Shown piece after piece: positions 1-64,000 of a DNA stretch of 64,000 nucleotides; the stretch's first letter is position 1; each line of letters begins with the position of its first letter. The DNA comes from Jatrophihabitans sp. (GTDB lineage: Bacteria; Actinomycetota; Actinomycetes; Mycobacteriales; Jatrophihabitantaceae). The notes under the pieces are model-generated. The model made no database searches, was not told where the DNA came from, and saw only the letters and a program-made list of their open reading frames with translations. The stretch lies in NCBI GenBank assembly GCA_036399055.1, contig DASWNX010000014.1:18535-82534 (forward strand). The letters are read 5' to 3'. The position numbers and the translations under genes were made by a program.

Positions 1-1
1 C

Positions 2-454
2 CGGATCACCGCCTGGAGCTTTCGCGAGTTCGGCCACGTGCCGGTGGACCGGTACAACCCGCGGGCAGCCGCCAACGCCGTCGACGTGGGCGTCGAGCTG
101 CTGGGCCAGCACAAGGCTCTGGGCATCTACCCCGAAGGCACCCGGTCACCGGACGGCCGGCTGCACAAGTTCCGCACCGGGGTCGCCCGGCTGGCCCTGC
201 GCTCGGGCGCGCCGGTCATCCCGGTGGGCCTGATCGGCACCGACAAGGTGCTCATCGAGGGCGACCGGCACTGGTACCGCGCTCCGGTCGAGGTGCACTA
301 CGGCCCGGCGTTGGACTTCTCCGGCCGCCCCGAGGACGAGCGCTCGTCCCGCAAGCTGCGCGAGGTCACCGAGACGATCCGGGAGGCGGTGCAGAAGCTG
401 TCCGGACAGGACTACGTCGACAGCTACGGGAGCGCGGTGAAGGCCGGAGAGTGA
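2..454 (+). CDS. 1-acyl-glycerol-3-phosphate acyltransferase (PlsC family), 5' end missing
   Basis: This is the C-terminal part of a lysophospholipid acyltransferase, which transfers an acyl chain to lysophosphatidic acid in membrane phospholipid synthesis. The reading frame is open from base 2, so the start and the HxxxxD catalytic block lie outside the window. The visible part carries the family block YPEGTRS followed by F-x-x-G-x-x-x-L-A (RTGVARLAL), then the APVIPVGLIGT strand typical of PlsC proteins. The stop is at 452-454. The next gene, an ABC transporter ATPase, begins about 70 bases downstream with its own promoter candidate. Substrate specificity cannot be judged from the fragment. 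Confidence 0.85.
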   Translation, partial: RITAWSFREFGHVPVDRYNPRAAANAVDVGVELLGQHKALGIYPEGTRSPDGRLHKFRTGVARLALRSGAPVIPVGLIGTDKVLIEGDRHWYRAPVEVHYGPALDFSGRPEDERSSRKLREVTETIREAVQKLSGQDYVDSYGSAVKAGE

Positions 455-515
455 CGCCCACGGCCCGCACCGAACGTCACAGCGCAGGTGGTGCGTCAGC
501 CCCGCGCGGACTACC

Positions 516-521
516 TAGACT
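516..521 (+). promoter_or_regulatory. -10 box TAGACT, leaderless promoter candidate
   Basis: TAGACT fits the actinobacterial -10 consensus TAnnnT and ends six bases before the GTG at 528. Transcription would then start at or next to the start codon. No Shine-Dalgarno sequence precedes the GTG, which agrees with a leaderless mRNA. Confidence 0.5.
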
Positions 522-527
522 TGACCA

Positions 528-1451
528 GTGCCCGCCGCCGTTGAGATCACCGATCTCGTCAAGCGCTATGCAGGCCGGCCCGCCGTGGACGGCATCTCAC
601 TCACCGTGCCGCGTGGTCACCTGCTCGCGCTGCTGGGCACCAACGGCGCCGGCAAGACCACCACCATCGAGATCTGCGAGGGCTTCCGGCGTGCCGACAG
701 CGGCCGGGTCCGGGTGCTCGGACTGGACCCGGTCACCGACAGCGGCGCGCTGCGTCCCAAGGTCGGGGTGATGCTGCAGGGCGGCGTCGGCGGCTACACC
801 GGCGCCCGTGCCCTGGAGCTGCTGCAGCTGTTCGGCAGCTACGCCGCGCACCCTCTCGACGCGCGCGACCTGCTCGAAGAGGTGGGCCTGGCCGAGCAGG
901 CCGGCACCCAGGTCAGGCGGCTGTCCGGCGGCCAGCAGCAGCGGCTGTCGCTGGCGATGGCGCTGATCTCGCGTCCGGAGCTGCTGTTCCTGGACGAGCC
1001 GACCACCGGCATGGACCCGCAGGCCCGACGCGGTGCCTGGGACCTGATCCGCCGGTTGCACCGCGACGGCGTCAGCATCGTGCTGAGCACCCACTACCTG
1101 GACGAGGCCGAGGAGCTGGCAGACCACGTCGTGATGCTGCACGCCGGGCGGATCGTCGCCGAGGGCAGCCCGGCTGAGCTGACCCAGGCCGGCTCAGCGG
1201 GCCAGGTCCGGTTCTCAGCGCCCGCCGGCCTACCGATCGCGGAGCTGCAGGCGGCATTGCCGGTCGGCGCCCAGGTCAGCGAGCCGGCCGCCGGGCATTA
1301 CCTGGTCGCGGGCGAGGTGACGCCGACGCTGCTGGCCGCCATCACGTCCTGGTGCGCGGCGCGCGAGGTGCTGGCTGAGGGCCTGCGTGTCGAGCGGCGC
1401 AGCCTGGAGGACGTCTTCCTGGCCCTCACCCTGCCGCAGACCGGTCGATGA
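528..1451 (+). CDS. ABC transporter ATP-binding protein
   Basis: Cytoplasmic ATPase subunit of an ABC-2 type exporter, 307 residues. Walker A is GTNGAGKT at about residues 37-44, the signature LSGGQ at 132-136, and Walker B LLFLDEP at about 152-158, followed by the STHYLDEAEELADHV H-loop region typical of DrrA/NodI-like exporter ATPases. The C-terminal 90 residues form the accessory domain seen in this class. The start is GTG at 528, favoured by the TAGACT box six bases upstream. The stop overlaps the ATG of the permease gene (ATGA), so the two are translationally coupled. The substrate is unknown. In many actinobacteria an ABC pair lies just upstream of heme A synthase, as here. Confidence 0.93.
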   Translation: MPAAVEITDLVKRYAGRPAVDGISLTVPRGHLLALLGTNGAGKTTTIEICEGFRRADSGRVRVLGLDPVTDSGALRPKVGVMLQGGVGGYTGARALELLQLFGSYAAHPLDARDLLEEVGLAEQAGTQVRRLSGGQQQRLSLAMALISRPELLFLDEPTTGMDPQARRGAWDLIRRLHRDGVSIVLSTHYLDEAEELADHVVMLHAGRIVAEGSPAELTQAGSAGQVRFSAPAGLPIAELQAALPVGAQVSEPAAGHYLVAGEVTPTLLAAITSWCAAREVLAEGLRVERRSLEDVFLALTLPQTGR

Positions 1452-2212
1452 CCACCAGCTTCGCGCCCGCCTCGGGCGCGGCGCCAGCGTCGCGGATGCT
1501 GGCCGCCCAGACCCGGATGGAGCTGCGGCTGCTGCTGCGCAACGGCGAGCAGGTCGCGTTGACGCTGGTGATCCCGCTGCTGCTGGAGTTCTTCTTCAAC
1601 CTGCCGTTGCTGTACTCCCTCGACACGCCCCGGCGAATCGACTTCGTGGTGCCCTCGGTGCTCGCGCTGGCGGTGATGAGCGCCTCGTTCACCGGCCTTG
1701 CCATCGGCACCGGCTTCGAGCGCAAGTACGCGGTGCTCAAGCGGCTGGGCGCCACCGCGCTGTCCCGCCGGGTGCTGCTGCTCGGCAAGACCTTCGCGGT
1801 GTTGATCCTGCAGCTGGTGCAAGCGGTGCTGATCTGCCTGTTCGGCCTGGTGCTGGGCTGGCGTCCCAGCGGCGGAGCGGTGTCGGCGGCCGTGCTGATC
1901 GTGCTCGGCACCTTCGCCTTCGGCGGTCTGGGACTGCTGCTGGCCGGCACCGTCCGGGCCGAGATCACCCTGGCCGCGGCGAACCTGATCTGGCTGGTGC
2001 TGCTGTTCGCCGGCGGCATCGCCATTCCGCTGTCGCGCTATCCCGAGGCGGTCGCTGACGTGTTGCGCTACCTGCCGTCGGCCGCGCTGTCCGACGGCCT
2101 GCACCAGGTGCTCGAGCAGAGCGCCGGCCTGCCGGTGCGACCGGCCCTGATCCTGCTGCTCTGGGCGGCGCTGGCCCTGCCGGCCGCGGCGCGGTGGTTC
2201 CGATGGGAGTGA
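1448..2212 (+). CDS. ABC-2 type transporter permease
   Basis: Membrane subunit partnering the preceding ATPase, 254 residues with about six hydrophobic segments, as in ABC-2 permeases. The first segment (about residues 36-58) follows an amphipathic MELRLLLRNGEQ stretch and includes LVIPLLLEFFFNLP. The ATG overlaps the ATPase stop by four bases. The 3' end overlaps the start region of the heme A synthase gene, so ATPase, permease and ctaA probably form one transcript. The exported compound cannot be inferred. Confidence 0.9.
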   Translation: MTTSFAPASGAAPASRMLAAQTRMELRLLLRNGEQVALTLVIPLLLEFFFNLPLLYSLDTPRRIDFVVPSVLALAVMSASFTGLAIGTGFERKYAVLKRLGATALSRRVLLLGKTFAVLILQLVQAVLICLFGLVLGWRPSGGAVSAAVLIVLGTFAFGGLGLLLAGTVRAEITLAAANLIWLVLLFAGGIAIPLSRYPEAVADVLRYLPSAALSDGLHQVLEQSAGLPVRPALILLLWAALALPAAARWFRWE

Positions 2213-3192
2213 GCGAAGCCGGCTGGTTGCGCGCGCCGGCCACCCTGCGCCGGCTGGCGCTGGCCACGCTGGTCGCCAACGTGCTGATCGTGGTGACCGG
2301 CGGGGCGGTCCGGCTGACCGGCTCGGGACTGGGCTGCCCGACGTGGCCCTCCTGCACCGAGGACTCGCTGACCCCCACCCCGGAGTACGCGGCGCACGGC
2401 GTGATCGAGTTCGCCAACCGGCAACTGACCTTCGTGCTCAGCGCGGTGGTGCTGGCGACGCTGATCGTCGCCGTGCTGGCCCGCCGCCAGGTCAAGCTGG
2501 CAGCGCTGGTGGCGGCGAGCATCCCCGCTCAGGCGGTGCTCGGCGGCATCACGGTGTTGACAGGTCTGAACCCCTGGACGGTGGCCGCGCACTTCCTGCT
2601 GTCGATGCTGATCATCGCGATCGCCTTCGCGCTGTGGTGGCGGCTGCGAGACGACGCTGAACCGACGGCTCAACCGACCGGGCCCGCAGCGGCTGACTCG
2701 GCCGGGCCGGCGGCGGCCGGGCTGCGCACAGCGGGGCAGCGCAGCCTGCGCGCGGCGGCGACAGTGATCGTGACGCTCACCGCGGCGGTGCTGGCCATCG
2801 GCACGGTGGTGACCGGAAGCGGTCCGCACGCCGGCGACAAGGGGGCGACCAACCGCATCGACCTCGACCCCGCCTCGGTGTCCCAGCTGCACGCCGACGT
2901 GGTGCTGCTGCTGATCGGACTCACCCTCGGCTTCGCGGTGCTGGCCCAGGCCGCCGGCGCCTCGCAACGGTTACGCCGCGCCGCCTGGCTGCTGCTCGCG
3001 GTGGAACTCGCTCAGGGCCTGATCGGGTTCGTGCAGTACTTCACGCACGTTCCCGCGCTGCTGGTGGGCGTTCACATGCTCGGCGCCTGCCTGGTCTGGC
3101 TGGCTGCCCTGGCAGTCCTGGCGCACGCCCTGGCCGCGCCTGCCCGCACCCACCCGGCGCCGGCCAAGCCATTGGCGGGCCAGCGGCGCTAA
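2209..3192 (+). CDS. ctaA: Heme A synthase (COX15/CtaA)
   Basis: Integral membrane enzyme that oxidises the C8 methyl of heme O to a formyl group, giving heme A for aa3-type cytochrome oxidase. It shows the family N-terminus LVVTGGAVRLTGSGLGCPTWPSC-like region, the HGVIEFANRQ histidine motif, a second half with VVTGSGPHAGD and later histidines (SQLHADV, VGVHMLG), and about eight transmembrane segments. In-frame starts are GTG 2194, ATG 2203 and GTG 2209. The last gives the usual four-base GTGA overlap with the permease stop, so it is used here, but ATG 2203 is nearly as good. The 3' end carries the first copy of a repeat that continues into the intergenic region. Confidence 0.93.
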   Translation: MSEAGWLRAPATLRRLALATLVANVLIVVTGGAVRLTGSGLGCPTWPSCTEDSLTPTPEYAAHGVIEFANRQLTFVLSAVVLATLIVAVLARRQVKLAALVAASIPAQAVLGGITVLTGLNPWTVAAHFLLSMLIIAIAFALWWRLRDDAEPTAQPTGPAAADSAGPAAAGLRTAGQRSLRAAATVIVTLTAAVLAIGTVVTGSGPHAGDKGATNRIDLDPASVSQLHADVVLLLIGLTLGFAVLAQAAGASQRLRRAAWLLLAVELAQGLIGFVQYFTHVPALLVGVHMLGACLVWLAALAVLAHALAAPARTHPAPAKPLAGQRR

Positions 3193-3260
3193 GACGGCCA
3201 GCGGCGCTGAGACGGCCAGCGGCGCCAGCCAAGCCAAGCCATTGGACGGCCAGCGGCGCT
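3164..3260. repeat. Short direct repeats between ctaA and the kinase gene
   Basis: A 27-base unit beginning CCAAGCCATTGG and ending GGCCAGCGGCGCT occurs at 3164-3190 and 3234-3260 with two mismatches. Further copies of its GGCCAGCGGCGC core lie between them. The first copy encodes the C-terminus of CtaA (LAGQRR). The repeat fills the gap between two convergent genes. Confidence 0.7.
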
Positions 3261-3270
3261 GAAGCGGCGG

Positions 3271-5067
3271 CTAGCCCTGCTTCTTCGGCTTGACGCTGCT
3301 GGTGCCCGGGGCCGGCGTGCCAGCAGCGCCCGCCGGAGCCGTGGCGGCGCCGGTCCCGGTCGCGGTGACACTCGGGCTGACCGAGGTGCTCGGCGGGGCG
3401 CTGCTGCTGGGCGGCGGCGCGCTGCTGGTAGGCGGGGCGCTGCTGGTAGGCGCAGGCGCGCTGCTGGTGGGCGCCGCGCTGCTGGTGGGTGGGGCGCTGC
3501 TGGTGGGAGCCGCGCTGCTGCTGGACGGCGGCGCGCTGCTGGTGGGACCGGAGCTGACCCGGGCCGTCGTGCCGAGGCCCGTGCTGGGCACCGCGCCGAC
3601 CGGCGCCAGCGAGGTCGGCGTTTGTGACGGCGTGGCGCCGGGCTGCCGGCTGGTGCTGCTGGACACCGCCTGCCCCGGCAGCGTCGAGGACGGGTCCTTC
3701 GCCGACTGACCTCTCACGAGCAGCAGCCCGCCGGCCGTCAGGGCGGTGACCAGGACGGCAGCGGCGACCGCGGCGCCCACCAGCGGACCTCGGCCAGCGG
3801 CAGCGGCATCGCGGCGCCGGTCCGGCTCGGCGGGCTTGTCGGGCTCGTGGTCAACCGGTGGCGGCATCGGCGTCAGGCCGGTGCTGATGAAGGCGGTGGG
3901 CAGGTCGGGGTTGGCAGGGCCGGCCAGTGACGCCGAGCCGGTAGCGCTGGCGAACCCGACGCCGTTGGTGAGGCCAGCGCCATCGGCAAGCGCCGCGGCG
4001 CCGGCCACTCCGGAGGCGGCAGCCAGCGGCGCGCCGCCGGCCAGCACCGCGTCTCCGGCGAGCGGCTTGGCGCCGCCCACAACCAGCATCGGGGTCGGCA
4101 TCGCGACGCCGTCGCGCAGCGTACGGGCGACCTCGGCCGCGCCGGGCCGCTGCGAGGGGTCGGTCGCGGTCATCGCCTGCAACAGCTGCGGCCACGGTTG
4201 CCCCAGGCCGGCCGGGATCTCGGGCGAGCGGTCCAGCCGGGCCAGCACCGCCTCCAGCGCCGGGCCTTCGTAGGACCGCCGTCCGGTGAGCGCCTCGATC
4301 AGCACCAGGCCGAGCGCGTAGACGTCGGCAGCGGGGCCGACCTCGGCGCCGCGGGCCTGTTCCGGCGCCAGGTAGGACGCCGTCCCGACCATGAAGTCGG
4401 CGCTGGTCAGATGCTCGCTGCCTAGCAGCCGGACGATGCCGAAGTCCGACAGCCGCGCCCGGACCGTGGTGTCGCCGCTGGTGCCGTCGGCGCCGAGCAG
4501 GATGTTGGCGGGCTTGATGTCGCGATGCACCATGTGCTGGGAGTGCACGTAGGCCAGCGCGGTGGCGATCTGGATGGCGATCTCGCGCGTCTCGGGCTCG
4601 CTCAGCGGGCCCTGGGCGATCTGGGCCGCCAGGCTGGGGCCCTCGATCAGCTCCATCACCAGAAACGCCGGCTCGCCGGCCGAGCCGATCGAGCCGTCGA
4701 ACAGGGTGATCAGGTTGGGGTGGCTCAGCCGGGCCAGCGTCTGCAGCTCCAGCTCCTGGCGCTGCATGCCGGCGGTGGTCTCAGCCGGGTCGGTGTGGGC
4801 GCGAAACACCTTCACCGCGACATCGCGGGCCAGCAGCTGGTCGTGGGCCCGGAACACGTCGGCCATGCCGCCGGCGCCGATCCGGTCGATCACCCGGTAG
4901 CGGCCACCCAGGAGCCAGCCGGGCTCGCCAGGCTGCGGGGGCGTGGGGACTGCCGCCGGGACAGGCATAGCCTCGGTCGCGGGGCCGAGATCGGCGCCCG
5001 CGATTCGCCCGACAGCGGTGTGCGCACCGGTGCCTTCGTCCTCGGAAATAAGTCCTCCAGCCAGCAC
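3271..5067 (-). CDS. Membrane-anchored serine/threonine protein kinase (PknB-like, no PASTA domains)
   Basis: A Hanks-type kinase of 598 residues. The kinase domain spans about residues 57-320: glycine loop GAGGMADV (64-71), catalytic lysine K86 in VAVKV, HRDIKPAN loop (H181, D183, N188), DFG (208-210) and APE (234-236), so all catalytic residues are present. An Ala/Gly-rich linker follows, then one transmembrane helix (about 428-452) and an extracellular tail of some 145 residues built from Ser-Ala-Pro-Thr repeats. No PASTA or other folded sensor domain is visible. The start is GTG 5067, and ATG at codon 34 is the alternative. The gene lies 46 bases downstream of the DUF445 gene and is probably cotranscribed with it. 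The targets are unknown. Confidence 0.92.
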   Translation of the reverse strand: MLAGGLISEDEGTGAHTAVGRIAGADLGPATEAMPVPAAVPTPPQPGEPGWLLGGRYRVIDRIGAGGMADVFRAHDQLLARDVAVKVFRAHTDPAETTAGMQRQELELQTLARLSHPNLITLFDGSIGSAGEPAFLVMELIEGPSLAAQIAQGPLSEPETREIAIQIATALAYVHSQHMVHRDIKPANILLGADGTSGDTTVRARLSDFGIVRLLGSEHLTSADFMVGTASYLAPEQARGAEVGPAADVYALGLVLIEALTGRRSYEGPALEAVLARLDRSPEIPAGLGQPWPQLLQAMTATDPSQRPGAAEVARTLRDGVAMPTPMLVVGGAKPLAGDAVLAGGAPLAAASGVAGAAALADGAGLTNGVGFASATGSASLAGPANPDLPTAFISTGLTPMPPPVDHEPDKPAEPDRRRDAAAAGRGPLVGAAVAAAVLVTALTAGGLLLVRGQSAKDPSSTLPGQAVSSSTSRQPGATPSQTPTSLAPVGAVPSTGLGTTARVSSGPTSSAPPSSSSAAPTSSAPPTSSAAPTSSAPAPTSSAPPTSSAPPPSSSAPPSTSVSPSVTATGTGAATAPAGAAGTPAPGTSSVKPKKQG

Positions 5068-5113
5068 GAAGAGCCGCTGTTGGCTCAGCGATCCGGTAAC
5101 AGGCTAGCTGGCC

Positions 5114-6412
5114 TCAGAGAAATCGGCTGACGGAATAGATCACTAGGCCCACCAGCGAGCCGACGACCGTGCCGTTGATCCGGATGAACTGCAGGTCCCG
5201 GCCCACCTGCAGCTCCAGTCGACGCGCCGTCGAGTCGGCATCCCAGCGCGACACCGTGTGGGAGATCACTCCGGTCAGCTCGCCGGAGTAGTGGGCCAGC
5301 ACGTGCCTCATCGCCGCGAGCAGCCAGCGTTCGGACTTGGCCTGCAGGCTCAGGTCATCGCGCAGCGCGGTTCCGGTCTGCCGGATCACCGAGGCGCTGA
5401 CCCGGCGCAGCTCTGAGTCCGGGTCCAGCGCGGCCTCGAGCACCGCCTTCTTCAGCGGCAGCCACAGCGAGGCCAGCGCGTTGCGCACCGCCGGGTGGTC
5501 CAGCAACTCGGCCTTCCACTGCTCCAGGTGCCTGGCAGCCTCCGGATCGGTGCGCAGCTGCACCGCGTACAGCCGCAGCCGCTCGTCGAACTGCAGGCGC
5601 AGCGCGTGCTGCGGATCACTGGCCACGTCGGCCAGAAAGCTCTGGACGCTGCTGAACAGCTTGTTGAAGACCTTGCCGTCCACCCACTCGGGCACCCACT
5701 CCGGCGACTCGTCGGCCACCCGCTTCCGAAAGACGTCCCGGTTGTCGTCCAGAAAGCGCATCAGCGACCGCAGCCCCTCGCCGAGCAGGATCTGGTGCTG
5801 ATCGCCCTCCACCGCCAGGTCGAGCACCTTGGCCACCACCGGCGCGGCCGGCACTCGGCGCAGCTGCGCGTCGGCGAACTTCTCGATGGCCAGCCGGATC
5901 TCCTCGTCGGCAAGCACCGTGTTCGCGCCGGCCAGCGCCACCCCCAGCTCGTGCGAGAGCCGCTCGGGACGGTCGCCGGTGGCCAGCCACTCCCCTACCC
6001 GGCGCGGGATCTGGGCCGCCTGCAGCCGGGGGCCGACCACCTCCGGGGTCAGGAAGTTCTGCTGGACGAAGTCGCCCAGGCTCTCACCGATCTGGTCCTT
6101 CTTGCGCGGGATGATCGCGGTGTGCGGGATCGGCAAACCCAGCGGATGCCGGAACAGCGCGGTCACGGCGAACCAGTCGGCCAGGCCGCCGACCATCGCC
6201 GCCTCGCTGGCCGCCTGGATGAACGGCCAGACCCCGCGATCGTCGCCGATCAGCTTGCAGAGCACGAACACCACGGCGGCGAACACCAGGCCGCCGGTGG
6301 CGACCAGCTTCATCCGCCGCAGCGCGGCCTGCTTCTCGGCGTCGCCGGCCAGCGAGAGCACCGGCACGTCCAGCGGTGGACGGTCGGACTGCTGACCCGA
6401 AGGCGAGGCCAT
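5114..6412 (-). CDS. DUF445 family membrane protein
   Basis: A 432-residue member of DUF445 (YjiN-like), recognised by the conserved N-terminal region with GGLADWFAVTALFRHP and IPHTAIIPRKKDQIG, followed by a long helical region. One hydrophobic segment lies near residues 36-55 and another at the extreme C-terminus (about 414-430), which gives two membrane anchors. The biochemical function of the family is unknown. The start codon shares a base with the stop of the upstream ATP-grasp gene (TGATG), so the two are translationally coupled. Confidence 0.9.
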   Translation of the reverse strand: MASPSGQQSDRPPLDVPVLSLAGDAEKQAALRRMKLVATGGLVFAAVVFVLCKLIGDDRGVWPFIQAASEAAMVGGLADWFAVTALFRHPLGLPIPHTAIIPRKKDQIGESLGDFVQQNFLTPEVVGPRLQAAQIPRRVGEWLATGDRPERLSHELGVALAGANTVLADEEIRLAIEKFADAQLRRVPAAPVVAKVLDLAVEGDQHQILLGEGLRSLMRFLDDNRDVFRKRVADESPEWVPEWVDGKVFNKLFSSVQSFLADVASDPQHALRLQFDERLRLYAVQLRTDPEAARHLEQWKAELLDHPAVRNALASLWLPLKKAVLEAALDPDSELRRVSASVIRQTGTALRDDLSLQAKSERWLLAAMRHVLAHYSGELTGVISHTVSRWDADSTARRLELQVGRDLQFIRINGTVVGSLVGLVIYSVSRFL

Positions 6413-7287
6413 CAGCTCAGCCGGGCGCTGATGGCCGCGGCCAGCAGGCCTGCCGCAGTGTCGGAGTAGCTGAGGTACAGCGACGGCTCGACCAGCTCCA
6501 GCTCGACCACGACCGGGCCTTCCGGCCCGGGCAGCAGGTCGATCCGGGCGTACAGCAGGTCCTGCTCCTGCTGGCCGTCGGCGTAGGCGAACACCTTGTC
6601 CGCGACAGCCAGTTCCTCCTCAGACGGCTGGCGCGAGGTGATGTTCTCCAGGACGTAGGCCGGGCCGTCCACCTGATGCCGGACGCCGGGAGCCAGCATC
6701 GGGCCCTTGCCGATCGCGTGGCTGTACACGCCGTCGATGAAGATCAGCGCGGTCTCGCCGGCGGTGTCGACGCCCGAGTGGTAAGGCTGCACCAGCACCG
6801 TGCGGCCGGCCTCGTGCAGCGCCCGCAGATGCTCGCGGGCCGCGTCCAGGGCTCCCGGCCGGCCGGCGTCGAACCGGCCCGCGCCGCGCGAGCCCGCGCC
6901 GACCGCCGGCTTGAGCACGAACTCACCGGACTCGGGCAACTCCGGCTCGGCCCCGATCGGCGCCAGCCAGGTCTGGACCACCGGCAGACCGGCGGCGGCG
7001 AGGTCGACGAGGTAGCTCTTGTCGCTGTTGGCTTCGATCACCGACAGCGGGTTGTGCAGCCTGGGCACCGAGGCCGCCCAGGCAAGGAAATCCTCCCGTC
7101 GGGAGGTGTAGTCCCAGGTGGCCCGGATGATCGTCGCGTCGAATCGCGACCACTCGACGCCAGGCTGGTCCCACGGCACCATGCTGGCCTCGACGCCCAG
7201 AGCGGCCAGGGGCGCCAGCAGCGCCAGATCGTCACCGTCACCGGTCGGCAGCGCCTGGCAGCTGGCGAGGGCGATGCGTCTGCTCAC
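6412..7287 (-). CDS. ATP-grasp domain protein (glutathione-synthase/RimK-like fold)
   Basis: A 291-residue ATP-grasp enzyme. The N-terminal half has the motif IIRATWDYTSRREDFLAW and HNPLSVIEANSDKSYL. The ATP-binding core includes FVLKPAVGAGSRGAGRF (lysine near 126) and the C-terminal metal-binding region LYARIDLLPGPEGPVVVELELVEPSLY. This sub-type is common in actinobacteria and is distantly related to DcsG and glutathione synthetase. Such enzymes join a carboxylate to an amine or thiol using ATP, but the substrate is not known. The GTG start at 7287 is supported by a TAGGAT box six bases upstream. It is the first gene of a likely operon with DUF445 and the kinase. Confidence 0.85.
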   Translation of the reverse strand: MSRRIALASCQALPTGDGDDLALLAPLAALGVEASMVPWDQPGVEWSRFDATIIRATWDYTSRREDFLAWAASVPRLHNPLSVIEANSDKSYLVDLAAAGLPVVQTWLAPIGAEPELPESGEFVLKPAVGAGSRGAGRFDAGRPGALDAAREHLRALHEAGRTVLVQPYHSGVDTAGETALIFIDGVYSHAIGKGPMLAPGVRHQVDGPAYVLENITSRQPSEEELAVADKVFAYADGQQEQDLLYARIDLLPGPEGPVVVELELVEPSLYLSYSDTAAGLLAAAISARLS

Positions 7288-7293
7288 CCCCCG

Positions 7294-7299
7294 ATCCTA
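7294..7299 (-). promoter_or_regulatory. -10 box TAGGAT, leaderless promoter candidate
   Basis: On the minus strand TAGGAT (TAnnnT) is followed by six bases and the GTG start of the ATP-grasp gene at 7287. This would drive the ATP-grasp/DUF445/kinase unit from a leaderless transcript. Confidence 0.5.
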
Positions 7300-7395
7300 C
7301 GGGCGGACCGGCCGGCCCCGAGGTCTCGGCCCGGCTGAGATCGCGCCCCGAGCGGACGCATCCGCTAGGCCGCCGGCCTCGCGCCGGGCCCGAAG

Positions 7396-8325
7396 TCAGC
7401 GCAGGAAGGTGTCGACCGCGACGGCCAGGAACACGAAGGCCAGGTAGCTGTTGGACAGGTGGAACAGCCGCATCGGCCGGCCGGCCTCGCCACGCCGGGC
7501 GGCCGCGTGCAGCCGATGCGCCTCGACCAGCAGCGCCGCCCCGGCGCCCAGCGCCAGCACCCCGTACACCCAGCCGGTGGCCAGCGGCCACAGCGCCAGC
7601 GAGGTCGCCACCGTCAGCCAGGAGTAGCCGACGATCTGGCGCGCGACCTCGAGCGGCGAGGCGACCACCGGCAGCATCGGCACGCCGGCTCGGGCGTAGT
7701 CCTCCTTGTAGCGGATCGCCAGCGCCCAGAAGTGCGGCGGCGTCCAGAAGAACACCACCCCGAACAGGATCACCGGCGCCCAGGCCAGCGACCCGGTGAC
7801 CGCCGCCCAGCCGATCAGCACCGGCATGCAGCCGGCCGCGCCGCCCCAGACGATGTTCTGAGGGGTCCGCCGCTTGAGCAGCATGGTGTAGACGAACACG
7901 TAGAAGGCGATCGCCAGCGCGGTCAGGCCGGCGGCCAGCCAGTTGGCGCCCACGCCCATCAGGGCCACGGCGAAGACTCCGAGCAGCGAGCCGAAGACCA
8001 GCGCGCCGCCCGGCGAGACGTCGTGGGTGGCGAGCGGGCGGTGCCCGGTGCGGCGCATCAGCGCGTCGATGTCGCGGTCGAGGTAGCAGTTCAGCGCGTT
8101 CGCCGAGCCGGCCGCCAGGGTGCCGCCGATCAGGGTGACCAGCACCGTCTGCCAGCGCGGCAGGCCGTCGGCGGCCAGCACCATCGCGGGCAGCGTGGTG
8201 ACCAGCAGCAACTCGATGATGCGTGGCTTGGTCAGGGCCACGTAGGCTCGTACCGAGGTCATCGCTGAGCGAGTAGCGACACCCGTGTCACCCGAGCGAG
8301 TAGGGGCAACCGGGGTCTGCGTCAC
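7396..8325 (-). CDS. ctaB: Heme O synthase (protoheme IX farnesyltransferase)
   Basis: Membrane UbiA-family prenyltransferase that adds farnesyl to heme B to make heme O, the substrate of CtaA. The first Asp-rich prenyl-diphosphate site is [15 protein letters not shown] and the second [31 protein letters not shown] is the family N-terminus. About nine membrane helices fit. The open frame extends to 8430, but GTG 8325 is chosen because a TACGCT -10 box sits exactly six bases upstream and the protein then has the usual length (309 residues); ATG 8262 is a shorter option. The gene is divergent from tkt. CtaA and CtaB are separated here by the kinase/DUF445/ATP-grasp unit. Confidence 0.93.
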
Positions 8326-8331
8326 TGGCTC

Positions 8332-8337
8332 AGCGTA
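8332..8337 (-). promoter_or_regulatory. -10 box TACGCT, leaderless promoter candidate for ctaB
   Basis: TACGCT on the minus strand is separated by six bases (GAGCCA) from the GTG at 8325. It decides the start chosen for ctaB. Confidence 0.5.
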
Positions 8338-8527
8338 ACGCCCGGCCGAAACTACGGCCGCCACCGCATCCGGCGTCGCTGACCGGCCTCGCGACACCGT
8401 TACCCCATCCGGCGCAGCCGCCCGATCCACGACCCGACGGGGCGCTTCGGCGTCGCCAAAGCGCGGGACTGGAAGCGGTTAAGCTCCGTTAAGGCCCTAT
8501 CGCGACATATGAAAGCAGGAGAGCCAC

Positions 8528-10648
8528 GTGACCGAGAGCGCACCCGGCATCGTTCAGACCCACCCCGATTGGTGGACTGAGCTGGACACCACCGCTGTGG
8601 ACACCGCCAGGCTGCTGGCGGCCGACGCCGTGCAGAAGGTGGGCAACGGCCATCCAGGCACCGCGATGAGCCTCGCGCCGCTGGCCTACCTGCTCTTTCA
8701 GAGAACCATGCGCCACGACCCGACCGATCCCAATTGGGTCGCCCGCGACCGGTTCGTGCTGTCCAACGGCCATGCGTCGTTGACCTTGTACACACAGCTG
8801 TTCCTGGCCGGCTACGGACTCGAGCTCGAAGACCTCAAGTCGTTGCGCACCTGGGGCTCGCTCACCCCGGGACACCCCGAGCACGGACACACCATCGGCG
8901 TCGAGACCACCACCGGCCCGCTGGGCCAGGGCGTCGGCAACGCCGTGGGCTTCGCGATGGCTGCTCGGCGCGAGCGGGGCCTGCTCGATCCCGACACCGC
9001 GCCCGGCGAGTCGGTGTTCGATCACCAGATCTATGTCATCGCCGGTGACGGCTGCCTGCAGGAGGGCGTCTCAGGCGAGGCGTCCTCGCTCGCCGGTCAC
9101 CAGCAGCTGGGCAATCTGACGCTCATCTGGGACGACAATCACATCTCCATCGAAGACGACACCAACATCGCCTTCTCCGAGGACGTCTGCAAGCGGTACG
9201 AGGCCTACGGCTGGCACGTCCAGCAGGTCGAGTCCGGCGAGGACGTGGTGGCCCTGGAGGCCGCGCTCGAGGCGGCTCGGGCCGAGACCGACCGGCCGTC
9301 CTTCATCGCCGTCCGCACGATCATCGCCTGGCCCTCGCCCACCAAGCAGAACACCGGCAAGGCCCACGGCTCGGCGCTGGGCGCCGAGGAGATCGCCAAG
9401 ACCAAGGAGATCCTGGGCTTCGACCCCGCGATCGACTTCGCGGTCGCGCCCGAGGTGCTGCAGCACACCCGCAAGGCCGTCGACCGGGGCCGCGCCGCCC
9501 GCGCCGACTGGCAGCCGGCCTTCGACGCCTGGGCCGCCGACAACACCGAGCGCAAGGCGCTGTTCGACCGCATGGTCGAGCGCAGTCTGCCGCCGGGCTG
9601 GACCGACTCGCTGCCGAGCTTTCCGACCGAGAAGGACGGCAAGCCGAACTCGATCGCCACCCGGGCGGCCTCGGGCAAGGTGCTCAGCGCGCTGGCCGGC
9701 GTGCTGCCCGAGTTGTGGGGCGGCTCGGCCGACCTGGCCGAGAGCAACAACACCACCATGGAGGGCGAGCCGAGCTTCGTGCCGTCCGACCGCCAGACCA
9801 AGGTTTGGGAGGGCGGCCCGTTCGGCCGGACGCTGCACTTCGGCATCCGCGAGCACGCCATGGGCTCGATCATGAACGGCATCGCCCTGCACGGCGGCAC
9901 CCGGGTCTACGGCGGCACCTTCCTGGTGTTCAGCGACTACATGCGCCCGCCCGTGCGGTTGGCCGCGTTGATGAAGCTGCCCACCATCTACGTCTGGACC
10001 CACGACTCGATCGGCCTCGGCGAGGACGGCCCGACCCACCAGCCGGTGGAGCACCTGGCCTCGCTGCGCGCCATCCCGGGCCTGGACGTCGTCCGTCCGG
10101 CCGACGCCAACGAGACCGCGGTCATCTGGCGGACGGTGCTCGAGCACACTGACCGGCCGGCCGGCCTGGCGCTGTCGCGGCAGAACCTGCCGGTGCTCGA
10201 CGCCGCCAAGGTGGTCGACGCCGGCAAGGGCGGCTACGTGCTGGAAGAGGCCTCCGAGGGCCTGCCCAAGGTGATCCTGATCGCGACCGGCTCCGAGGTC
10301 AGCCTGGCGCTGGCGGCGCGGGAGCGGCTGGAGGCCGAGGGCACCCCGACCCGGGTGGTCTCGATGCCCTGCGTCGAGTGGTTCCGGGCCCAGGACCGGT
10401 CCTACCAGCAGCAGGTGCTGCCGCCGGCGGTCAAGGCCCGAGTCAGCATCGAGGCCGGTGTGCCACTGGGCTGGCGCGAGATCGTCGGCGAGGCCGGCGA
10501 GATCGTCGCGCTGGACCACTTCGGGGCCAGCGCCAACGTCAAGGTGCTGTTCGAGCAGCTCGGCTTCACCCCTGACAACGTCGTCACCGCTGCCCACACC
10601 AGCCTTGAGCGGGTAGGCGCGATCACCGGCACCACCACCGGCAACTAG
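8528..10648 (+). CDS. tkt: Transketolase
   Basis: Thiamine-diphosphate enzyme of the non-oxidative pentose phosphate pathway, moving two-carbon ketol units between sugar phosphates. The 706 residues match the family length. The ThDP/metal motif runs from GDGCLQEG to [13 protein letters not shown], and the pyrimidine-binding region with [19 protein letters not shown] and [19 protein letters not shown] is intact. The GTG start at 8528 has a good ribosome binding site (GCAGGAGAG) about six bases upstream. It is the first gene of the plus-strand run tkt-tal-pgi-zwf-opcA-pgl, the actinobacterial order. The 200 bases between it and ctaB should hold its promoter. Confidence 0.97.
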
Positions 10649-10691
10649 CCGACACCCACGTTCGAGAGCTTTCCAGAGAAGGGGATCCATC

Positions 10692-11888
10692 ATGAGCGAC
10701 GCACTCGCCGACCTGTCGGCCCAAGGCGTGTCCATCTGGCTCGACGACATCAGCCGCGAGCGGCTGGTCAGTGGCAACCTGCAGCAGCTGATCGAGACCA
10801 AGCACGTCGTCGGCGTGACCAGCAACCCGTCGATCTTCCAGAAGGCGATGGAGGGCGCCGCCGACGGCGACTCCGCCTACGCCCAGCAGGTGCACGACCT
10901 GGCGGTGCGTGAGGTCGCCCTGGAAGAAGCGGTCCGGCTGCTGACCGCCTTCGACATCCGCTGGGCCTGTGACGTGCTGCGCCCGGTGTTCGACTCGACC
11001 GACGGCCAGGACGGCCGGGTGTCGATCGAGGTCGACCCCCGGATCGCCCACGACGGCGACAAGACCACCGCCGAGGCCACCGCGCTGTGGTGGCTGGTCG
11101 ACCGCCCGAACGTGATGATCAAGATTCCGGCCACCGAGGCCGGAATCGCCTCGATCGCGGCGGCGACAGCGGCCGGCATCAGCGTCAACGTGACGCTGAT
11201 CTTCTCCATCGAGCGCTACCGCAAGGTGATGGACGCCTACCTCGACGGCCTGCGCCAGGCCCGCGAAGCCGGCATCGACCTGTCCACCATCCGCTCGGTC
11301 GCCTCGTTCTTCGTCTCCCGGGTCGACACTGAGATCGACAAGCGGCTGGATAAGTTGAGCGGAACCGACGAGGCTGGCTCTCGTGCAGCAGCCGTGCGCG
11401 GCAAGGCCGGTATCGCCAACGCCCGGCTGGCCTACGAGGCGTTCCAGGAGGTGTTCACCAGCCCGGCCTGGGAGGAGCTCAAGGCGGCCGGAGCGCACGT
11501 CCAGCGCCCGCTGTGGGCCTCCACCGGCGTCAAGGACCCGGCCTATGACGACACCATGTACGTGACCCAGCTGGTCGCGCCGAACACCGTGAACACGATG
11601 CCCGAGGCCACCCTGAACGCGGTCGGCGACCACGGCGTGATCAGCGGCCCGACCGCCGACTCCGGCTACGACGAGGCCCGCCAGGTGGTCACCGACCTGT
11701 CGGCGCTGGGCATCGAGCTCGACGAGGTCACCGAGCTGCTCGAGTCCGAGGGCGTGGACAAGTTCATGGACTCCTGGGCCAGCCTGCTGGAGGGCGTGCA
11801 GAAGCAGCTGACCGCGGGCGCGCAGAAGGCCGACAACGGAGATCCCAGTAAGGCCGGCAACGCCGACCGCTCGGACGCCCCGGCATGA
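10692..11888 (+). CDS. tal: Transaldolase
   Basis: Transfers a dihydroxyacetone unit between sedoheptulose-7-phosphate and glyceraldehyde-3-phosphate. The 398-residue protein has the [11 protein letters not shown] motif near residues 43-53 and the Schiff-base lysine in VMIKIPAT (K144). An AGAAGGGG Shine-Dalgarno region precedes the ATG. The last 25 residues are polar and not conserved. The stop overlaps the pgi start (ATGA), so translation is coupled. Confidence 0.97.
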
Positions 11889-13546
11889 CCGACACAGCCT
11901 CTGACGACGGGGTGCTGCGGCTGGAACCGCAGTACCCCGACGTCCAGGCCTACACCGATGCCCTGAACACGCTGGTGCACGACCAGGTCGCGAGCAAGCT
12001 CACCGCGCAGGACCCGACCCTGTGGGGCGCCGACGCCGAGTCCGAGGCCGCCAAGCGGCTGTCCTGGGTGTCCCTGGCCCAGACTTCCCGGCCGCTGGTC
12101 GCCGAGATCGACGCGCTGCGCGAAGAACTGGCCGCCGAGGGAGTGGACCACGTGGTGCTGGCCGGCATGGGCGGCAGCTCGCTGGCGCCCGAGGTCATCT
12201 GCGCCACCGCCGGGCGGCCTCTGGTCACCCTGGACACCACCGACGCAGGCCAGGTGCGGGCCGCCCTCGCCGACAACCTGGAGCGCACCGTCCTGGTGGT
12301 CTCGAGCAAGTCCGGAGGCACCGTCGAGACCGACTCGCACCGGCGGGCCTACGAGAAGGCCTTCGCTGACGCCGGCATCGACCCCCAGCGGCGGATCGTG
12401 GTGGTCACCGACCCGGGCTCGCCGTTGCAGCAGACCGCCGAGGACGCCGGTTACCGCAAGGTGTTCCTGGCCGATCCGAACGTGGGCGGCCGCTACAGCG
12501 CGCTGACCGCGTTCGGGCTGGTGCCCTCCGGTCTGGCCGGCGTCGACCTGAGCGCGCTGCTGGACGAGGCTGGCACGGCCGCCGAGGCGCTGTCGGTGGA
12601 CTCCGGGGCCAACCCCGGCCTCCGGCTCGGCGCGTTGCTGGGCCAGGCGCACGACGCCGGCTTGGACAAGGTGGTCTTCGCCGACTTCGGCTCGGGCATC
12701 ACCGGCTTCGGTGACTGGGCCGAGCAACTGATCGCCGAGTCGACCGGCAAGGACGGCCGCGGCCTGCTTCCGGTGGTCGTGGAGAGCCCGCAGGCCGCCG
12801 GATTCGCCGACGCGGGCCCGGACGCGATCCTGGTCAGCCTCGGAGGCGATCGGGAGTCCGTTGAGCCGCCCTCGGGGTGGGGGGCGGCGGTCAGCGGGCC
12901 GCTCGGCGCGCAGCTGCTGCTCTGGGAGTACGCCACCGCCGTGGCCGGGCGTGTCATCGGGATCAACCCCTTCGACCAGCCCAACGTCGAGGAGGCCAAG
13001 AAGCAGGCGCGGGCGCTGCTCGACGCCCCGGAGCAGGCCGCCCAGGAGCGACCGGCCCTGACCGACGGGGCCGTGGAAGTGTTCAGCGCCGGCTTCGACC
13101 TGGCTGGCGCGAGCACGCTGGCCGACGCGCTGCAGGCATTCCTGGCCGCGGCGCCCGAGCGGGGCTACGTCAGCATCCAGGCCTACCTCGACCGGCACGC
13201 CGACGCCACGGCGGCCGACCTGCGTCCGGCGGTGGCACGCCGCACCGGCCTGCAGACCACCTTCGGCTGGGGACCCCGGTTCCTGCACTCGACCGGCCAG
13301 TACCACAAGGGCGGACACCCCAACGGCGTGTTCCTGCAGCTCACCGCCGACGCCTCGCAGGAGACTGGGGGCGACCTGGCCGTGCCGGACCGCCCGTACA
13401 CCTTCGCCTCGCTGCAGCGCGCGCAGGCCGCCGGCGACGCCACGGTGCTCGCCGACAAGGGCAGACCGGTGCTACACCTGCATCTGACCGACCGGGCCGC
13501 GGGCATCGGTCAGCTTCTGCAAGCGCTCCAAGGAGAAGTGACGTGA
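11885..13546 (+). CDS. pgi: Glucose-6-phosphate isomerase
   Basis: Interconverts glucose-6-phosphate and fructose-6-phosphate, linking the pentose phosphate genes here to glycolysis. The 553-residue protein has the SIS-type sugar-phosphate region ([27 protein letters not shown]) and the C-terminal active-site region around [18 protein letters not shown]. It belongs to the form found beside tal in actinobacteria, in which pgi-like domains occur alone or fused to transaldolase; here they are separate. It overlaps tal at the start and zwf at the stop by four bases each. Confidence 0.93.
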
Positions 13547-15129
13547 GCCTGACCGAGGACCAGTCCCCCGCGATCGACGCTGGCGAGGGGCCGGAGACTC
13601 GTCCCGGGTTGCGATCCAACCCGCTGCGCGATCCCGGGGACCGGCGGCTGCCACGGGTGCCCGAGCCCTGCGCCCTGGTGGTCTTCGGCGTCACCGGTGA
13701 CCTGGCGCGCAAGAAGCTGCTGCCGGCGATCTATGACCTGGCCAACCGGGGCCTGTTGCCGGCCGACTTCGTGCTGCTCGGCTTCGCCCGCCGGGACTGG
13801 GAGGACGGCGACTTCGAGTCGCTGGCCAAGAAGGCGGCCAAGGAGCACGCCCGCACCGACTGGAACGAGGAGGTCTGGGCCCGGCTGTCGGGTGACATCA
13901 AGTTCGTGGCCGGCTCGTTCGACGACGACGCCGCCTTCGACACCCTGGCCACCACGCTGGACGAGCTGCGCCAGAGCCACGGCATCAAGGGCAACGCAGC
14001 CTTCTACCTGTCGGTCCCGCCGAGCATGTTCCCGGTGGTGCTCAAGCAGATGGAGCGCACCAAGATGGCCGACAACGCCACCTCCGGCGGTTGGCGCCGG
14101 GTCGTGGTGGAGAAGCCGTTCGGGCACGACCTGCCCAGCGCCAAAGCGCTCAACGCCCTGGTCGACGAGGTGTTCACCGCCAAGGACGTGTTCCGGATCG
14201 ATCACTACCTCGGCAAGGAGACGGTGCAGAACCTGATGGCGCTGCGCTTTGCCAACCAGCTCTTCGAGCCGGTGTGGAACGCCAACTACGTCGACTCGGT
14301 TCAGATCACGATGGCCGAGGACGTCGGCATCGCCGGCCGGGCCGGCTTCTACGACGTCACCGGCGCCGCTCGCGACGTCCTGCAGAACCACCTGCTGCAG
14401 CTGCTGGCGCTGACCGCGATGGAAGAGCCGGTGGAGTTCACCGCCGACGCGATCCGCACCGAGAAGCTCAAGGTGCTGCGGGCGATCCGGCTGCCCAGCG
14501 ACACCGGCGCGTACGCCATCCGCGGGCAGTACCAGCAGGGCTGGCTGGCCGGCGAGCGAGTCGTCGCCTACCGCGCCGAGAAGGACATCCCCGAGGACTC
14601 CAAGACCGAGAGCTACGCCGCCGTCCGGCTCGGGATCGACACCCGGCGCTGGGCCGGCGTGCCGTTCTACCTGCGCACCGGAAAGCGGTTGCCGCGCCGG
14701 GTGACCGAGATCGCGGTGCTGTTCAAGAAGGCGCCGCACCTGCCGTTCAGCCACACCGACACCGAGGAGCTCGGCCACAACCAGTTGGTGATCCGGGTCC
14801 AGCCCGACGAGGGCGTCACCTTGAAGTTCGGCTCCAAGGTCCCTGGGTCGATGATGGAGGTCCGCGACGTCGCGATGGACTTCCTGTACGGCGAGGCGTT
14901 CACCGAGTCCAGCCCCGAGGCCTACGAGCGGCTGATCCTCGACGTCATGCTCGGCGACGCCACGCTGTTCCCGCGCAACGAGGAGGTCGAGGCGTCCTGG
15001 CGGGTGATCGACCCGTTGGAGGAGTTCTGGGCCGGTCAGGAGCCGGAGGCCTACCGGGCCGGCGAGTGGGGTCCCAAGGCCGCTGACGAGATGCTGGCCC
15101 GCGACGGGCGCAGCTGGCGACGGCCGTGA
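13543..15129 (+). CDS. zwf: Glucose-6-phosphate 1-dehydrogenase
   Basis: First enzyme of the oxidative pentose phosphate pathway, making 6-phosphogluconolactone and NAD(P)H. It has the dinucleotide motif VVFGVTGDLARKKLLPA and the catalytic signature RIDHYLGKE. The frame is open far upstream inside pgi in another frame, but GTG 13543 forms a GTGA overlap with the pgi stop, has AAGGAG about eight bases upstream, and gives 528 residues, near the family length. It is followed by opcA and pgl. Confidence 0.97.
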   Translation: MSLTEDQSPAIDAGEGPETRPGLRSNPLRDPGDRRLPRVPEPCALVVFGVTGDLARKKLLPAIYDLANRGLLPADFVLLGFARRDWEDGDFESLAKKAAKEHARTDWNEEVWARLSGDIKFVAGSFDDDAAFDTLATTLDELRQSHGIKGNAAFYLSVPPSMFPVVLKQMERTKMADNATSGGWRRVVVEKPFGHDLPSAKALNALVDEVFTAKDVFRIDHYLGKETVQNLMALRFANQLFEPVWNANYVDSVQITMAEDVGIAGRAGFYDVTGAARDVLQNHLLQLLALTAMEEPVEFTADAIRTEKLKVLRAIRLPSDTGAYAIRGQYQQGWLAGERVVAYRAEKDIPEDSKTESYAAVRLGIDTRRWAGVPFYLRTGKRLPRRVTEIAVLFKKAPHLPFSHTDTEELGHNQLVIRVQPDEGVTLKFGSKVPGSMMEVRDVAMDFLYGEAFTESSPEAYERLILDVMLGDATLFPRNEEVEASWRVIDPLEEFWAGQEPEAYRAGEWGPKAADEMLARDGRSWRRP

Positions 15130-15214
15130 CCCGCTCAGGCACGGCCCCTTCACCCCAGAGCCGTCCAGGCACGGCCCGTCCAGGCTCGACCCACTCAGAT
15201 AGAGGAGATGCGCG

Positions 15215-16189
15215 GTGACCACACTCTGGGACACCACCGGAACCGCGGTGGTGCAGGCGCTGGCCGCCAAGCGACGCTCGGGCGGGGCGGTGACCAGCGG
15301 CCTGGCCCTCACGCTGGTTGTGGTGCTGGAAGAGAAGGACACCGCCGATGTGGAGGCGGCCGTGGCGACGGCGTCGGCCAAGCACCCGATGCGGGTGATC
15401 ATGGTGCTGAGGCACCACATCGACGCCCCGGTCCCCCGGCTGGACGCCGAGGTGTCGATCGGCGGGCGCCTCGGACCCGGTGAGGCCGTGGTGCTCAGGA
15501 TGTTCGGGCGTCTGGCGCTGCACGCCGAGTCGGTGACGCTGCCGCTGCTGGCCCCGGACGCGCCGGTGGTCGCCTGGTGGTACTCCGAGACCCCCAAGGT
15601 GATCGCCAACGACCCGCTCGGCGTGTTCGCCGACCGCCGCATCACCAACGTGATCCGTGACGCCGCCCCGGCTGCCTCGCTGCAGCAACGGGCCATCGAC
15701 TACGCCCCGGGTGACACCGACCTGACCTGGACGGTGATCACGCCCTGGCGGGCAGCGCTGGCGGCGGCGTTCGACACCGCATCCTCACCGGCCACCTCGG
15801 TGACCGTGTCCGGCAACCCGCAGGACCCCTCGGCCCAGTTGCTGGCCGGCTGGCTGACGTCGCGGCTGGGGATCCCGGTTCCGGTGGAGAAGGCCGAGGG
15901 CAAGTACATCGTCGCGGTCGCGGTCGAGTTCGAAGACGGCCGGACGGTGCAGATGACCAACGAGGGCTACAAGCTGCTGATGCGCCGGCCCGGGCAGCTC
16001 GACACCATCCAGCCGTTCCCCCAGCGCACCACCGGTGACATGCTGGCCGAGGAGTTGCGCCGCCTGGACGACGACCAGCCCTACGGCGAGGCTCTGGGCG
16101 CGGTGTCGGGGCTGACCGGCCTCAATGACCGCCCGGCGGTGCGAACCCACATCTGGCACGATCCGGCGCTGGCCCAGCAGGAGGCCTGA
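15215..16189 (+). CDS. opcA: Glucose-6-phosphate dehydrogenase assembly protein OpcA
   Basis: Partner of Zwf that promotes assembly or activity of the dehydrogenase, known from cyanobacteria and actinobacteria. The 324-residue protein begins with the family's LWDTTGTAVVQAL and carries VVAWWYSETP and the C-terminal MTNEGYKLLMRRPGQ. The GTG start has GAGGAG nine bases upstream. The 85-base gap after zwf contains imperfect copies of a CCAGGCACGGCCC-like sequence and no gene. Confidence 0.93.
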   Translation: MTTLWDTTGTAVVQALAAKRRSGGAVTSGLALTLVVVLEEKDTADVEAAVATASAKHPMRVIMVLRHHIDAPVPRLDAEVSIGGRLGPGEAVVLRMFGRLALHAESVTLPLLAPDAPVVAWWYSETPKVIANDPLGVFADRRITNVIRDAAPAASLQQRAIDYAPGDTDLTWTVITPWRAALAAAFDTASSPATSVTVSGNPQDPSAQLLAGWLTSRLGIPVPVEKAEGKYIVAVAVEFEDGRTVQMTNEGYKLLMRRPGQLDTIQPFPQRTTGDMLAEELRRLDDDQPYGEALGAVSGLTGLNDRPAVRTHIWHDPALAQQEA

Positions 16190-16225
16190 GTCGATGCCCG
16201 CCCCGTCGGAAGCCTGAGAGGCCCC

Positions 16226-17008
16226 ATGCCAGCCCCGCCAGAGCTGATCGTCCAGGCCACTGCCGAGAACCTGGCCACCGACGTGGCGGTGCGGGTGGTG
16301 TCCACCCTGGCCCGCGCTCAGCAGACGCGCGGCCGGGCGGCGCTGGCCCTGACCGCGGGCTCGATCATGGAGAAGGTCTGGTCGGCGATCGCCGCGACGG
16401 CCTCGCGCGAGGCCGTCGACTGGGCGCGGGTGGACGTGTTCTGGGCCGATGAGCGTTACGTCCCGGCCGACTCTGCCGACCGCAACGACGCCCCGGCGAA
16501 CCGGCTGCTGTTCTCTCATTCGCCGTTCACCGCTGCCCGGCTGTTTCCGATGCCGGCCAGTGACGGCCCGTTCGCCGACCTCGACCGGGCCGCGGCCGGT
16601 TACGCCGAGCAGCTGTCGGCTGCCCGCCGGCCCGACGATCCCCACGAGCTGCCGCACTTCGACGTGCTGCTGCTGGGCGTCGGCCCGGACGGGCACTGCG
16701 CGTCGCTGTTTCCCGAGCACCCCAGCGCCTATGACGACTCCGGCCCGGTGATCGCGGTGCGCAACTCACCCAAGCCGCCGCCGCTGCGGATCTCGCTGAG
16801 CTTCGAGGGCCTGGCCGCGGCGAACGAGATCTGGTTCGTGGCCTCCGGCGCCGGCAAGTCCCGGGCGGTCGCGCTGGCGCTCAGCGGCGCCGGTCGGGTG
16901 CAGGTGCCCGCCGCCGGCCCGCGCGGGCGACTGCGGACGTTGTGGCTGGTGGACCGGGACGCGGCGGCCGGCCTGCCTCGGCGTCCCGACGGCCAGCCGG
17001 TGCTCTGA
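16226..17008 (+). CDS. pgl: 6-phosphogluconolactonase
   Basis: Hydrolyses 6-phosphogluconolactone made by Zwf. The 260-residue DevB-type protein shows ALTAGSIMEKVW, the VFWADERYVPADSADRNDAPA active-site region and LLLGVGPDGHCASLFPEH. It lies 36 bases after opcA and closes the plus-strand operon. Two identical hairpins follow its stop. Confidence 0.95.
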   Translation: MPAPPELIVQATAENLATDVAVRVVSTLARAQQTRGRAALALTAGSIMEKVWSAIAATASREAVDWARVDVFWADERYVPADSADRNDAPANRLLFSHSPFTAARLFPMPASDGPFADLDRAAAGYAEQLSAARRPDDPHELPHFDVLLLGVGPDGHCASLFPEHPSAYDDSGPVIAVRNSPKPPPLRISLSFEGLAAANEIWFVASGAGKSRAVALALSGAGRVQVPAAGPRGRLRTLWLVDRDAAAGLPRRPDGQPVL

Positions 17009-17013
17009 GGCGC

Positions 17014-17069
17014 CTGGCCGCTGAAGCGGCCGGCAGTGCGCTGAGGAGCCTGGCCGCTGAAGCGGCCGG
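17014..17069. terminator. Twin hairpin terminator between pgl and rbpA
   Basis: The 20-base sequence CTGGCCGCTGAAGCGGCCGG occurs twice, at 17014-17033 and 17050-17069. Each copy folds into a stem of seven perfect pairs plus a G-T and an outer C-G pair around a GA loop. The pair sits between convergent genes, so it can terminate from both sides. There is no T-run, as is common in actinobacteria. Confidence 0.6.
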
Positions 17070-17079
17070 CGGGCAGGGG

Positions 17080-17424
17080 TCAGGCCTCGCCGCGGCGGGC
17101 CCGCAGCCGAGCCAGCGCCTCTTCGAGGATGGCGTCGCCGTCGGCGTCGGAGCGGCGCTCCTTCACGTAGGCCAGGTGGGTCTTGTACGGCTCGTTGCGG
17201 GGTGCGGCCGGCGGGGCCGCGGACTCGCGGCCGGCTGGAAAGCCGCAGCGCGGGCAGTCCCAGGTGTCGGGCACCAGGGCCTCGATCGCGAAGGCAGGCT
17301 TGGTCTCGTGGCCGTTGGCGCAGAAGAACGAGACCCACTGGCGGGGAGCGGACTCGCCACGCTCCCGCTCCCCCATCGGCCCGGCGCCGACCCGGCTGCC
17401 GCGGATTGCGCTGCCACCTGCCAC
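17080..17424 (-). CDS. rbpA: RNA polymerase-binding protein RbpA
   Basis: Actinobacteria-specific transcription factor that binds the group 1/2 sigma factor and core polymerase and stabilises open complexes. At 114 residues it has the expected size. The core domain shows FFCANGHETKPAFA and DTWDCPRCGFPAG, followed by the linker and the C-terminal sigma-interaction helix (KTHLAYVKERRSDADGDAILEEAL). The GTG start at 17424 has AGAGGAG seven bases upstream. It is transcribed convergently to pgl. Confidence 0.97.
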   Translation of the reverse strand: MAGGSAIRGSRVGAGPMGERERGESAPRQWVSFFCANGHETKPAFAIEALVPDTWDCPRCGFPAGRESAAPPAAPRNEPYKTHLAYVKERRSDADGDAILEEALARLRARRGEA

Positions 17425-17516
17425 TTCTTGACTCCTCTAACTCGATGTCACTGTGAGGCTTCGGCCAGGAGCTCCGACGCTTCGCGCGGCCGCCGCGATG
17501 ACCGCCGCGGGTGGGA

Positions 17517-17753
17517 TCAGCTCGCCTTGTAGAGCAGTCCGAGACCGATGATGCAGATGGACCAGACCAGGCCGGCGATGACGGTGAGCCGGTCGAGGTT
17601 GCGCTCGACCACGGAGGAGCCCGACAGGCTGGAGTAGAGCGAGCCGCCGAACATCGAGGAGAGGCCGCCGCCCTTGCCGCGGTGCAGCAGCACCAGGACC
17701 ATCAGCAGCAGGCTCGCGATGATGAGGACGATCGACAGCGTCGTGATGATCAT
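17517..17753 (-). CDS. secG: Preprotein translocase subunit SecG
   Basis: Small membrane subunit of the SecYEG translocon, 78 residues with two hydrophobic segments (about residues 2-22 and 53-74) around the conserved cytoplasmic loop with LLHRGKGGGLSSMFGG. It lies about 100 bases after tpiA, in the usual actinobacterial order gap-pgk-tpi-secG, and a separate promoter candidate lies in that gap. Confidence 0.95.
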   Translation of the reverse strand: MIITTLSIVLIIASLLLMVLVLLHRGKGGGLSSMFGGSLYSSLSGSSVVERNLDRLTVIAGLVWSICIIGLGLLYKAS

Positions 17754-17772
17754 GTGGTTCGACGGCCTCGCA

Positions 17773-17803
17773 GATCTAGACGGGTTGACGCGATATGTGT
17801 CAA
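17773..17803 (-). promoter_or_regulatory. Promoter candidate upstream of secG
   Basis: On the minus strand a perfect TTGACA (complement of 17798-17803) is followed by TCTAGA with 17 bases spacing, or TAGATC with 19. The start of secG is about 20 bases further. This is the clearest -35/-10 pair seen in the window. Confidence 0.45.
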
Positions 17804-17855
17804 GAGGATACCTGCTCAGCTTGCCGCAGCTGGCGCCTCAGTCCAGAAGCCGGGC

Positions 17856-18656
17856 TCACGCCGGAATCGGCCCGCCGCCAGCGGCGATGCAGATTCCGGC
17901 GAACTCGGCGCCGTCGAGGCTGGCGCCGCCGACCAGGGCGCCGTCGACGTCTGGCTGGGCCACGATGTCACCGGCGTTGGTGGACTTCACCGAACCGCCG
18001 TAGAGCACCCGAACGCCGGCCGCCAGCTCGGGGCTGTACAGCTCGGCTAGCCGCCCACGGACCGCCGCGCACACTTCCTGCGCGTCGGCCGGGGTGGCCA
18101 CCTTGCCGGTGCCGATCGCCCACACCGGCTCGTAGGCGATGACGACGGCGGCGGCCTGCTCGGCGGGCACGCCGGCCAGGCCGGCGCTCAGCTGGCTCAG
18201 GCAGTGGGGCACCTGCTCGCCGGCCTCGCGGACCTCCAGCCGTTCGCCGACGCACAGGATCGGGGTCAGCTCGTTGGCGTAGGCCGCGATGACCTTGGCG
18301 TTGACCACCTCGTCGGTCTCTTGATGATGCTCGCGGCGCTCGGAGTGCCCGACCACGACGTAGCTGCAGCCGAGCTTGGCCAGCATGGCGCCGGAGATGT
18401 CACCGGTGTAGGCGCCGCCTGCGTGCGGTGACAGGTCCTGGGCGCCGTAGCGCAACGCCAGCTTGTCGCCGTCCACCAGCGTCTGCACCGAGCGGATGTC
18501 GGTGAACGGCGGCAGCACCACCACCTCGACGGCCTCGAAGTGCTGTGGCTTGAGGCTGAAGGCGACCTTCTGCACCAGGGCCAGGGCCTCCAGGTGGTTC
18601 AGGTTCATCTTCCAGTTGCCGGCGATCAGGGGGGTGCGTGCTGGCGTGCGGGCCAT
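17856..18656 (-). CDS. tpiA: Triosephosphate isomerase
   Basis: Interconverts dihydroxyacetone phosphate and glyceraldehyde-3-phosphate. The 266 residues include the N-terminal GNWKMN with catalytic lysine K16, the catalytic histidine in VVGHSERR, the glutamate loop [11 protein letters not shown] and the phosphate-binding YGGSVK. The start codon directly abuts the pgk stop, so gap-pgk-tpi are transcribed together. Confidence 0.97.
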
Positions 18657-19883
18657 CTAGCTCTCCTCGAGGACGGCGACGCCCGGCAGGGTCTTGCCTT
18701 CCAGGTACTCCAGGGAGGCGCCGCCGCCGGTGGAGATGTGGCTGAACCGGTTGACGTCGATGCCCAGCGCTCGGACCGCCGCGGCCGAGTCGCCGCCGCC
18801 GACCACCGTCAGCCCCTCGCACCCGGCGACCGCCTCGGCCACGCCCTTGGTGCCGGCCGCGAACGGCGACACCTCGAAGACCCCCATCGGGCCGTTCCAG
18901 AAGACCGTGCCGGCGCCGGACAGCGCCTCGGTGAACCGGGCCACCGAGTCCGGCCCGATGTCCAGGCCCTTGAGCCCGGCCGGGATCGCGTCGGCCGGCA
19001 CCGTCTGGGTGCTGGCGTCGTCGGAGATCTCGGCCGACACCACCACGTCGGTGGGCAGCACGATCTTGTCGCCGGCCTCGGCCAGCAACCGCTGGCAGGT
19101 CTGCACCTGGTCGGCCTCCAGCAGCGAGTCGCCGACTTCGTGGCCCTGCGCCTTGAGGAACGTGAAGCACATGCCGCCGCCGACCAGGAGCCGGTCCACC
19201 TTGGGCAGCAGCGAGGAGATGACGCCCAGCTTGTCCGACACCTTGGACCCGCCGAGCACCACGACGTAGGGCCGCCGCACCTCGCCGGCCTCGCCGGTCA
19301 ACCGGCGCAGCACGTCGAGCTCCTCGCGCACGAGCCCGCCGCAGTAATGCGGCAGCAGCCGCGCGACGTCATAGACCGAGGCGTGCGCGCGGTGCACCGC
19401 TCCGAAGGCGTCGTTGACGTAGGCGCCGCCGTCGTCCTCGCCGCCGGTCAGCTGGGCCAGCGCCTTGGCGAAGGCGGCACGCTCGGCCTCGTCCTTGGAG
19501 GTCTCGCCGGGGTTGAACCGGACGTTCTCCAGCAGCAGCAGGTGGCCGTCGGCCAGGCCGTCGGCCAGCAGCCGGGCGCTTTCGCCCACGGTGTCGAGCG
19601 CGAACTCCACCGGGGCGCCCAGCAAGGCCGCCAGCCGGTCGGCCACCGGGCGCAACGAGTACTTCTCCTCCGGCGCGCCCTTCGGCCGGCCCAGATGCGC
19701 CGCCACGATCACTCGGGCGCCGTGGTTGAGCAACTGCGCCAGCACCGGCAGCGACGCCCGGATCCGGCCGTCGTCGGTGACCACCGGGGGCTCGTCCTTG
19801 GACAGCGGCACGTTGAGGTCAGAACGCACCAGGACGCGCCGCCCGGCCACCCCGACCTTGATCAGATCGTCCACCGTGCGCAT
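18657..19883 (-). CDS. pgk: Phosphoglycerate kinase
   Basis: ATP-forming glycolytic kinase of 408 residues. It has the substrate-binding N-terminus [19 protein letters not shown], and the nucleotide-binding C-terminal domain with [12 protein letters not shown] and [11 protein letters not shown]. It lies between gap and tpiA on the minus strand. The 111-base gap to gap holds a three-copy tandem repeat. Confidence 0.97.
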
Positions 19884-19889
19884 ACAGAT

Positions 19890-19967
19890 CCACTCCAGGG
19901 TCTCGGTCGGCGGGCCGACTCCAAGGTCTCGGTCGGCGGGCCGACTCCAGGGTCTCGGTCGGCGAGC
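19890..19967. repeat. Three tandem 26-base repeats between gap and pgk
   Basis: Units at 19890-19915, 19916-19941 and 19942-19967 share the core GGTCTCGGTCGGCG and differ at only one to three positions. They occupy most of the intergenic space directly upstream of the pgk start. Confidence 0.8.
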
Positions 19968-19994
19968 CGTTGCCGGCTCCTGCCGGCTCGGGCG

Positions 19995-21026
<1,032 letters not shown>

Positions 21027-21186
21027 TCAGCGAAAAAATCAGGTCCGAGGTGCTGCTGGTCGTGCCTGGCCGCGACGCTGCTGACCGGCCCCCGCAGGGT
21101 CCGGGGTCAACTTTATCGGGTGCGTCGGCATGCGGTGTTACCAGGCTGATACCGGAGCGTGGCCGCGTGGGGCAGGCCGGCCGGTC

Positions 21187-22167
21187 TCAGGGCGCCAGCA
21201 TCTCCGGGGTCACCGCGGCCTCGGTGTTCGGGATGCCCTCGTCCTGGGCCCGCTTGTCGGCCATCGCCAGCAGCCGCCGGATCCTGCCCGCCACCGCGTC
21301 CTTGGTCATCGGCGGGTCCGACAGGCTGCCCAGCTCTTCCAGCGAGGCCTGCTTGTGCTCCAGGCGCAGCCGGCCGGCCTGCAGCAGGTGCTCGGGAGCG
21401 TCCGAGCCGAGGATGTGCATGGCGCGCTCGACCCTGGCGCCGGCGGCGACGGCAGCCCGCGCGGACCGGCGCAGGTTGGCGTCGTCGAAGTTGGCCAACC
21501 GGTTCGCGGTGGCTCGCACCTCCCGGCGCATCCGGCGCTCTTCCCAGGCCATCACCGAGTCGTGGGCGCCCAGCCTGGTGAGCAGCGCGCCGATGGCGTC
21601 ACCGTCGCGGACCACCACCCGGTCGGCCCCGCGGACCTCGCGGGCCTTGGCCAGGATGCCGAGCCGCCGGCCGGCGCCGACCAGGGCCAGGGCCGCCTCG
21701 TTGGTGGGGCAGGTGATCTCCAGGGCGCCGGCCCGGCCCGGCTCGGTGAGCGAGCCGTGCGCCAGGAAGGCGCCCCGCCAGGCCGCCTCGGCCTCGGACA
21801 GGGTGCCGGCCACCACCTGGGTGGGCAGGCCCCGGACCGGTCGGCCGCGCAGGTCCACCAGCCCGGCTTGACGGGCCAGCCCCTCGCCGTCCTTGCTCAC
21901 CCGGACCAGGTAACGGGTGCCCTTGCGCAGGCTGCCGCCGGTGACGACCTGGATCTCGGCGGTGTGCCCGTAGACCTCGGCGATCTCCTTGCGCAGCCGG
22001 CGGGCCACTGAGCCGGTGTCGAGCTCTGCCTCGACGATGATGTGCCCGGCGACCAGGTGCAGCGCCCCGGCGAACCGCAGCATGGTCGCGATCTCCGCGC
22101 GACGGGCCGATGCCCTGGTGATGGTCACTCGGCTGAGCTCGTCCTTGACAGCAGCCGTCATCGCCAT
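21187..22167 (-). CDS. whiA: Sporulation/division transcription regulator WhiA
   Basis: Conserved Gram-positive DNA-binding protein needed for sporulation septation in Streptomyces and for division elsewhere. It joins a degenerate LAGLIDADG homing-endonuclease domain (including [18 protein letters not shown]) to a C-terminal helix-turn-helix ([25 protein letters not shown]). The open frame runs to 22266, but ATG 22167 matches the conserved start, has GGAGTG upstream and shares a base with the yvcK stop. It is cotranscribed with rapZ and yvcK. Confidence 0.96.
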
Positions 22168-23240
22168 CAGAGCACTCCTTCGTCCGTCGGGCCGCGGTGG
22201 AACCCACCGTCGCTTTTCGTGCGCCCCAGTCCGGCGGCCTCGGCCACGGCGAGACTGAGCTTGCACGGATCATGCCTTGCCCCGGACTCGGCCAGCGCGA
22301 TGGGCGCCAGCACCAGCCGGGCGCCGATCCCCTCGGCGTAGCTTTGCAGGCTCGGCCCGTCCAGCACCGCGTCCCGGTCGGCGATCACCACGTCGACCCC
22401 GAGCTGCGGGCAGTGCTCGTGCAGCACCCGCAGATGCTCCTCCGGGGAGAACCCGTCGGTCTCGCCGACCTGCGGCTCAAGGTTGAGCACCGTGATCATC
22501 AGCGCGTCGGTGGTGGTCAGCGCCGCGGCCAGCTCTGGCACCAGCAGGTGCGGTATCACGCTGGTGAACCACGAGCCCGGGCCGAGGATCACCGCGTCGG
22601 CTCGCAGAATGGCCTGGACCGCTTCGGGGCAGGCCGGGGCGTCCTCGGGAATCAACCGCACCGAGGTGACCCGGCCGGACGTGGCCGCGATCGCCGACTG
22701 GCCGCGGATCCGGCGGAACTGCACCGGGTCGTCGGGGTCCACGCTGGCGACGTCGGCCATCAGATCCAGGGGCCGCGCCGACATCGGCAACACCCGGCCG
22801 CGGGCGCCGACCAGCTCGGCGACGGCGTCCAGGGCGGTCACGGCGTCATCGTGCAGCTCCATCAGGCCGGTCAGCAAGAGGTTGCCGATCGGATGCCCGG
22901 CCAGCGCGCCCGCGCCGCCCATCCGGTGTTGCAGCACCGTCGACCAGGCCAGCCCGGCAGAGCTCTCAGCGCGGTCGGAATGACCGGCGAGCCGGCCGGT
23001 CGCCAGCGCCGACAGCGCCATCCGCAGGTCGCCGGGCGGCAGCAGCCCCAACTCGCGCCGGATCCGGCCCGAGGAGCCGCCGTCGTCGGCGACGGTCACC
23101 ACCGCGGTGATGTCGACGTCGAGCAGCCGCAGCGCCGACAGCGAGGCGTGCAGGCCGTGGCCGCCGCCGAGCGCCACGACCCTGGGTCGCCTGGCGGGCG
23201 CCGCCGGCTGGCTCGACGCGTCCGGTGCCGGGGCGGCCAC
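22167..23240 (-). CDS. yvcK: YvcK/CofD-family protein (GluM-like)
   Basis: A CofD-like protein required for gluconeogenic growth and cell shape in Bacillus and linked to peptidoglycan control in mycobacteria (CuvA). It shows the nucleotide-sugar motif [14 protein letters not shown] and [16 protein letters not shown] near the N-terminus, then [10 protein letters not shown]. The start is GTG 23240, sharing its G with the TAG stop of rapZ. The first 20 residues are a low-complexity Ala/Pro leader. Confidence 0.94.
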
Positions 23241-24127
23241 TATTCCCGGCCCAGGTCCCGGTGCACCGCGGTCGCCCGGATGCCCAGGCCGACCAGGCGG
23301 CGCACCAGCTCGCGGCTCATCGCGACCGAGCGGTGCTTGCCGCCGGTGCAGCCGACCGCCAGCGTGAGGTAGTGCTTGCCCTCCCGGCGGTAGCCGGCGC
23401 CGATCAGCTGCAGGATCGGGATGTACATGTCCAGGAACTCCAGGGCCGACTGCTGGCTGAGCACGTAGTCGGCGACCTCCGGGGCTTCGCCGGTCAACTG
23501 CCGAAGCTCCGGTATCCAGTACGGGTTGGGCAGGAACCGCACGTCGACCACCAGGTCGGCGTCGGCGGGAAGCCCGTACTTGAAGCCGAAGGAGACCACC
23601 GTCGCCTTCAGCTCGGGCAGGTCCATGCCGCCGACGGCGAAGGCCTGCTCGATCGCCTGCCGCAGCTGGGGAACCGAGCGCTCAGAGGTGTCGAGCACCA
23701 GGTCGGCGATGTCGCGCAACGGTTCCAGGATCGAGCGCTCGGCGATGATGCCGTCGGACAACCGCCCGTCACCCTGCAGCGGATGGGCCCGGCGCACGCT
23801 CTCGAACCGGCGGATCAGCACGTTGTCGTTGGCTTCGAGGAACAGGATCTGCGGTTGCAGCTCACGCCGTTCGAGCTCGGCGATGACACCGGTCAGGTCG
23901 GTGGAGAAGGCCCGGCTGCGCACGTCCATCACGACGGCGAGCCGGGTGACCGCCCCCTGGCTGCGGCTGCCCAGGTCGACCATGGTGGCGACCAGTTCCG
24001 GCGGCAGGTTGTCCACCACGAAGAACCCGAGGTCTTCCAGGCACTTGGCGGCAGTGCTGCGACCGGCGCCGGACAGGCCGGTGACGATCACCGTCTGGAG
24101 TGCGCCGCGCTCTGCGCTGGCCATCAA
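23240..24127 (-). CDS. rapZ: RNase adapter / nucleotide-binding protein RapZ
   Basis: P-loop ATPase/GTPase of the RapZ (YvcJ) family; in E. coli RapZ binds small RNAs and directs RNase E, while its role in actinobacteria is unclear. The 295 residues carry Walker A GLSGAGRS (about 17-24), the FFVVDNLPPEL motif and the C-terminal domain with VGCTGGKHRSVAMSREL. It is the first gene of rapZ-yvcK-whiA and starts about 100 bases after the uvrC stop. Confidence 0.95.
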   Translation of the reverse strand: MMASAERGALQTVIVTGLSGAGRSTAAKCLEDLGFFVVDNLPPELVATMVDLGSRSQGAVTRLAVVMDVRSRAFSTDLTGVIAELERRELQPQILFLEANDNVLIRRFESVRRAHPLQGDGRLSDGIIAERSILEPLRDIADLVLDTSERSVPQLRQAIEQAFAVGGMDLPELKATVVSFGFKYGLPADADLVVDVRFLPNPYWIPELRQLTGEAPEVADYVLSQQSALEFLDMYIPILQLIGAGYRREGKHYLTLAVGCTGGKHRSVAMSRELVRRLVGLGIRATAVHRDLGRE

Positions 24128-24228
24128 AGGACTCCTTCGGTTGCGGTCGATCTTGGGTTCGGGCTGCGTGGCTCATCGATGCGCCGCTTCGGTCACAAGG
24201 CATCTTGCGCGGTCTGCGGTTGATTGCG

Positions 24229-26184
24229 CTAGTTGAGCACCTCACCGGTCGCCATGTTGACCGCAGGCTCCCGGTCGGCCGCATTGGCCGCCAGCGCCTC
24301 GGTCACCCGCTGGGCCAGCTCGGGCCCGAAGCCGGGCACCTGCGCGACCTCCTCGACGGAGGCCGCGCGCAGTTGCCGCAGCGATCCGAACCGGGTCAGC
24401 AGCGCCTTGCGGCGGGCCGGGCCGAGCCCCGCGATGCCGATCAGCTCCGACTCGGTCATCGACTTGGACCGCTTCTGCCGATGGAAGGTGATCGCGAACC
24501 GGTGCGCCTCGTCCCGGACCCGTTGCAGCAGGTACAGCGCCTCAGAGGCCCGGGGCAGGATCACCGGGAAGTCCTCGTCCGGAACCCAGACCTCCTCCAG
24601 CCGCTTGGCCAGGCCCACCAGCGTCACGTCGGTGATGCCCAGCTCGGCCAGGGAGTTCTGCGCGGCCGCCACCTGCGGGGCGCCGCCGTCGACCACCACC
24701 AGGTTCGGCGGATAGGCGAACCGCTTGACCGGCTTGGCCTCGGCCCCGCTCTGCCAGTCGGGGGCCGCCGCCAACTCGGCGGCCTGCTCCTGCAGTTGGC
24801 GGGCGAACCGGCGCCGGATCACCTCGGCGATCCAGTCGGTGTCACCGCCGCTGCTCTGCATGGTGAAGCGCCGGTACTCGCTCTTTCGGGCCAGGCCGTC
24901 CTCGAACACCACCATGCTGGCCACCACGTTGGTGCCCTGCACGTGGCTGATGTCGAAGCACTCGATGCGCAGCGGGGCATCGGGCATGCCGAGCGCTTCC
25001 TGCAGCTCGGCCAGCGCCTGCGAGCGGGCGGTCAGGTCGCTGGCCCGGCGCAGCTTGTACTGCAGGAACGCCTGTTGGGCGTTGCGCTCCACGGTCTGCA
25101 TCAGAGCCCGCTTGTCACCGCGTTGAGGCACCCGCAGCGACACCCGGCTGCCCCGCCGCTCGCTGAGCAGCTCGGTCAGCGCCTCGTGGTCTTCGGGCAG
25201 CTCGGGCACCAGCACCTCGCGCGGGACGACGGCGTCCTCCTGGCCGTAGAACTGCAGGGCGAACTGCTCCACCAGCTCGCCGACGGAGGACTCGTCGTTG
25301 AGCCCGGCGGTGGAGTCGACCACCCAGCCCCGCTGCCCCCGCACCCGGCCGCCTCGGACGTGGAAGACCTGGACGGCCGCGGACAGCTCGTCGGTGGCGA
25401 AGGCCACGACATCGGCGTCGGTGCCGTCGGTCAGCACCACCGCCTGCTTCTCCATGGACCGGCGCAGCGCGCCGAGGTCATCGCGCAGCCGGGCCGCCCG
25501 CTCGAACTCCAGGTTGTCGCTGGCCTCGGCCATCTGGCGCTCCAGCCGGCGGATCATGCTGTCGGTCTTGCCGGCCATGAAGTCGCAGAAGTCCTCGACG
25601 ATGGCGCGGTGCTCGGCGGCGCTGACCCGCCCCACGCACGGCGCGCTGCACTTGCCGATGTAGCCGAGCAGGCAGGGCCGTCCGATCTGACCGGCCCGTT
25701 TGAACACCCCGTTGGAACAGGTGCGGGCCGGGAACACCCGCAGCAGCAGGTCGAGGGTCTCGCGGATCGCCCAGGCGTGGGCGTACGGGCCGAAGTACCG
25801 GACGCCGGCCTTCTTCGGACCGCGCATCACCTGCAGCCGCGGGTACTCCTCGTTGAGGGTGACTGCCAGCGACGGGTAGGACTTGTCATCGCGGTAGCGG
25901 ACGTTGAACCGCGGATCGAACTCCTTGATCCAGTTGTACTCCAGCTGCAGCGCCTCGACCTCGGTGGTGACGATGGTCCACTCGACGCTGGCGGCCGTGG
26001 TGACCATCTGCCTGGTGCGCGGGTGCAGGGCGCTGATGTCGGCGAAGTAGGAGTTCAGCCGGGACCGCAGGCTCTTGGCCTTGCCGACGTAGATGACCCG
26101 GCCCGTGGCGTCCCGAAACCGGTACACGCCGGGCTCGACCGGGATCGAGCCCGTAGCCGGGCGGTATGAGGACGGGTCAGCCAC
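24229..26184 (-). CDS. uvrC: Excinuclease ABC subunit C
   Basis: Nuclease of nucleotide excision repair that makes both incisions around a lesion. The 651 residues hold an N-terminal GIY-YIG domain ([21 protein letters not shown]), a Cys-rich region ([24 protein letters not shown]-like), a UVR motif, an RNase H-like domain ([24 protein letters not shown]) and C-terminal helix-hairpin-helix motifs. The GTG start has TAGGCT six bases upstream. It follows uvrA by 54 bases. Confidence 0.97.
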
Positions 26185-26190
26185 GGGTAG

Positions 26191-26196
26191 AGCCTA
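26191..26196 (-). promoter_or_regulatory. -10 box TAGGCT, leaderless promoter candidate for uvrC
   Basis: On the minus strand TAGGCT ends six bases before the GTG of uvrC at 26184, inside the short gap after uvrA. It suggests that uvrC can also be transcribed alone. Confidence 0.45.
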
Positions 26197-26238
26197 GGTC
26201 GCTGGAAAGGGAATGGTTCTCAGGAAAGCCGATGGCGC

Positions 26239-29547
<3,309 letters not shown>

Positions 29548-29641
29548 AGTCTTCTTTCTGGTCCAGCAGGCGGTCTGGGAAGGGCTTTGTTGCTAGAAGC
29601 TCGGCCGTCACCAACCACGAAGGTGCGCGGCGTGCATTGAA

Positions 29642-29664
29642 AGAGTAATCGCGGGCTACGACAA
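29642..29664 (-). promoter_or_regulatory. PafBC (RecA-NDp type) promoter candidate upstream of uvrA
   Basis: The minus strand reads TTGTCG, 11 bases, then TACTCT. This matches the actinobacterial damage promoter recognised with PafBC (TTGTCR upstream of a TAnnnT -10 box with 11 bases between). The leader to the uvrA start at 29547 would be about 90 bases. I saw no LexA-type palindrome in the same gap. Confidence 0.5.
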
Positions 29665-29685
29665 CGCGCCGCGCTGGTGCTGCCG

Positions 29686-30363
29686 CTAGGTCAGCTGCCA
29701 GTCCACCGGCTGGCCGCCCCGCTTGACCAGCAGCTCGTTGGCGCGGCTGAACGGGCGGGAGCCGAAGAACCCGCCGCTGGCCGACAGCGGGCTCGGATGC
29801 ACCGACTTCAGGCAGTCGGCGTCGGACAGCAGCGGCTCCAGCGACTGCGCCTGCCGGCCCCAGAGAATGGCCACCAGCGGCTGGTCCCGGGCTGCCAGGG
29901 CCCGCACTGCCTGGTCGGTGACCCGCTCCCAGCCCTTGCCGGCGTGCGAGCCGGACTTGCCCGGCTGCACGGTGAGCACCCGGTTGAGCAGCAGCACCCC
30001 CTGCTTGGTCCACGGCGTCAGGTCGCCGTTGGACGGGATCGGCACGCCCAGGTCCTCATGCAGCTCGCGGTAGATGTTCTGCAGTGACCGCGGCACCGGC
30101 CGGACATCCGGGGCGACGGAGAACGACAGGCCGACCGGGTGCCCGGGCGTGGGGTACGGGTCCTGGCCCACGATCAGCACCCGCACGTCCTCGAAGGGCT
30201 GGCTGAACGCCCGCAGGACGTGCTCGCCGGCCGGCAGGTAGGACCGTCCGGCGGCGAGCTCGGCCCGCAGGAAGTCCCCCATCGCCCGAACCTCGGCGGC
30301 CACCGGCTGCAGGGCCTTGGCCCATCCCGTCTCGACGATCTCTTCCAGGGGGCGCACAGACAT
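29686..30363 (-). CDS. ung: Uracil-DNA glycosylase, family 1
   Basis: Base-excision repair enzyme removing uracil from DNA. It shows the water-activating loop [17 protein letters not shown] (catalytic aspartate near residue 68), [16 protein letters not shown] and the minor-groove loop [18 protein letters not shown]. The frame is open to 30732, but ATG 30363 starts the conserved protein (225 residues) and has TACGGT seven bases upstream. It lies upstream of uvrA on the same strand and is divergent from the DUF4032 gene with only 48 bases between. Confidence 0.96.
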
Positions 30364-30370
30364 GACTGAC

Positions 30371-30376
30371 ACCGTA
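30371..30376 (-). promoter_or_regulatory. -10 box TACGGT, leaderless promoter candidate for ung
   Basis: TACGGT on the minus strand ends seven bases before the ung ATG (30363). Together with the plus-strand box at 30396 it makes a compact divergent promoter pair. Confidence 0.45.
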
Positions 30377-30395
30377 GCGCCCGGCGATCCGGCAC

Positions 30396-30401
30396 TACGC
30401 T
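30396..30401 (+). promoter_or_regulatory. -10 box TACGCT upstream of the DUF4032 gene
   Basis: TACGCT (TAnnnT) ends ten bases before the ATG at 30412, giving a leader of only a few bases. The same CGGCACTACnCTTGA context recurs before hrpA at about 38250-38264. Confidence 0.4.
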
Positions 30402-30411
30402 TGAAACTGTC

Positions 30412-31668
30412 ATGGGCAACTACACGATCATCACGCTCGGGGCCGCCACCGAGCTTCTCGATCTGCCCTTCGACAAGCCGCTGGAGGAGTGGAACGACCC
30501 CCGCCTGGTGCAGGTCCCGCGCGGGATCTCCCGGCACGTGGTGCGCTTCATCCGGGCCCACAACCAGATCTTCGCGATCAAGGAGGCCACCGAGCGCTAC
30601 GTGACGCGCGAGCACCACCTGCTGCGCGCCCTGGCCGAGTCCTCGGTGCCGGTGGTCGACGCCTTCGGCACCGTGCTCGACCGCGGCGACCACGAGGGCC
30701 ATCACCTGGACGGCCTGCTGATCACCAGGCACCTGCCCTACTCGCTGCCCTACCGGTCGCTGTTCACCGAGCGGTCGCTGCCCGACCTGCGCTCACGGCT
30801 GCTGGACGCCCTGGCCCAGCTGTTCGTCCGGTTGCACCTGACCGGTTTCTTCTGGGGCGACTGCTCGCTGTCGAACACGCTGTTCCGGCGCGACGCCGGG
30901 GCGCTGGCGGCCTACCTGGTGGACGCCGAGACCGGTGAGATGCACCCGCAGCTCTCGCGCGGCCAGCGGATGCACGACCTGTCCATCGCCACCGAGAACA
31001 TCGCCGGCGAGCTGATGGACCTGCAGGCCGGCGGTTACCTCTCCCTTGACGACGACCCGATCGAGACGGCCCAGGGCCTGCAGCCGCGCTATGACCAGCT
31101 GTGGGCCGAGCTGACCGACGACGAGATCTACCCCACCACCGAGAGCTACCGCATCGAGGAACGGGTTCGGCGGCTGAACTCGCTGGGCTTCGACGTCTCC
31201 GAGATCGGCATCCGGACCGAGGACGCCGGCCGCAAGCTGCGCTTCGAGACCCACATCGTGGAGCCCGGCCATCACCAGCGCCGGGTGTACGCCCTCACCG
31301 GGCTGCGGGTGCAGGAGAATCAGGCACGCCAGATCCTGTCCGACCTCGCCCGGTTCCGCGCGAAGTGGATCGAGGGCGTCGAGCACGACATCCCCGAGGA
31401 CCTGGCGGCGCGGCGGTGGCTGGATGAGAAGTTCTACGGGGTTCTGTCCATGGTGCCGCCCCAGCTGCGTCGCAAGCTGCCCGACGCGGAGCTGTTCTAC
31501 GAGATCGCCGAGCACCGGTGGTTGATGTCAGAGCGGCTGGGCCGCGACGTGGGCCGGCAGGCGGCAGTGGAGGATTACGTCAAGACCGTGCTGTCCAAGC
31601 TGCCGGACGCCTCCGTGCAGGTGCTGACAGACCCCATTACTGAGGAGCTCCCGGTGATCCGAGAATGA
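30412..31668 (+). CDS. DUF4032 domain protein (kinase-like fold)
   Basis: A 418-residue conserved actinobacterial protein. The N-terminal half resembles an aminoglycoside/lipopolysaccharide kinase fold: [19 protein letters not shown] corresponds to the lysine and C-helix region and [17 protein letters not shown] plus YLVDAETGE to the catalytic and metal loops. The C-terminal half is the DUF4032 domain. Its substrate is unknown. The stop overlaps the ATG of the following metallo-hydrolase gene by four bases, so the two are coupled. Confidence 0.88.
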
Positions 31669-32324
31669 CGTACACGGGCGAGGTGAGCGTGGGCGGCCCG
31701 ATGGACACCCGCGAGCTGGCCGGGCTGAGCATCACCAAGCTCGCGGTCGGCCCGATGTCGAACAACGCCTACCTGCTGCGGTGCCAGGCCAGCGGCCAGG
31801 CGCTGCTGATCGACGCCGCGAACGAGGCCGACCGGCTGCTGGAGCTTGTCCGGCTCGGCGGCGAGACCGCCGCGACGGTGCTGACCACCCACCAGCACGC
31901 CGACCACTGGCAGGCGCTGGCCGCCGTGGTGGCCCAGACCGGCGCCCGGACGATGGCCAGCGTCGAGGACGCCGGAGGCATCCCGGTGCCGACCGAGCGG
32001 CGGCTGGAGCACGGTGACGCGGTGCACGTCGGCGACGCCGAGCTGCGGGTGATCGTGCTGCGCGGGCACACACCCGGCTCGGTGGCGCTGCACTACCGCG
32101 ACCCGGACGGCTCGTCGCACCTGTTCACCGGCGACTCGCTGTTTCCGGGCGGGCCCGGCCGGACGGCTTCGCCTGCGGACTTCACGTCGCTGATGGACGA
32201 CCTGGAGCGGCGGGTCTTCGACGTCTACGACGATGACACCTGGTTCTATCCCGGCCACGGCAACGACTCGACGTTAGGCGCCGAGCGCCCGCAGCTGTCC
32301 GAGTGGCGAGCCCGCGGCTGGTAG
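31665..32324 (+). CDS. MBL-fold metallo-hydrolase (glyoxalase II-like)
   Basis: A 219-residue metallo-beta-lactamase-fold hydrolase. Metal ligands are visible in THQHADHW (H76, H78, D80, H81), HTPGS, GDSLF and YPGHG. This pattern fits hydroxyacylglutathione-hydrolase-like enzymes acting on thioesters; actinobacteria use mycothiol rather than glutathione, so a mycothiol adduct is a plausible substrate (inference). ATG 31665 overlaps the DUF4032 stop; ATG 31701 is a shorter alternative. Confidence 0.88.
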   Translation: MTYTGEVSVGGPMDTRELAGLSITKLAVGPMSNNAYLLRCQASGQALLIDAANEADRLLELVRLGGETAATVLTTHQHADHWQALAAVVAQTGARTMASVEDAGGIPVPTERRLEHGDAVHVGDAELRVIVLRGHTPGSVALHYRDPDGSSHLFTGDSLFPGGPGRTASPADFTSLMDDLERRVFDVYDDDTWFYPGHGNDSTLGAERPQLSEWRARGW

Positions 32325-32353
32325 GTCGTGGCAGGGTCGGCGCTGGCTGACGT

Positions 32354-32403
32354 CGAGCGTCATGCTCACGCCTCGCCCTGACGACCGCTGAGCATGACGC
32401 TCG
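32354..32403. repeat. Palindromic repeat, copy 1 (upstream of terB-like gene)
   Basis: Perfect inverted repeat with 15-base arms, GAGCGTCATGCTCA plus a closing C-G pair, around a 20-base loop. A near-identical copy lies at 33000-33047 on the other side of the TerB gene. It may be a terminator for the MBL gene or a REP-like element. Confidence 0.85.
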
Positions 32404-32529
32404 CCCGCCTGTAGGCCAGGCGAGCGTGGTCCAAGCACGGGAACCTACGCGGGCGCCGCTCGTTGGGCCAGGTGAGAACAGTCGCGTCGCCGCCGCGCGT
32501 GGCTCCGAATGATGCGAGGAGACCGACGT

Positions 32530-32985
32530 ATGGCTATCTGGAATCAGCTGCGGCAGTCCGCTCAGGGGATGCAGGAACAGCTCACCGCCAAGAAGAACGA
32601 CCTGAAGAGCGGCGCCTTCCGCGACGCGAGCATGGCCATGTGCGCGCTGGTCGCGGCCGCGGACGGAACGATCGACGCCGAGGAGCGGCGTCGGGTCGCC
32701 GGGCTGATCACGACGAACGACGCCCTGTCCAACTTCGCCGCCGACGATTTGCGCGCCAAGTTCGACGGCTACGCCAACAAGCTCAGCGCGGACTTCGACT
32801 TCGGCAAGGTGGCGGTCATCCAGGAGATCGGCAAGGTGAAGAAGAAGCCGAACGAGGCCCGCGCGGTGATCCAGATCGGCATCATCATCGGTGGCGCCGA
32901 CGGCAACTTCGACGACGACGAGAAGAAGGTCGTCCGCGAGGCGTGCTTCGCGCTCGGCATCGCTCCCGCCGAATTCGACTTATAG
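32530..32985 (+). CDS. TerB-family (tellurite-resistance-like) protein
   Basis: A 151-residue cytoplasmic protein with the TerB fold: an all-helical repeat with two acidic loops, AAADGTIDAEERRRVAGLI and GADGNFDDDEKKVVREACFALGI, that look like paired metal-binding sites. TerB proteins bind calcium in Klebsiella and occur in tellurite, phage and stress loci. ATG 32530 has AGGAG nine bases upstream and is preferred over 32509. The gene stands alone between two copies of one palindrome, with no other ter genes in view. Confidence 0.88.
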   Translation: MAIWNQLRQSAQGMQEQLTAKKNDLKSGAFRDASMAMCALVAAADGTIDAEERRRVAGLITTNDALSNFAADDLRAKFDGYANKLSADFDFGKVAVIQEIGKVKKKPNEARAVIQIGIIIGGADGNFDDDEKKVVREACFALGIAPAEFDL

Positions 32986-32999
32986 CCCGCGTAGACGTC

Positions 33000-33047
33000 G
33001 AGCGTCATGCTCACGCGTCGCTCCGACGACCGCTGAGCATGACGCTC
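33000..33047. repeat. Palindromic repeat, copy 2 (downstream of terB-like gene)
   Basis: The same 14-base arms (GAGCGTCATGCTCA and its complement) and a 20-base loop that differs from copy 1 at only a few positions. It starts about 15 bases after the TerB stop. Low-complexity CGCTCACC runs follow up to about 33090. Confidence 0.85.
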
Positions 33048-33109
33048 ACCCGCTCACCCGCTCGTCACCGCTCACCCGCTCACCGCTCGCGGCCCCTGGC
33101 CGGGCCGGG

Positions 33110-33757
33110 TCACACCCTGTCGGCCGCCAGGTTGTCGTGAAGGCACTCGATCCTCGCGGCCCGGTTGTCCTTCGACCAGTCGGTCCAACCGTTCTCATAC
33201 TTCGTGTGAAGGGCTATGAGGGACGCTGAATCCGGTTTCAAGGTGACCATGCCCCGCACGTCTTGGGCCTGGGGCCCCTGCCCCTGCGCCTCTTGCCCTC
33301 TCACGGTGAACTTCGCCTGGAACTCCTTGGCGATCCACTTACCGAGCGTCTCGTCCCGATCCTTCGTCGCGACGACGACTCCACCGATCAGGGCGGTCAA
33401 CGCAGTGCTCGCCTGGGTGATGAGTTCTTTCACGGGGTCCTTCTCACCCGCGACGGCAGACAGCTTCACGGTCACCAGGACCGTCGCGCACGTGGCCACA
33501 GCGGCGAGGAGGCCGTTGAGCCACGCATAGGATTCGAAGGCCCCTAGAGCGGCTTTGGGCCGTCGCGTTATCAGGCTGCGCGCGGCTGGGGCGATACCCA
33601 CTGCCAATGCGACAGCTCCGAGCAAGGCGACCCACGTCGGCCAGTACACGCCGTCATACCAGTATTTCGCCAGCACCAGGCCCACCAATGTGTATGCCGC
33701 GGTGGCCAGTGGCACCTTCAACGGGGCCAGCAGGACAGTCAACGATCGGGCCGCCAC
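33110..33757 (-). CDS. Uncharacterised membrane protein
   Basis: A 215-residue protein with no family that I recognise. Hydrophobic segments lie near residues 8-31, 37-58, 78-100 and 112-128. A soluble charged C-terminal part follows (DRDETLGKWIAKEFQAKFTV onward), with a Gly/Gln-rich linker (EAQGQGPQAQ). It starts at GTG 33757, three bases after the stop of a 62-residue gene, so the two form an operon. Function unknown. Confidence 0.7.
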   Translation of the reverse strand: MAARSLTVLLAPLKVPLATAAYTLVGLVLAKYWYDGVYWPTWVALLGAVALAVGIAPAARSLITRRPKAALGAFESYAWLNGLLAAVATCATVLVTVKLSAVAGEKDPVKELITQASTALTALIGGVVVATKDRDETLGKWIAKEFQAKFTVRGQEAQGQGPQAQDVRGMVTLKPDSASLIALHTKYENGWTDWSKDNRAARIECLHDNLAADRV

Positions 33758-33760
33758 CGA

Positions 33761-33949
33761 CTACGCCGGATGAGTGTGGGGCGGTGTGTGCGTACAGGAC
33801 ATGTACTCTTTTCCACCCGCGAACACGTAGAACATCTCCCCGAACGGCACCGTCTCTCGGCACTCGCCGATGAACCCTGACTTGTCGGCGATCAGTTCTT
33901 CCCGCCGGGACTCAACGGCCTCGTGCAGGCCGTCATCCTGGTCCGTCAT
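33761..33949 (-). CDS. Small uncharacterised protein, Cys/His-rich C-terminus
   Basis: A 62-residue protein. The frame is open to 34000, but ATG 33949 has a strong GGGAGGG ribosome binding site at the right distance. The acidic N-terminal half could be helical; the C-terminus contains Cys52, His54, His58 and His60 within ten residues (MSCTHTPPHTH), a possible metal site. It is immediately upstream of, and probably coupled to, the 215-residue membrane protein. Confidence 0.65.
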   Translation of the reverse strand: MTDQDDGLHEAVESRREELIADKSGFIGECRETVPFGEMFYVFAGGKEYMSCTHTPPHTHPA

Positions 33950-34074
33950 AGCGCATCCCTCCCAGGCAGAGAGAATGGCGCCCTTCTCCGCCTCGGGCAC
34001 GGCTTTTCAGCAAATGGAATCGACCGCAGAACCACCGCACCGGGCAGGGCCGAGACACTCAGGCGGAAACAGGC

Positions 34075-34416
34075 TCACCAGCCCAGCTCGTGCAAGCGAT
34101 CGTCGTCGATGCCGAAGTGGTGGCCCACTTCGTGGATCACCGTCCGGCGCACCTCTTCCACGACTTCGGCCTCGGTGCTGCAGATGGAGCAGATCGCCTG
34201 GTGGTAAATGGTGATCTGATCGGGCAACGCGCCGGAGTATTGGCTGGTGCGCTCCGTCAGCGGGATACCGCGGTAGAGCCCCAACAGGCCCGCAGGGCCG
34301 GCGTCGTGCTCGACGACGACCGCCACGTTGCGCATCATCCGGCCCAGATCCGGGGGCAACCCGTCCAATGCCTGGCCGACCATCGCCTCGAAGCTATCGG
34401 GATCTACCTCAACCAT
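34075..34416 (-). CDS. Minimal zinc metallopeptidase (DUF1025/PF06262 family)
   Basis: A 113-residue protein of the minimal zincin family, with the motif HEVGHHFGIDDDRLHELGW at the C-terminus: H95, E96 and H99 supply the HExxH zinc site and D104 is a likely third ligand. ITIYHQAI and LLGLYRGIPLTER are also conserved in the family. No signal peptide is seen, so it is cytoplasmic; substrates are unknown. A GGAGG lies just before the ATG. Confidence 0.88.
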   Translation of the reverse strand: MVEVDPDSFEAMVGQALDGLPPDLGRMMRNVAVVVEHDAGPAGLLGLYRGIPLTERTSQYSGALPDQITIYHQAICSICSTEAEVVEEVRRTVIHEVGHHFGIDDDRLHELGW

Positions 34417-34528
34417 GCCTCCAGTGTGGGTGGTGACCGGGACGCGATCGCAGCCGGGCTGCGCTGGTCACCGGTGGCGTCGTGAAGAGTCAGGACGCCA
34501 ACGCCGCACGAGACCCCGTGCCGCTTCG

Positions 34529-34678
34529 TTAGGGCCTCAGTCCGCGGTAGCCCTGCTGCGTTCGAGGGCCGTCAGTTTTCCAGCGGAAGGTCGCGCGCAA
34601 ACGGTCCAGCGCGCCCGCCAGGTGCTCGACCTCGGCGTCGGCGTCGGATGGTTCCCACGGACGGTCGCTGTCAGCCAT
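34529..34678 (-). pseudogene. Truncated DinB-family gene fragment
   Basis: Starting at ATG 34678, 49 codons encode an N-terminus typical of actinobacterial DinB/DUF664 proteins: PWEPSDADAEVEHLAGALDR followed by LRATFRWK, then a stop. The family normally has 160-170 residues with a metal-binding four-helix bundle, so this is a remnant. The sequence after RWKTDG departs from the family, which suggests deletion with a frameshift. A TACGGT box six bases upstream of the ATG shows the promoter survives. Confidence 0.6.
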
Positions 34679-34684
34679 GGCCTC

Positions 34685-34690
34685 ACCGTA
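34685..34690 (-). promoter_or_regulatory. -10 box TACGGT before the DinB fragment
   Basis: TACGGT on the minus strand ends six bases before the ATG at 34678, the same geometry as the other leaderless candidates in this window. Confidence 0.35.
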
Positions 34691-34738
34691 GTACGGCCTG
34701 GGCGGGGCTCGATGCCGTAGGAACCCGACGTTTTCCGC

Positions 34739-34972
34739 CTATGCCGATCGCGCGCGAACCCAGCGCACAAGGCTGCGCACGCCGACGATGCCGAGCCCGA
34801 TGACTCCCCCGACGGCTGCGGCCGGAACGCCGACTTCGAGCGCCGCGGCCCAGGCGGTGGGAACGTAGACCCTCAACCCCCACACCAGACCCGCCACCAG
34901 TCCGATGACGCCGCACCCACACGCGGCCCATCCGACGATCCAGTCGCCGGGGCGCTGCCACAGACCGGTCAT
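34739..34972 (-). CDS. Small membrane protein
   Basis: A 77-residue protein with two long hydrophobic segments (about residues 12-32 and 42-66) and a basic C-terminus. ATG 34972 overlaps the stop of the VOC gene by four bases (ATGA), so it is translated together with it. No family recognised. Confidence 0.65.
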   Translation of the reverse strand: MTGLWQRPGDWIVGWAACGCGVIGLVAGLVWGLRVYVPTAWAAALEVGVPAAAVGGVIGLGIVGVRSLVRWVRARSA

Positions 34973-35355
34973 GCCGGAGCGATCCGCTCGTAGAGCGTGA
35001 TCAGGTTGTGGTCCGGGTCCAGGACCGCGAATTCGCGCGTCCCCCACGGCTTGTCGCTTAACCCGGCGTTGGGATGGACCACCCCCAGCTCGTGGCAGTG
35101 CCGATGCAGTTCGTCGACGCAGGTGACCTCGATCCGGCAGGAGACGCTGCCCGCCAGGCGCCGCTCCGCCCCCGGCGCGCTGCCGTCAGCCACCCAGACG
35201 TGAAGCTCGACCTGGTCACGTCGCAGGATCCCCAGACCGCGGCCCTCGTGCTGGAACTCCACGAAGCCCAACGCGTCCTGCAGGAACGCGACCGCGCGCC
35301 GCTCGTCGGAGACCGCCAGCGCCGGCACGGCCGCCAGAAACCGAGGCTGGTCCAT
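34969..35355 (-). CDS. VOC-family (glyoxalase/bleomycin-resistance-like) protein
   Basis: A 128-residue vicinal-oxygen-chelate protein: paired beta-alpha-beta-beta-beta modules, PALAVSDERRAVAFLQDALGF at the N-terminus and the C-terminal WGTREFAVLDPDHNLITLYE typical of bleomycin-resistance-like members. It probably binds rather than cleaves a small ligand. GAGGAGG precedes the ATG. Confidence 0.85.
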   Translation of the reverse strand: MDQPRFLAAVPALAVSDERRAVAFLQDALGFVEFQHEGRGLGILRRDQVELHVWVADGSAPGAERRLAGSVSCRIEVTCVDELHRHCHELGVVHPNAGLSDKPWGTREFAVLDPDHNLITLYERIAPA

Positions 35356-35516
35356 CCACTGGCCTCCTCACCCTCAACCCGACAGGGCCAGGTCAGTATG
35401 CCTACTCCCCCGGACCAACAGAACCGACCGGACCAACAGAACCACAGCGAAATGGACAGTGCCGCCGGCTGGTGAGCCGGCGGCACCGTATATCGCGCTG
35501 TCACGCGCGGGGCTCG

Positions 35517-35969
35517 CTACTTCTTGCGGGCTACCACCGACACCGAGGTCTCACCCGCGCACTGGGACATCTCACGGATGGCCCACCGGCCGTCGAACTC
35601 CGCTGAGGTCCAGTCGGACTCGGCGTCATGCGGCTCGGTCTCGCCGTTCTTCAATGTGAAGCCCTTGGCCGGCAGGTCGTCCTGCAGGCCCTTCAGAACA
35701 TCCTTGAACGCGGTGTTCGTCACGCCCTCAATCACCAAGCCGGCATCACCGCGGTTCTCGGCCGAGGTGACGATCGTTCCGGCCGGCAACGGGAAGTTCG
35801 TGGGGAAGCCGTCGGGCAACTGCGCGGCTTTGGCGTCCTTGAGGCAGACGGCGGCGCCGGCCGCAGCCGCTTCTCTCTCCTTCTCTTTCTCCTTCTCAGA
35901 CTCGCTCTCGCAACCGGCAACCAGGATCAGAGCTGTCGCGACGGCGGCAGCCCGGGCAGCCCACCTCAT
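35517..35969 (-). CDS. Exported lipoprotein, unknown function
   Basis: A 150-residue protein with a signal peptide ending in the lipobox LVAGC (Cys20). A charged (KE)n stretch follows (SESEKEKEKERE), then a folded domain with a few cysteines. The start overlaps by four bases the stop of the upstream sialidase-like gene, so it may act with that exported protein. No family assigned. Confidence 0.8.
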   Translation of the reverse strand: MRWAARAAAVATALILVAGCESESEKEKEKEREAAAAGAAVCLKDAKAAQLPDGFPTNFPLPAGTIVTSAENRGDAGLVIEGVTNTAFKDVLKGLQDDLPAKGFTLKNGETEPHDAESDWTSAEFDGRWAIREMSQCAGETSVSVVARKK

Positions 35970-38050
35970 TTGATGGTCACCGAGATGGAACGCCGGTTGT
36001 CGGCCTCGTTGGACTCGGTGACCACGTTGGCGGGGTCGGTTATCGCCAACACGGTCTGGCTGCCCTTGAGCTGCTTGGTGCTCCAGGCTGCCGTCACCGT
36101 CTTGGACGTGCCGGCCGGCACGGCCACCGGCGCCGAGGTGCTCAGCACCGTGCCGTTGACCACGAACTGGACGGGGGCGGTCGCGGCCGCCTTGCCGAGG
36201 TTGGTCACCGTCGCCGTGATCGAAGACGCGCCGTTGGCCGCGAGGGCAGCGGAGACATTGCTGAGCGTCAGGTTGGCCGCCGGGTCACTGGCCGCGAACA
36301 TCGTCAGGCCGTCGTACTGGCGGGCGATGGTGGCGTAGGCGTCGAAGTTGTTGACGCCGGTGCTCGCGCAGCTGCCGGTGCAGCCGTCGGCGTAGCCGAC
36401 CTGGACCCGGCCCTGCTTGTCGATGGTGGAGCCGATGAAGTCGAGCAGGTTGCGGTCGGTTCCACAGGTCGTGCCGCCGGTGCAGATCGAGCCGATCTGG
36501 ACCGGGTCGGTCGGGGTGGCGTCGACGGTCACCCAGCTGGCGCCACCGTCATAGGTGAAGGCGGTGTAGAGGTGCCAGGCGCCCTTGAAGTTCACCGCGT
36601 CCTGGTAGTTGCCAGCGGTCGTGGTGCCGATCCAGCTCACCGCGGCCCGGTTGTCATCGCCGGCCACCGCGGTCGGGAACACCGAGTTCTTCACGCCCTG
36701 GGACGCGCCGACGTTGAAGTCGTTGACCCAGGTGACGCCCTTGTCGTGGCTGACCGCGACGTGCTGGGTGCCGTCACCGTTGGCGTAACCGAAGTACACC
36801 GTGCCGTTGGCGCCGATGCTGACCGCCGGGTCGGTGTCGCCGGGAAGGCTGTTGGGGATCTTGTGCACCGTCCAGGTCTTGCCGTTGTCGGAGGAGACGG
36901 TCACTGCCTGGTTGCCGCCGCAGTTCTTGTTCGGCACGTAGGCGGTGCCGTCGGGGGCAACCATGATGTGGCCGTGCAGGCCGCCGCAGTCGAGCAGGTT
37001 GTAGACCGGAACGCCGACGCCGAAGGTGGCGCCGCCGTCGCGCGACAGCGCGCAGAACGCGGTGGCGATGTCCTGGCTGCAGTAGTAGACGGCGCGGGGG
37101 TAGAGGTTCAGCGCGTTCAGCGGGTCCCCGGCGACGAAGTTGCCGCCGCCGAGGGTCTGGTGATCGACACCGGACTTGATGCCGCCGCCGGTGCTCGGGT
37201 GCCAGGTGAGGCCCTCGTCATCGGTGTAGCAGGTCAGCGAGTTGGCGCCGGACAGTTGCGACTCGAACGTCCGGCCGGTGACCGCGTCGGTGTAGAGGAT
37301 CGGATCGAGAGAGATGGTCGACCCTGCCAGGCAGCCATTGGCCGCCTTGGCCGACACATCGCTCCAGGTGGCCGCCGGCGGGGTCACCGCGTCGTTGAAC
37401 CTGACCTTGTAGGTCGACAGGTAGGCCTGGTAGAAGCTTGAGCCGGTCTTGAAGCTGTTGCCGATGGACGGCTCGCCCGCGTTGTGCGCGTCAGCCAGCG
37501 TCTCGGGCGCGCCGTAATTGGCCAGCTTGGGGGCCGGCGCGGTGGAACCCGGCGCTCCGTCGGAGGCCTTGGCCACCATGCTCGCGCTCGCCGAGTAACT
37601 CTGGCCGAGCGGAGCGAACGGGACCACCCGCACCGTGTACGTGCCGCTGGTCGGCGGCAGCACGATGACCTCGGGGTCGGCCGAGGAGGCCGCGGTGGCC
37701 ACCGTGGCGCCGGCGGAGTTCAGGACGTAGACGTCGAAGTCGGCGGCGGCGTTGGGCCAGCTGACCGCGATCTTGAGGTTGTTGGCGTCTCCGTAGCCGG
37801 CCGGCGTCGTCACCGTCAGGGTGTAGTCGTCACAGGACTGGGGCAGCGTGCAGACCGGGTCACCAGCCTGCGCCGTCACGTTCGGAGCGAGGAACGGGCC
37901 AGCGGACCAGGACTTGGCGCCACTGGTGTCGGTCACCGTGCCCGAGGAAGGGGTGGAGCCGGATGCCGCGACGGCGCCGGAGACTGCAAGGGCGGAGACG
38001 GCCACGGCCACCAGCGCGAGCCGGCGGCGGCGTCCCGAAAAGGGCTTCAT
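35966..38050 (-). CDS. Large exported protein: PPC-like, sialidase/BNR-like and CARDB-like domains
   Basis: About 694 residues. A basic N-terminus (GRRRR) and a hydrophobic core ending SGAVAASGS make an export signal. Next comes a pre-peptidase C-terminal-like beta domain (DDYTLTVTTP to TYTVRVVPFAP). The middle is a beta-propeller with Asp-box-like repeats (SRDGGATFG, SSDNGKTW, SHDKGVTWV, TYDGGASWV), as in exo-sialidase-like proteins. The C-terminus is a CARDB-like adhesion domain. Catalytic sialidase residues cannot be confirmed. In-frame starts are 38104, 38068 and 38050; 38050 is chosen because TATATT lies just upstream of 38068. It is coupled to a lipoprotein gene. Confidence 0.82.
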   Translation of the reverse strand: MKPFSGRRRRLALVAVAVSALAVSGAVAASGSTPSSGTVTDTSGAKSWSAGPFLAPNVTAQAGDPVCTLPQSCDDYTLTVTTPAGYGDANNLKIAVSWPNAAADFDVYVLNSAGATVATAASSADPEVIVLPPTSGTYTVRVVPFAPLGQSYSASASMVAKASDGAPGSTAPAPKLANYGAPETLADAHNAGEPSIGNSFKTGSSFYQAYLSTYKVRFNDAVTPPAATWSDVSAKAANGCLAGSTISLDPILYTDAVTGRTFESQLSGANSLTCYTDDEGLTWHPSTGGGIKSGVDHQTLGGGNFVAGDPLNALNLYPRAVYYCSQDIATAFCALSRDGGATFGVGVPVYNLLDCGGLHGHIMVAPDGTAYVPNKNCGGNQAVTVSSDNGKTWTVHKIPNSLPGDTDPAVSIGANGTVYFGYANGDGTQHVAVSHDKGVTWVNDFNVGASQGVKNSVFPTAVAGDDNRAAVSWIGTTTAGNYQDAVNFKGAWHLYTAFTYDGGASWVTVDATPTDPVQIGSICTGGTTCGTDRNLLDFIGSTIDKQGRVQVGYADGCTGSCASTGVNNFDAYATIARQYDGLTMFAASDPAANLTLSNVSAALAANGASSITATVTNLGKAAATAPVQFVVNGTVLSTSAPVAVPAGTSKTVTAAWSTKQLKGSQTVLAITDPANVVTESNEADNRRSISVTIK

Positions 38051-38069
38051 GCCAAGGTAACGACGCATA

Positions 38070-38075
38070 AATATA
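38070..38075 (-). promoter_or_regulatory. -10 box TATATT for the exported sialidase-like gene
   Basis: An unusually AT-rich patch on the minus strand reads TATATT about 19 bases before ATG 38050. It sits between 38050 and the longer in-frame start, arguing against the latter. Confidence 0.4.
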
Positions 38076-38177
38076 GAGGTTACGGCGTGGTGTCGGTTTT
38101 TCACAGCTTCTTCTCAGGCTGGCGGTAAGCGGCGTGCGCGCCGGTCATCCCGCTTGGCCGTATCCGGCTCGGCTCGC

Positions 38178-38237
38178 CCGCACGCCGCCTGCCGGCGGCA
38201 TAAACGCGCCCCGCACGCCGCCTGCCGGCGGCATAAA
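38178..38237. repeat. Perfect 27-base direct repeat with internal hairpin
   Basis: The copies at 38178-38204 and 38211-38237 are identical. Each contains GCCGCCTGCCGGCGGC, a six-base-pair stem around TGCC, followed by ATAAA. They lie in the divergent region before hrpA. Confidence 0.85.
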
Positions 38238-38255
38238 GCAGGCGACGCCCGGCAC

Positions 38256-38261
38256 TACCCT
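38256..38261 (+). promoter_or_regulatory. -10 box TACCCT upstream of hrpA
   Basis: TACCCT ends ten bases before the ATG at 38272. The same context (GGCACTACnCTTGA) occurs before the DUF4032 gene. Confidence 0.4.
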
Positions 38262-38271
38262 TGACAGCGAG

Positions 38272-41200
38272 ATGTCATCGTCAGCGCAGCCGCCCGAGCC
38301 GTCCCGGCCACCCCGGTCGCCGCGGCGGTCCCGACCCTCCCGTCGACCCCAGTCCGAGCACCCCAAGACCGAGCGCCCCAAAACCGAGCACCCCAAGACC
38401 CAGCACCCCAAGACCGAGCGCCCCCAGACCGAGCACCCCAAGACCGAGCGCCCTCAGACCCAGCACCCCAAGACCCAGCGTCCCAAAACCGAGCACCCCA
38501 AGTCGCAGCGGCCGAAGTCTGAACGTCCGGCCGTCTCCACCCCGGCAGCGGCTGAGCAGGCCCGCGAGCTGACTCGCCGGATCGAGGAGTTGGGCCCCCG
38601 TGACCGGCACCAGTTGGCCCGCCGGCTGGCCGGCGCAGCCGCAAGCCTCGACCGCTTGGCGGCGCTGGCCAAGGACGTCGAACGGGCCGAGCGCCGGCTG
38701 GCCCAGCGCCGGGCCGCGGTTCCGACGATCAGCTACCCGGCCGATTTGCCGGTCAGCCAGCGCCGTGAAGACCTGCTGGCAGCGATCGCCGAGCACCAGG
38801 TGGTCGTGGTGGCCGGCGAGACCGGCTCGGGCAAGACCACCCAGCTGCCCAAGCTCTGCTTGGAACTCGGCCGTGGCGTCAAGGGCATGATCGGGCACAC
38901 CCAGCCCCGGCGGATCGCCGCCCGCGCGGTCGCCGAGCGGGTGGCCGACGAGCTGGGCGCCGAGGTCGGCGGCACGGTCGGCTTCGCGGTCCGGTTCACC
39001 GACCGGGTCAGCGACACCAGCCTGGTCAAGCTGATGACCGACGGCATCCTGCTGGCCGAGATCCAGCGCGACCGGATGCTGCGCGCCTACGACACGATCA
39101 TTCTGGACGAGGCCCACGAGCGCAGTCTCAACATCGACTTCCTGCTGGGATACCTCAAGCAACTGCTCCCCCGCCGGCCCGACCTGAAGCTGATCATCAC
39201 CTCGGCCACCATCGACCCGCAACGCTTCGCCGAGTACTTCACCGGCGCGCCGATCATCGAGGTGTCCGGACGCAGCTACCCGGTCGAGGTCAGGTACCGC
39301 CCGATCATCGAGGAGGACTCCGACTCCAACTCACGGGAGGAACGCGACCAGGTCACCGCGATCTGCGACGCGCTCACCGAGCTGCGCCGCGAGCCGGCCG
39401 GGGATGTGCTGGTGTTCCTGTCCGGCGAGCGCGAGATCCGCGACACCGCCGAGGCGATCAACGCCCTAAAGCTGCCCGACACCGAGGTGCTGCCGCTGTA
39501 CGCGCGGCTCTCGGCCGCCGAGCAGCACCGGGTGTTCGCCGGCCACCGCGGCCGGCGGGTGGTGCTGTCCACCAATGTCGCCGAGACCTCGCTCACGGTG
39601 CCGGGGATCAAGTACGTGATCGACTCGGGCGTCGCCCGCATCTCGCGCTACAGCCAGCGCACGAAGGTCCAGCTGCTGCCGATCGAGGCGATCTCGCGGG
39701 CCTCGGCCACCCAGCGGGCCGGCCGCTGCGGGCGGACCTCGGAAGGCATCTGCATCCGGCTGTACTCCGAAGATGACTTCCAGTCCCGTCCGGAGTTCAC
39801 CGACCCCGAGATCCTGCGCACCAACCTGGCCTCGGTGATTCTGCAGATGGCCTCGCTGGAACTGGGCCCGGTCGAGCGCTTCGGCTTTCTCGACCCGCCC
39901 GACGCCCGGCAGATCGCCGACGGCGTCGGGTTGCTGACCGAGCTCGGCGCGCTGCAGACCGGCACGGCCGCCCAGCAGCCCAAGCTCACCGAGCTGGGCC
40001 GCCAGATCGCTCAACTGCCGGTGGACCCGCGGCTGGCCCGGATGATCATCGAGGCCGACCGGCGCGGCTGCGTGCGCGACGTGCTGGTGCTGGCCGCGGC
40101 GCTGTCGATCCAGGACCCGCGCGAGCGCCCGGTCGAGCACCAGCAGGCGGCCGACCAGCAGCACGCCCGGTTCGCCGACCCGACCTCGGACTTCGCCAGC
40201 TATCTCAACCTGTGGCGCCACGTCCGCGAGCAGCAGGAGCAGCTGTCCTCCAGCCAGTTCCGCCGGATGTGCCGGACCGAGTACCTCAACTACCTGCGGA
40301 TCCGCGAGTGGCAGGACCTGTTCGGCCAGCTCCGCCAGATCGTCAAGGGGATGGGGGTGCAGATCGGCGACCAGCCGGCCGACCCCGAGCAGGTGCACCG
40401 CAGCCTGCTCTCGGGCCTGCTGTCCCACGTCGGGCTCAAGGACAGCGCCCGCCGCGACTACCTCGGAGCCCGCAACGCCCGGTTCGCGATCTTCCCCGGC
40501 TCGGCGCTGTTCAAGAAGCAGCCGGACTACCTGATGGCGGCCGAGCTGGTCGAGACGTCGCGGCTGTGGGCCCGGGTGAACGCCGGCGTCAAGCCTGAGT
40601 GGGCCGAGGAGCTGGCCGAGCACCTGGTCAAGCGCAGTTACAGCGAGCCGCACTGGGAACGCAACCGGGGCGCGGTGATGGCCTTTGAACGGGTCACCCT
40701 GTACGGGGTGCCGCTGGTGGTGGCCCGCAAGGTCGGGTACGCCGCCATCGAGCCGGAGCTGTGCCGCGAGCTGTTCATCAGGCACGCCCTGGTCGAGGGC
40801 GACTGGCAGAGCAGGCACCACTTCTTCGCCGCCAACCGGGCGCTGGTGGCCGAAGTGCAGGACCTGGAGAACCGGGCCCGACGGCGCGACATCATGGTCG
40901 ATGACGAGTCGGTCTTCGCCTTCTACGACCAGCGGATCCCCGCCTCGGTGGTGTCGGGGAGGCACTTCGACGCCTGGTGGAAGAAGGCCCGTCACCAGCA
41001 GCCGGACCTGCTCGACCTGTCCACCAGCCAGCTGGTCCGGCCGGGCGCGGAGTCGATCTCGGCCGAGCAGTTCCCGGACCGGTGGAGCTCCGGCGACTAC
41101 GAGCTGGAGCTGAGCTACCGCTTCGAGCCGGGCGCGGCTGCCGACGGCGTCACGGTCGGCATCCCGTTGCCGGTGCTGAACGAGGCCACCGCGGCGGGCC

Positions 41201-42459
41201 TGGACTGGCAGGTGCCGGGGCTGCGGACCGAGCTGGTGACCGCGCTGCTGCGCACCCTGCCCAAGCAGCTACGCCGCTCGGTGGTCCCGGTGCCCGACAC
41301 CGCGGCGGCCCTGGTGGCGACGCTGCCAGAGGATCTGGGCGGCTCGGCCGGCCGGCTGACCAAGGTGCTGAGCGCCGAGCTGCGTGACCTGCGCGGCGTC
41401 GACATCCCTGAGGACGCCTGGGACCTGGACAAGCTGCCCGAGCACCTGCGCCCGACCTATCAGGTGCTCGACGAGCAGGGCGCAGTGCTCGGCCAGGGCA
41501 AGGACCTGGCCGAGCTGCAGGAGCGGTTCGCGCCGGCGGTCACCGCGACCCTGCAGAGCGTCACCGCCGACCTTGCCCGGGACCGGCTCGCCGACTGGGA
41601 CTTCGACTCCCTGCCCCGCTCGGTGCGGCGCGAGGTGGCCGGCTACCCCGTCACCGGCTACCCGGCGCTGGTGGCCGAGGACGGAGCGGTCGCCGTCCGG
41701 GTGCTGGACACCGCGGCCAAGCAGCAGCGCCAGATGTGGGCCGGGACCCGGCAGTTGCTGGTCAACACCGTTGCCTCGCCGGTCAAGCACCTGATCCGGG
41801 GGCTGAGCCTGCAGCAGCGGCTGACCCTGAGCCGGACCCCGCACGGCTCACCGGCCGCCCTGCTGGCCGACTGCGTCGCGGCCGCGGTGGACCAATCGCT
41901 GCGAGCGGCCGGCGGTCCGCGCTGGGACCGGGCCGGCTTCATCGAGTTGCGCAGACAGGTCGCCGCCGAGCTGCCTGGCGCCGCGGCCGCCATCGTGGCG
42001 GTCGTGGAGAAGGTGATGGCCGCGGCGCACGAGGTGGAACTGGCGTTGAACGCCAGCACCGCGGCTCCGCTGGCGCCGGTGGTCGCCGCCGTCCGGGCCC
42101 AGCTGGACAGCCTGATCTACCCCGGCTTCGTCACCGACACCGGCGCGGTCCAGTTACCGCAGCTGCGGCGCTACCTGCGCGCGATGACGCAACGGCTCGC
42201 CGACGCTCCCGGCAACCTGGCGCGCGACCGCGACCGTCAGGCCCAGGTCGAGGTGGCGCAGCGGGACCTGGCCGACCTGCGCGCCAAGCTCGGCGAGGAC
42301 GTCGCCGGCCTGGACGAGCTGCGCTGGATGATCGAGGAGCTGCGGGTCAGCCTCTTCGCCCAGAAGCTGGGCACGGCCCATCCGGTGTCCGTGCCGCGGA
42401 TCCAGAGCGCGATGGACGCGTTGGAGGAGTCGGCGGAGTCAGCGCACCTGCTCAGCTGA
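38272..42459 (+). CDS. hrpA: ATP-dependent RNA helicase HrpA (DEAH box) with N-terminal pentapeptide repeats
   Basis: About 1395 residues. Walker A is GETGSGKT (182-189), the DEAH box LDEAHERS (279-282), SATID is motif III and QRAGRCGRTSEG motif VI. Helicase-associated domains and the long DUF3418 C-terminal region of HrpA follow. HrpA acts on RNA and stalled ribosomes in E. coli. Residues 29-86 are eleven tandem pentapeptides (E/Q-H/R-P-K/Q-T/S) plus a partial unit, after a Pro/Ser/Arg-rich start, giving a flexible basic tail. ATG 38272 is chosen; the open frame to 38134 spans the upstream repeats. The 3' end overlaps the convergent flavin reductase gene by 21 bases. Confidence 0.95.
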   Translation: MSSSAQPPEPSRPPRSPRRSRPSRRPQSEHPKTERPKTEHPKTQHPKTERPQTEHPKTERPQTQHPKTQRPKTEHPKSQRPKSERPAVSTPAAAEQARELTRRIEELGPRDRHQLARRLAGAAASLDRLAALAKDVERAERRLAQRRAAVPTISYPADLPVSQRREDLLAAIAEHQVVVVAGETGSGKTTQLPKLCLELGRGVKGMIGHTQPRRIAARAVAERVADELGAEVGGTVGFAVRFTDRVSDTSLVKLMTDGILLAEIQRDRMLRAYDTIILDEAHERSLNIDFLLGYLKQLLPRRPDLKLIITSATIDPQRFAEYFTGAPIIEVSGRSYPVEVRYRPIIEEDSDSNSREERDQVTAICDALTELRREPAGDVLVFLSGEREIRDTAEAINALKLPDTEVLPLYARLSAAEQHRVFAGHRGRRVVLSTNVAETSLTVPGIKYVIDSGVARISRYSQRTKVQLLPIEAISRASATQRAGRCGRTSEGICIRLYSEDDFQSRPEFTDPEILRTNLASVILQMASLELGPVERFGFLDPPDARQIADGVGLLTELGALQTGTAAQQPKLTELGRQIAQLPVDPRLARMIIEADRRGCVRDVLVLAAALSIQDPRERPVEHQQAADQQHARFADPTSDFASYLNLWRHVREQQEQLSSSQFRRMCRTEYLNYLRIREWQDLFGQLRQIVKGMGVQIGDQPADPEQVHRSLLSGLLSHVGLKDSARRDYLGARNARFAIFPGSALFKKQPDYLMAAELVETSRLWARVNAGVKPEWAEELAEHLVKRSYSEPHWERNRGAVMAFERVTLYGVPLVVARKVGYAAIEPELCRELFIRHALVEGDWQSRHHFFAANRALVAEVQDLENRARRRDIMVDDESVFAFYDQRIPASVVSGRHFDAWWKKARHQQPDLLDLSTSQLVRPGAESISAEQFPDRWSSGDYELELSYRFEPGAAADGVTVGIPLPVLNEATAAGLDWQVPGLRTELVTALLRTLPKQLRRSVVPVPDTAAALVATLPEDLGGSAGRLTKVLSAELRDLRGVDIPEDAWDLDKLPEHLRPTYQVLDEQGAVLGQGKDLAELQERFAPAVTATLQSVTADLARDRLADWDFDSLPRSVRREVAGYPVTGYPALVAEDGAVAVRVLDTAAKQQRQMWAGTRQLLVNTVASPVKHLIRGLSLQQRLTLSRTPHGSPAALLADCVAAAVDQSLRAAGGPRWDRAGFIELRRQVAAELPGAAAAIVAVVEKVMAAAHEVELALNASTAAPLAPVVAAVRAQLDSLIYPGFVTDTGAVQLPQLRRYLRAMTQRLADAPGNLARDRDRQAQVEVAQRDLADLRAKLGEDVAGLDELRWMIEELRVSLFAQKLGTAHPVSVPRIQSAMDALEESAESAHLLS
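38356..38529 (+). repeat. 15-base tandem coding repeat in hrpA
   Basis: About eleven and a half copies of a 15-base unit like GAGCACCCCAAGACC encode the pentapeptide array of HrpA. Unit divergence is low (H/R, K/Q and T/S swaps), which suggests recent slippage. Confidence 0.9.
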
Positions 42460-43017
42460 TTCCGGCTGCTCAGCTGACTCCGAATCCGACTCGACGGCCT
42501 CGGTCATGCCCTGGTAGTACCTGCCGCGGAAGAACACCAGCGGCTCGGTGATCTCCCAGTGCACGTTCATCCGCTCGATCTCGGCGATCACCACGGTGTG
42601 ATCACCGGCCGCGGACTCGGTCCGCACGGTGCACTCCAACCAGCCCAGCGCGTCGTGCAGCAGCGGCGCGCCGTTCTCACCGACCGACCAGGACGCCTCG
42701 CTGAACCGGTCGCCGGATTTGCTGGCGAACTGGCGGCTGACTGCCTCCTGCCCCGCGGACAGGACGTTGATGGCGATGCGGCCGACCTCGCGCAGCGCCG
42801 GCCAGGTGGTGGATGAGGCGGCCGGGCAGAACAGCACCAGCGGCGGCTGCAAGGACAGCGAGGTGAAGGAGTTCATCGCCATGCCCACCGGGCCCTGCTC
42901 GGTGTGGGCGGTGATCACCGCGACGCCGGTCGGGTAGTGACCCAGGACGTGCCGCAGCAGGTCGGCGTCCGGACCTCGTAGATCGGGCCGAAAGGCGGCC
43001 ACCATGTCATCGCTCAC
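42439..43017 (-). CDS. Flavin reductase-like protein (FMN-binding split barrel)
   Basis: A 192-residue flavin reductase of the HpaC/two-component monooxygenase type: HYPTGVAVITA, MAMNSFTSLSLQPPLVLFC and GWLECTVRTESAAGDHTVVIAEIE are the characteristic segments. It would supply reduced flavin to a partner oxygenase; none is adjacent. The last 20 residues are an acidic Ser/Glu tail. GTG 43017 has TAGTCT six bases upstream. The 3' end overlaps hrpA tail to tail. Confidence 0.9.
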   Translation of the reverse strand: MSDDMVAAFRPDLRGPDADLLRHVLGHYPTGVAVITAHTEQGPVGMAMNSFTSLSLQPPLVLFCPAASSTTWPALREVGRIAINVLSAGQEAVSRQFASKSGDRFSEASWSVGENGAPLLHDALGWLECTVRTESAAGDHTVVIAEIERMNVHWEITEPLVFFRGRYYQGMTEAVESDSESAEQPESAEQVR

Positions 43018-43023
43018 GGCGCC

Positions 43024-43029
43024 AGACTA
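43024..43029 (-). promoter_or_regulatory. -10 box TAGTCT, leaderless promoter candidate for the flavin reductase
   Basis: TAGTCT on the minus strand ends six bases before the GTG start at 43017. Confidence 0.5.
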
Positions 43030-43158
43030 GCCAACCGGCAATCCGGACAACTATCTCGACCGTGCTCCCTGCCTGCTGGAGGGCCGGCGAATAGGCTTGC
43101 CTGCCGAGCGGGTGCGCCGCGGCCGGTGGAGAAGTTGCGCCCTGCGCCGACTGCGGAT

Positions 43159-43178
43159 GACTGCCCGGGTGGGCAGTC
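43159..43178. promoter_or_regulatory. Inverted repeat upstream of the nitroreductase gene
   Basis: GACTGCCC and GGGCAGTC form a perfect eight-base-pair stem around GGGT. It lies about 50 bases before the nitroreductase start in the divergent region, so it could be an operator or an early hairpin in the mRNA. Confidence 0.4.
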
Positions 43179-43185
43179 GCCCGCG

Positions 43186-43221
43186 CCGACTGAGCAGCCG
43201 ACTGAGCAGCCCACTGAGCAA
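43186..43221. repeat. Three tandem 12-base repeats
   Basis: CCGACTGAGCAG occurs twice in tandem, followed by the variant CCCACTGAGCAA. They end ten bases before the nitroreductase ATG and just before its AAAGGA ribosome binding site. Confidence 0.75.
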
Positions 43222-43230
43222 AGGACCCTG

Positions 43231-43782
43231 ATGGAACTGACCGACGCGATCCGGCTCCGCCGCAGCGCGGCCCCGGTGACCGACGCCGCCCCTTCTGATG
43301 CCGAGCTCTATGACTACCTGGCGCTGGCGGCGCACAGCCCGGACCATGCCAGCCTGCGGCCATGGCGGCTGGTGACGGTGCGCGGCAGCGACCGGGACCG
43401 GCTGGGAGCCGCCCTGGTGGCCGGCTTCGGTGACGAGCCGGGCAGCCCGCAGGCGGCCAGGACGGCGTCCAAGGCCCTGCGCGCCCCGCTGCTGCTGAGC
43501 ATCGTCGCCACCCCGCTGGAGCATCCGAAGGTGCCGGGCTGGGAGCAGTTGGCGGCCACTGCCGCTCTGGTCAGCACCCTGCAGCTGGTGTTGTTCGAGG
43601 CCGGTTGGACAGCCATGTGGCGCACCGGGCCGGCGGTCGGGCTCGATGAGGTGCGGCGGCTGATCGGGGTGGGCGCGGGCGAGCAGCTGCTGGGCTGGCT
43701 CTACGTCGGCGGCCGGACCGAGGTCAGGCCCGACCCTCGGCCTGACCCCGATGTCAGGGGCAAGATCTCACCGCTGCCCTGA
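43231..43782 (+). CDS. Nitroreductase-family protein
   Basis: A 183-residue FMN-dependent nitroreductase-like protein: the N-terminal RLRRSAAPV with conserved arginines, LALAAHSPDHASLRPWRLVTV and the C-terminal GWLYVGG. It is small and lacks some FMN contacts of larger members, so activity is unproven. ATG 43231 has AAAGGA at the right distance; the longer frame to 43126 translates the upstream repeats and is rejected. Confidence 0.85.
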   Translation: MELTDAIRLRRSAAPVTDAAPSDAELYDYLALAAHSPDHASLRPWRLVTVRGSDRDRLGAALVAGFGDEPGSPQAARTASKALRAPLLLSIVATPLEHPKVPGWEQLAATAALVSTLQLVLFEAGWTAMWRTGPAVGLDEVRRLIGVGAGEQLLGWLYVGGRTEVRPDPRPDPDVRGKISPLP

Positions 43783-43931
43783 CCCGGCGCCGCTGACTGC
43801 ACCGGGGCGCCGCTGCCCTGACCCGGGCGGGTCTGGACCTGTGAGCGCCCGTGAGCAGCGTGCGTCTACACCGTTGCCCGGCTCTGGGGATACGTTTGGG
43901 GGGCACGAGCAGCGACAAAGGAGTCGAGCCG

Positions 43932-45134
43932 ATGGCGCACTACCGCAGCGTGGGAGCCGTTCCGCACAAGCGGCACACCCAGCATCGCGACCCCGAGGGC
44001 AACCTGTACTTCGAGGAGCTGATGGGCGAAGAGGGCTTTTCCTCCGACTCCTCGCTGCTTTACCACCGCAACATCCCGTCGGCGATCACCGAAGCCTGCG
44101 AATGGCAGCTGCCTGACCAGCGCCGGATCCCCAACCGGCCGCTGCTGCCCCGGCACCTGGTGCTGCCGGCGCTGTTCGACGAGGCGGCCGCGGCTGACGT
44201 CGACGCGGTCACCGGCCGGCGGCTGGTGCTGGCCAACGCCGACGTCCGGATCAGCTACGTGCTGGCCGGTCGGCCCTCGCCGTTCTACCGCAACGCCGTG
44301 GGCGATGAGTGCGTGTTCGTCCAGTCCGGCACGGCGCGGGTCGAGACGGTGTTCGGAGCGTTGGAGGTGGGCGCCGGTGACTACCTGGTCCTCCCGCGCG
44401 CCACCACCCACCGCTGGTTGCCCACCGGCGGCCAACCGGTGCGGCTGTACTGCATCGAGGCCAACTCCCACATCACCCCGCCCAAGCGCTATCTGTCCCG
44501 GTTCGGCCAACTGCTTGAGCACGCCCCGTACTGCGAGCGGGACCTGCGCGGCCCGACCGAGCCGCTGTTCGGCGAGGGCGGCGACGTCGCGGTCTACATC
44601 AAGCACCGCGACGCCACCGTGGCCGGCGGCATCGCCGGCACCGTGCACGTCAGCGCCCACCACCCCCTCGACGTCGTCGGCTGGGACGGCTGCCTCTACC
44701 CCTACGCCTTCAACGTCGCCGACTTCGAGCCGATCACCGGACGGGTGCACCAGCCGCCGCCGGTGCACCAGGTGTTCGAGGCCGACAACTTCGTGATCTG
44801 TAACTTCGTCCCCCGCAAGGTCGACTACCACCCGCTGTCGATCCCGGTGCCCTACTACCACTCCAACGTCGACTCCGACGAGGTGATGTTCTACGTCGCC
44901 GGGGACTACGAGGCACGCAAGGGCTCAGGCATCGGACCCGGTTCCGTCTCGCTGCACCCGGGCGGGCACTCGCACGGCCCGCAGCCCGGCGCCTACGAGC
45001 GCAGCATCGGCGCGCAGGAGTTCGACGAGCTGGCGGTCATGGTGGACACGTTCCGGCCGCTCGAGCTCGGCGAGGGCGCCCAGGCAGCCGACGACGGCCG
45101 CTACGCCTGGAGCTGGTCCGGCGGTCGCGGATGA
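43932..45134 (+). CDS. hmgA: Homogentisate 1,2-dioxygenase
   Basis: Iron(II) ring-cleaving dioxygenase of tyrosine/phenylalanine catabolism, forming maleylacetoacetate. The 400 residues contain the cupin core, the iron ligands in YYHSNVDSDEVMFYVAG (H310 and E317) and HPGGHSHGPQPGAYE. ATG 43932 has AAAGGAG seven bases upstream. The stop overlaps the next gene by four bases, making hmgA, an unknown gene and fahA one coupled unit. Confidence 0.95.
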   Translation: MAHYRSVGAVPHKRHTQHRDPEGNLYFEELMGEEGFSSDSSLLYHRNIPSAITEACEWQLPDQRRIPNRPLLPRHLVLPALFDEAAAADVDAVTGRRLVLANADVRISYVLAGRPSPFYRNAVGDECVFVQSGTARVETVFGALEVGAGDYLVLPRATTHRWLPTGGQPVRLYCIEANSHITPPKRYLSRFGQLLEHAPYCERDLRGPTEPLFGEGGDVAVYIKHRDATVAGGIAGTVHVSAHHPLDVVGWDGCLYPYAFNVADFEPITGRVHQPPPVHQVFEADNFVICNFVPRKVDYHPLSIPVPYYHSNVDSDEVMFYVAGDYEARKGSGIGPGSVSLHPGGHSHGPQPGAYERSIGAQEFDELAVMVDTFRPLELGEGAQAADDGRYAWSWSGGRG

Positions 45135-46015
45135 GCGTTCCGCCCTTGTTCCGCGGCCTGTTCGATGACGCGGCGCTGTTCCCGCCGGGCAACGCCCCGA
45201 TGGCCGAGGCCGTCGTCGGCCACGCCCGCTACCGCCAGGACTGGTACGCCGACCTGGTCGCCAGGTTCGTCTGCCCGGTCGGCCGGCTTTCCGAGCTGGA
45301 CAGCGCGCTGGCCGAGCTGGCCGGCGCGCAGGTCACGGCCGGCGGGCAGGCCGCGACGGGATCGCCCGCCCAGGGCTCAGCGCTCGAGATCTCGATGACG
45401 GTTCCCGGCGGGCCGGCCGACCTGGCGCCGGCGCTCACCGCCGCCGAGGCCTGCCCGCGACTGCGAGCCGGCGCCATAGAGCTTCCGGTCCCCGCGGCGG
45501 AGCTGCCCGCGGCCCTGGACGAGCTCGGCCGGATCGCGCAGGCAGGCATGACGGTGTTCGTCGAGGTCGCGGTCTCCGAGGTGACCCGGGAGCTGGCGGC
45601 AGCGCTGCGCGCGGCAGGCCTCGGGCTGAAGCTGCGGACCGGTGGCGGCACGGCCGCCGACTTTCCCGACACCGGGTCCTTGGCGCAGGCCATCGAGGCC
45701 GCGGTCGCGGCCGGCGTCCGATTCAAATGCACCGCGGGTCTGCACAACGCGCTGGGCCATGTCGAGGAGGCCACCGGCTGGGCCCACCACGGCTTTCTCA
45801 ACGTGCTGCTCGCCGTGCACGCCGCCCAGTCCGGCGCCGCGCCGGCCGCGCAGGTGCTGGCCAGCCGGGACGGCGCCGCGTTGGCCGAGCAGGCCCGCGA
45901 CCTGTCACCCAGCGAGGTCAGCGCGCTGCGCGCCGGGTTCGCCTCGATCGGCAGCTGCAGCGTTGTCGATCCTCTGACCGATCTGACCGAGCTGGGACTG
46001 GTGAGCGCCGCATGA
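45131..46015 (+). CDS. Uncharacterised protein between hmgA and fahA
   Basis: A 294-residue soluble protein with start and stop each overlapping neighbours by four bases. I do not recognise a named family. The pattern looks like a (beta-alpha) barrel: alternating strands such as GMTVFVEVAV, GLGLKLRTGG and GVRFKCTAGLHNALG, with conserved-looking Lys-Arg-Thr-Gly and Lys-Cys-Thr-Ala-Gly-Leu-His segments that could form an active site. Its place between homogentisate dioxygenase and fumarylacetoacetase is where a maleylacetoacetate isomerase is needed, and no maiA-like gene is seen here; that role is only a hypothesis. Confidence 0.75.
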   Translation: MSVPPLFRGLFDDAALFPPGNAPMAEAVVGHARYRQDWYADLVARFVCPVGRLSELDSALAELAGAQVTAGGQAATGSPAQGSALEISMTVPGGPADLAPALTAAEACPRLRAGAIELPVPAAELPAALDELGRIAQAGMTVFVEVAVSEVTRELAAALRAAGLGLKLRTGGGTAADFPDTGSLAQAIEAAVAAGVRFKCTAGLHNALGHVEEATGWAHHGFLNVLLAVHAAQSGAAPAAQVLASRDGAALAEQARDLSPSEVSALRAGFASIGSCSVVDPLTDLTELGLVSAA

Positions 46016-47238
46016 CCCGGACCTGGCTGGGCGGGGCGGCCAACGAGCCCGATCACCCGTTCGGCGTCTCGACGCTGCCCTACGGCGTGGTGGTCACCGG
46101 CGGCCAGCCGCAGCCGGCCGTCCGGATCGGGGACTCGGCGCTGCTGCTGCGTCCGGCGACCGAGGCGCTGTTGCCCGAGCACGCCGGCCTGTTCGCGGGC
46201 GGAAACCTCGACGCCTTCCTGGCGGCAGGCCACGACAGCTGGGTGGACGTGCGGACGGCGGTCACCGGCTGGCTGACCGACGACGCCCATCGCGAGCTGC
46301 TCGAACCCCTGCTGATCCCGCTGGCGGGCCTGCCCGCCGTGCTGCCGTTCTCGGTGGCCGACTACGTCGACTTCTACGCCTCCGAGCACCACGCCCGCAA
46401 CGTCGGTCAGATCTTTAGGCCCGACAGCGATTCGCTGCTGCCGAACTGGAAGCACCTGCCGGTCGGCTACCACGGCCGGGCCGGCACCGTGGTGGTCTCA
46501 GGCGCCGACGTCCGGCGTCCGCGGGGCCAGCGCAAGGGCGCCGAGGGGGTGGAGTTCGGGCCGTCGAAGAGCCTGGACATCGAGGCAGAGGTCGGTTTCG
46601 TGGTCGGCGTCGGCTCCTCGCAGGGGCGACCGGCGCCGATCACGGACTTCACCCGGCACGTCTTCGGGGTGGTGCTGCTCAACGACTGGTCCGCCCGCGA
46701 CATCCAGGCCTGGGAGTACGTTCCGCTGGGCCCCTTCCTGGGCAAGTCGTTCGCCACCTCGATCTCGGCCTGGATCACCCCGCTGGCCGCGCTCGAGACG
46801 GCCCGGGCGCCTGCCGTGCCGCGCGAGCCGGCCCCGCTGCCCTACCTCGATGACACCGGCGACTCCTGGAACCTGGACCTGAGCATCGAGGTGCGGCTCA
46901 ACGGCGAGCTGATCTCGCGGCCGCCGTTCGCCGCCATGTACTGGACCGGGGCGCAGATGATGGCGCACATGACGGTGAACGGCGCCTCGCTGCGGACCGG
47001 CGACCTGTTCGGCTCGGGCACCGTGAGCGGGCCCGAGCGCGACCAGCGGGGCAGCCTGCTGGAGCTCAGCTGGGGAGGCAGCCAGCCGTTCACGCTGTCC
47101 GACGGGTTCGCGCGCAGCTACCTGGCCGACGGCGACGAGGTCGTGATGACGGCCACCGCCCCCGGTCCGGAAGGCGCCCGGATCGGGATCGCGGAGGTGC
47201 GTGGCCGGATCACCTCAGCGCTCGACGGAACGGGGTGA
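46012..47238 (+). CDS. fahA: Fumarylacetoacetase
   Basis: Last enzyme of the homogentisate pathway, hydrolysing fumarylacetoacetate to fumarate and acetoacetate. The 408 residues have the N-terminal SH3-like domain (NEPDHPFGVSTLPYGV) and the catalytic domain: DYVDFYASEHHARNVG, LPVGYHGRAG, DIEAEVGFVVG and NDWSARDIQAWEYVPLGPFLGKSF with metal-binding acids. ATG 46012 overlaps the preceding stop; an upstream open frame to 45727 is a shadow. Confidence 0.96.
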   Translation: MTRTWLGGAANEPDHPFGVSTLPYGVVVTGGQPQPAVRIGDSALLLRPATEALLPEHAGLFAGGNLDAFLAAGHDSWVDVRTAVTGWLTDDAHRELLEPLLIPLAGLPAVLPFSVADYVDFYASEHHARNVGQIFRPDSDSLLPNWKHLPVGYHGRAGTVVVSGADVRRPRGQRKGAEGVEFGPSKSLDIEAEVGFVVGVGSSQGRPAPITDFTRHVFGVVLLNDWSARDIQAWEYVPLGPFLGKSFATSISAWITPLAALETARAPAVPREPAPLPYLDDTGDSWNLDLSIEVRLNGELISRPPFAAMYWTGAQMMAHMTVNGASLRTGDLFGSGTVSGPERDQRGSLLELSWGGSQPFTLSDGFARSYLADGDEVVMTATAPGPEGARIGIAEVRGRITSALDGTG

Positions 47239-47245
47239 TCGTCCA

Positions 47246-48610
47246 GTGTTGTCCCGTGATCGGCTACACCGGCTGACCGCGGCCGAGCGCGAGCGTTACG
47301 CCGCAAGCCACCCGGCCTCGCGGGCCTTGTTCGACCAGGCCAGCCATCTGATCGGCCGGGTGCCGATGACCTGGATGAGCAAGTGGTCCGGCGGCTTTCC
47401 GCTCTACCTCGACACCGCCGTCGCAGCGACGGTGACCGACGTCGACGGTCACCGCTACGCCGACTTCGCCCTCGGCGACACCGGCGCGATGGCCGGGCAC
47501 TCGGCGCCCCCCGTGACGGCTGCGATCAACCGCCGGGCGATCGAGCGAGGTGGGCTCACCGCCATGCTGCCGACCGAGGACGCCGAGTGGGTCGCTGCGG
47601 AGCTCGCCCGGCGTTTCGGGCTGCCGCTGTGGTCGTTCTCGTTGTCGGCCACCGACGCCAACCGCTGGGCAATCAGGGTGGCCCGGCTGGTCACCGGGCG
47701 CAGCAAGATCCTGGTCTTCTCCTACTGCTACCACGGCAGCGTCGATGAGACCTTCGTGATCCTCGATGACGACGGCGCCGCCCGGTCGCGGCCGGGCAAC
47801 GTCGGCCCGGCGCTCGACCCGACCAGCACCACCCGGGTCGCTCACTTCAACGACCTGGAGTCGGTGCGCGCCGAGCTCGAGCACGGCGACGTCGCGGTGA
47901 TCGTCACCGAGCCCGCGCTGACCAACATCGGCATCGTGCTGCCCGAGCCGGGATTTCTGGACGGGTTGCGCCGGTTGGCTGACCAGCACGGCACGCTGCT
48001 GCTGATAGACGAGACGCACACCCTGTCGGCCGGACCGGGCGGGATGACCGCGACCGAGCGGCTGCGACCTGACATCGTGGTGCTCGGCAAGTCGATCGGC
48101 GGCGGTGTCGCCTGCGGCGCGTACGGCCTCACCGAGGCGGTCGCGGCCCGCCTGGGCGAGCACACCCGCGCCGGCGCCGCCGACATCGAGGACGTGGGCG
48201 GCGTCGGCGGCACGCTCGCGGGCAATGCCCTGTCGACCGCCGCGATGCGGGCCACCCTGTCCGAGGTGCTCACCGAGCAGGCGTTCGACACGATGTCCGG
48301 GCTGGCTGCCCGCTACACCGCGGGCGTCCAGGCGACCATCGACCGGCATGGGCTGCCGTGGTCGGTCAGCCGGCTCGGCGCCCGGGCGGAGTACCGGTTC
48401 GCCTCGCCCGCGCCACGCACCGGCAACGACTCCGCGGCAGCCGCTGACCCCGACCTGGACGAGTACCTGCATCTGTACCTGGCCAATCGCGGCGTGCTGC
48501 TCACGCCGTTTCACAATGTGGCGTTGATGTGCCCGGCGACCGAGGCGGCCGATGTGGACCTGCACACCGGCCTGTTCGCCGACGCCGTCGCAGACCTGCT
48601 CGGGCGCTGA
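47246..48610 (+). CDS. Class III aminotransferase (glutamate-1-semialdehyde aminotransferase-like)
   Basis: A PLP enzyme of about 454 residues. The cofactor aspartate is in LLIDETHTL and the Schiff-base lysine in VVLGKSIGGG (K282); MTWMSKWSGGFPLY and YHGSVDETFVI are family features. It resembles HemL-like transaminases. Placed seven bases after fahA with GTG 47246 as start, it is probably in the same operon, yet a class III enzyme is not the usual tyrosine aminotransferase, so it may feed another amino compound into the pathway. A hairpin terminator follows. Confidence 0.88.
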   Translation: MLSRDRLHRLTAAERERYAASHPASRALFDQASHLIGRVPMTWMSKWSGGFPLYLDTAVAATVTDVDGHRYADFALGDTGAMAGHSAPPVTAAINRRAIERGGLTAMLPTEDAEWVAAELARRFGLPLWSFSLSATDANRWAIRVARLVTGRSKILVFSYCYHGSVDETFVILDDDGAARSRPGNVGPALDPTSTTRVAHFNDLESVRAELEHGDVAVIVTEPALTNIGIVLPEPGFLDGLRRLADQHGTLLLIDETHTLSAGPGGMTATERLRPDIVVLGKSIGGGVACGAYGLTEAVAARLGEHTRAGAADIEDVGGVGGTLAGNALSTAAMRATLSEVLTEQAFDTMSGLAARYTAGVQATIDRHGLPWSVSRLGARAEYRFASPAPRTGNDSAAAADPDLDEYLHLYLANRGVLLTPFHNVALMCPATEAADVDLHTGLFADAVADLLGR

Positions 48611-48616
48611 GGCCGG

Positions 48617-48640
48617 CGGCGCCGCTCCTGCAGGGCGCCG
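48617..48640 (+). terminator. Hairpin after the aminotransferase gene
   Basis: CGGCGCC and GGCGCCG form a perfect seven-base-pair stem with a ten-base loop, starting seven bases after the stop. There is no T-run. Confidence 0.45.
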
Positions 48641-48684
48641 GGGCGAGTGCTCTGCGGGCCGACCGGTCTGCCAAGATCTGCGAC

Positions 48685-48972
48685 ATGGTCCTCGAAGTAG
48701 CCCTGATCGATGTCCAACCCGGCGCCGAGGCGGCCTTCGAGGCCGGCTACCGCGGCGCCGTCGGCGCCCTGCGTGAGTCCGAGGGCCTGCTGAGCCTGCG
48801 GATGACGCGCGGAGTCGAGACGCCGACCCGGTTCGTGCTGCTGGTGGAATGGGAATCGTTGCAGGCCCACCAGGCCTTCCGCGACTCTGAGCGGTTCGCG
48901 CTCTGGCGTGCCGGGGTCGGCCCGCACTTCGCTGAGCCGCCGCGCATCGAGCACTTCACCGACCTCGGCTGA
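48685..48972 (+). CDS. Antibiotic biosynthesis monooxygenase (ABM) domain protein
   Basis: A 95-residue dimeric ferredoxin-like-fold protein of the ABM family: DVQPGAEAAFEAGYRGAVGALRE, then FVLLVEWESLQAHQAFRDSERF. Members include quinol monooxygenases and heme-degrading enzymes, but many are uncharacterised. ATG 48685 is the first start compatible with the domain; no good ribosome binding site is seen. It follows the homogentisate genes. Confidence 0.82.
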   Translation: MVLEVALIDVQPGAEAAFEAGYRGAVGALRESEGLLSLRMTRGVETPTRFVLLVEWESLQAHQAFRDSERFALWRAGVGPHFAEPPRIEHFTDLG

Positions 48973-49152
48973 GCCCTTCACCGACTCGCGCGCACCCCTG
49001 CCGCCTCGCTGACGCTCGCTGCGCAGTCCCCTGGGGATGCGCCCTGTTGTCGACCGTCTCCGCAGACGTCGGCCAGCGGGGACCGCGGTGGCGTCGTCCC
49101 CCGAGCGACGCCACCGCGGCAGCTTTGCCAGCGCGCGATCTGAACGGCTCCC

Positions 49153-49605
49153 CTACCGGGTGATCTGGATCGTCACGCTGTTGGTTTCGCTGCCGCAGGT
49201 GTACTGCCTGCAGCCCCAGATCTCGGCCGTCGCGACTGCCGTTCCCTTGGCGAACGCCTTGCCGGTGCTGGCCGGAACCCGGATCAGGACCCGCTGGTGC
49301 CCTCCGGTGCAGGCCACTTGGGTGTAGCTGTAGCCGGTGGCCGTCTCGCTGCCGACCCGCTCGGTCACCCTGAGCCTCACGTCGGCGGTGGAGGCGTTGC
49401 AGTCGACGTCGACGGGCACGTCGACCGCGGCGCCCCGGCTGACCAGACTCGCTGGTGACTGCGGGGTGACGTCGAGGTGCAGGCCACCGGAGTAGTACGC
49501 CAGCGCCGGCGAGCTGGGACTGAGCAGCACCAGCGCGGATCCGCCGACCAGCGCCGCGCCGATTACCGCCGCCTTGGCCCTGTTGCCGTTTGCCTTGATG
49601 TTCAT
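49153..49605 (-). CDS. Small exported protein, copy 1
   Basis: A 150-residue protein with a signal peptide (hydrophobic stretch from about residue 11, ending PALA near 35) and a beta-rich mature domain beginning YYSGGLHLDVTPQSP. Four cysteines (DCNAS, ACTGG, GCRQYTCG) suggest two disulfides. A paralogue lies at 51372-51806. The ATG overlaps the stop of the O-antigen-ligase-like gene (ATGA) and has AAAGGAG upstream, so the two proteins are made together. No family recognised. Confidence 0.82.
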   Translation of the reverse strand: MNIKANGNRAKAAVIGAALVGGSALVLLSPSSPALAYYSGGLHLDVTPQSPASLVSRGAAVDVPVDVDCNASTADVRLRVTERVGSETATGYSYTQVACTGGHQRVLIRVPASTGKAFAKGTAVATAEIWGCRQYTCGSETNSVTIQITR

Positions 49606-51020
49606 GGGAACTCCTTTCGCGAGGTCTCCCCCGCCGGTTGGGTGATGCGGCCAGCCGGTATGTCCGGTGAGGCCAGGCCGACCAGTGCCGCTGCCACCAG
49701 CGGAATGGCCGGGATATGCCAGACAAAGTCGAAACCGGCGTGCAGGGCCAGCGCGAGGGTCGCCGCCAGGGCGCCCGCGCTCACCGCCCCGCCGGTCCGG
49801 CGGCTCTGCCAGAGCCGCCACAGAAGGGTCGCCAGCAACGTGGCCAGCAACAGTCCCCCGACGATGCCGAGTTCGGCGAGCACCTGCAGGTACTCGTTGT
49901 GGGCGTAGCGGTAGACGCTGCTACCGGTCCCGGTGGTCTGAGTCAGCGCGGGCAGGCTGGGGCCCGCGCCGATGAGCCGGTGCTGGTCGAAGACCTGCAG
50001 TGCCGCATGGAATGAGGCAGCCCGCTCAGGGTCATCGACGGTCAGCCGGGCGCCGGTGATGGCCGTGACGCCGGTCCATCTCGGCACGCTGAGGCCGAGT
50101 GCCAGCAACGCGAGACCACCGACCGCGACCGGGCTGAACCGGCCGAACCGGCTGTGCCGCAGAGCCGTCGCACCGGCACTGACCGCGAGGCCGGCGGCAA
50201 GGGCGATCGCGGCCGGGACCGGCCGCGGACCGCTCGCCGTCATAGTCGGGACCAGTCCGAATGCCGCGACCATCGCCCCGAGCGCCGGTCCCCACCCGGC
50301 ACGTGTCAGCGCCTTCGGCCCGCGAGCGGCGGCAAGAACGACAAGGCCCACCGCCATCGCCAGCAGGCCGGCGCGGCTGAGGGTGGCGATCAGCCCGGCG
50401 AGCAACACGGTCGTGCCTAGCGCCAGCCGCATCGAGCGCGGCGTCTGGGTCAGGCAGGCAAGCGTGACCAGGGCCAGCATCGCCAGGATGACCGCCGTGG
50501 CGTTCGGATAGGTCAGGGTCGACGAGGCCCGCCACAGCCCCTGGCCCTGCCAGGTCCACCGCTGCCAGTGCAGCGCCAGTCCCAGCCAGCCGAGCAGCGC
50601 GATCAGGACCCCGCAGCCAACCAGGCCGGTCAGCACCAGGTCCCGGGCGATCGCGTCCAGCCTGCCGCACGCGAGGAAGACCGCGAGCACCCCGATCAGC
50701 AGCGCGAGGTAGGGAACAGCCGCACGCGGATCGTGATGCAGCATCGCGCCGATCAGCGCCCACCCCGCAAGGCCGGCCAGTGCGAAAGCGACCGGTCGGT
50801 CCGCACGCGCGAGCCGGTGCCAGCCGGGCATTGCCAGCAGCGCGGCAGCCAGCAACGCGGCCACCCAGAGCTGCACCCGAGCGTAGAAAGCCCCCTGCCC
50901 GACAACGGAAACGCTGAGAGCCGCTAGCAGAAATGGCGCTCCCCGCTGCGGGCTGTGAGCTAACCGCGCCGATGCCGGCACGCTCACCGGAGCACGGCCG
51001 GCTGGCTCTATACATTGCAT
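49602..51020 (-). CDS. O-antigen ligase-like membrane protein (Wzy_C/PF04932)
   Basis: A 472-residue protein with about a dozen hydrophobic segments and a large extracytoplasmic loop before the last helices. It carries the ligase-family region around HRLIGAGPSLPALTQ and YRYAHNEYLQVLAELGIVGGLLL. Such proteins transfer or polymerise glycans on the outer face of the membrane; in Gram-positives they act in capsule, exopolysaccharide or protein glycosylation. No glycosyltransferase or flippase gene is nearby. The only partner is the exported protein whose start overlaps this stop, which could be its acceptor (inference). Confidence 0.88.
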   Translation of the reverse strand: MQCIEPAGRAPVSVPASARLAHSPQRGAPFLLAALSVSVVGQGAFYARVQLWVAALLAAALLAMPGWHRLARADRPVAFALAGLAGWALIGAMLHHDPRAAVPYLALLIGVLAVFLACGRLDAIARDLVLTGLVGCGVLIALLGWLGLALHWQRWTWQGQGLWRASSTLTYPNATAVILAMLALVTLACLTQTPRSMRLALGTTVLLAGLIATLSRAGLLAMAVGLVVLAAARGPKALTRAGWGPALGAMVAAFGLVPTMTASGPRPVPAAIALAAGLAVSAGATALRHSRFGRFSPVAVGGLALLALGLSVPRWTGVTAITGARLTVDDPERAASFHAALQVFDQHRLIGAGPSLPALTQTTGTGSSVYRYAHNEYLQVLAELGIVGGLLLATLLATLLWRLWQSRRTGGAVSAGALAATLALALHAGFDFVWHIPAIPLVAAALVGLASPDIPAGRITQPAGETSRKEFP

Positions 51021-51042
51021 GTAGTTAAAGAGTCACAACTAC
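51021..51042. promoter_or_regulatory. Inverted repeat abutting the ligase start codon
   Basis: GTAGTT and AACTAC are complementary arms around a ten-base loop, immediately before the ATG of the ligase-like gene. It could be a translational or transcriptional operator. Confidence 0.35.
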
Positions 51043-51073
51043 CCAGGTTCGTTGCTTTTCATGTATGTACGTT

Positions 51074-51084
51074 TCATAACGAAA
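51074..51084 (-). promoter_or_regulatory. Shared upstream element TTTCGTTATGA, copy B
   Basis: An 11-base sequence in an AT-rich patch about 54 bases before the ligase start. The identical sequence occurs at 52067-52077, upstream of the decayed ligase copy, which marks it as part of the duplicated promoter region. Confidence 0.5.
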
Positions 51085-51122
51085 ATATTGGGAACTGACT
51101 CGCATACCGCCGTGACCAGCCT

Positions 51123-51178
51123 TAGCGGATCAGGCCTAGCCGATCAGGCCTAGCGGATCAGGCTCAACGGATCAGGGC
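51123..51178. repeat. Four tandem 14-base repeats
   Basis: Units at 51123-51136, 51137-51150, 51151-51164 and 51165-51178 resemble TAGCGGATCAGGCC, the first three differing at one position. They lie between the VOC fragment and the ligase promoter region. Confidence 0.8.
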
Positions 51179-51270
51179 ATGGCCGGGCGTGCGAGGGGCG
51201 GCCAGGGTGGCGCAGCAGCACCTCGATGAGGTTGCCGGCCGGATCGGCGAGCTGGGTCCCGTAGTCGATT
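51176..51270 (-). pseudogene. Fragment of a VOC-family gene C-terminus
   Basis: The minus strand encodes [20 protein letters not shown], as in the intact VOC gene at 52103-52537. Bases 51206-51264 match 52132-52190 at 56 of 59 positions. There is no start or N-terminal part. It is one boundary of a tandem duplication. Confidence 0.75.
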
Positions 51271-51371
51271 GACGCCATGCCGGGACGCCAGCTGGGGCTG
51301 CCTGACGAGACACTCGGCGCCGCGGCACGGGACCCGGTGGCGAGGGCTCCCCCGCCACCGTGTCCCACCGC

Positions 51372-51806
51372 CTACTTGGTGACCTTGATCGTCGTGCTTG
51401 CTGACTCGCTGCCGCAGACAGTCCCAGTGCAGCTGTAGAGAAACGCGCTCGCGACTGCCGACCCCTTCGCGAACGACTTGTCGCTGCTCGCGACAACCCT
51501 GACCAGCACCCGCTGCGTGACTCCGGTGCAGGTCACCCGGGTATTGCCATACCCGCTCGCGATCCGGCTGCCCACCCGCTCGGTCAGCTGGATGTCCAGG
51601 TACGCGTACTGAGCGTTGCACTCGACGTCGACAGCCACATCGACCGCGGCGCCCCGGGCGACCAGGGTCGCGGGCGACTGCACGGTGAACTCCAGGTGCA
51701 GGCCGTCAGAATCGAACGCCAGCGCCGGTGCGCCGGGGCCGAGCAGCGCCAAGGCGGCTCCGCCGGCCAGCGCGCCCACGGCTGCCTTCATCCTGTTGTT
51801 GTTCAT
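51372..51806 (-). CDS. Small exported protein, copy 2
   Basis: A 144-residue paralogue of the 49153-49605 product: signal peptide ending APALA, mature start FDSDGLHLEFTVQSPATLV, shared RGAAVDV and LTERVGS, and four cysteines in the same order (ECNAQ, TCTG, SCTGTVCG). AAAAGGAG precedes the ATG. It lacks an intact upstream ligase gene; instead a decayed ligase remnant lies directly upstream. Function unknown. Confidence 0.82.
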   Translation of the reverse strand: MNNNRMKAAVGALAGGAALALLGPGAPALAFDSDGLHLEFTVQSPATLVARGAAVDVAVDVECNAQYAYLDIQLTERVGSRIASGYGNTRVTCTGVTQRVLVRVVASSDKSFAKGSAVASAFLYSCTGTVCGSESASTTIKVTK

Positions 51807-52013
51807 GTGGTGCTCCTTTTCGCGAGGTCTTCCTCGTCGGGGCGGGTGTGCGGCCCGGCCCGTGCTTGGTCAGATGAGGCCAGCGCCGCCCGAGCGGTGC
51901 GGGCGGGATATGCCTAGGCATGCCCAAGCCAGGTCCAGATGCCAGCAATGCCAGGCTGACCGGTATGACGGTCAGCCATGTCGCCAGAACGTCTGCGGCG
52001 GGCTTACATTGCC
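51807..52013 (-). pseudogene. Decayed second copy of the ligase-like gene
   Basis: Reading on the minus strand, the region begins with GGCAATGTAAGCC, like the ligase start region (GCAATGTATAGAGCC), and ends with codons for LALLAS..PRHIPPAPL and TSRKGAP, matching LALALHAG..WHIPAIPL and TSRKEFP at the ligase C-terminus, with the same distance to the exported-protein start. The middle 400 or so codons are missing and the stop has changed. Confidence 0.6.
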
Positions 52014-52066
52014 ACTAGGTATGAGACAATGGTGCGCAGATCAACTACATCTCGCCGGTATCCATC

Positions 52067-52077
52067 TCATAACGAAA
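52067..52077 (-). promoter_or_regulatory. Shared upstream element TTTCGTTATGA, copy A
   Basis: Identical to 51074-51084 and in the equivalent position of the duplicated unit, between the VOC 3' end and the ligase remnant. Confidence 0.5.
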
Positions 52078-52102
52078 TCTGGCACACCGACGTCAAGCGC
52101 CC

Positions 52103-52537
52103 TCAGGGCCGGGCGGGCGTTGGGCGCCCGGGGTGGCGCAGCAGCACCTCGATGAGGTTGCCGGCGGGGTCGGCGAGCTGGGTTCCGTAGTAGCTCAACT
52201 GGTCGGACTCCCAGTCCCGAGGCGCCTGCACCACCGAGATGCCGGCGTCGCGGGCCACGGCGTGCACCGCGTGCACCAGCTCCCGCTCGGTGACCGCCAG
52301 CGCCAGGTGCGCGCCGCTGGTCGCCGCGGCGCCGGCCACCAGCCACAGCACCAGCCGCCCGCCGGCGCTGCCGTAACCCACCGCCGCGACGGTGCCGGTG
52401 TCGTCCTCGTCACCCTCGGGGTCGGAGAAGTCCACGGTCGGCGCCAGGCCCAGGCAGCCCAGCAGGGCGTCATATACTGCCCGACTGGCCTCGAAATCCT
52501 CAGCGACAATCGTGACGTGATCCAGAGTCGTGCTCAT
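52103..52537 (-). CDS. VOC-family protein
   Basis: A 144-residue glyoxalase-fold protein: [23 protein letters not shown] at the N-terminus, [19 protein letters not shown] in the middle and [19 protein letters not shown] at the end. A GAGG sits eight bases before ATG 52537; ATG 52543 is an alternative. The start region overlaps that of divergent psuG. Its 3' end is duplicated at 51206-51264. Confidence 0.85.
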
Positions 52538-52541
52538 CGGC

Positions 52542-53486
52542 ATGACCTCATCTCTACCGGATCGAGACAACCAAGTGCACCTACACCCCGAAGTCGCGTC
52601 CGCGATCGCGGCAGGCCGCCCGGTCGTGGCGCTGGAAAGCACGATCATCAGTCACGGGCTGCCCCGGCCCGCCAATCTCGACATCGCCCGCGAGATCGAG
52701 CAGGCGGTCCGCGACGGCGGCGCGGTGCCCGCGACGATAGCCATCGTCGCCGGCCAGCCGCGAGTCGGCCTGGACGACGAGGAGCTGCGCGTGATCGCCG
52801 GCTCCGACGACGTGGTCAAGGCAAGCGTCCGTGACCTGGCTGCCGTCGTCGCCCGCAAGGGCCACGGCGCCACCACGGTGGCCTCGACCGCGCACCTGGC
52901 GGCGCTGGCCGGCATCGCGGTGTTCGCCACCGGCGGCCTCGGCGGCGTGCACCGGCAGGCCCGCGAGTCCTGGGACGAGTCCGCCGACCTGGGCACGCTG
53001 TCCCGGACGCCGATCACCGTGGTCTGCGCCGGGGTGAAGTCGATCCTGGACGTGACGGCCACCCTGGAGCGGCTGGAGACACTCAACGTCGGCGTTATCG
53101 GATACCGGACGAATGCCTTTCCCGGCTTCTACCTCGCCGACTCCGGTCACCGGCTGGACTGGCGGGTCGACTCGGCCGCCGAGGTGGCTGCGGTGATGCG
53201 GGCCCGGACCGAGCTCGGCGTCGACCGGTTCGGGCTGGTCGTGGCCAACCCGATCCCGGCCGCCGACGAGCTGGACCGGCAGCTGCATGACCGCGCTCTG
53301 ACTGCCGGCCTGGCGGCGCTCAGCCGGGGCGGGATCACCGGCAAGCAGGTGACACCGTTCCTGCTCGACTTCTTCCACCGCGAGACACAGGGCGCCTCGC
53401 TGACGGCCAACGTCCGGCTGGTGCTGAACAACGCCCGGGTGGCGGCCGAGATCGCGGCGGCCTACGCGGCCTCGTCCGCCGGGTGA
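52542..53486 (+). CDS. psuG: Pseudouridine-5'-phosphate glycosidase
   Basis: Splits pseudouridine 5'-phosphate into uracil and ribose 5-phosphate. The family signature runs from [18 protein letters not shown] through GTVPATIAI-like and [11 protein letters not shown] to GGLGGVHR, with [12 protein letters not shown], the metal/phosphate region and ANPIP. ATG 52542 is used, but it overlaps the divergent VOC start; GTG 52575 would start directly at the conserved [12 protein letters not shown] and is a fair alternative. The stop overlaps psuK (GTGA). Confidence 0.95.
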
Positions 53487-54412
53487 TCCGGCCGGTGCGC
53501 CAGATGCGGCCAGGCGGACGGGTGGTCTGCGTCGGCGACGTCATGCTCGACATCTCCGCGGCGCTGCCGGGCCCGCTGGCGCTCGGCTCGGACACCCCTG
53601 CGACGATCAGCTTCTGCCATGGCGGCTCGGCAGCCAACACCGCCGCCTGGCTGGCCAGCCTGGCGGTGCCGTGCGTGTTCGCCGGCCGGGTCGGTGACGA
53701 TCCGTTCGGCCGGGAGGCCGTCACCGCGCTACGCGCGCACGGCGTGATCCCGAGGGTGTCGATCGATCCGGCCACTGCGACCGGGATCTGCCTGGTGCTG
53801 GTGGGCCCGGACGGCGAGCGCACCATGGTGCCCTCGGCAGGCGCGAACGCCACCCTCAGCCCGACCGATCTGGGCGAGGACCTGCTGACGGCCGAGGATC
53901 ACCTGCACCTGTCCGGCTATGCCCTGCTGAACCCCGGCTCCCGGCCGGCGGCGCTGTTCGCCCTGCGGTTGGCGGACTCGGTCGGCGCCTCGGTGTCGGT
54001 GGACGCCGCCTCGGCCGGGCCGATCCGGTCGGTCGGGGCGCAGCGGTTTCTGGACTGGATCGCGCCGGGCGCGGTGTTGCTGGCCAACGCCGACGAGCTG
54101 GCCGCTCTGACCGGCGCGGACGGCGCGGACGGCGTTGATCAGGACGCGGGCCTCGCGGCCCTGGTGGCGCGGCACTTGACCGTGGTGCTCAAGCGCGGCA
54201 GCGCCGGCAGCGTGCTCGCCACCGCGGCCGGGCGCTGGCGCTGCGCCGCCGAGCCTGCCCAGGTGCGGGACACGACCGGCGCCGGCGATGCCTTCGCCGC
54301 CGGTTTGCTGGCCGCGCGGTGGGCCGGCGCAGAGCTGAGCGAGGCGCTCGGCCAGGCCAACCGGCTGGGCGCGGCCGCGGTCGCTCGGATCGGGGGCCGC
54401 CCGAACCCTTGA
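53483..54412 (+). CDS. psuK: PfkB-family kinase, probably pseudouridine kinase
   Basis: Ribokinase-fold sugar kinase of 309 residues. Family signature 1 is [27 protein letters not shown]-like, and signature 2 is DTTGAGDAF (263-271) with catalytic aspartate 269. Coupling to psuG by a GTGA overlap makes pseudouridine the likely substrate, as PsuK phosphorylates it for PsuG. No dedicated transporter gene is adjacent. Confidence 0.88.
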
Positions 54413-54669
54413 AGTCCGCGGTGCTCACGATGTGCCTCGCGGCAGCGTTCGCCGTCCTGGCGCCAGCGCATGTCTCAGCGACTCCCCCGAGCGCCCCGCC
54501 GGCCCACGAGAAAACGACCGCGGGGTCACTACAAACGACCGCAGGGTCGCCACAAACGACCGCGGGGTCACTACAAACGACCGCGGGGTCACTACGCCGA
54601 GCGGTACGTCCTGCGGGAGGAGCCGCTGCGTTCGGGCGTGACCGCCTCGCAGCCGGCCACTCCCGCTAG
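54409..54669 (+). CDS. Possible small exported repeat protein, perhaps broken
   Basis: A TTG at 54409 overlaps the psuK stop (TTGA) and opens 86 codons. The first 24 encode a convincing signal peptide ([19 protein letters not shown], then AHVSA). Then come TTAGSLQ repeats from a 21-base tandem repeat. Third-position GC is good in the signal part and poor in the repeats; after them the better coding frame is shifted by one (YAERYVLREEPLRSGVTASQ, stop at 54673). So this may be a frameshifted or repeat-invaded remnant. It overlaps the convergent DUF2993 stop. Confidence 0.3.
   Translation: MKSAVLTMCLAAAFAVLAPAHVSATPPSAPPAHEKTTAGSLQTTAGSPQTTAGSLQTTAGSLRRAVRPAGGAAAFGRDRLAAGHSR
54512..54595. repeat. 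Four tandem 21-base repeats
   Basis: Units at 54512, 54533, 54554 and 54575. The first, third and fourth are identical (AAACGACCGCGGGGTCACTA plus C); the second has three changes. The length of 21 keeps any reading frame. Confidence 0.9.
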
Positions 54670-55382
54670 CTGAGCGAGAGGCCGCGAGCCGTCGCCGAGA
54701 TGCGCACGCCCTCGGCAGTGGCGCTCAACTGCTGGATACGGAGATGAAAGGGCAGCCCGCGCAAGGACAGCTTGTTCGCGAAGATCGAGCTGAACTGGTC
54801 GCTGAGCTGCTCGGGCACCGCGATGCCGGCCTGGGGCACCCCTACCCGGATCGAGGAGAAGGTCAGCGCGTCACCGCCGGCGATGCCCACTTCGGCGCTG
54901 GCGGTTCCGGTGAGGGTCTGGCCCAGCACCTCGACCGAGCTGCTGGCCTGCACCCGTCCGCCACCGGCGTAGCCGAGTGTGACGCCCAGCGCCCGGGACA
55001 GCTCCTGATAGGTCAGCAGCGCGGTGCCGTTGGCCGTCTCGGCGGTCGCGCCGGAGAAGCGGTCGATGGTCCTCAGGTCATGCAGCCGGGCGTCGAGATC
55101 AGCCAGCCGGACCGTGCGGTCGCTCGTGCCGACCGGCATGTCCTGGGCCTTGAGCCGCACGGCCGGATAGTGATTGGCCAGCACCTGGGTCAGGAAGGGA
55201 AAGCCCTCGATGTCGACCGAGGGCCGGCTGCTCAGGTCCTGAGAGGACTGCACCTTGGAGGCGATCTGCCGTTCTGCCACCAGCAGGCTGACCCGGTCTG
55301 CCGCGACAACCAGCACCGCGAAGACGATGAGGAAGATCAGCAACCCGCGTACGGGTGATCGGCGGCGCCTCACTGCAGACAA
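54666..55382 (-). CDS. LmeA-like phospholipid-binding protein (DUF2993)
   Basis: A 238-residue envelope protein with one N-terminal membrane anchor (about residues 12-30) and an exported beta-rich DUF2993 domain beginning VDIEGFPFLTQVLANHYPAVRL. In mycobacteria LmeA binds phospholipids and affects lipomannan maturation. The predicted start is TTG 55382; GTG 55373 (nine residues shorter end, MRRRRSPVRG) is equally possible. The gene lies about 200 bases downstream of uvrB. Confidence 0.85.
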   Translation of the reverse strand: MSAVRRRRSPVRGLLIFLIVFAVLVVAADRVSLLVAERQIASKVQSSQDLSSRPSVDIEGFPFLTQVLANHYPAVRLKAQDMPVGTSDRTVRLADLDARLHDLRTIDRFSGATAETANGTALLTYQELSRALGVTLGYAGGGRVQASSSVEVLGQTLTGTASAEVGIAGGDALTFSSIRVGVPQAGIAVPEQLSDQFSSIFANKLSLRGLPFHLRIQQLSATAEGVRISATARGLSLS

Positions 55383-55581
55383 GATTCGTTGCCTTCCGGG
55401 TCAGTGAGGGCTATCTACCAGCCGCCGTTCTCATCACGCTCGTCCACCAGTGTGGCGCCTACGACCACCAGGCGTTGCGCAGGCTCGCTGACAGGGTCGG
55501 CGCCGTCGATCGACACCTGGGCCTGAGGGCCGACCCGCGCGCCGCCTGCTTGCGCGCCGCCTGCTTGCGCAACAGCGGAAC

Positions 55582-57729
55582 TCACCGGACGCCCGCCGCG
55601 TCCATGCCTCGAAGCTCCTTCTTCAGCTCATTGATCTCGTCGCGAAGCCGGGCAGCCACCTCGAACTGCAGCTCGCGAGCCGCGCCCATCATCTGCTCAT
55701 TGAGCTGCTGGATGAGGTCGGCCAGCTCGGCGCGGGGAAGCGCCGCCACGTCGAGCTTGCCGTCGGCATGAGCGCCGATTCCGATGACGCCGACCGAGCC
55801 GACGCCACGCCCGGCCCGGCCCGGTGTCGGGGACTTGCCCCGCGACTGGGACCTGCCCGACCCGCCGGTCGCCAGCAGCTCCTCAGTGTCTTCGGCCTCT
55901 CGGGCCAGCATGTCGGTGATGTCGGCGATCCGCTTGCGCAGCGGCTGCGGGTCGATGCCGTGCTCGGTGTTGTAGGCGATCTGGATCGCCCGCCGCCGGT
56001 TGGTCTCGTCGATCGCCTGCGCCATCGAGCGGGTGACCTTGTCGGCGTACATGTGCACCTGCCCGGACACGTTGCGCGCGGCCCGGCCGATGGTCTGGAT
56101 GAGCGAGGTGCCCGAGCGCAGGAAGCCCTCCTTGTCGGCGTCGAGGATGGAGACCAGCGACACCTCGGGGAGGTCCAGGCCCTCACGCAGCAGGTTGATG
56201 CCGACCAGCACGTCGTACTCGCCCATGCGCAGCTCACGCAGCAGCTCGACCCGGCGCAGGGTGTCGACCTCGGAGTGCAGGTAGCGCACCCGGACCCCGA
56301 GTTCGAGCAGGTAGTCGGTCAGGTCCTCCGACATCTTCTTGGTCAGGGTGGTGACCAGCACCCGCTCGTTCTTCTCGGCGCGGACCCGGATCTCGTGCAC
56401 CAGGTCATCGATCTGGCCCTTGGTGGGCTTGACCACCACCTCGGGGTCGATCAGTCCGGTCGGTCGGATCACCTGCTCGACGAACTCGCCGCCGGTGCGG
56501 CCGAGCTCGTAGTTGCCGGGGGTCGCCGACAGGTACACCGTCTGGCCGATCCGCTCGACGAACTCCTCGAACTTCAGCGGCCGGTTGTCCATCGCGCTGG
56601 GCAGCCGGAAGCCGTGGTCGACCAGGGTGCGCTTGCGTGACATGTCGCCCTCGTACATGCCACCGGTCTGCGGCACCGTCACGTGCGACTCGTCTATCAC
56701 CAGCAGGAAGTCTTCGGGGAAGTAGTCCAGCAGGCAGTTCGGCGCGCTGCCGGGCTGGCGGCCGTCGATGTGCAGCGAGTAGTTCTCGATGCCGGAGCAG
56801 AAGCCGACCTGGCGCATCATCTCGATGTCGTAACTGGTGCGCATCTTCAACCGCTGGGCCTCGAGCAGCTTGTTCTGGCTGTTCAGCTCATCCAGGCGCT
56901 GCTCCAGCTCTTTCTCGATGCCCGCGATGGCCCGTTCCATCTTGTCCGGGCCGGCCGCGTAGTGGGTCGCCGGGAAGACGAAGACCTCCTCGACCTCGCG
57001 AATCACCTCACCGGTGAGCGGGTGCAGGTAGTAGAGCCGCTCGATCTCGTCGCCGAACATCTCGACCCGGATCGCCAGCTCCTCATAGACCGGGAACACC
57101 TCGACGGTGTCACCGCGGACCCGGAAGGTGCCGCGGGTGAAGGCGATGTCGTTGCGGGCGTAGAGCACCCCGACCAGGCCCCGCAGGATCTTCTCGCGCT
57201 CGATCTGCTGCCCTACCCGCAGCCGGACGGCCCGGTCGACGTACTCCTGTGGGGTGCCCAGGCCGTAGATGCAGGAGACCGTGGCCACCACGACGACGTC
57301 TCGGCGGGTCAGCAGCGACATCGTCGCCGAGTGCCGCAACCGCTCGACCTCGGAGTTGATCGCCGAGTCCTTCTCGATGTAGGTGTCGGTCTGCGGGACG
57401 TAGGCCTCTGGCTGGTAGTAGTCGTAGTAGCTGACGAAGTACTCCACGGCGTTGTTGGGCAGCATCTCGCGCAACTCGTTGGCCAGCTGGGCCGCCAGCG
57501 TCTTGTTCGGGGCCATGATCAGGGCCGGTCGCTGCAGGCGCTCGATCAGCCACGCCGTGGTCGCTGACTTGCCGGTGCCGGTCGCGCCGAGCAGCACCAC
57601 GTCCCGCTCGCCGGCCCTGACGCGCTTCTCCAGCTCGGCTATCGCGGTGGGCTGGTCTCCCGAGGGCGTGAAGTCGCTGATGACCTCGAACTTGCCGCTC
57701 GAGGGGATGATGTCGCTGTCTACCCGCAT
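55582..57729 (-). CDS. uvrB: Excinuclease ABC subunit B
   Basis: Helicase-like subunit of nucleotide excision repair, 715 residues. Walker A is [14 protein letters not shown], the damage-verifying beta-hairpin [21 protein letters not shown], the DEAD-like box VIDESH, motif [11 protein letters not shown] and the C-terminal UVR domain ([22 protein letters not shown]). A Gly/Arg/Ser-rich linker precedes the UVR domain. ATG 57729 is six bases after a TACTCT box that belongs to a PafBC-type promoter. Confidence 0.97.
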
Positions 57730-57735
57730 GCGTTC

Positions 57736-57758
57736 AGAGTACGAGCACGCTCTGACAA
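57736..57758 (-). promoter_or_regulatory. PafBC (RecA-NDp type) promoter candidate of uvrB
   Basis: The minus strand reads TTGTCA, 11 bases, TACTCT, six bases, ATG. This is the damage-inducible promoter pattern with a leaderless start. Both hexamers match well and the -10 is identical to that before uvrA. Confidence 0.6.
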
Positions 57759-57798
57759 CGCCGGGGGCTCACCCGGTCAGAGCCCGGGGCTCACCCGG

Positions 57799-58662
57799 TC
57801 AGAACGGTGGCCGCAACCGAGCCCGAGCGGCCTCGACGTCGAAGTCCGCAGGCGGGTAGCTGAGCTCCAGGCCGAGCAGGGCGTCGCGCAGCAACTGGCT
57901 CACCGCCCAGTTGCGGTACCACTTGGAATCGCTGGGAACGATGTGCCAGGGCGCGGCCTCGGTGGAGGTGGCGGCGATCGCGGCGGCGTAGGCGCTCTGG
58001 TAGTCCGACCAGTAGGCGCGCTCCTCGATGTCGGCGGGGTTGAATTTCCAGAGCTTGCTGGGATCGTCCAGCCGGGCCAGCAGCCGCTTGCGCTGCTCGC
58101 TGTAGCTGATGTGCAGGAAGCACTTGACCAGGACGGTTCCGGAGTCGCTCAACTGCCGCTCGAAAGCGTTGATGTCAGCTATCCGCTCGGCCCAGGCCGG
58201 GCCGTCGATGCTCTGGTGCACCCGGGTGACCAGCACGTCCTCGTAGTGCGAGCGGTTGAAGACCCCGATCATGCCTGCCGCCGGCAGCGCCCGACGGATC
58301 CGCCAGAGGAAGTGATGCGCCGCCTCCTCGGCCGTCGGCCGCTTGAACGAGGTGATGCTCACCCCGGCAGGCCCGACCTGGCCCACCACGTGCCTGACCA
58401 CCCCGTCCTTGCCGGAGGTGTCGGTGCCCTGCAGCACCAGCAGCACCCGCCGCGGATCGCCGCTGGCGCCATTGGCGTAGAGCATCTCCTGCTGGCTGGC
58501 CAGCACCGCGCCGGTGCTGGCCAGCTCCTTCAATGCCTTGGACTTCGAACCCGGGCTCAACGGCTTGCTGGCGGGGTCGTAGCCCAGCAGGGTGATCGGC
58601 CCCTCGGCCACCCGCAGCGCCTGGCGCAGGGGCATGGCCGTCGGGGCGGGCGCTGGCGTCAT
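57799..58662 (-). CDS. Polyphosphate kinase 2 family protein
   Basis: A 287-residue PPK2, which phosphorylates nucleoside mono- or diphosphates with polyphosphate. Walker A is GTDTSGKD (79-86), then SFKRPTAEEAAHHFLWRI, GVFNRSHYEDVLV and the lid region KCFLHISYSEQRKRLLARL, followed by WYRNWAVSQLL. Single-domain class; whether it prefers AMP, ADP or GDP is not clear. ATG 58662 follows a TAGGGT box by six bases. Confidence 0.94.
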   Translation of the reverse strand: MTPAPAPTAMPLRQALRVAEGPITLLGYDPASKPLSPGSKSKALKELASTGAVLASQQEMLYANGASGDPRRVLLVLQGTDTSGKDGVVRHVVGQVGPAGVSITSFKRPTAEEAAHHFLWRIRRALPAAGMIGVFNRSHYEDVLVTRVHQSIDGPAWAERIADINAFERQLSDSGTVLVKCFLHISYSEQRKRLLARLDDPSKLWKFNPADIEERAYWSDYQSAYAAAIAATSTEAAPWHIVPSDSKWYRNWAVSQLLRDALLGLELSYPPADFDVEAARARLRPPF

Positions 58663-58668
58663 TGCGCC

Positions 58669-58674
58669 ACCCTA
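58669..58674 (-). promoter_or_regulatory. -10 box TAGGGT, leaderless promoter candidate for ppk2
   Basis: TAGGGT on the minus strand ends six bases before the ATG at 58662. Confidence 0.5.
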
Positions 58675-58737
58675 CTGGCCCTCACTGCCTAGGCCCGGGC
58701 CGTGTTCGCTAGGCCCGGGTTGTGTTCGCCGCGGTGC

Positions 58738-59205
58738 TCAGCCGGCGATCTCGACCAGCGTGACCGTCATGCTCGATCCGGTGGCCACCCGGTAGGTCAG
58801 CTCGTCGCCGGGCCGGGCGCCCAGCAGCACCGAGCCCAGCGGGCTGGTCGGCGTGATGACCTCGACTCCGGGCCCGGCCTGCTCGACCAGGCCGATCAGG
58901 AACTGCTGGTCCTCGTCGTCGTCGGAGAACCGCAGGGTCACCAGGCTGCCGATCTCGGCGACCTGCCCGACCGAGGCCGGGGCGATCGGAGCCTGCAGTT
59001 GCACCTGCAACGCCGCGATCCGGATGTCGAGCTCGCCGAGGCGGATCAGCGCCTCGACGTTGCCGGCGTGGTCGGCGGCGTCACCGGAGCCGCCGGGCGG
59101 AATGCTCTCCAACGCCGTCTGCACCCGCTGTGCCTCGAGGTCTTCCAACCGGGCCAGCAGCGCGGCGTGGGCTGACGGTGAGAGGGAAGGCACGATCATC
59201 GTCAT
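58738..59205 (-). CDS. GreA/GreB-family elongation factor-like protein
   Basis: A 155-residue protein with an N-terminal coiled coil (about residues 10-75) and a C-terminal FKBP-like Gre domain (VGQVAEIGSLVTLRF to ISPLGSVLLGARPGDEL-like). Classical GreA has paired acidic residues at the coiled-coil tip; the tip here reads GGSGDAADHAGN, so it may have lost or changed cleavage activity and could bind the polymerase secondary channel as an anti-Gre or Rnk-like factor. AAGGAA precedes the ATG. Confidence 0.82.
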   Translation of the reverse strand: MTMIVPSLSPSAHAALLARLEDLEAQRVQTALESIPPGGSGDAADHAGNVEALIRLGELDIRIAALQVQLQAPIAPASVGQVAEIGSLVTLRFSDDDEDQQFLIGLVEQAGPGVEVITPTSPLGSVLLGARPGDELTYRVATGSSMTVTLVEIAG

Positions 59206-59333
59206 GGAGGTTCCTTATGTCGTGATTGGCACGTTAGTCGGATGACTAGTCTGAATCTCTAGCAACTCCGCGCGCACGCGATTCGTTCCTGAATGTGACA
59301 AGCAATTCCCGGCTTGTCCGGGGGCGTCGACGG

Positions 59334-60386
59334 CTACCCCGGCGGCTGGCGCGCGCCGGCCGCCGCATGGGCCAGCGCCACCAGCCGCGAGATCGCCCGC
59401 CGGTACTTCTGACGGTAGCCGCCGGCCAGCATCTCGGCGCTGAACAGCTGGTCCAGCGCCACGCCGGAGCAGGCCAGCGGGATCTGCCGGTCATAGAGCC
59501 GGTCGGCCAGCACCACCAGCCGCAAGGCCACGTTCTGGTCCGGGGCCGGGGTCACCCCCGTCAGGCACAGCTGGCTGACGCCGTCCAGCAGGGCGCCGTA
59601 ACGGCTGGGATGCAGCCGGGCCAGGTGCTCCAGCAACTGCCCGAACTCATCCAGCGAGGCGCCTGGACGCCGCGCGGCCCGCAGCACGTCGGCCTCGGCC
59701 AGCGGCGGCGGCGCCGCGGGCAGGCCGCGGTGCCGGTAATCGGGCCCGTCCACCCGGATGGCGGTGAACCGAGCGGCCATCGCCTGGATCTCGCGGAAGA
59801 AGTCCTCGGCGGCGAACCGCTGCTCCCCCAACCGGTCGGGCAACGTGTTCGAGGTGGCCGCCAGCCGCACGCCGGCCTCGTCCAGGCGAGCCAGCAGGCT
59901 TGAGATCAGCACCGTGTCGCCGGGATCGTCCAGCTCGAACTCGTCGATGGCCAGCAGCCTCATCGGCGACAGCCTCGTGACCAGCCCGGCGAAGCCGAGC
60001 ACGCCGGCCAGCTGGGTGAGCTCGGAGAACGTCGCGTAGGCCTTGGGAGCGGGGACCGCGTGCCACAGCGACGCCAGCAGGTGAGTCTTGCCCACCCCGA
60101 ACCCGCCGTCGAGGTAGATGCCAGCCGGACGGTCCGGGGCGCCGCGGTGGGAGGCGCGGCCCCGACGCCACCACGCGCGCCCCGCCGAGCCCGAGCCTTC
60201 CGCCGCTGCCGACAGCAGGCCGGCGAAGTCGCGCACCGCCGCGCAGGCCAGCGCCTGGCTCGGCTCACCCGGGTCGGGCCGGTAGCTGTCGAAGCTGACG
60301 GCAGCGAACAGCGGCGGCGGCGTCAGCTCGGCGATCAGCGACTCGACCGGCGCCTGCGGCTGGCGGTCCACGAGGCGAACAGGCAC
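59334..60386 (-). CDS. zapE: AFG1/ZapE-like cell division ATPase
   Basis: A 350-residue AAA-type ATPase. Walker A is GGFGVGKT (94-101), Walker B LLAIDEFELDD, sensor AATSNTLPDRLGEQRF, and YRHRGL is a family feature. In E. coli ZapE acts at the Z-ring; the actinobacterial role is not established. The frame is open to 60554, but GTG 60386 begins the conserved region and has TAGGCT eight bases upstream. A low-complexity insert (SAGRAWWRRGRASHRG) precedes Walker A. It is divergent from the ribD-like gene. Confidence 0.88.
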   Translation of the reverse strand: MPVRLVDRQPQAPVESLIAELTPPPLFAAVSFDSYRPDPGEPSQALACAAVRDFAGLLSAAAEGSGSAGRAWWRRGRASHRGAPDRPAGIYLDGGFGVGKTHLLASLWHAVPAPKAYATFSELTQLAGVLGFAGLVTRLSPMRLLAIDEFELDDPGDTVLISSLLARLDEAGVRLAATSNTLPDRLGEQRFAAEDFFREIQAMAARFTAIRVDGPDYRHRGLPAAPPPLAEADVLRAARRPGASLDEFGQLLEHLARLHPSRYGALLDGVSQLCLTGVTPAPDQNVALRLVVLADRLYDRQIPLACSGVALDQLFSAEMLAGGYRQKYRRAISRLVALAHAAAGARQPPG

Positions 60387-60394
60387 GGCTGCCC

Positions 60395-60400
60395 AGCCTA
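60395..60400 (-). promoter_or_regulatory. -10 box TAGGCT upstream of the zapE-like gene
   Basis: TAGGCT on the minus strand ends eight bases before GTG 60386 and supports that start. Confidence 0.4.
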
Positions 60401-60514
60401 GCGGCGGCTGCGGCCCGCTTCTCGGTAGCTGCCGCCTGGGTGTCCGCCGGCGGCGTGGCCGGCTCAGCCCGAGCCTGGATCGTGCCCGGCGCGAGCTGTG
60501 CTGAGATAGCAGCC

Positions 60515-61318
60515 ATGCGCGTTCTGCTACCGGCCGGCTCACCGCCAGAGGCATCAGCCACCGATGATCCTGTCGACCTGCACGCCCACTACGCCGAAGG
60601 GTGGCTGCCCGACGGTGGCGTCCGGGTCAACTTCGTGTGCAGCGCCGACGGCGCCGCCACGGCGGCCGGGCTGTCTCGCGGTCTGCAGACCCCCGGCGAC
60701 AACGCGGTCTTCGCGGCGCTGCGCGACCTGGCCGACGTGATCCTGGTGGGCGCGGCGACCGCTGCCGCCGAGCGTTACCGCCCGGCCAACCCCTCGGCGC
60801 GGCGACGCGCTATCCGTGCCGAGCTGGGGCTGGCCGAGGTGCCGGCCATCGCGGTGATGTCCTCCAGCCTGCAGCTGGACCTGTCGGCGGAGCTGTTCTC
60901 GGCGCCTTCTCAGGCGCCGACCCTGGTGGTCACCGGGTCGGCGGCGCCGATCGGCGCGCGCAACGACATCATCGACCTGGCCGGCACCGAGGCCAAGCTG
61001 CAATTGGTGCAGGCGCCCTCGGCCGCCGACGGCGGGGTCGACTTCGCGGCCTCGGTCGCCGCGCTGCGTGAGCTCGGCTACCGACGAATCCTCTGCGAGG
61101 GCGGTCCCCGGCTGTTCGCGGCCGGGGTGGCCGGTGGCGCCGTCGACGAGCTGTGCCTGAGCATGTCGCCGATGCTCACCGGGCCCGGCGGCGCCCGGAT
61201 CGTCGCCGGCGAGCCTTGGCCGGCCGAGCTGAGCCCCCGGCTGCAGTTGACCGGCCTGCTCACCGAGGACAGCGCGCTGTTCTGCCGCTACCTGCTCCGC
61301 CGCCCGGCAGCAGCCTGA
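60515..61318 (+). CDS. RibD C-terminal/dihydrofolate reductase-like pyrimidine reductase
   Basis: A 267-residue reductase of the RibD C-terminal family, NADPH-dependent. Features are RVNFVCSADGAATAAG, TPGDNAVFAALRDLADVILVGAATAAAERY and RILCEGGPRLFAAGVAGGAVDELCLSMSP. No deaminase domain is present. It could reduce the riboflavin intermediate or act on another pyrimidine-like substrate; no other rib genes are nearby. ATG 60515 is chosen over the longer frame to 60440. Confidence 0.88.
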   Translation: MRVLLPAGSPPEASATDDPVDLHAHYAEGWLPDGGVRVNFVCSADGAATAAGLSRGLQTPGDNAVFAALRDLADVILVGAATAAAERYRPANPSARRRAIRAELGLAEVPAIAVMSSSLQLDLSAELFSAPSQAPTLVVTGSAAPIGARNDIIDLAGTEAKLQLVQAPSAADGGVDFAASVAALRELGYRRILCEGGPRLFAAGVAGGAVDELCLSMSPMLTGPGGARIVAGEPWPAELSPRLQLTGLLTEDSALFCRYLLRRPAAA

Positions 61319-61381
61319 CCGGCGCGCGCCGGTCAGGCGGGGCTGTCATCGGGCTTGCGGGTTCAGGGCCACAATGAGCCG

Positions 61382-62458
61382 ATGAAGCTGCCTGTGCTGC
61401 CTCCCGTGTCTCCGATGCTGGCCAAGTCGGTGACGGCGATCCCGCCCGGCGCCTCCTATGAGCCCAAGTGGGACGGCTTCCGCTCGATCATCTTCCGGGA
61501 CGGCGCCGAGGTGGAGTTCGGCAGCCGCAACGAGCGTCCGATGACCCGGTACTTCCCCGAGCTGATCGAGGCGGTTCTCGCCCAGCTCCCCGAGCGCTGC
61601 GTGATCGACGGCGAGATCGTGGTCGCCACCGGCAACGGGCTGGACTTCGAGGCGCTGCAACAGCGCATCCATCCCGCCGAGTCGCGGGTGCGGCTGCTCA
61701 GCACCCAGACCCCCGCCTCGTTCATCGCCTTCGACCTGCTCGCGCTGGGCGACCAGGACTACACCGACCGGCCGTTCACCGAGCGGCGCGCGGCGCTGGA
61801 GGACGCGCTGGCCGGCGTCACCGCCCCGATCCACCTGACGCCGGTGACGACCGAGCTGGACGTGGCGCAGCGCTGGTTCAGCGAGTTCGAGGGCGCCGGC
61901 CTGGACGGCGTCATAGCCAAGCCGCTGACAGGCAGCTACGAGCCCGACAAGCGGGTGATGTTCAAGATCAAGCACCAGCGCACCGCCGATTGCGTGGTCG
62001 CCGGCTACCGGGTGCACAAGAGCGGCCCGGACGTGATCGGCTCCCTGATGCTCGGCCTCTACAACGACGACGGGGTGCTCAACTCGGTCGGGGTGATCGG
62101 GGCGTTCCCGATGGAACGGCGCCGCGAGCTGTTCTCCGAGCTGCAGCCGCTGGTGACCACCTTCGACCAGCACCCGTGGAACTGGGCGGCGCACGAGGCG
62201 GGCGAGCGGACGCCGCGCCGCAACGAGCAGTCGCGCTGGAACGCCGGCAAGGACCTGTCCTTCGTGCCGCTGCGCCCGGAACGGGTGGTCGAGGTGCGCT
62301 ATGACCACATGGAGGGCGAGCGATTCCGGCACACCGCCCAGTTCAACCGCTGGCGGCCCGACCGCACCCCGACGTCCTGCACCTACGAGCAGCTCGAGCA
62401 GCCGGTGAACTTCCAGCTCAGCGACATCGTCCCCGGGTTGGGCGAGCCGCTCGGTTAG
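61382..62458 (+). CDS. ATP-dependent DNA ligase, LigC-like
   Basis: A 358-residue ATP-dependent ligase: adenylation lysine K29 in EPKWDGFR, DGEIVV as motif III, IAFDLLAL as motif IIIa, DGVIAKP as motif IV and FKIKHQRTADCVV as motif V, then an OB domain. This matches the mycobacterial LigC group, which serves Ku-independent end joining or base-excision repair. No Ku, LigD polymerase or primase gene is adjacent. ATG 61382 is chosen over a nearby upstream in-frame GTG/ATG. Confidence 0.92.
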   Translation: MKLPVLPPVSPMLAKSVTAIPPGASYEPKWDGFRSIIFRDGAEVEFGSRNERPMTRYFPELIEAVLAQLPERCVIDGEIVVATGNGLDFEALQQRIHPAESRVRLLSTQTPASFIAFDLLALGDQDYTDRPFTERRAALEDALAGVTAPIHLTPVTTELDVAQRWFSEFEGAGLDGVIAKPLTGSYEPDKRVMFKIKHQRTADCVVAGYRVHKSGPDVIGSLMLGLYNDDGVLNSVGVIGAFPMERRRELFSELQPLVTTFDQHPWNWAAHEAGERTPRRNEQSRWNAGKDLSFVPLRPERVVEVRYDHMEGERFRHTAQFNRWRPDRTPTSCTYEQLEQPVNFQLSDIVPGLGEPLG

Positions 62459-62461
62459 CCT
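62456..62461 (+). promoter_or_regulatory. -10 box TAGCCT, leaderless promoter candidate
   Basis: TAGCCT includes the TAG stop of the ligase gene and ends six bases before GTG 62468. Confidence 0.45.
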
Positions 62462-62467
62462 CAAGGG

Positions 62468-64000
62468 GTGCCTACCCGCCTCGCCACCCGGCTGTCCGCG
62501 CTCGCCGTGGGAGTGGCCCTGCTGGCCGGCGCGGCCTGCAGCTCACCCAAGCGGCCCGCCGCACCTGCCACCAGCTCCAGCTCCGCGGCCAGCGCGTCGG
62601 CCTCGGCCAGCTCGTCAGCGAGCGAGCCGGCCGCCCGCATCGCCTTCTCCGACTGCAGCCAGCAGTTCCAGGCCGCGATCGGCTCGCCCAAGGCCAAGTC
62701 CATGCAGTTCGGCTGCGGCAAGCTCCCGGTTCCGCTGGACTACGACGAGCCCGACGGCGACACCGCCGACATCTTCGTGGTCCGGGTCCGCAGCAACCAC
62801 CAGAGCCAGCGGATCGGCTCGCTGCTGGTGAACCCCGGCGGCCCGGGCGGCTCGGGAGTGAACCTGGCCGCCGGCCTGGTCGGCGCGCTGAGCGACACGG
62901 TGTTCGACCACTTCGACCTGGTGGGCTTCGATCCCCGCGGGGTCGGGCTGTCCGAGCCGGTGCAGTGCATCAGCGACCAGCAGAAGGACCGGCTGGCCGC
63001 GGCGAACCCGGACGTCCGGACCGCGGCCGGCCGGGCCCAGGCCCGGACCGCCTCCGACGCGGTCGTCAAGGCCTGCGTCGCCAAGTACGGATCCGCCCTG
63101 GGCCACTTCAACACCGAAGAGACCGCCCACGACATGGAGCTGATCCGGCAGGCGGTCGGCGACACCAAGCTGAACTACCTCGGCTTCTCCTACGGCACCC
63201 GGCTGGGGGCTGCCTACGCCCACCAGTTCCCCACCCGGATCCGGACGGCGGTGCTGGACGGGGCGGTGGACCCGGTCGCCGACGAGCTGACCGTGGACGA
63301 GCGGCAGGCCAAGGCCTTCGAGGACGCCTTCGACCAGTTCGCCGCCGACTGCGCAAAGCGGCCGGCCTGCGCGGCGCTGGGCAATCCCCGCTCGGCGGTG
63401 CTGTCGCTGATGGCCGCCGCCGACCGGGCGCCGATCCCGGCCGGCGACCGCAAGGCCACCGGCGGCATCGTCCTGATCGGAGTGGCCTCGGCGCTGTATG
63501 ACCAGTCGCAGTGGGAGGAGCTCGGGCAGGCCCTGATCGCGGCGCGGGACGGCAACGCCACCAAGATCATGACGCTGTCGGACGAGTACCTCGAACGCGA
63601 TCCGGAGACCGGGCACTACTCCAACATCATGGACGCCAACCTGGCCGTCAACTGCAACGACTCGACCCTGCAGATCACCGACCAGCTGGTTGCCACCATG
63701 GCCGCCAGGTGGATCCCGAAGTACCCGATCTTCGGACGCAATGCGGCGGCCTCGCTGTACTCGTGCCACTCCTGGCCCCGCTCGGGGCATCCGTTGCCAC
63801 CGGCGTCGGCGCCCGGCGCGCCGCCGATCCTGGTGATCGGCACCCTGCACGACCCGGCCACCCCGTTCGCCGCGACCGGGGTGCTGGCCAAGGCGCTCGG
63901 CTCCGGAGTGGTGCTGACCTGGAACGGCGAGGGCCACACCGCGTACCCCAAGACCAAGTGCATCACCAGCAAGGTGGACAGCTACCTCGTCACCGGCAAG
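62468..64000 (+). CDS. Exported alpha/beta hydrolase with TAP-like C-terminus, 3' end outside window
   Basis: 511 codons are visible from GTG 62468 to the window edge without a stop. The N-terminus is a signal peptide (LSALAVGVALLAGAAC) with a weak lipobox at Cys24, then a Ser/Ala linker. The catalytic domain has the oxyanion region NPGGPGGSG, nucleophile motif GFSYGTRLG (S241), the aspartate in LHDPATP (D462) and the histidine in GEGHTAY (H490), so the triad is complete. It resembles the secreted tripeptidyl aminopeptidases and SlpD-like proteases of Streptomyces. A peptide substrate is likely but unproven. Confidence 0.9.
   Translation, partial: MPTRLATRLSALAVGVALLAGAACSSPKRPAAPATSSSSAASASASASSSASEPAARIAFSDCSQQFQAAIGSPKAKSMQFGCGKLPVPLDYDEPDGDTADIFVVRVRSNHQSQRIGSLLVNPGGPGGSGVNLAAGLVGALSDTVFDHFDLVGFDPRGVGLSEPVQCISDQQKDRLAAANPDVRTAAGRAQARTASDAVVKACVAKYGSALGHFNTEETAHDMELIRQAVGDTKLNYLGFSYGTRLGAAYAHQFPTRIRTAVLDGAVDPVADELTVDERQAKAFEDAFDQFAADCAKRPACAALGNPRSAVLSLMAAADRAPIPAGDRKATGGIVLIGVASALYDQSQWEELGQALIAARDGNATKIMTLSDEYLERDPETGHYSNIMDANLAVNCNDSTLQITDQLVATMAARWIPKYPIFGRNAAASLYSCHSWPRSGHPLPPASAPGAPPILVIGTLHDPATPFAATGVLAKALGSGVVLTWNGEGHTAYPKTKCITSKVDSYLVTGK

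Follow-up and report, generated by a model that had tools for sequence, protein, structure and literature searches.

A VOC 3′ end followed by a TTTCGTTATGA element, a ligase and an exported gene occurs twice on the minus strand of the window, a stretch of 64,000 nucleotides from Jatrophihabitans sp. (Table 1). This repeated order had been described in the initial annotation, and we recovered it as an 88-nt VOC repeat (90% identity), two TTTCGTTATGA matches and a 300-nt repeat (73%) between the genes of the two exported proteins, e1 and e2, which share 60% amino-acid identity. Within the 59-nt core of the VOC arms, we obtained the same count of 56 identical bases, and self-alignment extends beyond the VOC fragment into the exported genes and the ligase remnant. 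With up to one mismatch allowed, TTTCGTTATGA has just two matches in the whole window, and none of 100 shuffles gave two. A promoter reading of this element was looked at, and no −35 box common to the leaders was seen by eye. The VOC fragment is followed by a spacer that resembles the VOC–ligase spacer of the congener G002, and a VOC gene match is present in all nine genomes of the genus, this genome counted.

Table 1. Features of the duplicated locus, in window coordinates.
Feature	Position	Strand	Evidence or remark
14-bp perfect inverted repeat behind e1	49083..49119	.	By eye; terminator-like without a T run
Exported protein 1 (e1), 150 aa	49153..49605	-	Start overlaps ligase stop (ATGA)
Intact ligase, 472 aa, Wzy_C	49602..51020	-	PF04932, E 1.2e-13
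TTTCGTTATGA leader element, downstream unit	51074..51084	-	Sequence match
14-nt degenerate tandem repeats	51114..51183	-	Similar repeats between VOC and ligase in G002
VOC 3′ fragment before downstream unit	51178..51265	-	Direct repeat of 52104-52191
Exported protein 2 (e2), 144 aa	51372..51806	-	Signal peptide, 4 Cys, QSPA motif
Wzy_C ligase remnant (leader/start region and C-terminal part)	51807..52020	-	Alignment to ligases; start codon lost
TTTCGTTATGA leader element, upstream unit	52067..52077	-	Near-identical in G002 and G008 leaders
VOC (glyoxalase-fold) gene, intact	52103..52537	-	PF00903, E 1.8e-8; 3′ end is one repeat arm
VOC 3′ end, repeat arm inside intact gene	52104..52191	-	88 nt, 90% to 51178-51265

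The intact ligase falls in the Wzy_C/O-antigen ligase superfamily, with 51.5 bits against PF04932 (curated cut-off, 31.7), a family also matched by the ligases of all four relatives scanned. Across 14 aligned ligases, this one counted, R164, R216, R325, R333, H374, H427, D431 and H435 are invariant. An AlphaFold model of the ligase, made from a two-row alignment, was unusable (pLDDT 40.8). The upstream copy is a decayed ligase, as had been proposed for 51807–52013: its C-terminal part (51955–51813) aligns to 49758–49611 with a score of 49.0 (shuffle maximum, 32.5; 500 shuffles), and the whole remnant alignment scores 52.5 (300 shuffles, none above 41.5). Retention of the start region, also claimed, is borne out by the leader, which contains GCAATGTA and aligns to three real ligase leaders (44–46 of 78–82 positions), but the ATG is lost and the start part itself aligns more weakly (score 24.5, reached by 1 of 500 shuffles). 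TSRK is likewise retained (frame 51706–51948), whereas the last 30 or so residues, said to be kept with it, are not continuously in frame because of indels upstream of TSRK. Judging from the alignment, the gene, 1,419 nt when intact, has lost about 1.2 kb.

Neither exported protein had a Pfam match at E values up to 1. A beta sandwich is predicted for e1 from about residue 42 onwards, and Foldseek with the exported-protein model returned generic beta sandwiches; none of the 50 PDB rows shown was informative, and the best TM score among them was to a carbohydrate-binding module (0.47 query-normalised, 0.62 target-normalised). The e2 branch has a dN/dS of about 0.8 by our own arithmetic, a weakly constrained estimate. 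An open frame of the length of e2 is weak evidence of selection, because 26–52% of neutral simulations retained one (1,000 per setting, 0.25–0.10 changes per site, substitutions only and no indels). These figures neither favour nor disfavour the separate useful roles suggested for the two exported proteins in the initial annotation.

The pairing of these genes recurs elsewhere in the phylum. In 14 intact pairs, some from beyond the class, an exported gene directly follows a Wzy_C ligase, and in 13 of them it starts before the ligase gene has ended. Four of five more distant ligases also have a close exported next gene, although its product is not recognisably related to the e1/e2 family; the fifth, in G667, is split over contig ends, has no signal-bearing next frame by eye, was omitted from the scripted count and is reckoned as a miss. 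When a single rule was applied throughout, a coupled signal-bearing partner was counted for 13/14 pairs and 4/4 distant ligases, compared with 4/70 other Wzy_C genes (Fisher P = 5e-11 and 6e-5, respectively). Ser, Thr and Pro are abundant in two of the four unrelated partners, one of 528 aa with 30.7% S+T and one of 226 aa with an S/T/P linker. The tripeptide SPA is found in 11/15 linked exported proteins (14 paired plus e2) and 0/9 unlinked homologues, counts behind which lie few independent events. At 9 of 18 exported-gene loci scanned there is no such ligase nearby (seven of the nine are one clade), so the exported family does not need one. A PF02397 lipid-linked sugar initiator is present in 13/13 pair-bearing genomes and also in 9/14 control genomes. 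A mirror-tree correlation of r = 0.84 between ligases and partners was set aside as evidence because shared ancestry alone can yield it. For these counts, L013 and C230 of G008 were treated as one contig (both 6,029 bases, with mirrored match places) and counted once, and the first stop was used for L109, the match of which ran beyond its stop. The weak match G002:C33 (E = 1.8e-4) was not confirmed by profile and was dropped.

We put at about even the prospect that the locus combines diverged cassettes joined by recombination with a putative dedicated protein O-glycosylation pair, that is, a ligase plus its own acceptor. The ligase would act as a dedicated protein O-oligosaccharyltransferase (O-OTase), taking a lipid-linked glycan at the external face of the membrane and transferring it to the translationally coupled secreted partner, perhaps onto the short stretch following the signal peptide, where SPA is often found. 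The e2 protein, which keeps QSPA, may now be served by the single remaining ligase. What the data show is the anatomy of the locus, the gene overlap, the recurrence of the pair and the exchange of partners; catalysis, the glycan, the acceptor site and the recombination are inferred.

Rather less probable, in our judgement, is a ligase that polymerises or ligates polysaccharide, with the exported protein in an accessory role, as scaffold, lid or glycan-binding partner, and not as acceptor. Weak Foldseek matches to the exported protein, which include fimbrial subunits as well as the carbohydrate-binding module, are compatible with such a role; Wzy_C-type domains, which cited passages of two studies describe as common to WaaL and known O-OTases (PMC12645811, PMC3643930), cannot alone tell the two apart. 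Against it, exported proteins with no recognisable relationship to the partner, two of which are rich in Ser/Thr/Pro, can take its place, and no glycosyltransferase or flippase family appears among the 12 Pfam-matching frames of 15 neighbours sampled at 10 pair loci.

Tentatively, the acceptor reading may extend to a general one, in which actinobacteria hold portable two-gene O-glycosylation cassettes: a Wzy_C transferase would be coupled to a secreted acceptor and place the glycan after the signal peptide, acceptors could be swapped between unrelated proteins, and tandems of diverged types, such as this one and that of G214, would allow several acceptors to share one transferase. Actinobacterial protein O-glycosylation is known chiefly from Pmt-type mannosyltransferases. 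If the cassette reading is true, a class of Wzy_C enzymes that come with their own acceptors would form a second actinobacterial route, unannotated secreted proteins would acquire a function, and glycan engineering would gain ready enzyme–substrate pairs. We found no description of such a pair of Wzy_C ligase and secreted acceptor in the titles and abstract openings of the papers listed by searches of open-access literature.

Known ligases and O-OTases share some of these features. The O-antigen ligase WaaL likewise has a Wzy_C domain in which His and Arg residues are conserved, a likeness at the level of residue type, but the ligase here has a coupled exported partner and, unlike the setting of WaaL, the host phylum is Gram-positive and not known to have LPS. 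PglL O-OTases also have the Wzy_C domain; neither PglL_A nor Wzy_C_2 was reported at E values up to 1 for the 5 of the 14 ligases that were scanned, and the partner here is not a pilin. In one Gram-negative survey, as excerpted, PglL homologues lie beside pilin genes in 21/31 cases, and the part of a review at hand describes tight linkage as not wide among them. For TfpO/PilO, TfpM and PglS, which act on pilin or ComP substrates, the cited passages similarly place a WaaL-like membrane protein often near a single exported target, with the TfpO, TfpM and PglS genes often close to those of their targets (PMC12645811, PMC3643930). The partner here is instead a secreted beta-sandwich or Ser/Thr-rich protein, the ligase gene comes first and its stop overlaps the start of the next gene, and the hosts are actinobacteria. 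The feature in common, a recurrent exported gene directly beside the enzyme gene, is found at 13/14 and 4/5 ligases versus 4/70. Scores against the TfpM O-OTase model NF058641 (NCBIfam; 13.7 bits, cut-off 600) and the exosortase-associated O-ligase TIGR03097 (15.7 bits, cut-off 188.1) fell below the cut-offs. A pilin-specific O-OTase was rejected, as the partner is no type IV pilin (Pfam is empty up to E 1 and the mature-part model is all-beta). WsaB and WsfB of Geobacillus and Paenibacillus, predicted S-layer protein O-transferases, are also Wzy_C proteins proposed to glycosylate an exported Gram-positive protein, but in the cited passages they sit in S-layer glycan gene clusters or loci (PMC2943079), whereas no glycan genes were among the neighbours sampled here.

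Relatives bear on how the two units came together. Single units occupy the same place in the congeners G002 and G008, and the downstream unit is their positional orthologue; in the five congeners examined that have no unit there (G001, G003, G004, G006 and G007), VOC and ABM are adjacent. The downstream spacer scores 63 against that of G002 (300 shuffles, none above 22.5), and the upstream spacer an unremarkable 18, reached by 3/300 shuffles. In a tree of 24 rows, e2 falls outside e1, G002 and G008 with support of 98/98. The dS (NG86) between e1 and e2 is 0.492, greater than the 0.391 between e1 and G002. The remnant is equally distant from the ligases of G000, G002 and G008, both in its C-terminal part (112/142, 111/146 and 111/142, where these ligases are 85–88% alike mutually) and in its leader (44/82, 46/78 and 45/80, compared with 63/79 between the G000 and G002 leaders).

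The initial annotation had read the locus as a duplication followed by deletion of most of one ligase. Homologous tandem units, one with its ligase largely deleted, are indeed present, but a simple duplication of the present unit fared poorly: approximately unbiased (AU) tests, with groups picked after a tree had been viewed, rejected sisterhood of e1 and e2 with 24 rows (p = 0.0122) and 15 rows (p = 0.0118), and did not reject it with 8 rows (p = 0.111). The upstream unit, remnant and e2, appears not to be a recent copy of the downstream one, because e2 branches outside e1 and both congeners while the VOC scrap differs at just 3 of 59 bases. Unlike e2 and the remnant, the scrap looks young: the 4/60 differences between the VOC arms (by eye) have P = 2.4e-5 under the e1–e2 distance and P = 0.12 under the G000–G002 VOC distance.

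Probably, two old unit lineages were joined via recombination in the VOC gene. The ancestor of the three congeners would have gained a two-gene cassette (Wzy_C ligase and exported protein) in the VOC–ABM interval, and a second, long-diverged version would now stand ahead of the resident cassette in this genome. Recombination within the VOC gene most likely joined both cassettes and left the second VOC 3′ end. The ligase of the second cassette would have shed roughly 1.2 kb, so that its former leader element now immediately precedes e2.

A tandem duplication old enough to predate the split of the three congeners would also explain why e2 and the remnant are about equidistant from all three, and a tandem of the unit is known in G214. 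We consider it unlikely: it requires separate losses of the second unit in G002 and G008 and homogenisation of the VOC 3′ end by a gene-conversion tract of under 100 nt, and a general inspection of the G002 and G008 intervals, not one aimed at remnants, showed no second unit. The relatives that a duplication history had led the initial annotation to expect were found in part, as single-unit congeners at the same place; no relative with two tandem ligases was found at the VOC site, the tandem of G214 lying elsewhere. A recent tandem duplication with fast change of e2, the original reading, is improbable even though the VOC arms show 90% identity across their 88 nt and have two states in common against G002 and G008 (by eye), and the 8-row test allows it, given the AU p of 0.012, a dS that is larger between e1 and e2 than between e1 and G002, an e2 that is no farther than e1 from the outgroup G028 (49% each) and a remnant leader without features common to the G000 and G002 leaders.

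The tandem units of the window belong to a conserved coupled pair, a ligase gene followed by the gene of a small exported protein; this pair is the better find, a variant of a known arrangement with a function that we infer. A profile of the exported family, built from five sequences, has matches in 33 of 397 order genomes and 6 of 396 phylum genomes (the source genome, G000, in both). At the 18 exported-gene loci examined (five phylum places, the best twelve further order places and G058, with 16 lower-scoring order genomes outside), a ligase lies directly upstream in nine (10 ligases), and none was found in the other nine within about 2–3.6 kb at a profile E value of 1e-4; seven of these ligase-less loci represent one clade of one family. 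Intact pairs total 14, including the four found first. In 11 pairs the ligase stop overlaps the partner's start codon as ATGA or GTGA; two partners begin 14 or 20 nt ahead of the ligase stop, and one (L078) begins 3 nt beyond it. One genome, G214, has two intact pairs in tandem (partners 50% and ligases 79% alike), a natural parallel to the tandem of the window. Just upstream of these tandem pairs (L090, G214:C42, 1543–5341) is a gene for a type IV leader peptidase (PF01478), and contig C54 of the same genome has a further exported-like match with one TGA inside.

A 14-row ligase profile built from the known pairs (E up to 1e-40, four candidates scored per genome) matched at least 11 of 397 order and at least 8 of 396 phylum genomes. 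In both sets all matches below 1e-140 are known pairs, and with this pair-derived profile and four candidates per genome no close ligase without a partner was seen among the 397 order and 396 phylum genomes. Five matches are weaker. For four of them the following gene begins close to the first base of the stop, at +2 nt in G187, +16 in G158, −1 in G417 and −1 in G435. Its product is exported in each case but goes unrecognised by the exported-family profiles: 87 aa in G187, 528 aa (30.7% Ser+Thr) in G158, 223 aa in G417 and 226 aa, including a Ser/Thr/Pro linker, in G435. Two DUF3048 proteins are encoded near the 528-aa partner (L183, G158:C84). The fifth ligase, that of G667, is broken across contig ends, and by eye no such exported frame follows it.

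As a control we took 70 Wzy_C (PF04932) loci, known pairs left out, from matches listed for at least 79 of 101 order genomes; 30 loci and 40 more picked down the list were used, and the choice leans to higher scores. Coupling required a frame of at least 60 aa starting −25 to +20 from the stop, with a signal-like N terminus (by a simple hydropathy rule, not a trained predictor) and no further membrane span. This rule passed 13 of the 14 pairs (L078 fails) and all four distant ligases run, versus 4 of 70 controls (Fisher 5e-11 and 6e-5, respectively); with G667 counted as a miss, the distant ligases score 4 of 5. One of the control passes, L175, looks like a glycosyltransferase. The recurring arrangement is a Wzy_C protein coupled to an exported protein whose family can change.

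At the outer face of the membrane, Wzy_C enzymes transfer lipid-linked glycans to a lipid, a growing chain or a protein. The intact ligase of the window is a Wzy_C protein; at E up to 1, neither its exported partner (e1) nor the exported protein of the upstream unit (e2) matches any Pfam or NCBIfam model. Published passages place TfpO, TfpM and PglS genes often close to their target genes, and PglL homologues of Gram-negative species beside pilin genes in 21 of 31 cases (PMC12645811, PMC3643930). The reading that fits best is that the Wzy_C protein may be an enzyme encoded with its own acceptor. In the segment that joins the signal peptide to the beta domain, the tripeptide SPA is present in 11 of the 15 linked proteins (the 14 paired and e2) and in 0 of 9 unlinked homologues; of the latter, the seven-member clade lacks the segment and the other two align poorly there. 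In a structure model, residue S50 of e1 falls between two strands. The SPA segment, or S50, is no more than a candidate acceptor site, and the unlinked rows come from few lineages. All 13 pair genomes searched have a lipid-linked sugar initiator, as do 9 of 14 control genomes. Of 15 neighbour frames sampled from 10 pair loci, the 12 with a Pfam match include transporters, reductases, a regulator, a leader peptidase and an alpha-amylase, and none of these 12 belongs to a glycosyltransferase or flippase family.

Within a genus sample of nine genomes, our own included, the unit occurs in three: G000, G002 (ligase 85%, e1 79% to G000) and G008 (68% and 73%). The initial annotation had proposed looking among relatives for single-unit and two-ligase ancestors; the single-unit state was recovered, once each in G002 and G008, between the VOC gene and a gene named ABM here (a 95-aa frame at 48685). 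In five congeners (G001, G003, G004, G006 and G007) the VOC and ABM matches are 20–474 nt apart (tblastn), with no ligase or exported-protein match at E 1e-8; G005, 63% complete, was excluded from this interval comparison. The simplest account is therefore that the cassette was inserted in one branch. In another family, G028 has the same two genes between proA-like and nadD-like genes (named here from reading frames). The G008 ligase (L015, 3146–4711) has an insertion of low-complexity GLRGL repeats around residues 68–95, which the other aligned ligases lack.

The order VOC 3′ end, leader element, ligase and exported gene, described initially as occurring twice on the minus strand, is borne out across 49100–52600; the observation was genuine and well read. 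The C-terminal part of the ligase remnant aligns significantly, with a score of 49.0 where 500 shuffles gave at most 32.5; its start part is weaker (24.5, reached by 1 of 500). An imperfect palindrome, GTAGTTG...AACTAC, closes the ligase leader at 51021–51042, just 5′ of the ATG; it is largely common to G002 and absent from G008 and from the remnant.

Features of the two units, in window positions
Feature	Position	Strand	Unit or placement
Intact VOC	52103–52537	minus	upstream unit
Ligase remnant	51807 to about 52020	minus	upstream unit, behind leader element
e2	51372–51806	minus	upstream unit
VOC 3′ fragment (scrap)	51178–51265	minus	front of downstream unit
Degenerate 14-nt tandem repeats	51114–51183		between VOC scrap and ligase; similar repeats, same place, in G002
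Leader element		minus	downstream unit, after 14-nt repeats, before intact ligase
Intact ligase	49602–51020	minus	downstream unit
e1	49153–49605	minus	downstream unit

Duplication followed by deletion of most of one ligase, the history first proposed, is over-simple. The two exported proteins of the window are 60% identical (dS 0.49), and e2 is 58% and 63% alike to those of G002 and G008, versus 69–79% among e1, G002 and G008. Because e1 and e2 are equally far from G028 (49% each), e2 is not simply faster. Trees place e2 outside e1+G002+G008 with support of 98/98 (24 rows), 97/98 (15 rows) and 79/96 (8 rows). For groups defined once the first tree was known, the AU test rejects e1+e2 (p 0.0122 and 0.0118) and e1+e2+G002 (p 0.0084 and 0.0077) with 24 and 15 rows, respectively, and rejects neither with 8 rows (p 0.111 and 0.162). 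The remnant and its leader are about equally distant from all three congeners.

By contrast, a count by eye gives 4 differences in 60 bases between the VOC arms, about the G000–G002 level there, and the arms have two states in common against G002 and G008. If unconstrained, the scrap would be much younger than the e1–e2 split (P 2.4e-5 at 28.7% divergence). A mosaic, in which an older lineage of the unit would have been joined to the resident unit through the VOC gene, accounts for both the old e1–e2 and remnant distances and the young scrap. The downstream spacer, judged by its match to G002, is the resident one.

Throughout the source genome, e1 and e2 are the only exported-family genes (E up to 0.01) and there is one ligase of the pair family (E up to 1e-40); PF04932 gives two Wzy_C matches. 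A second psuG-like gene (42%) lies elsewhere, at G000:C26:126967–127845.
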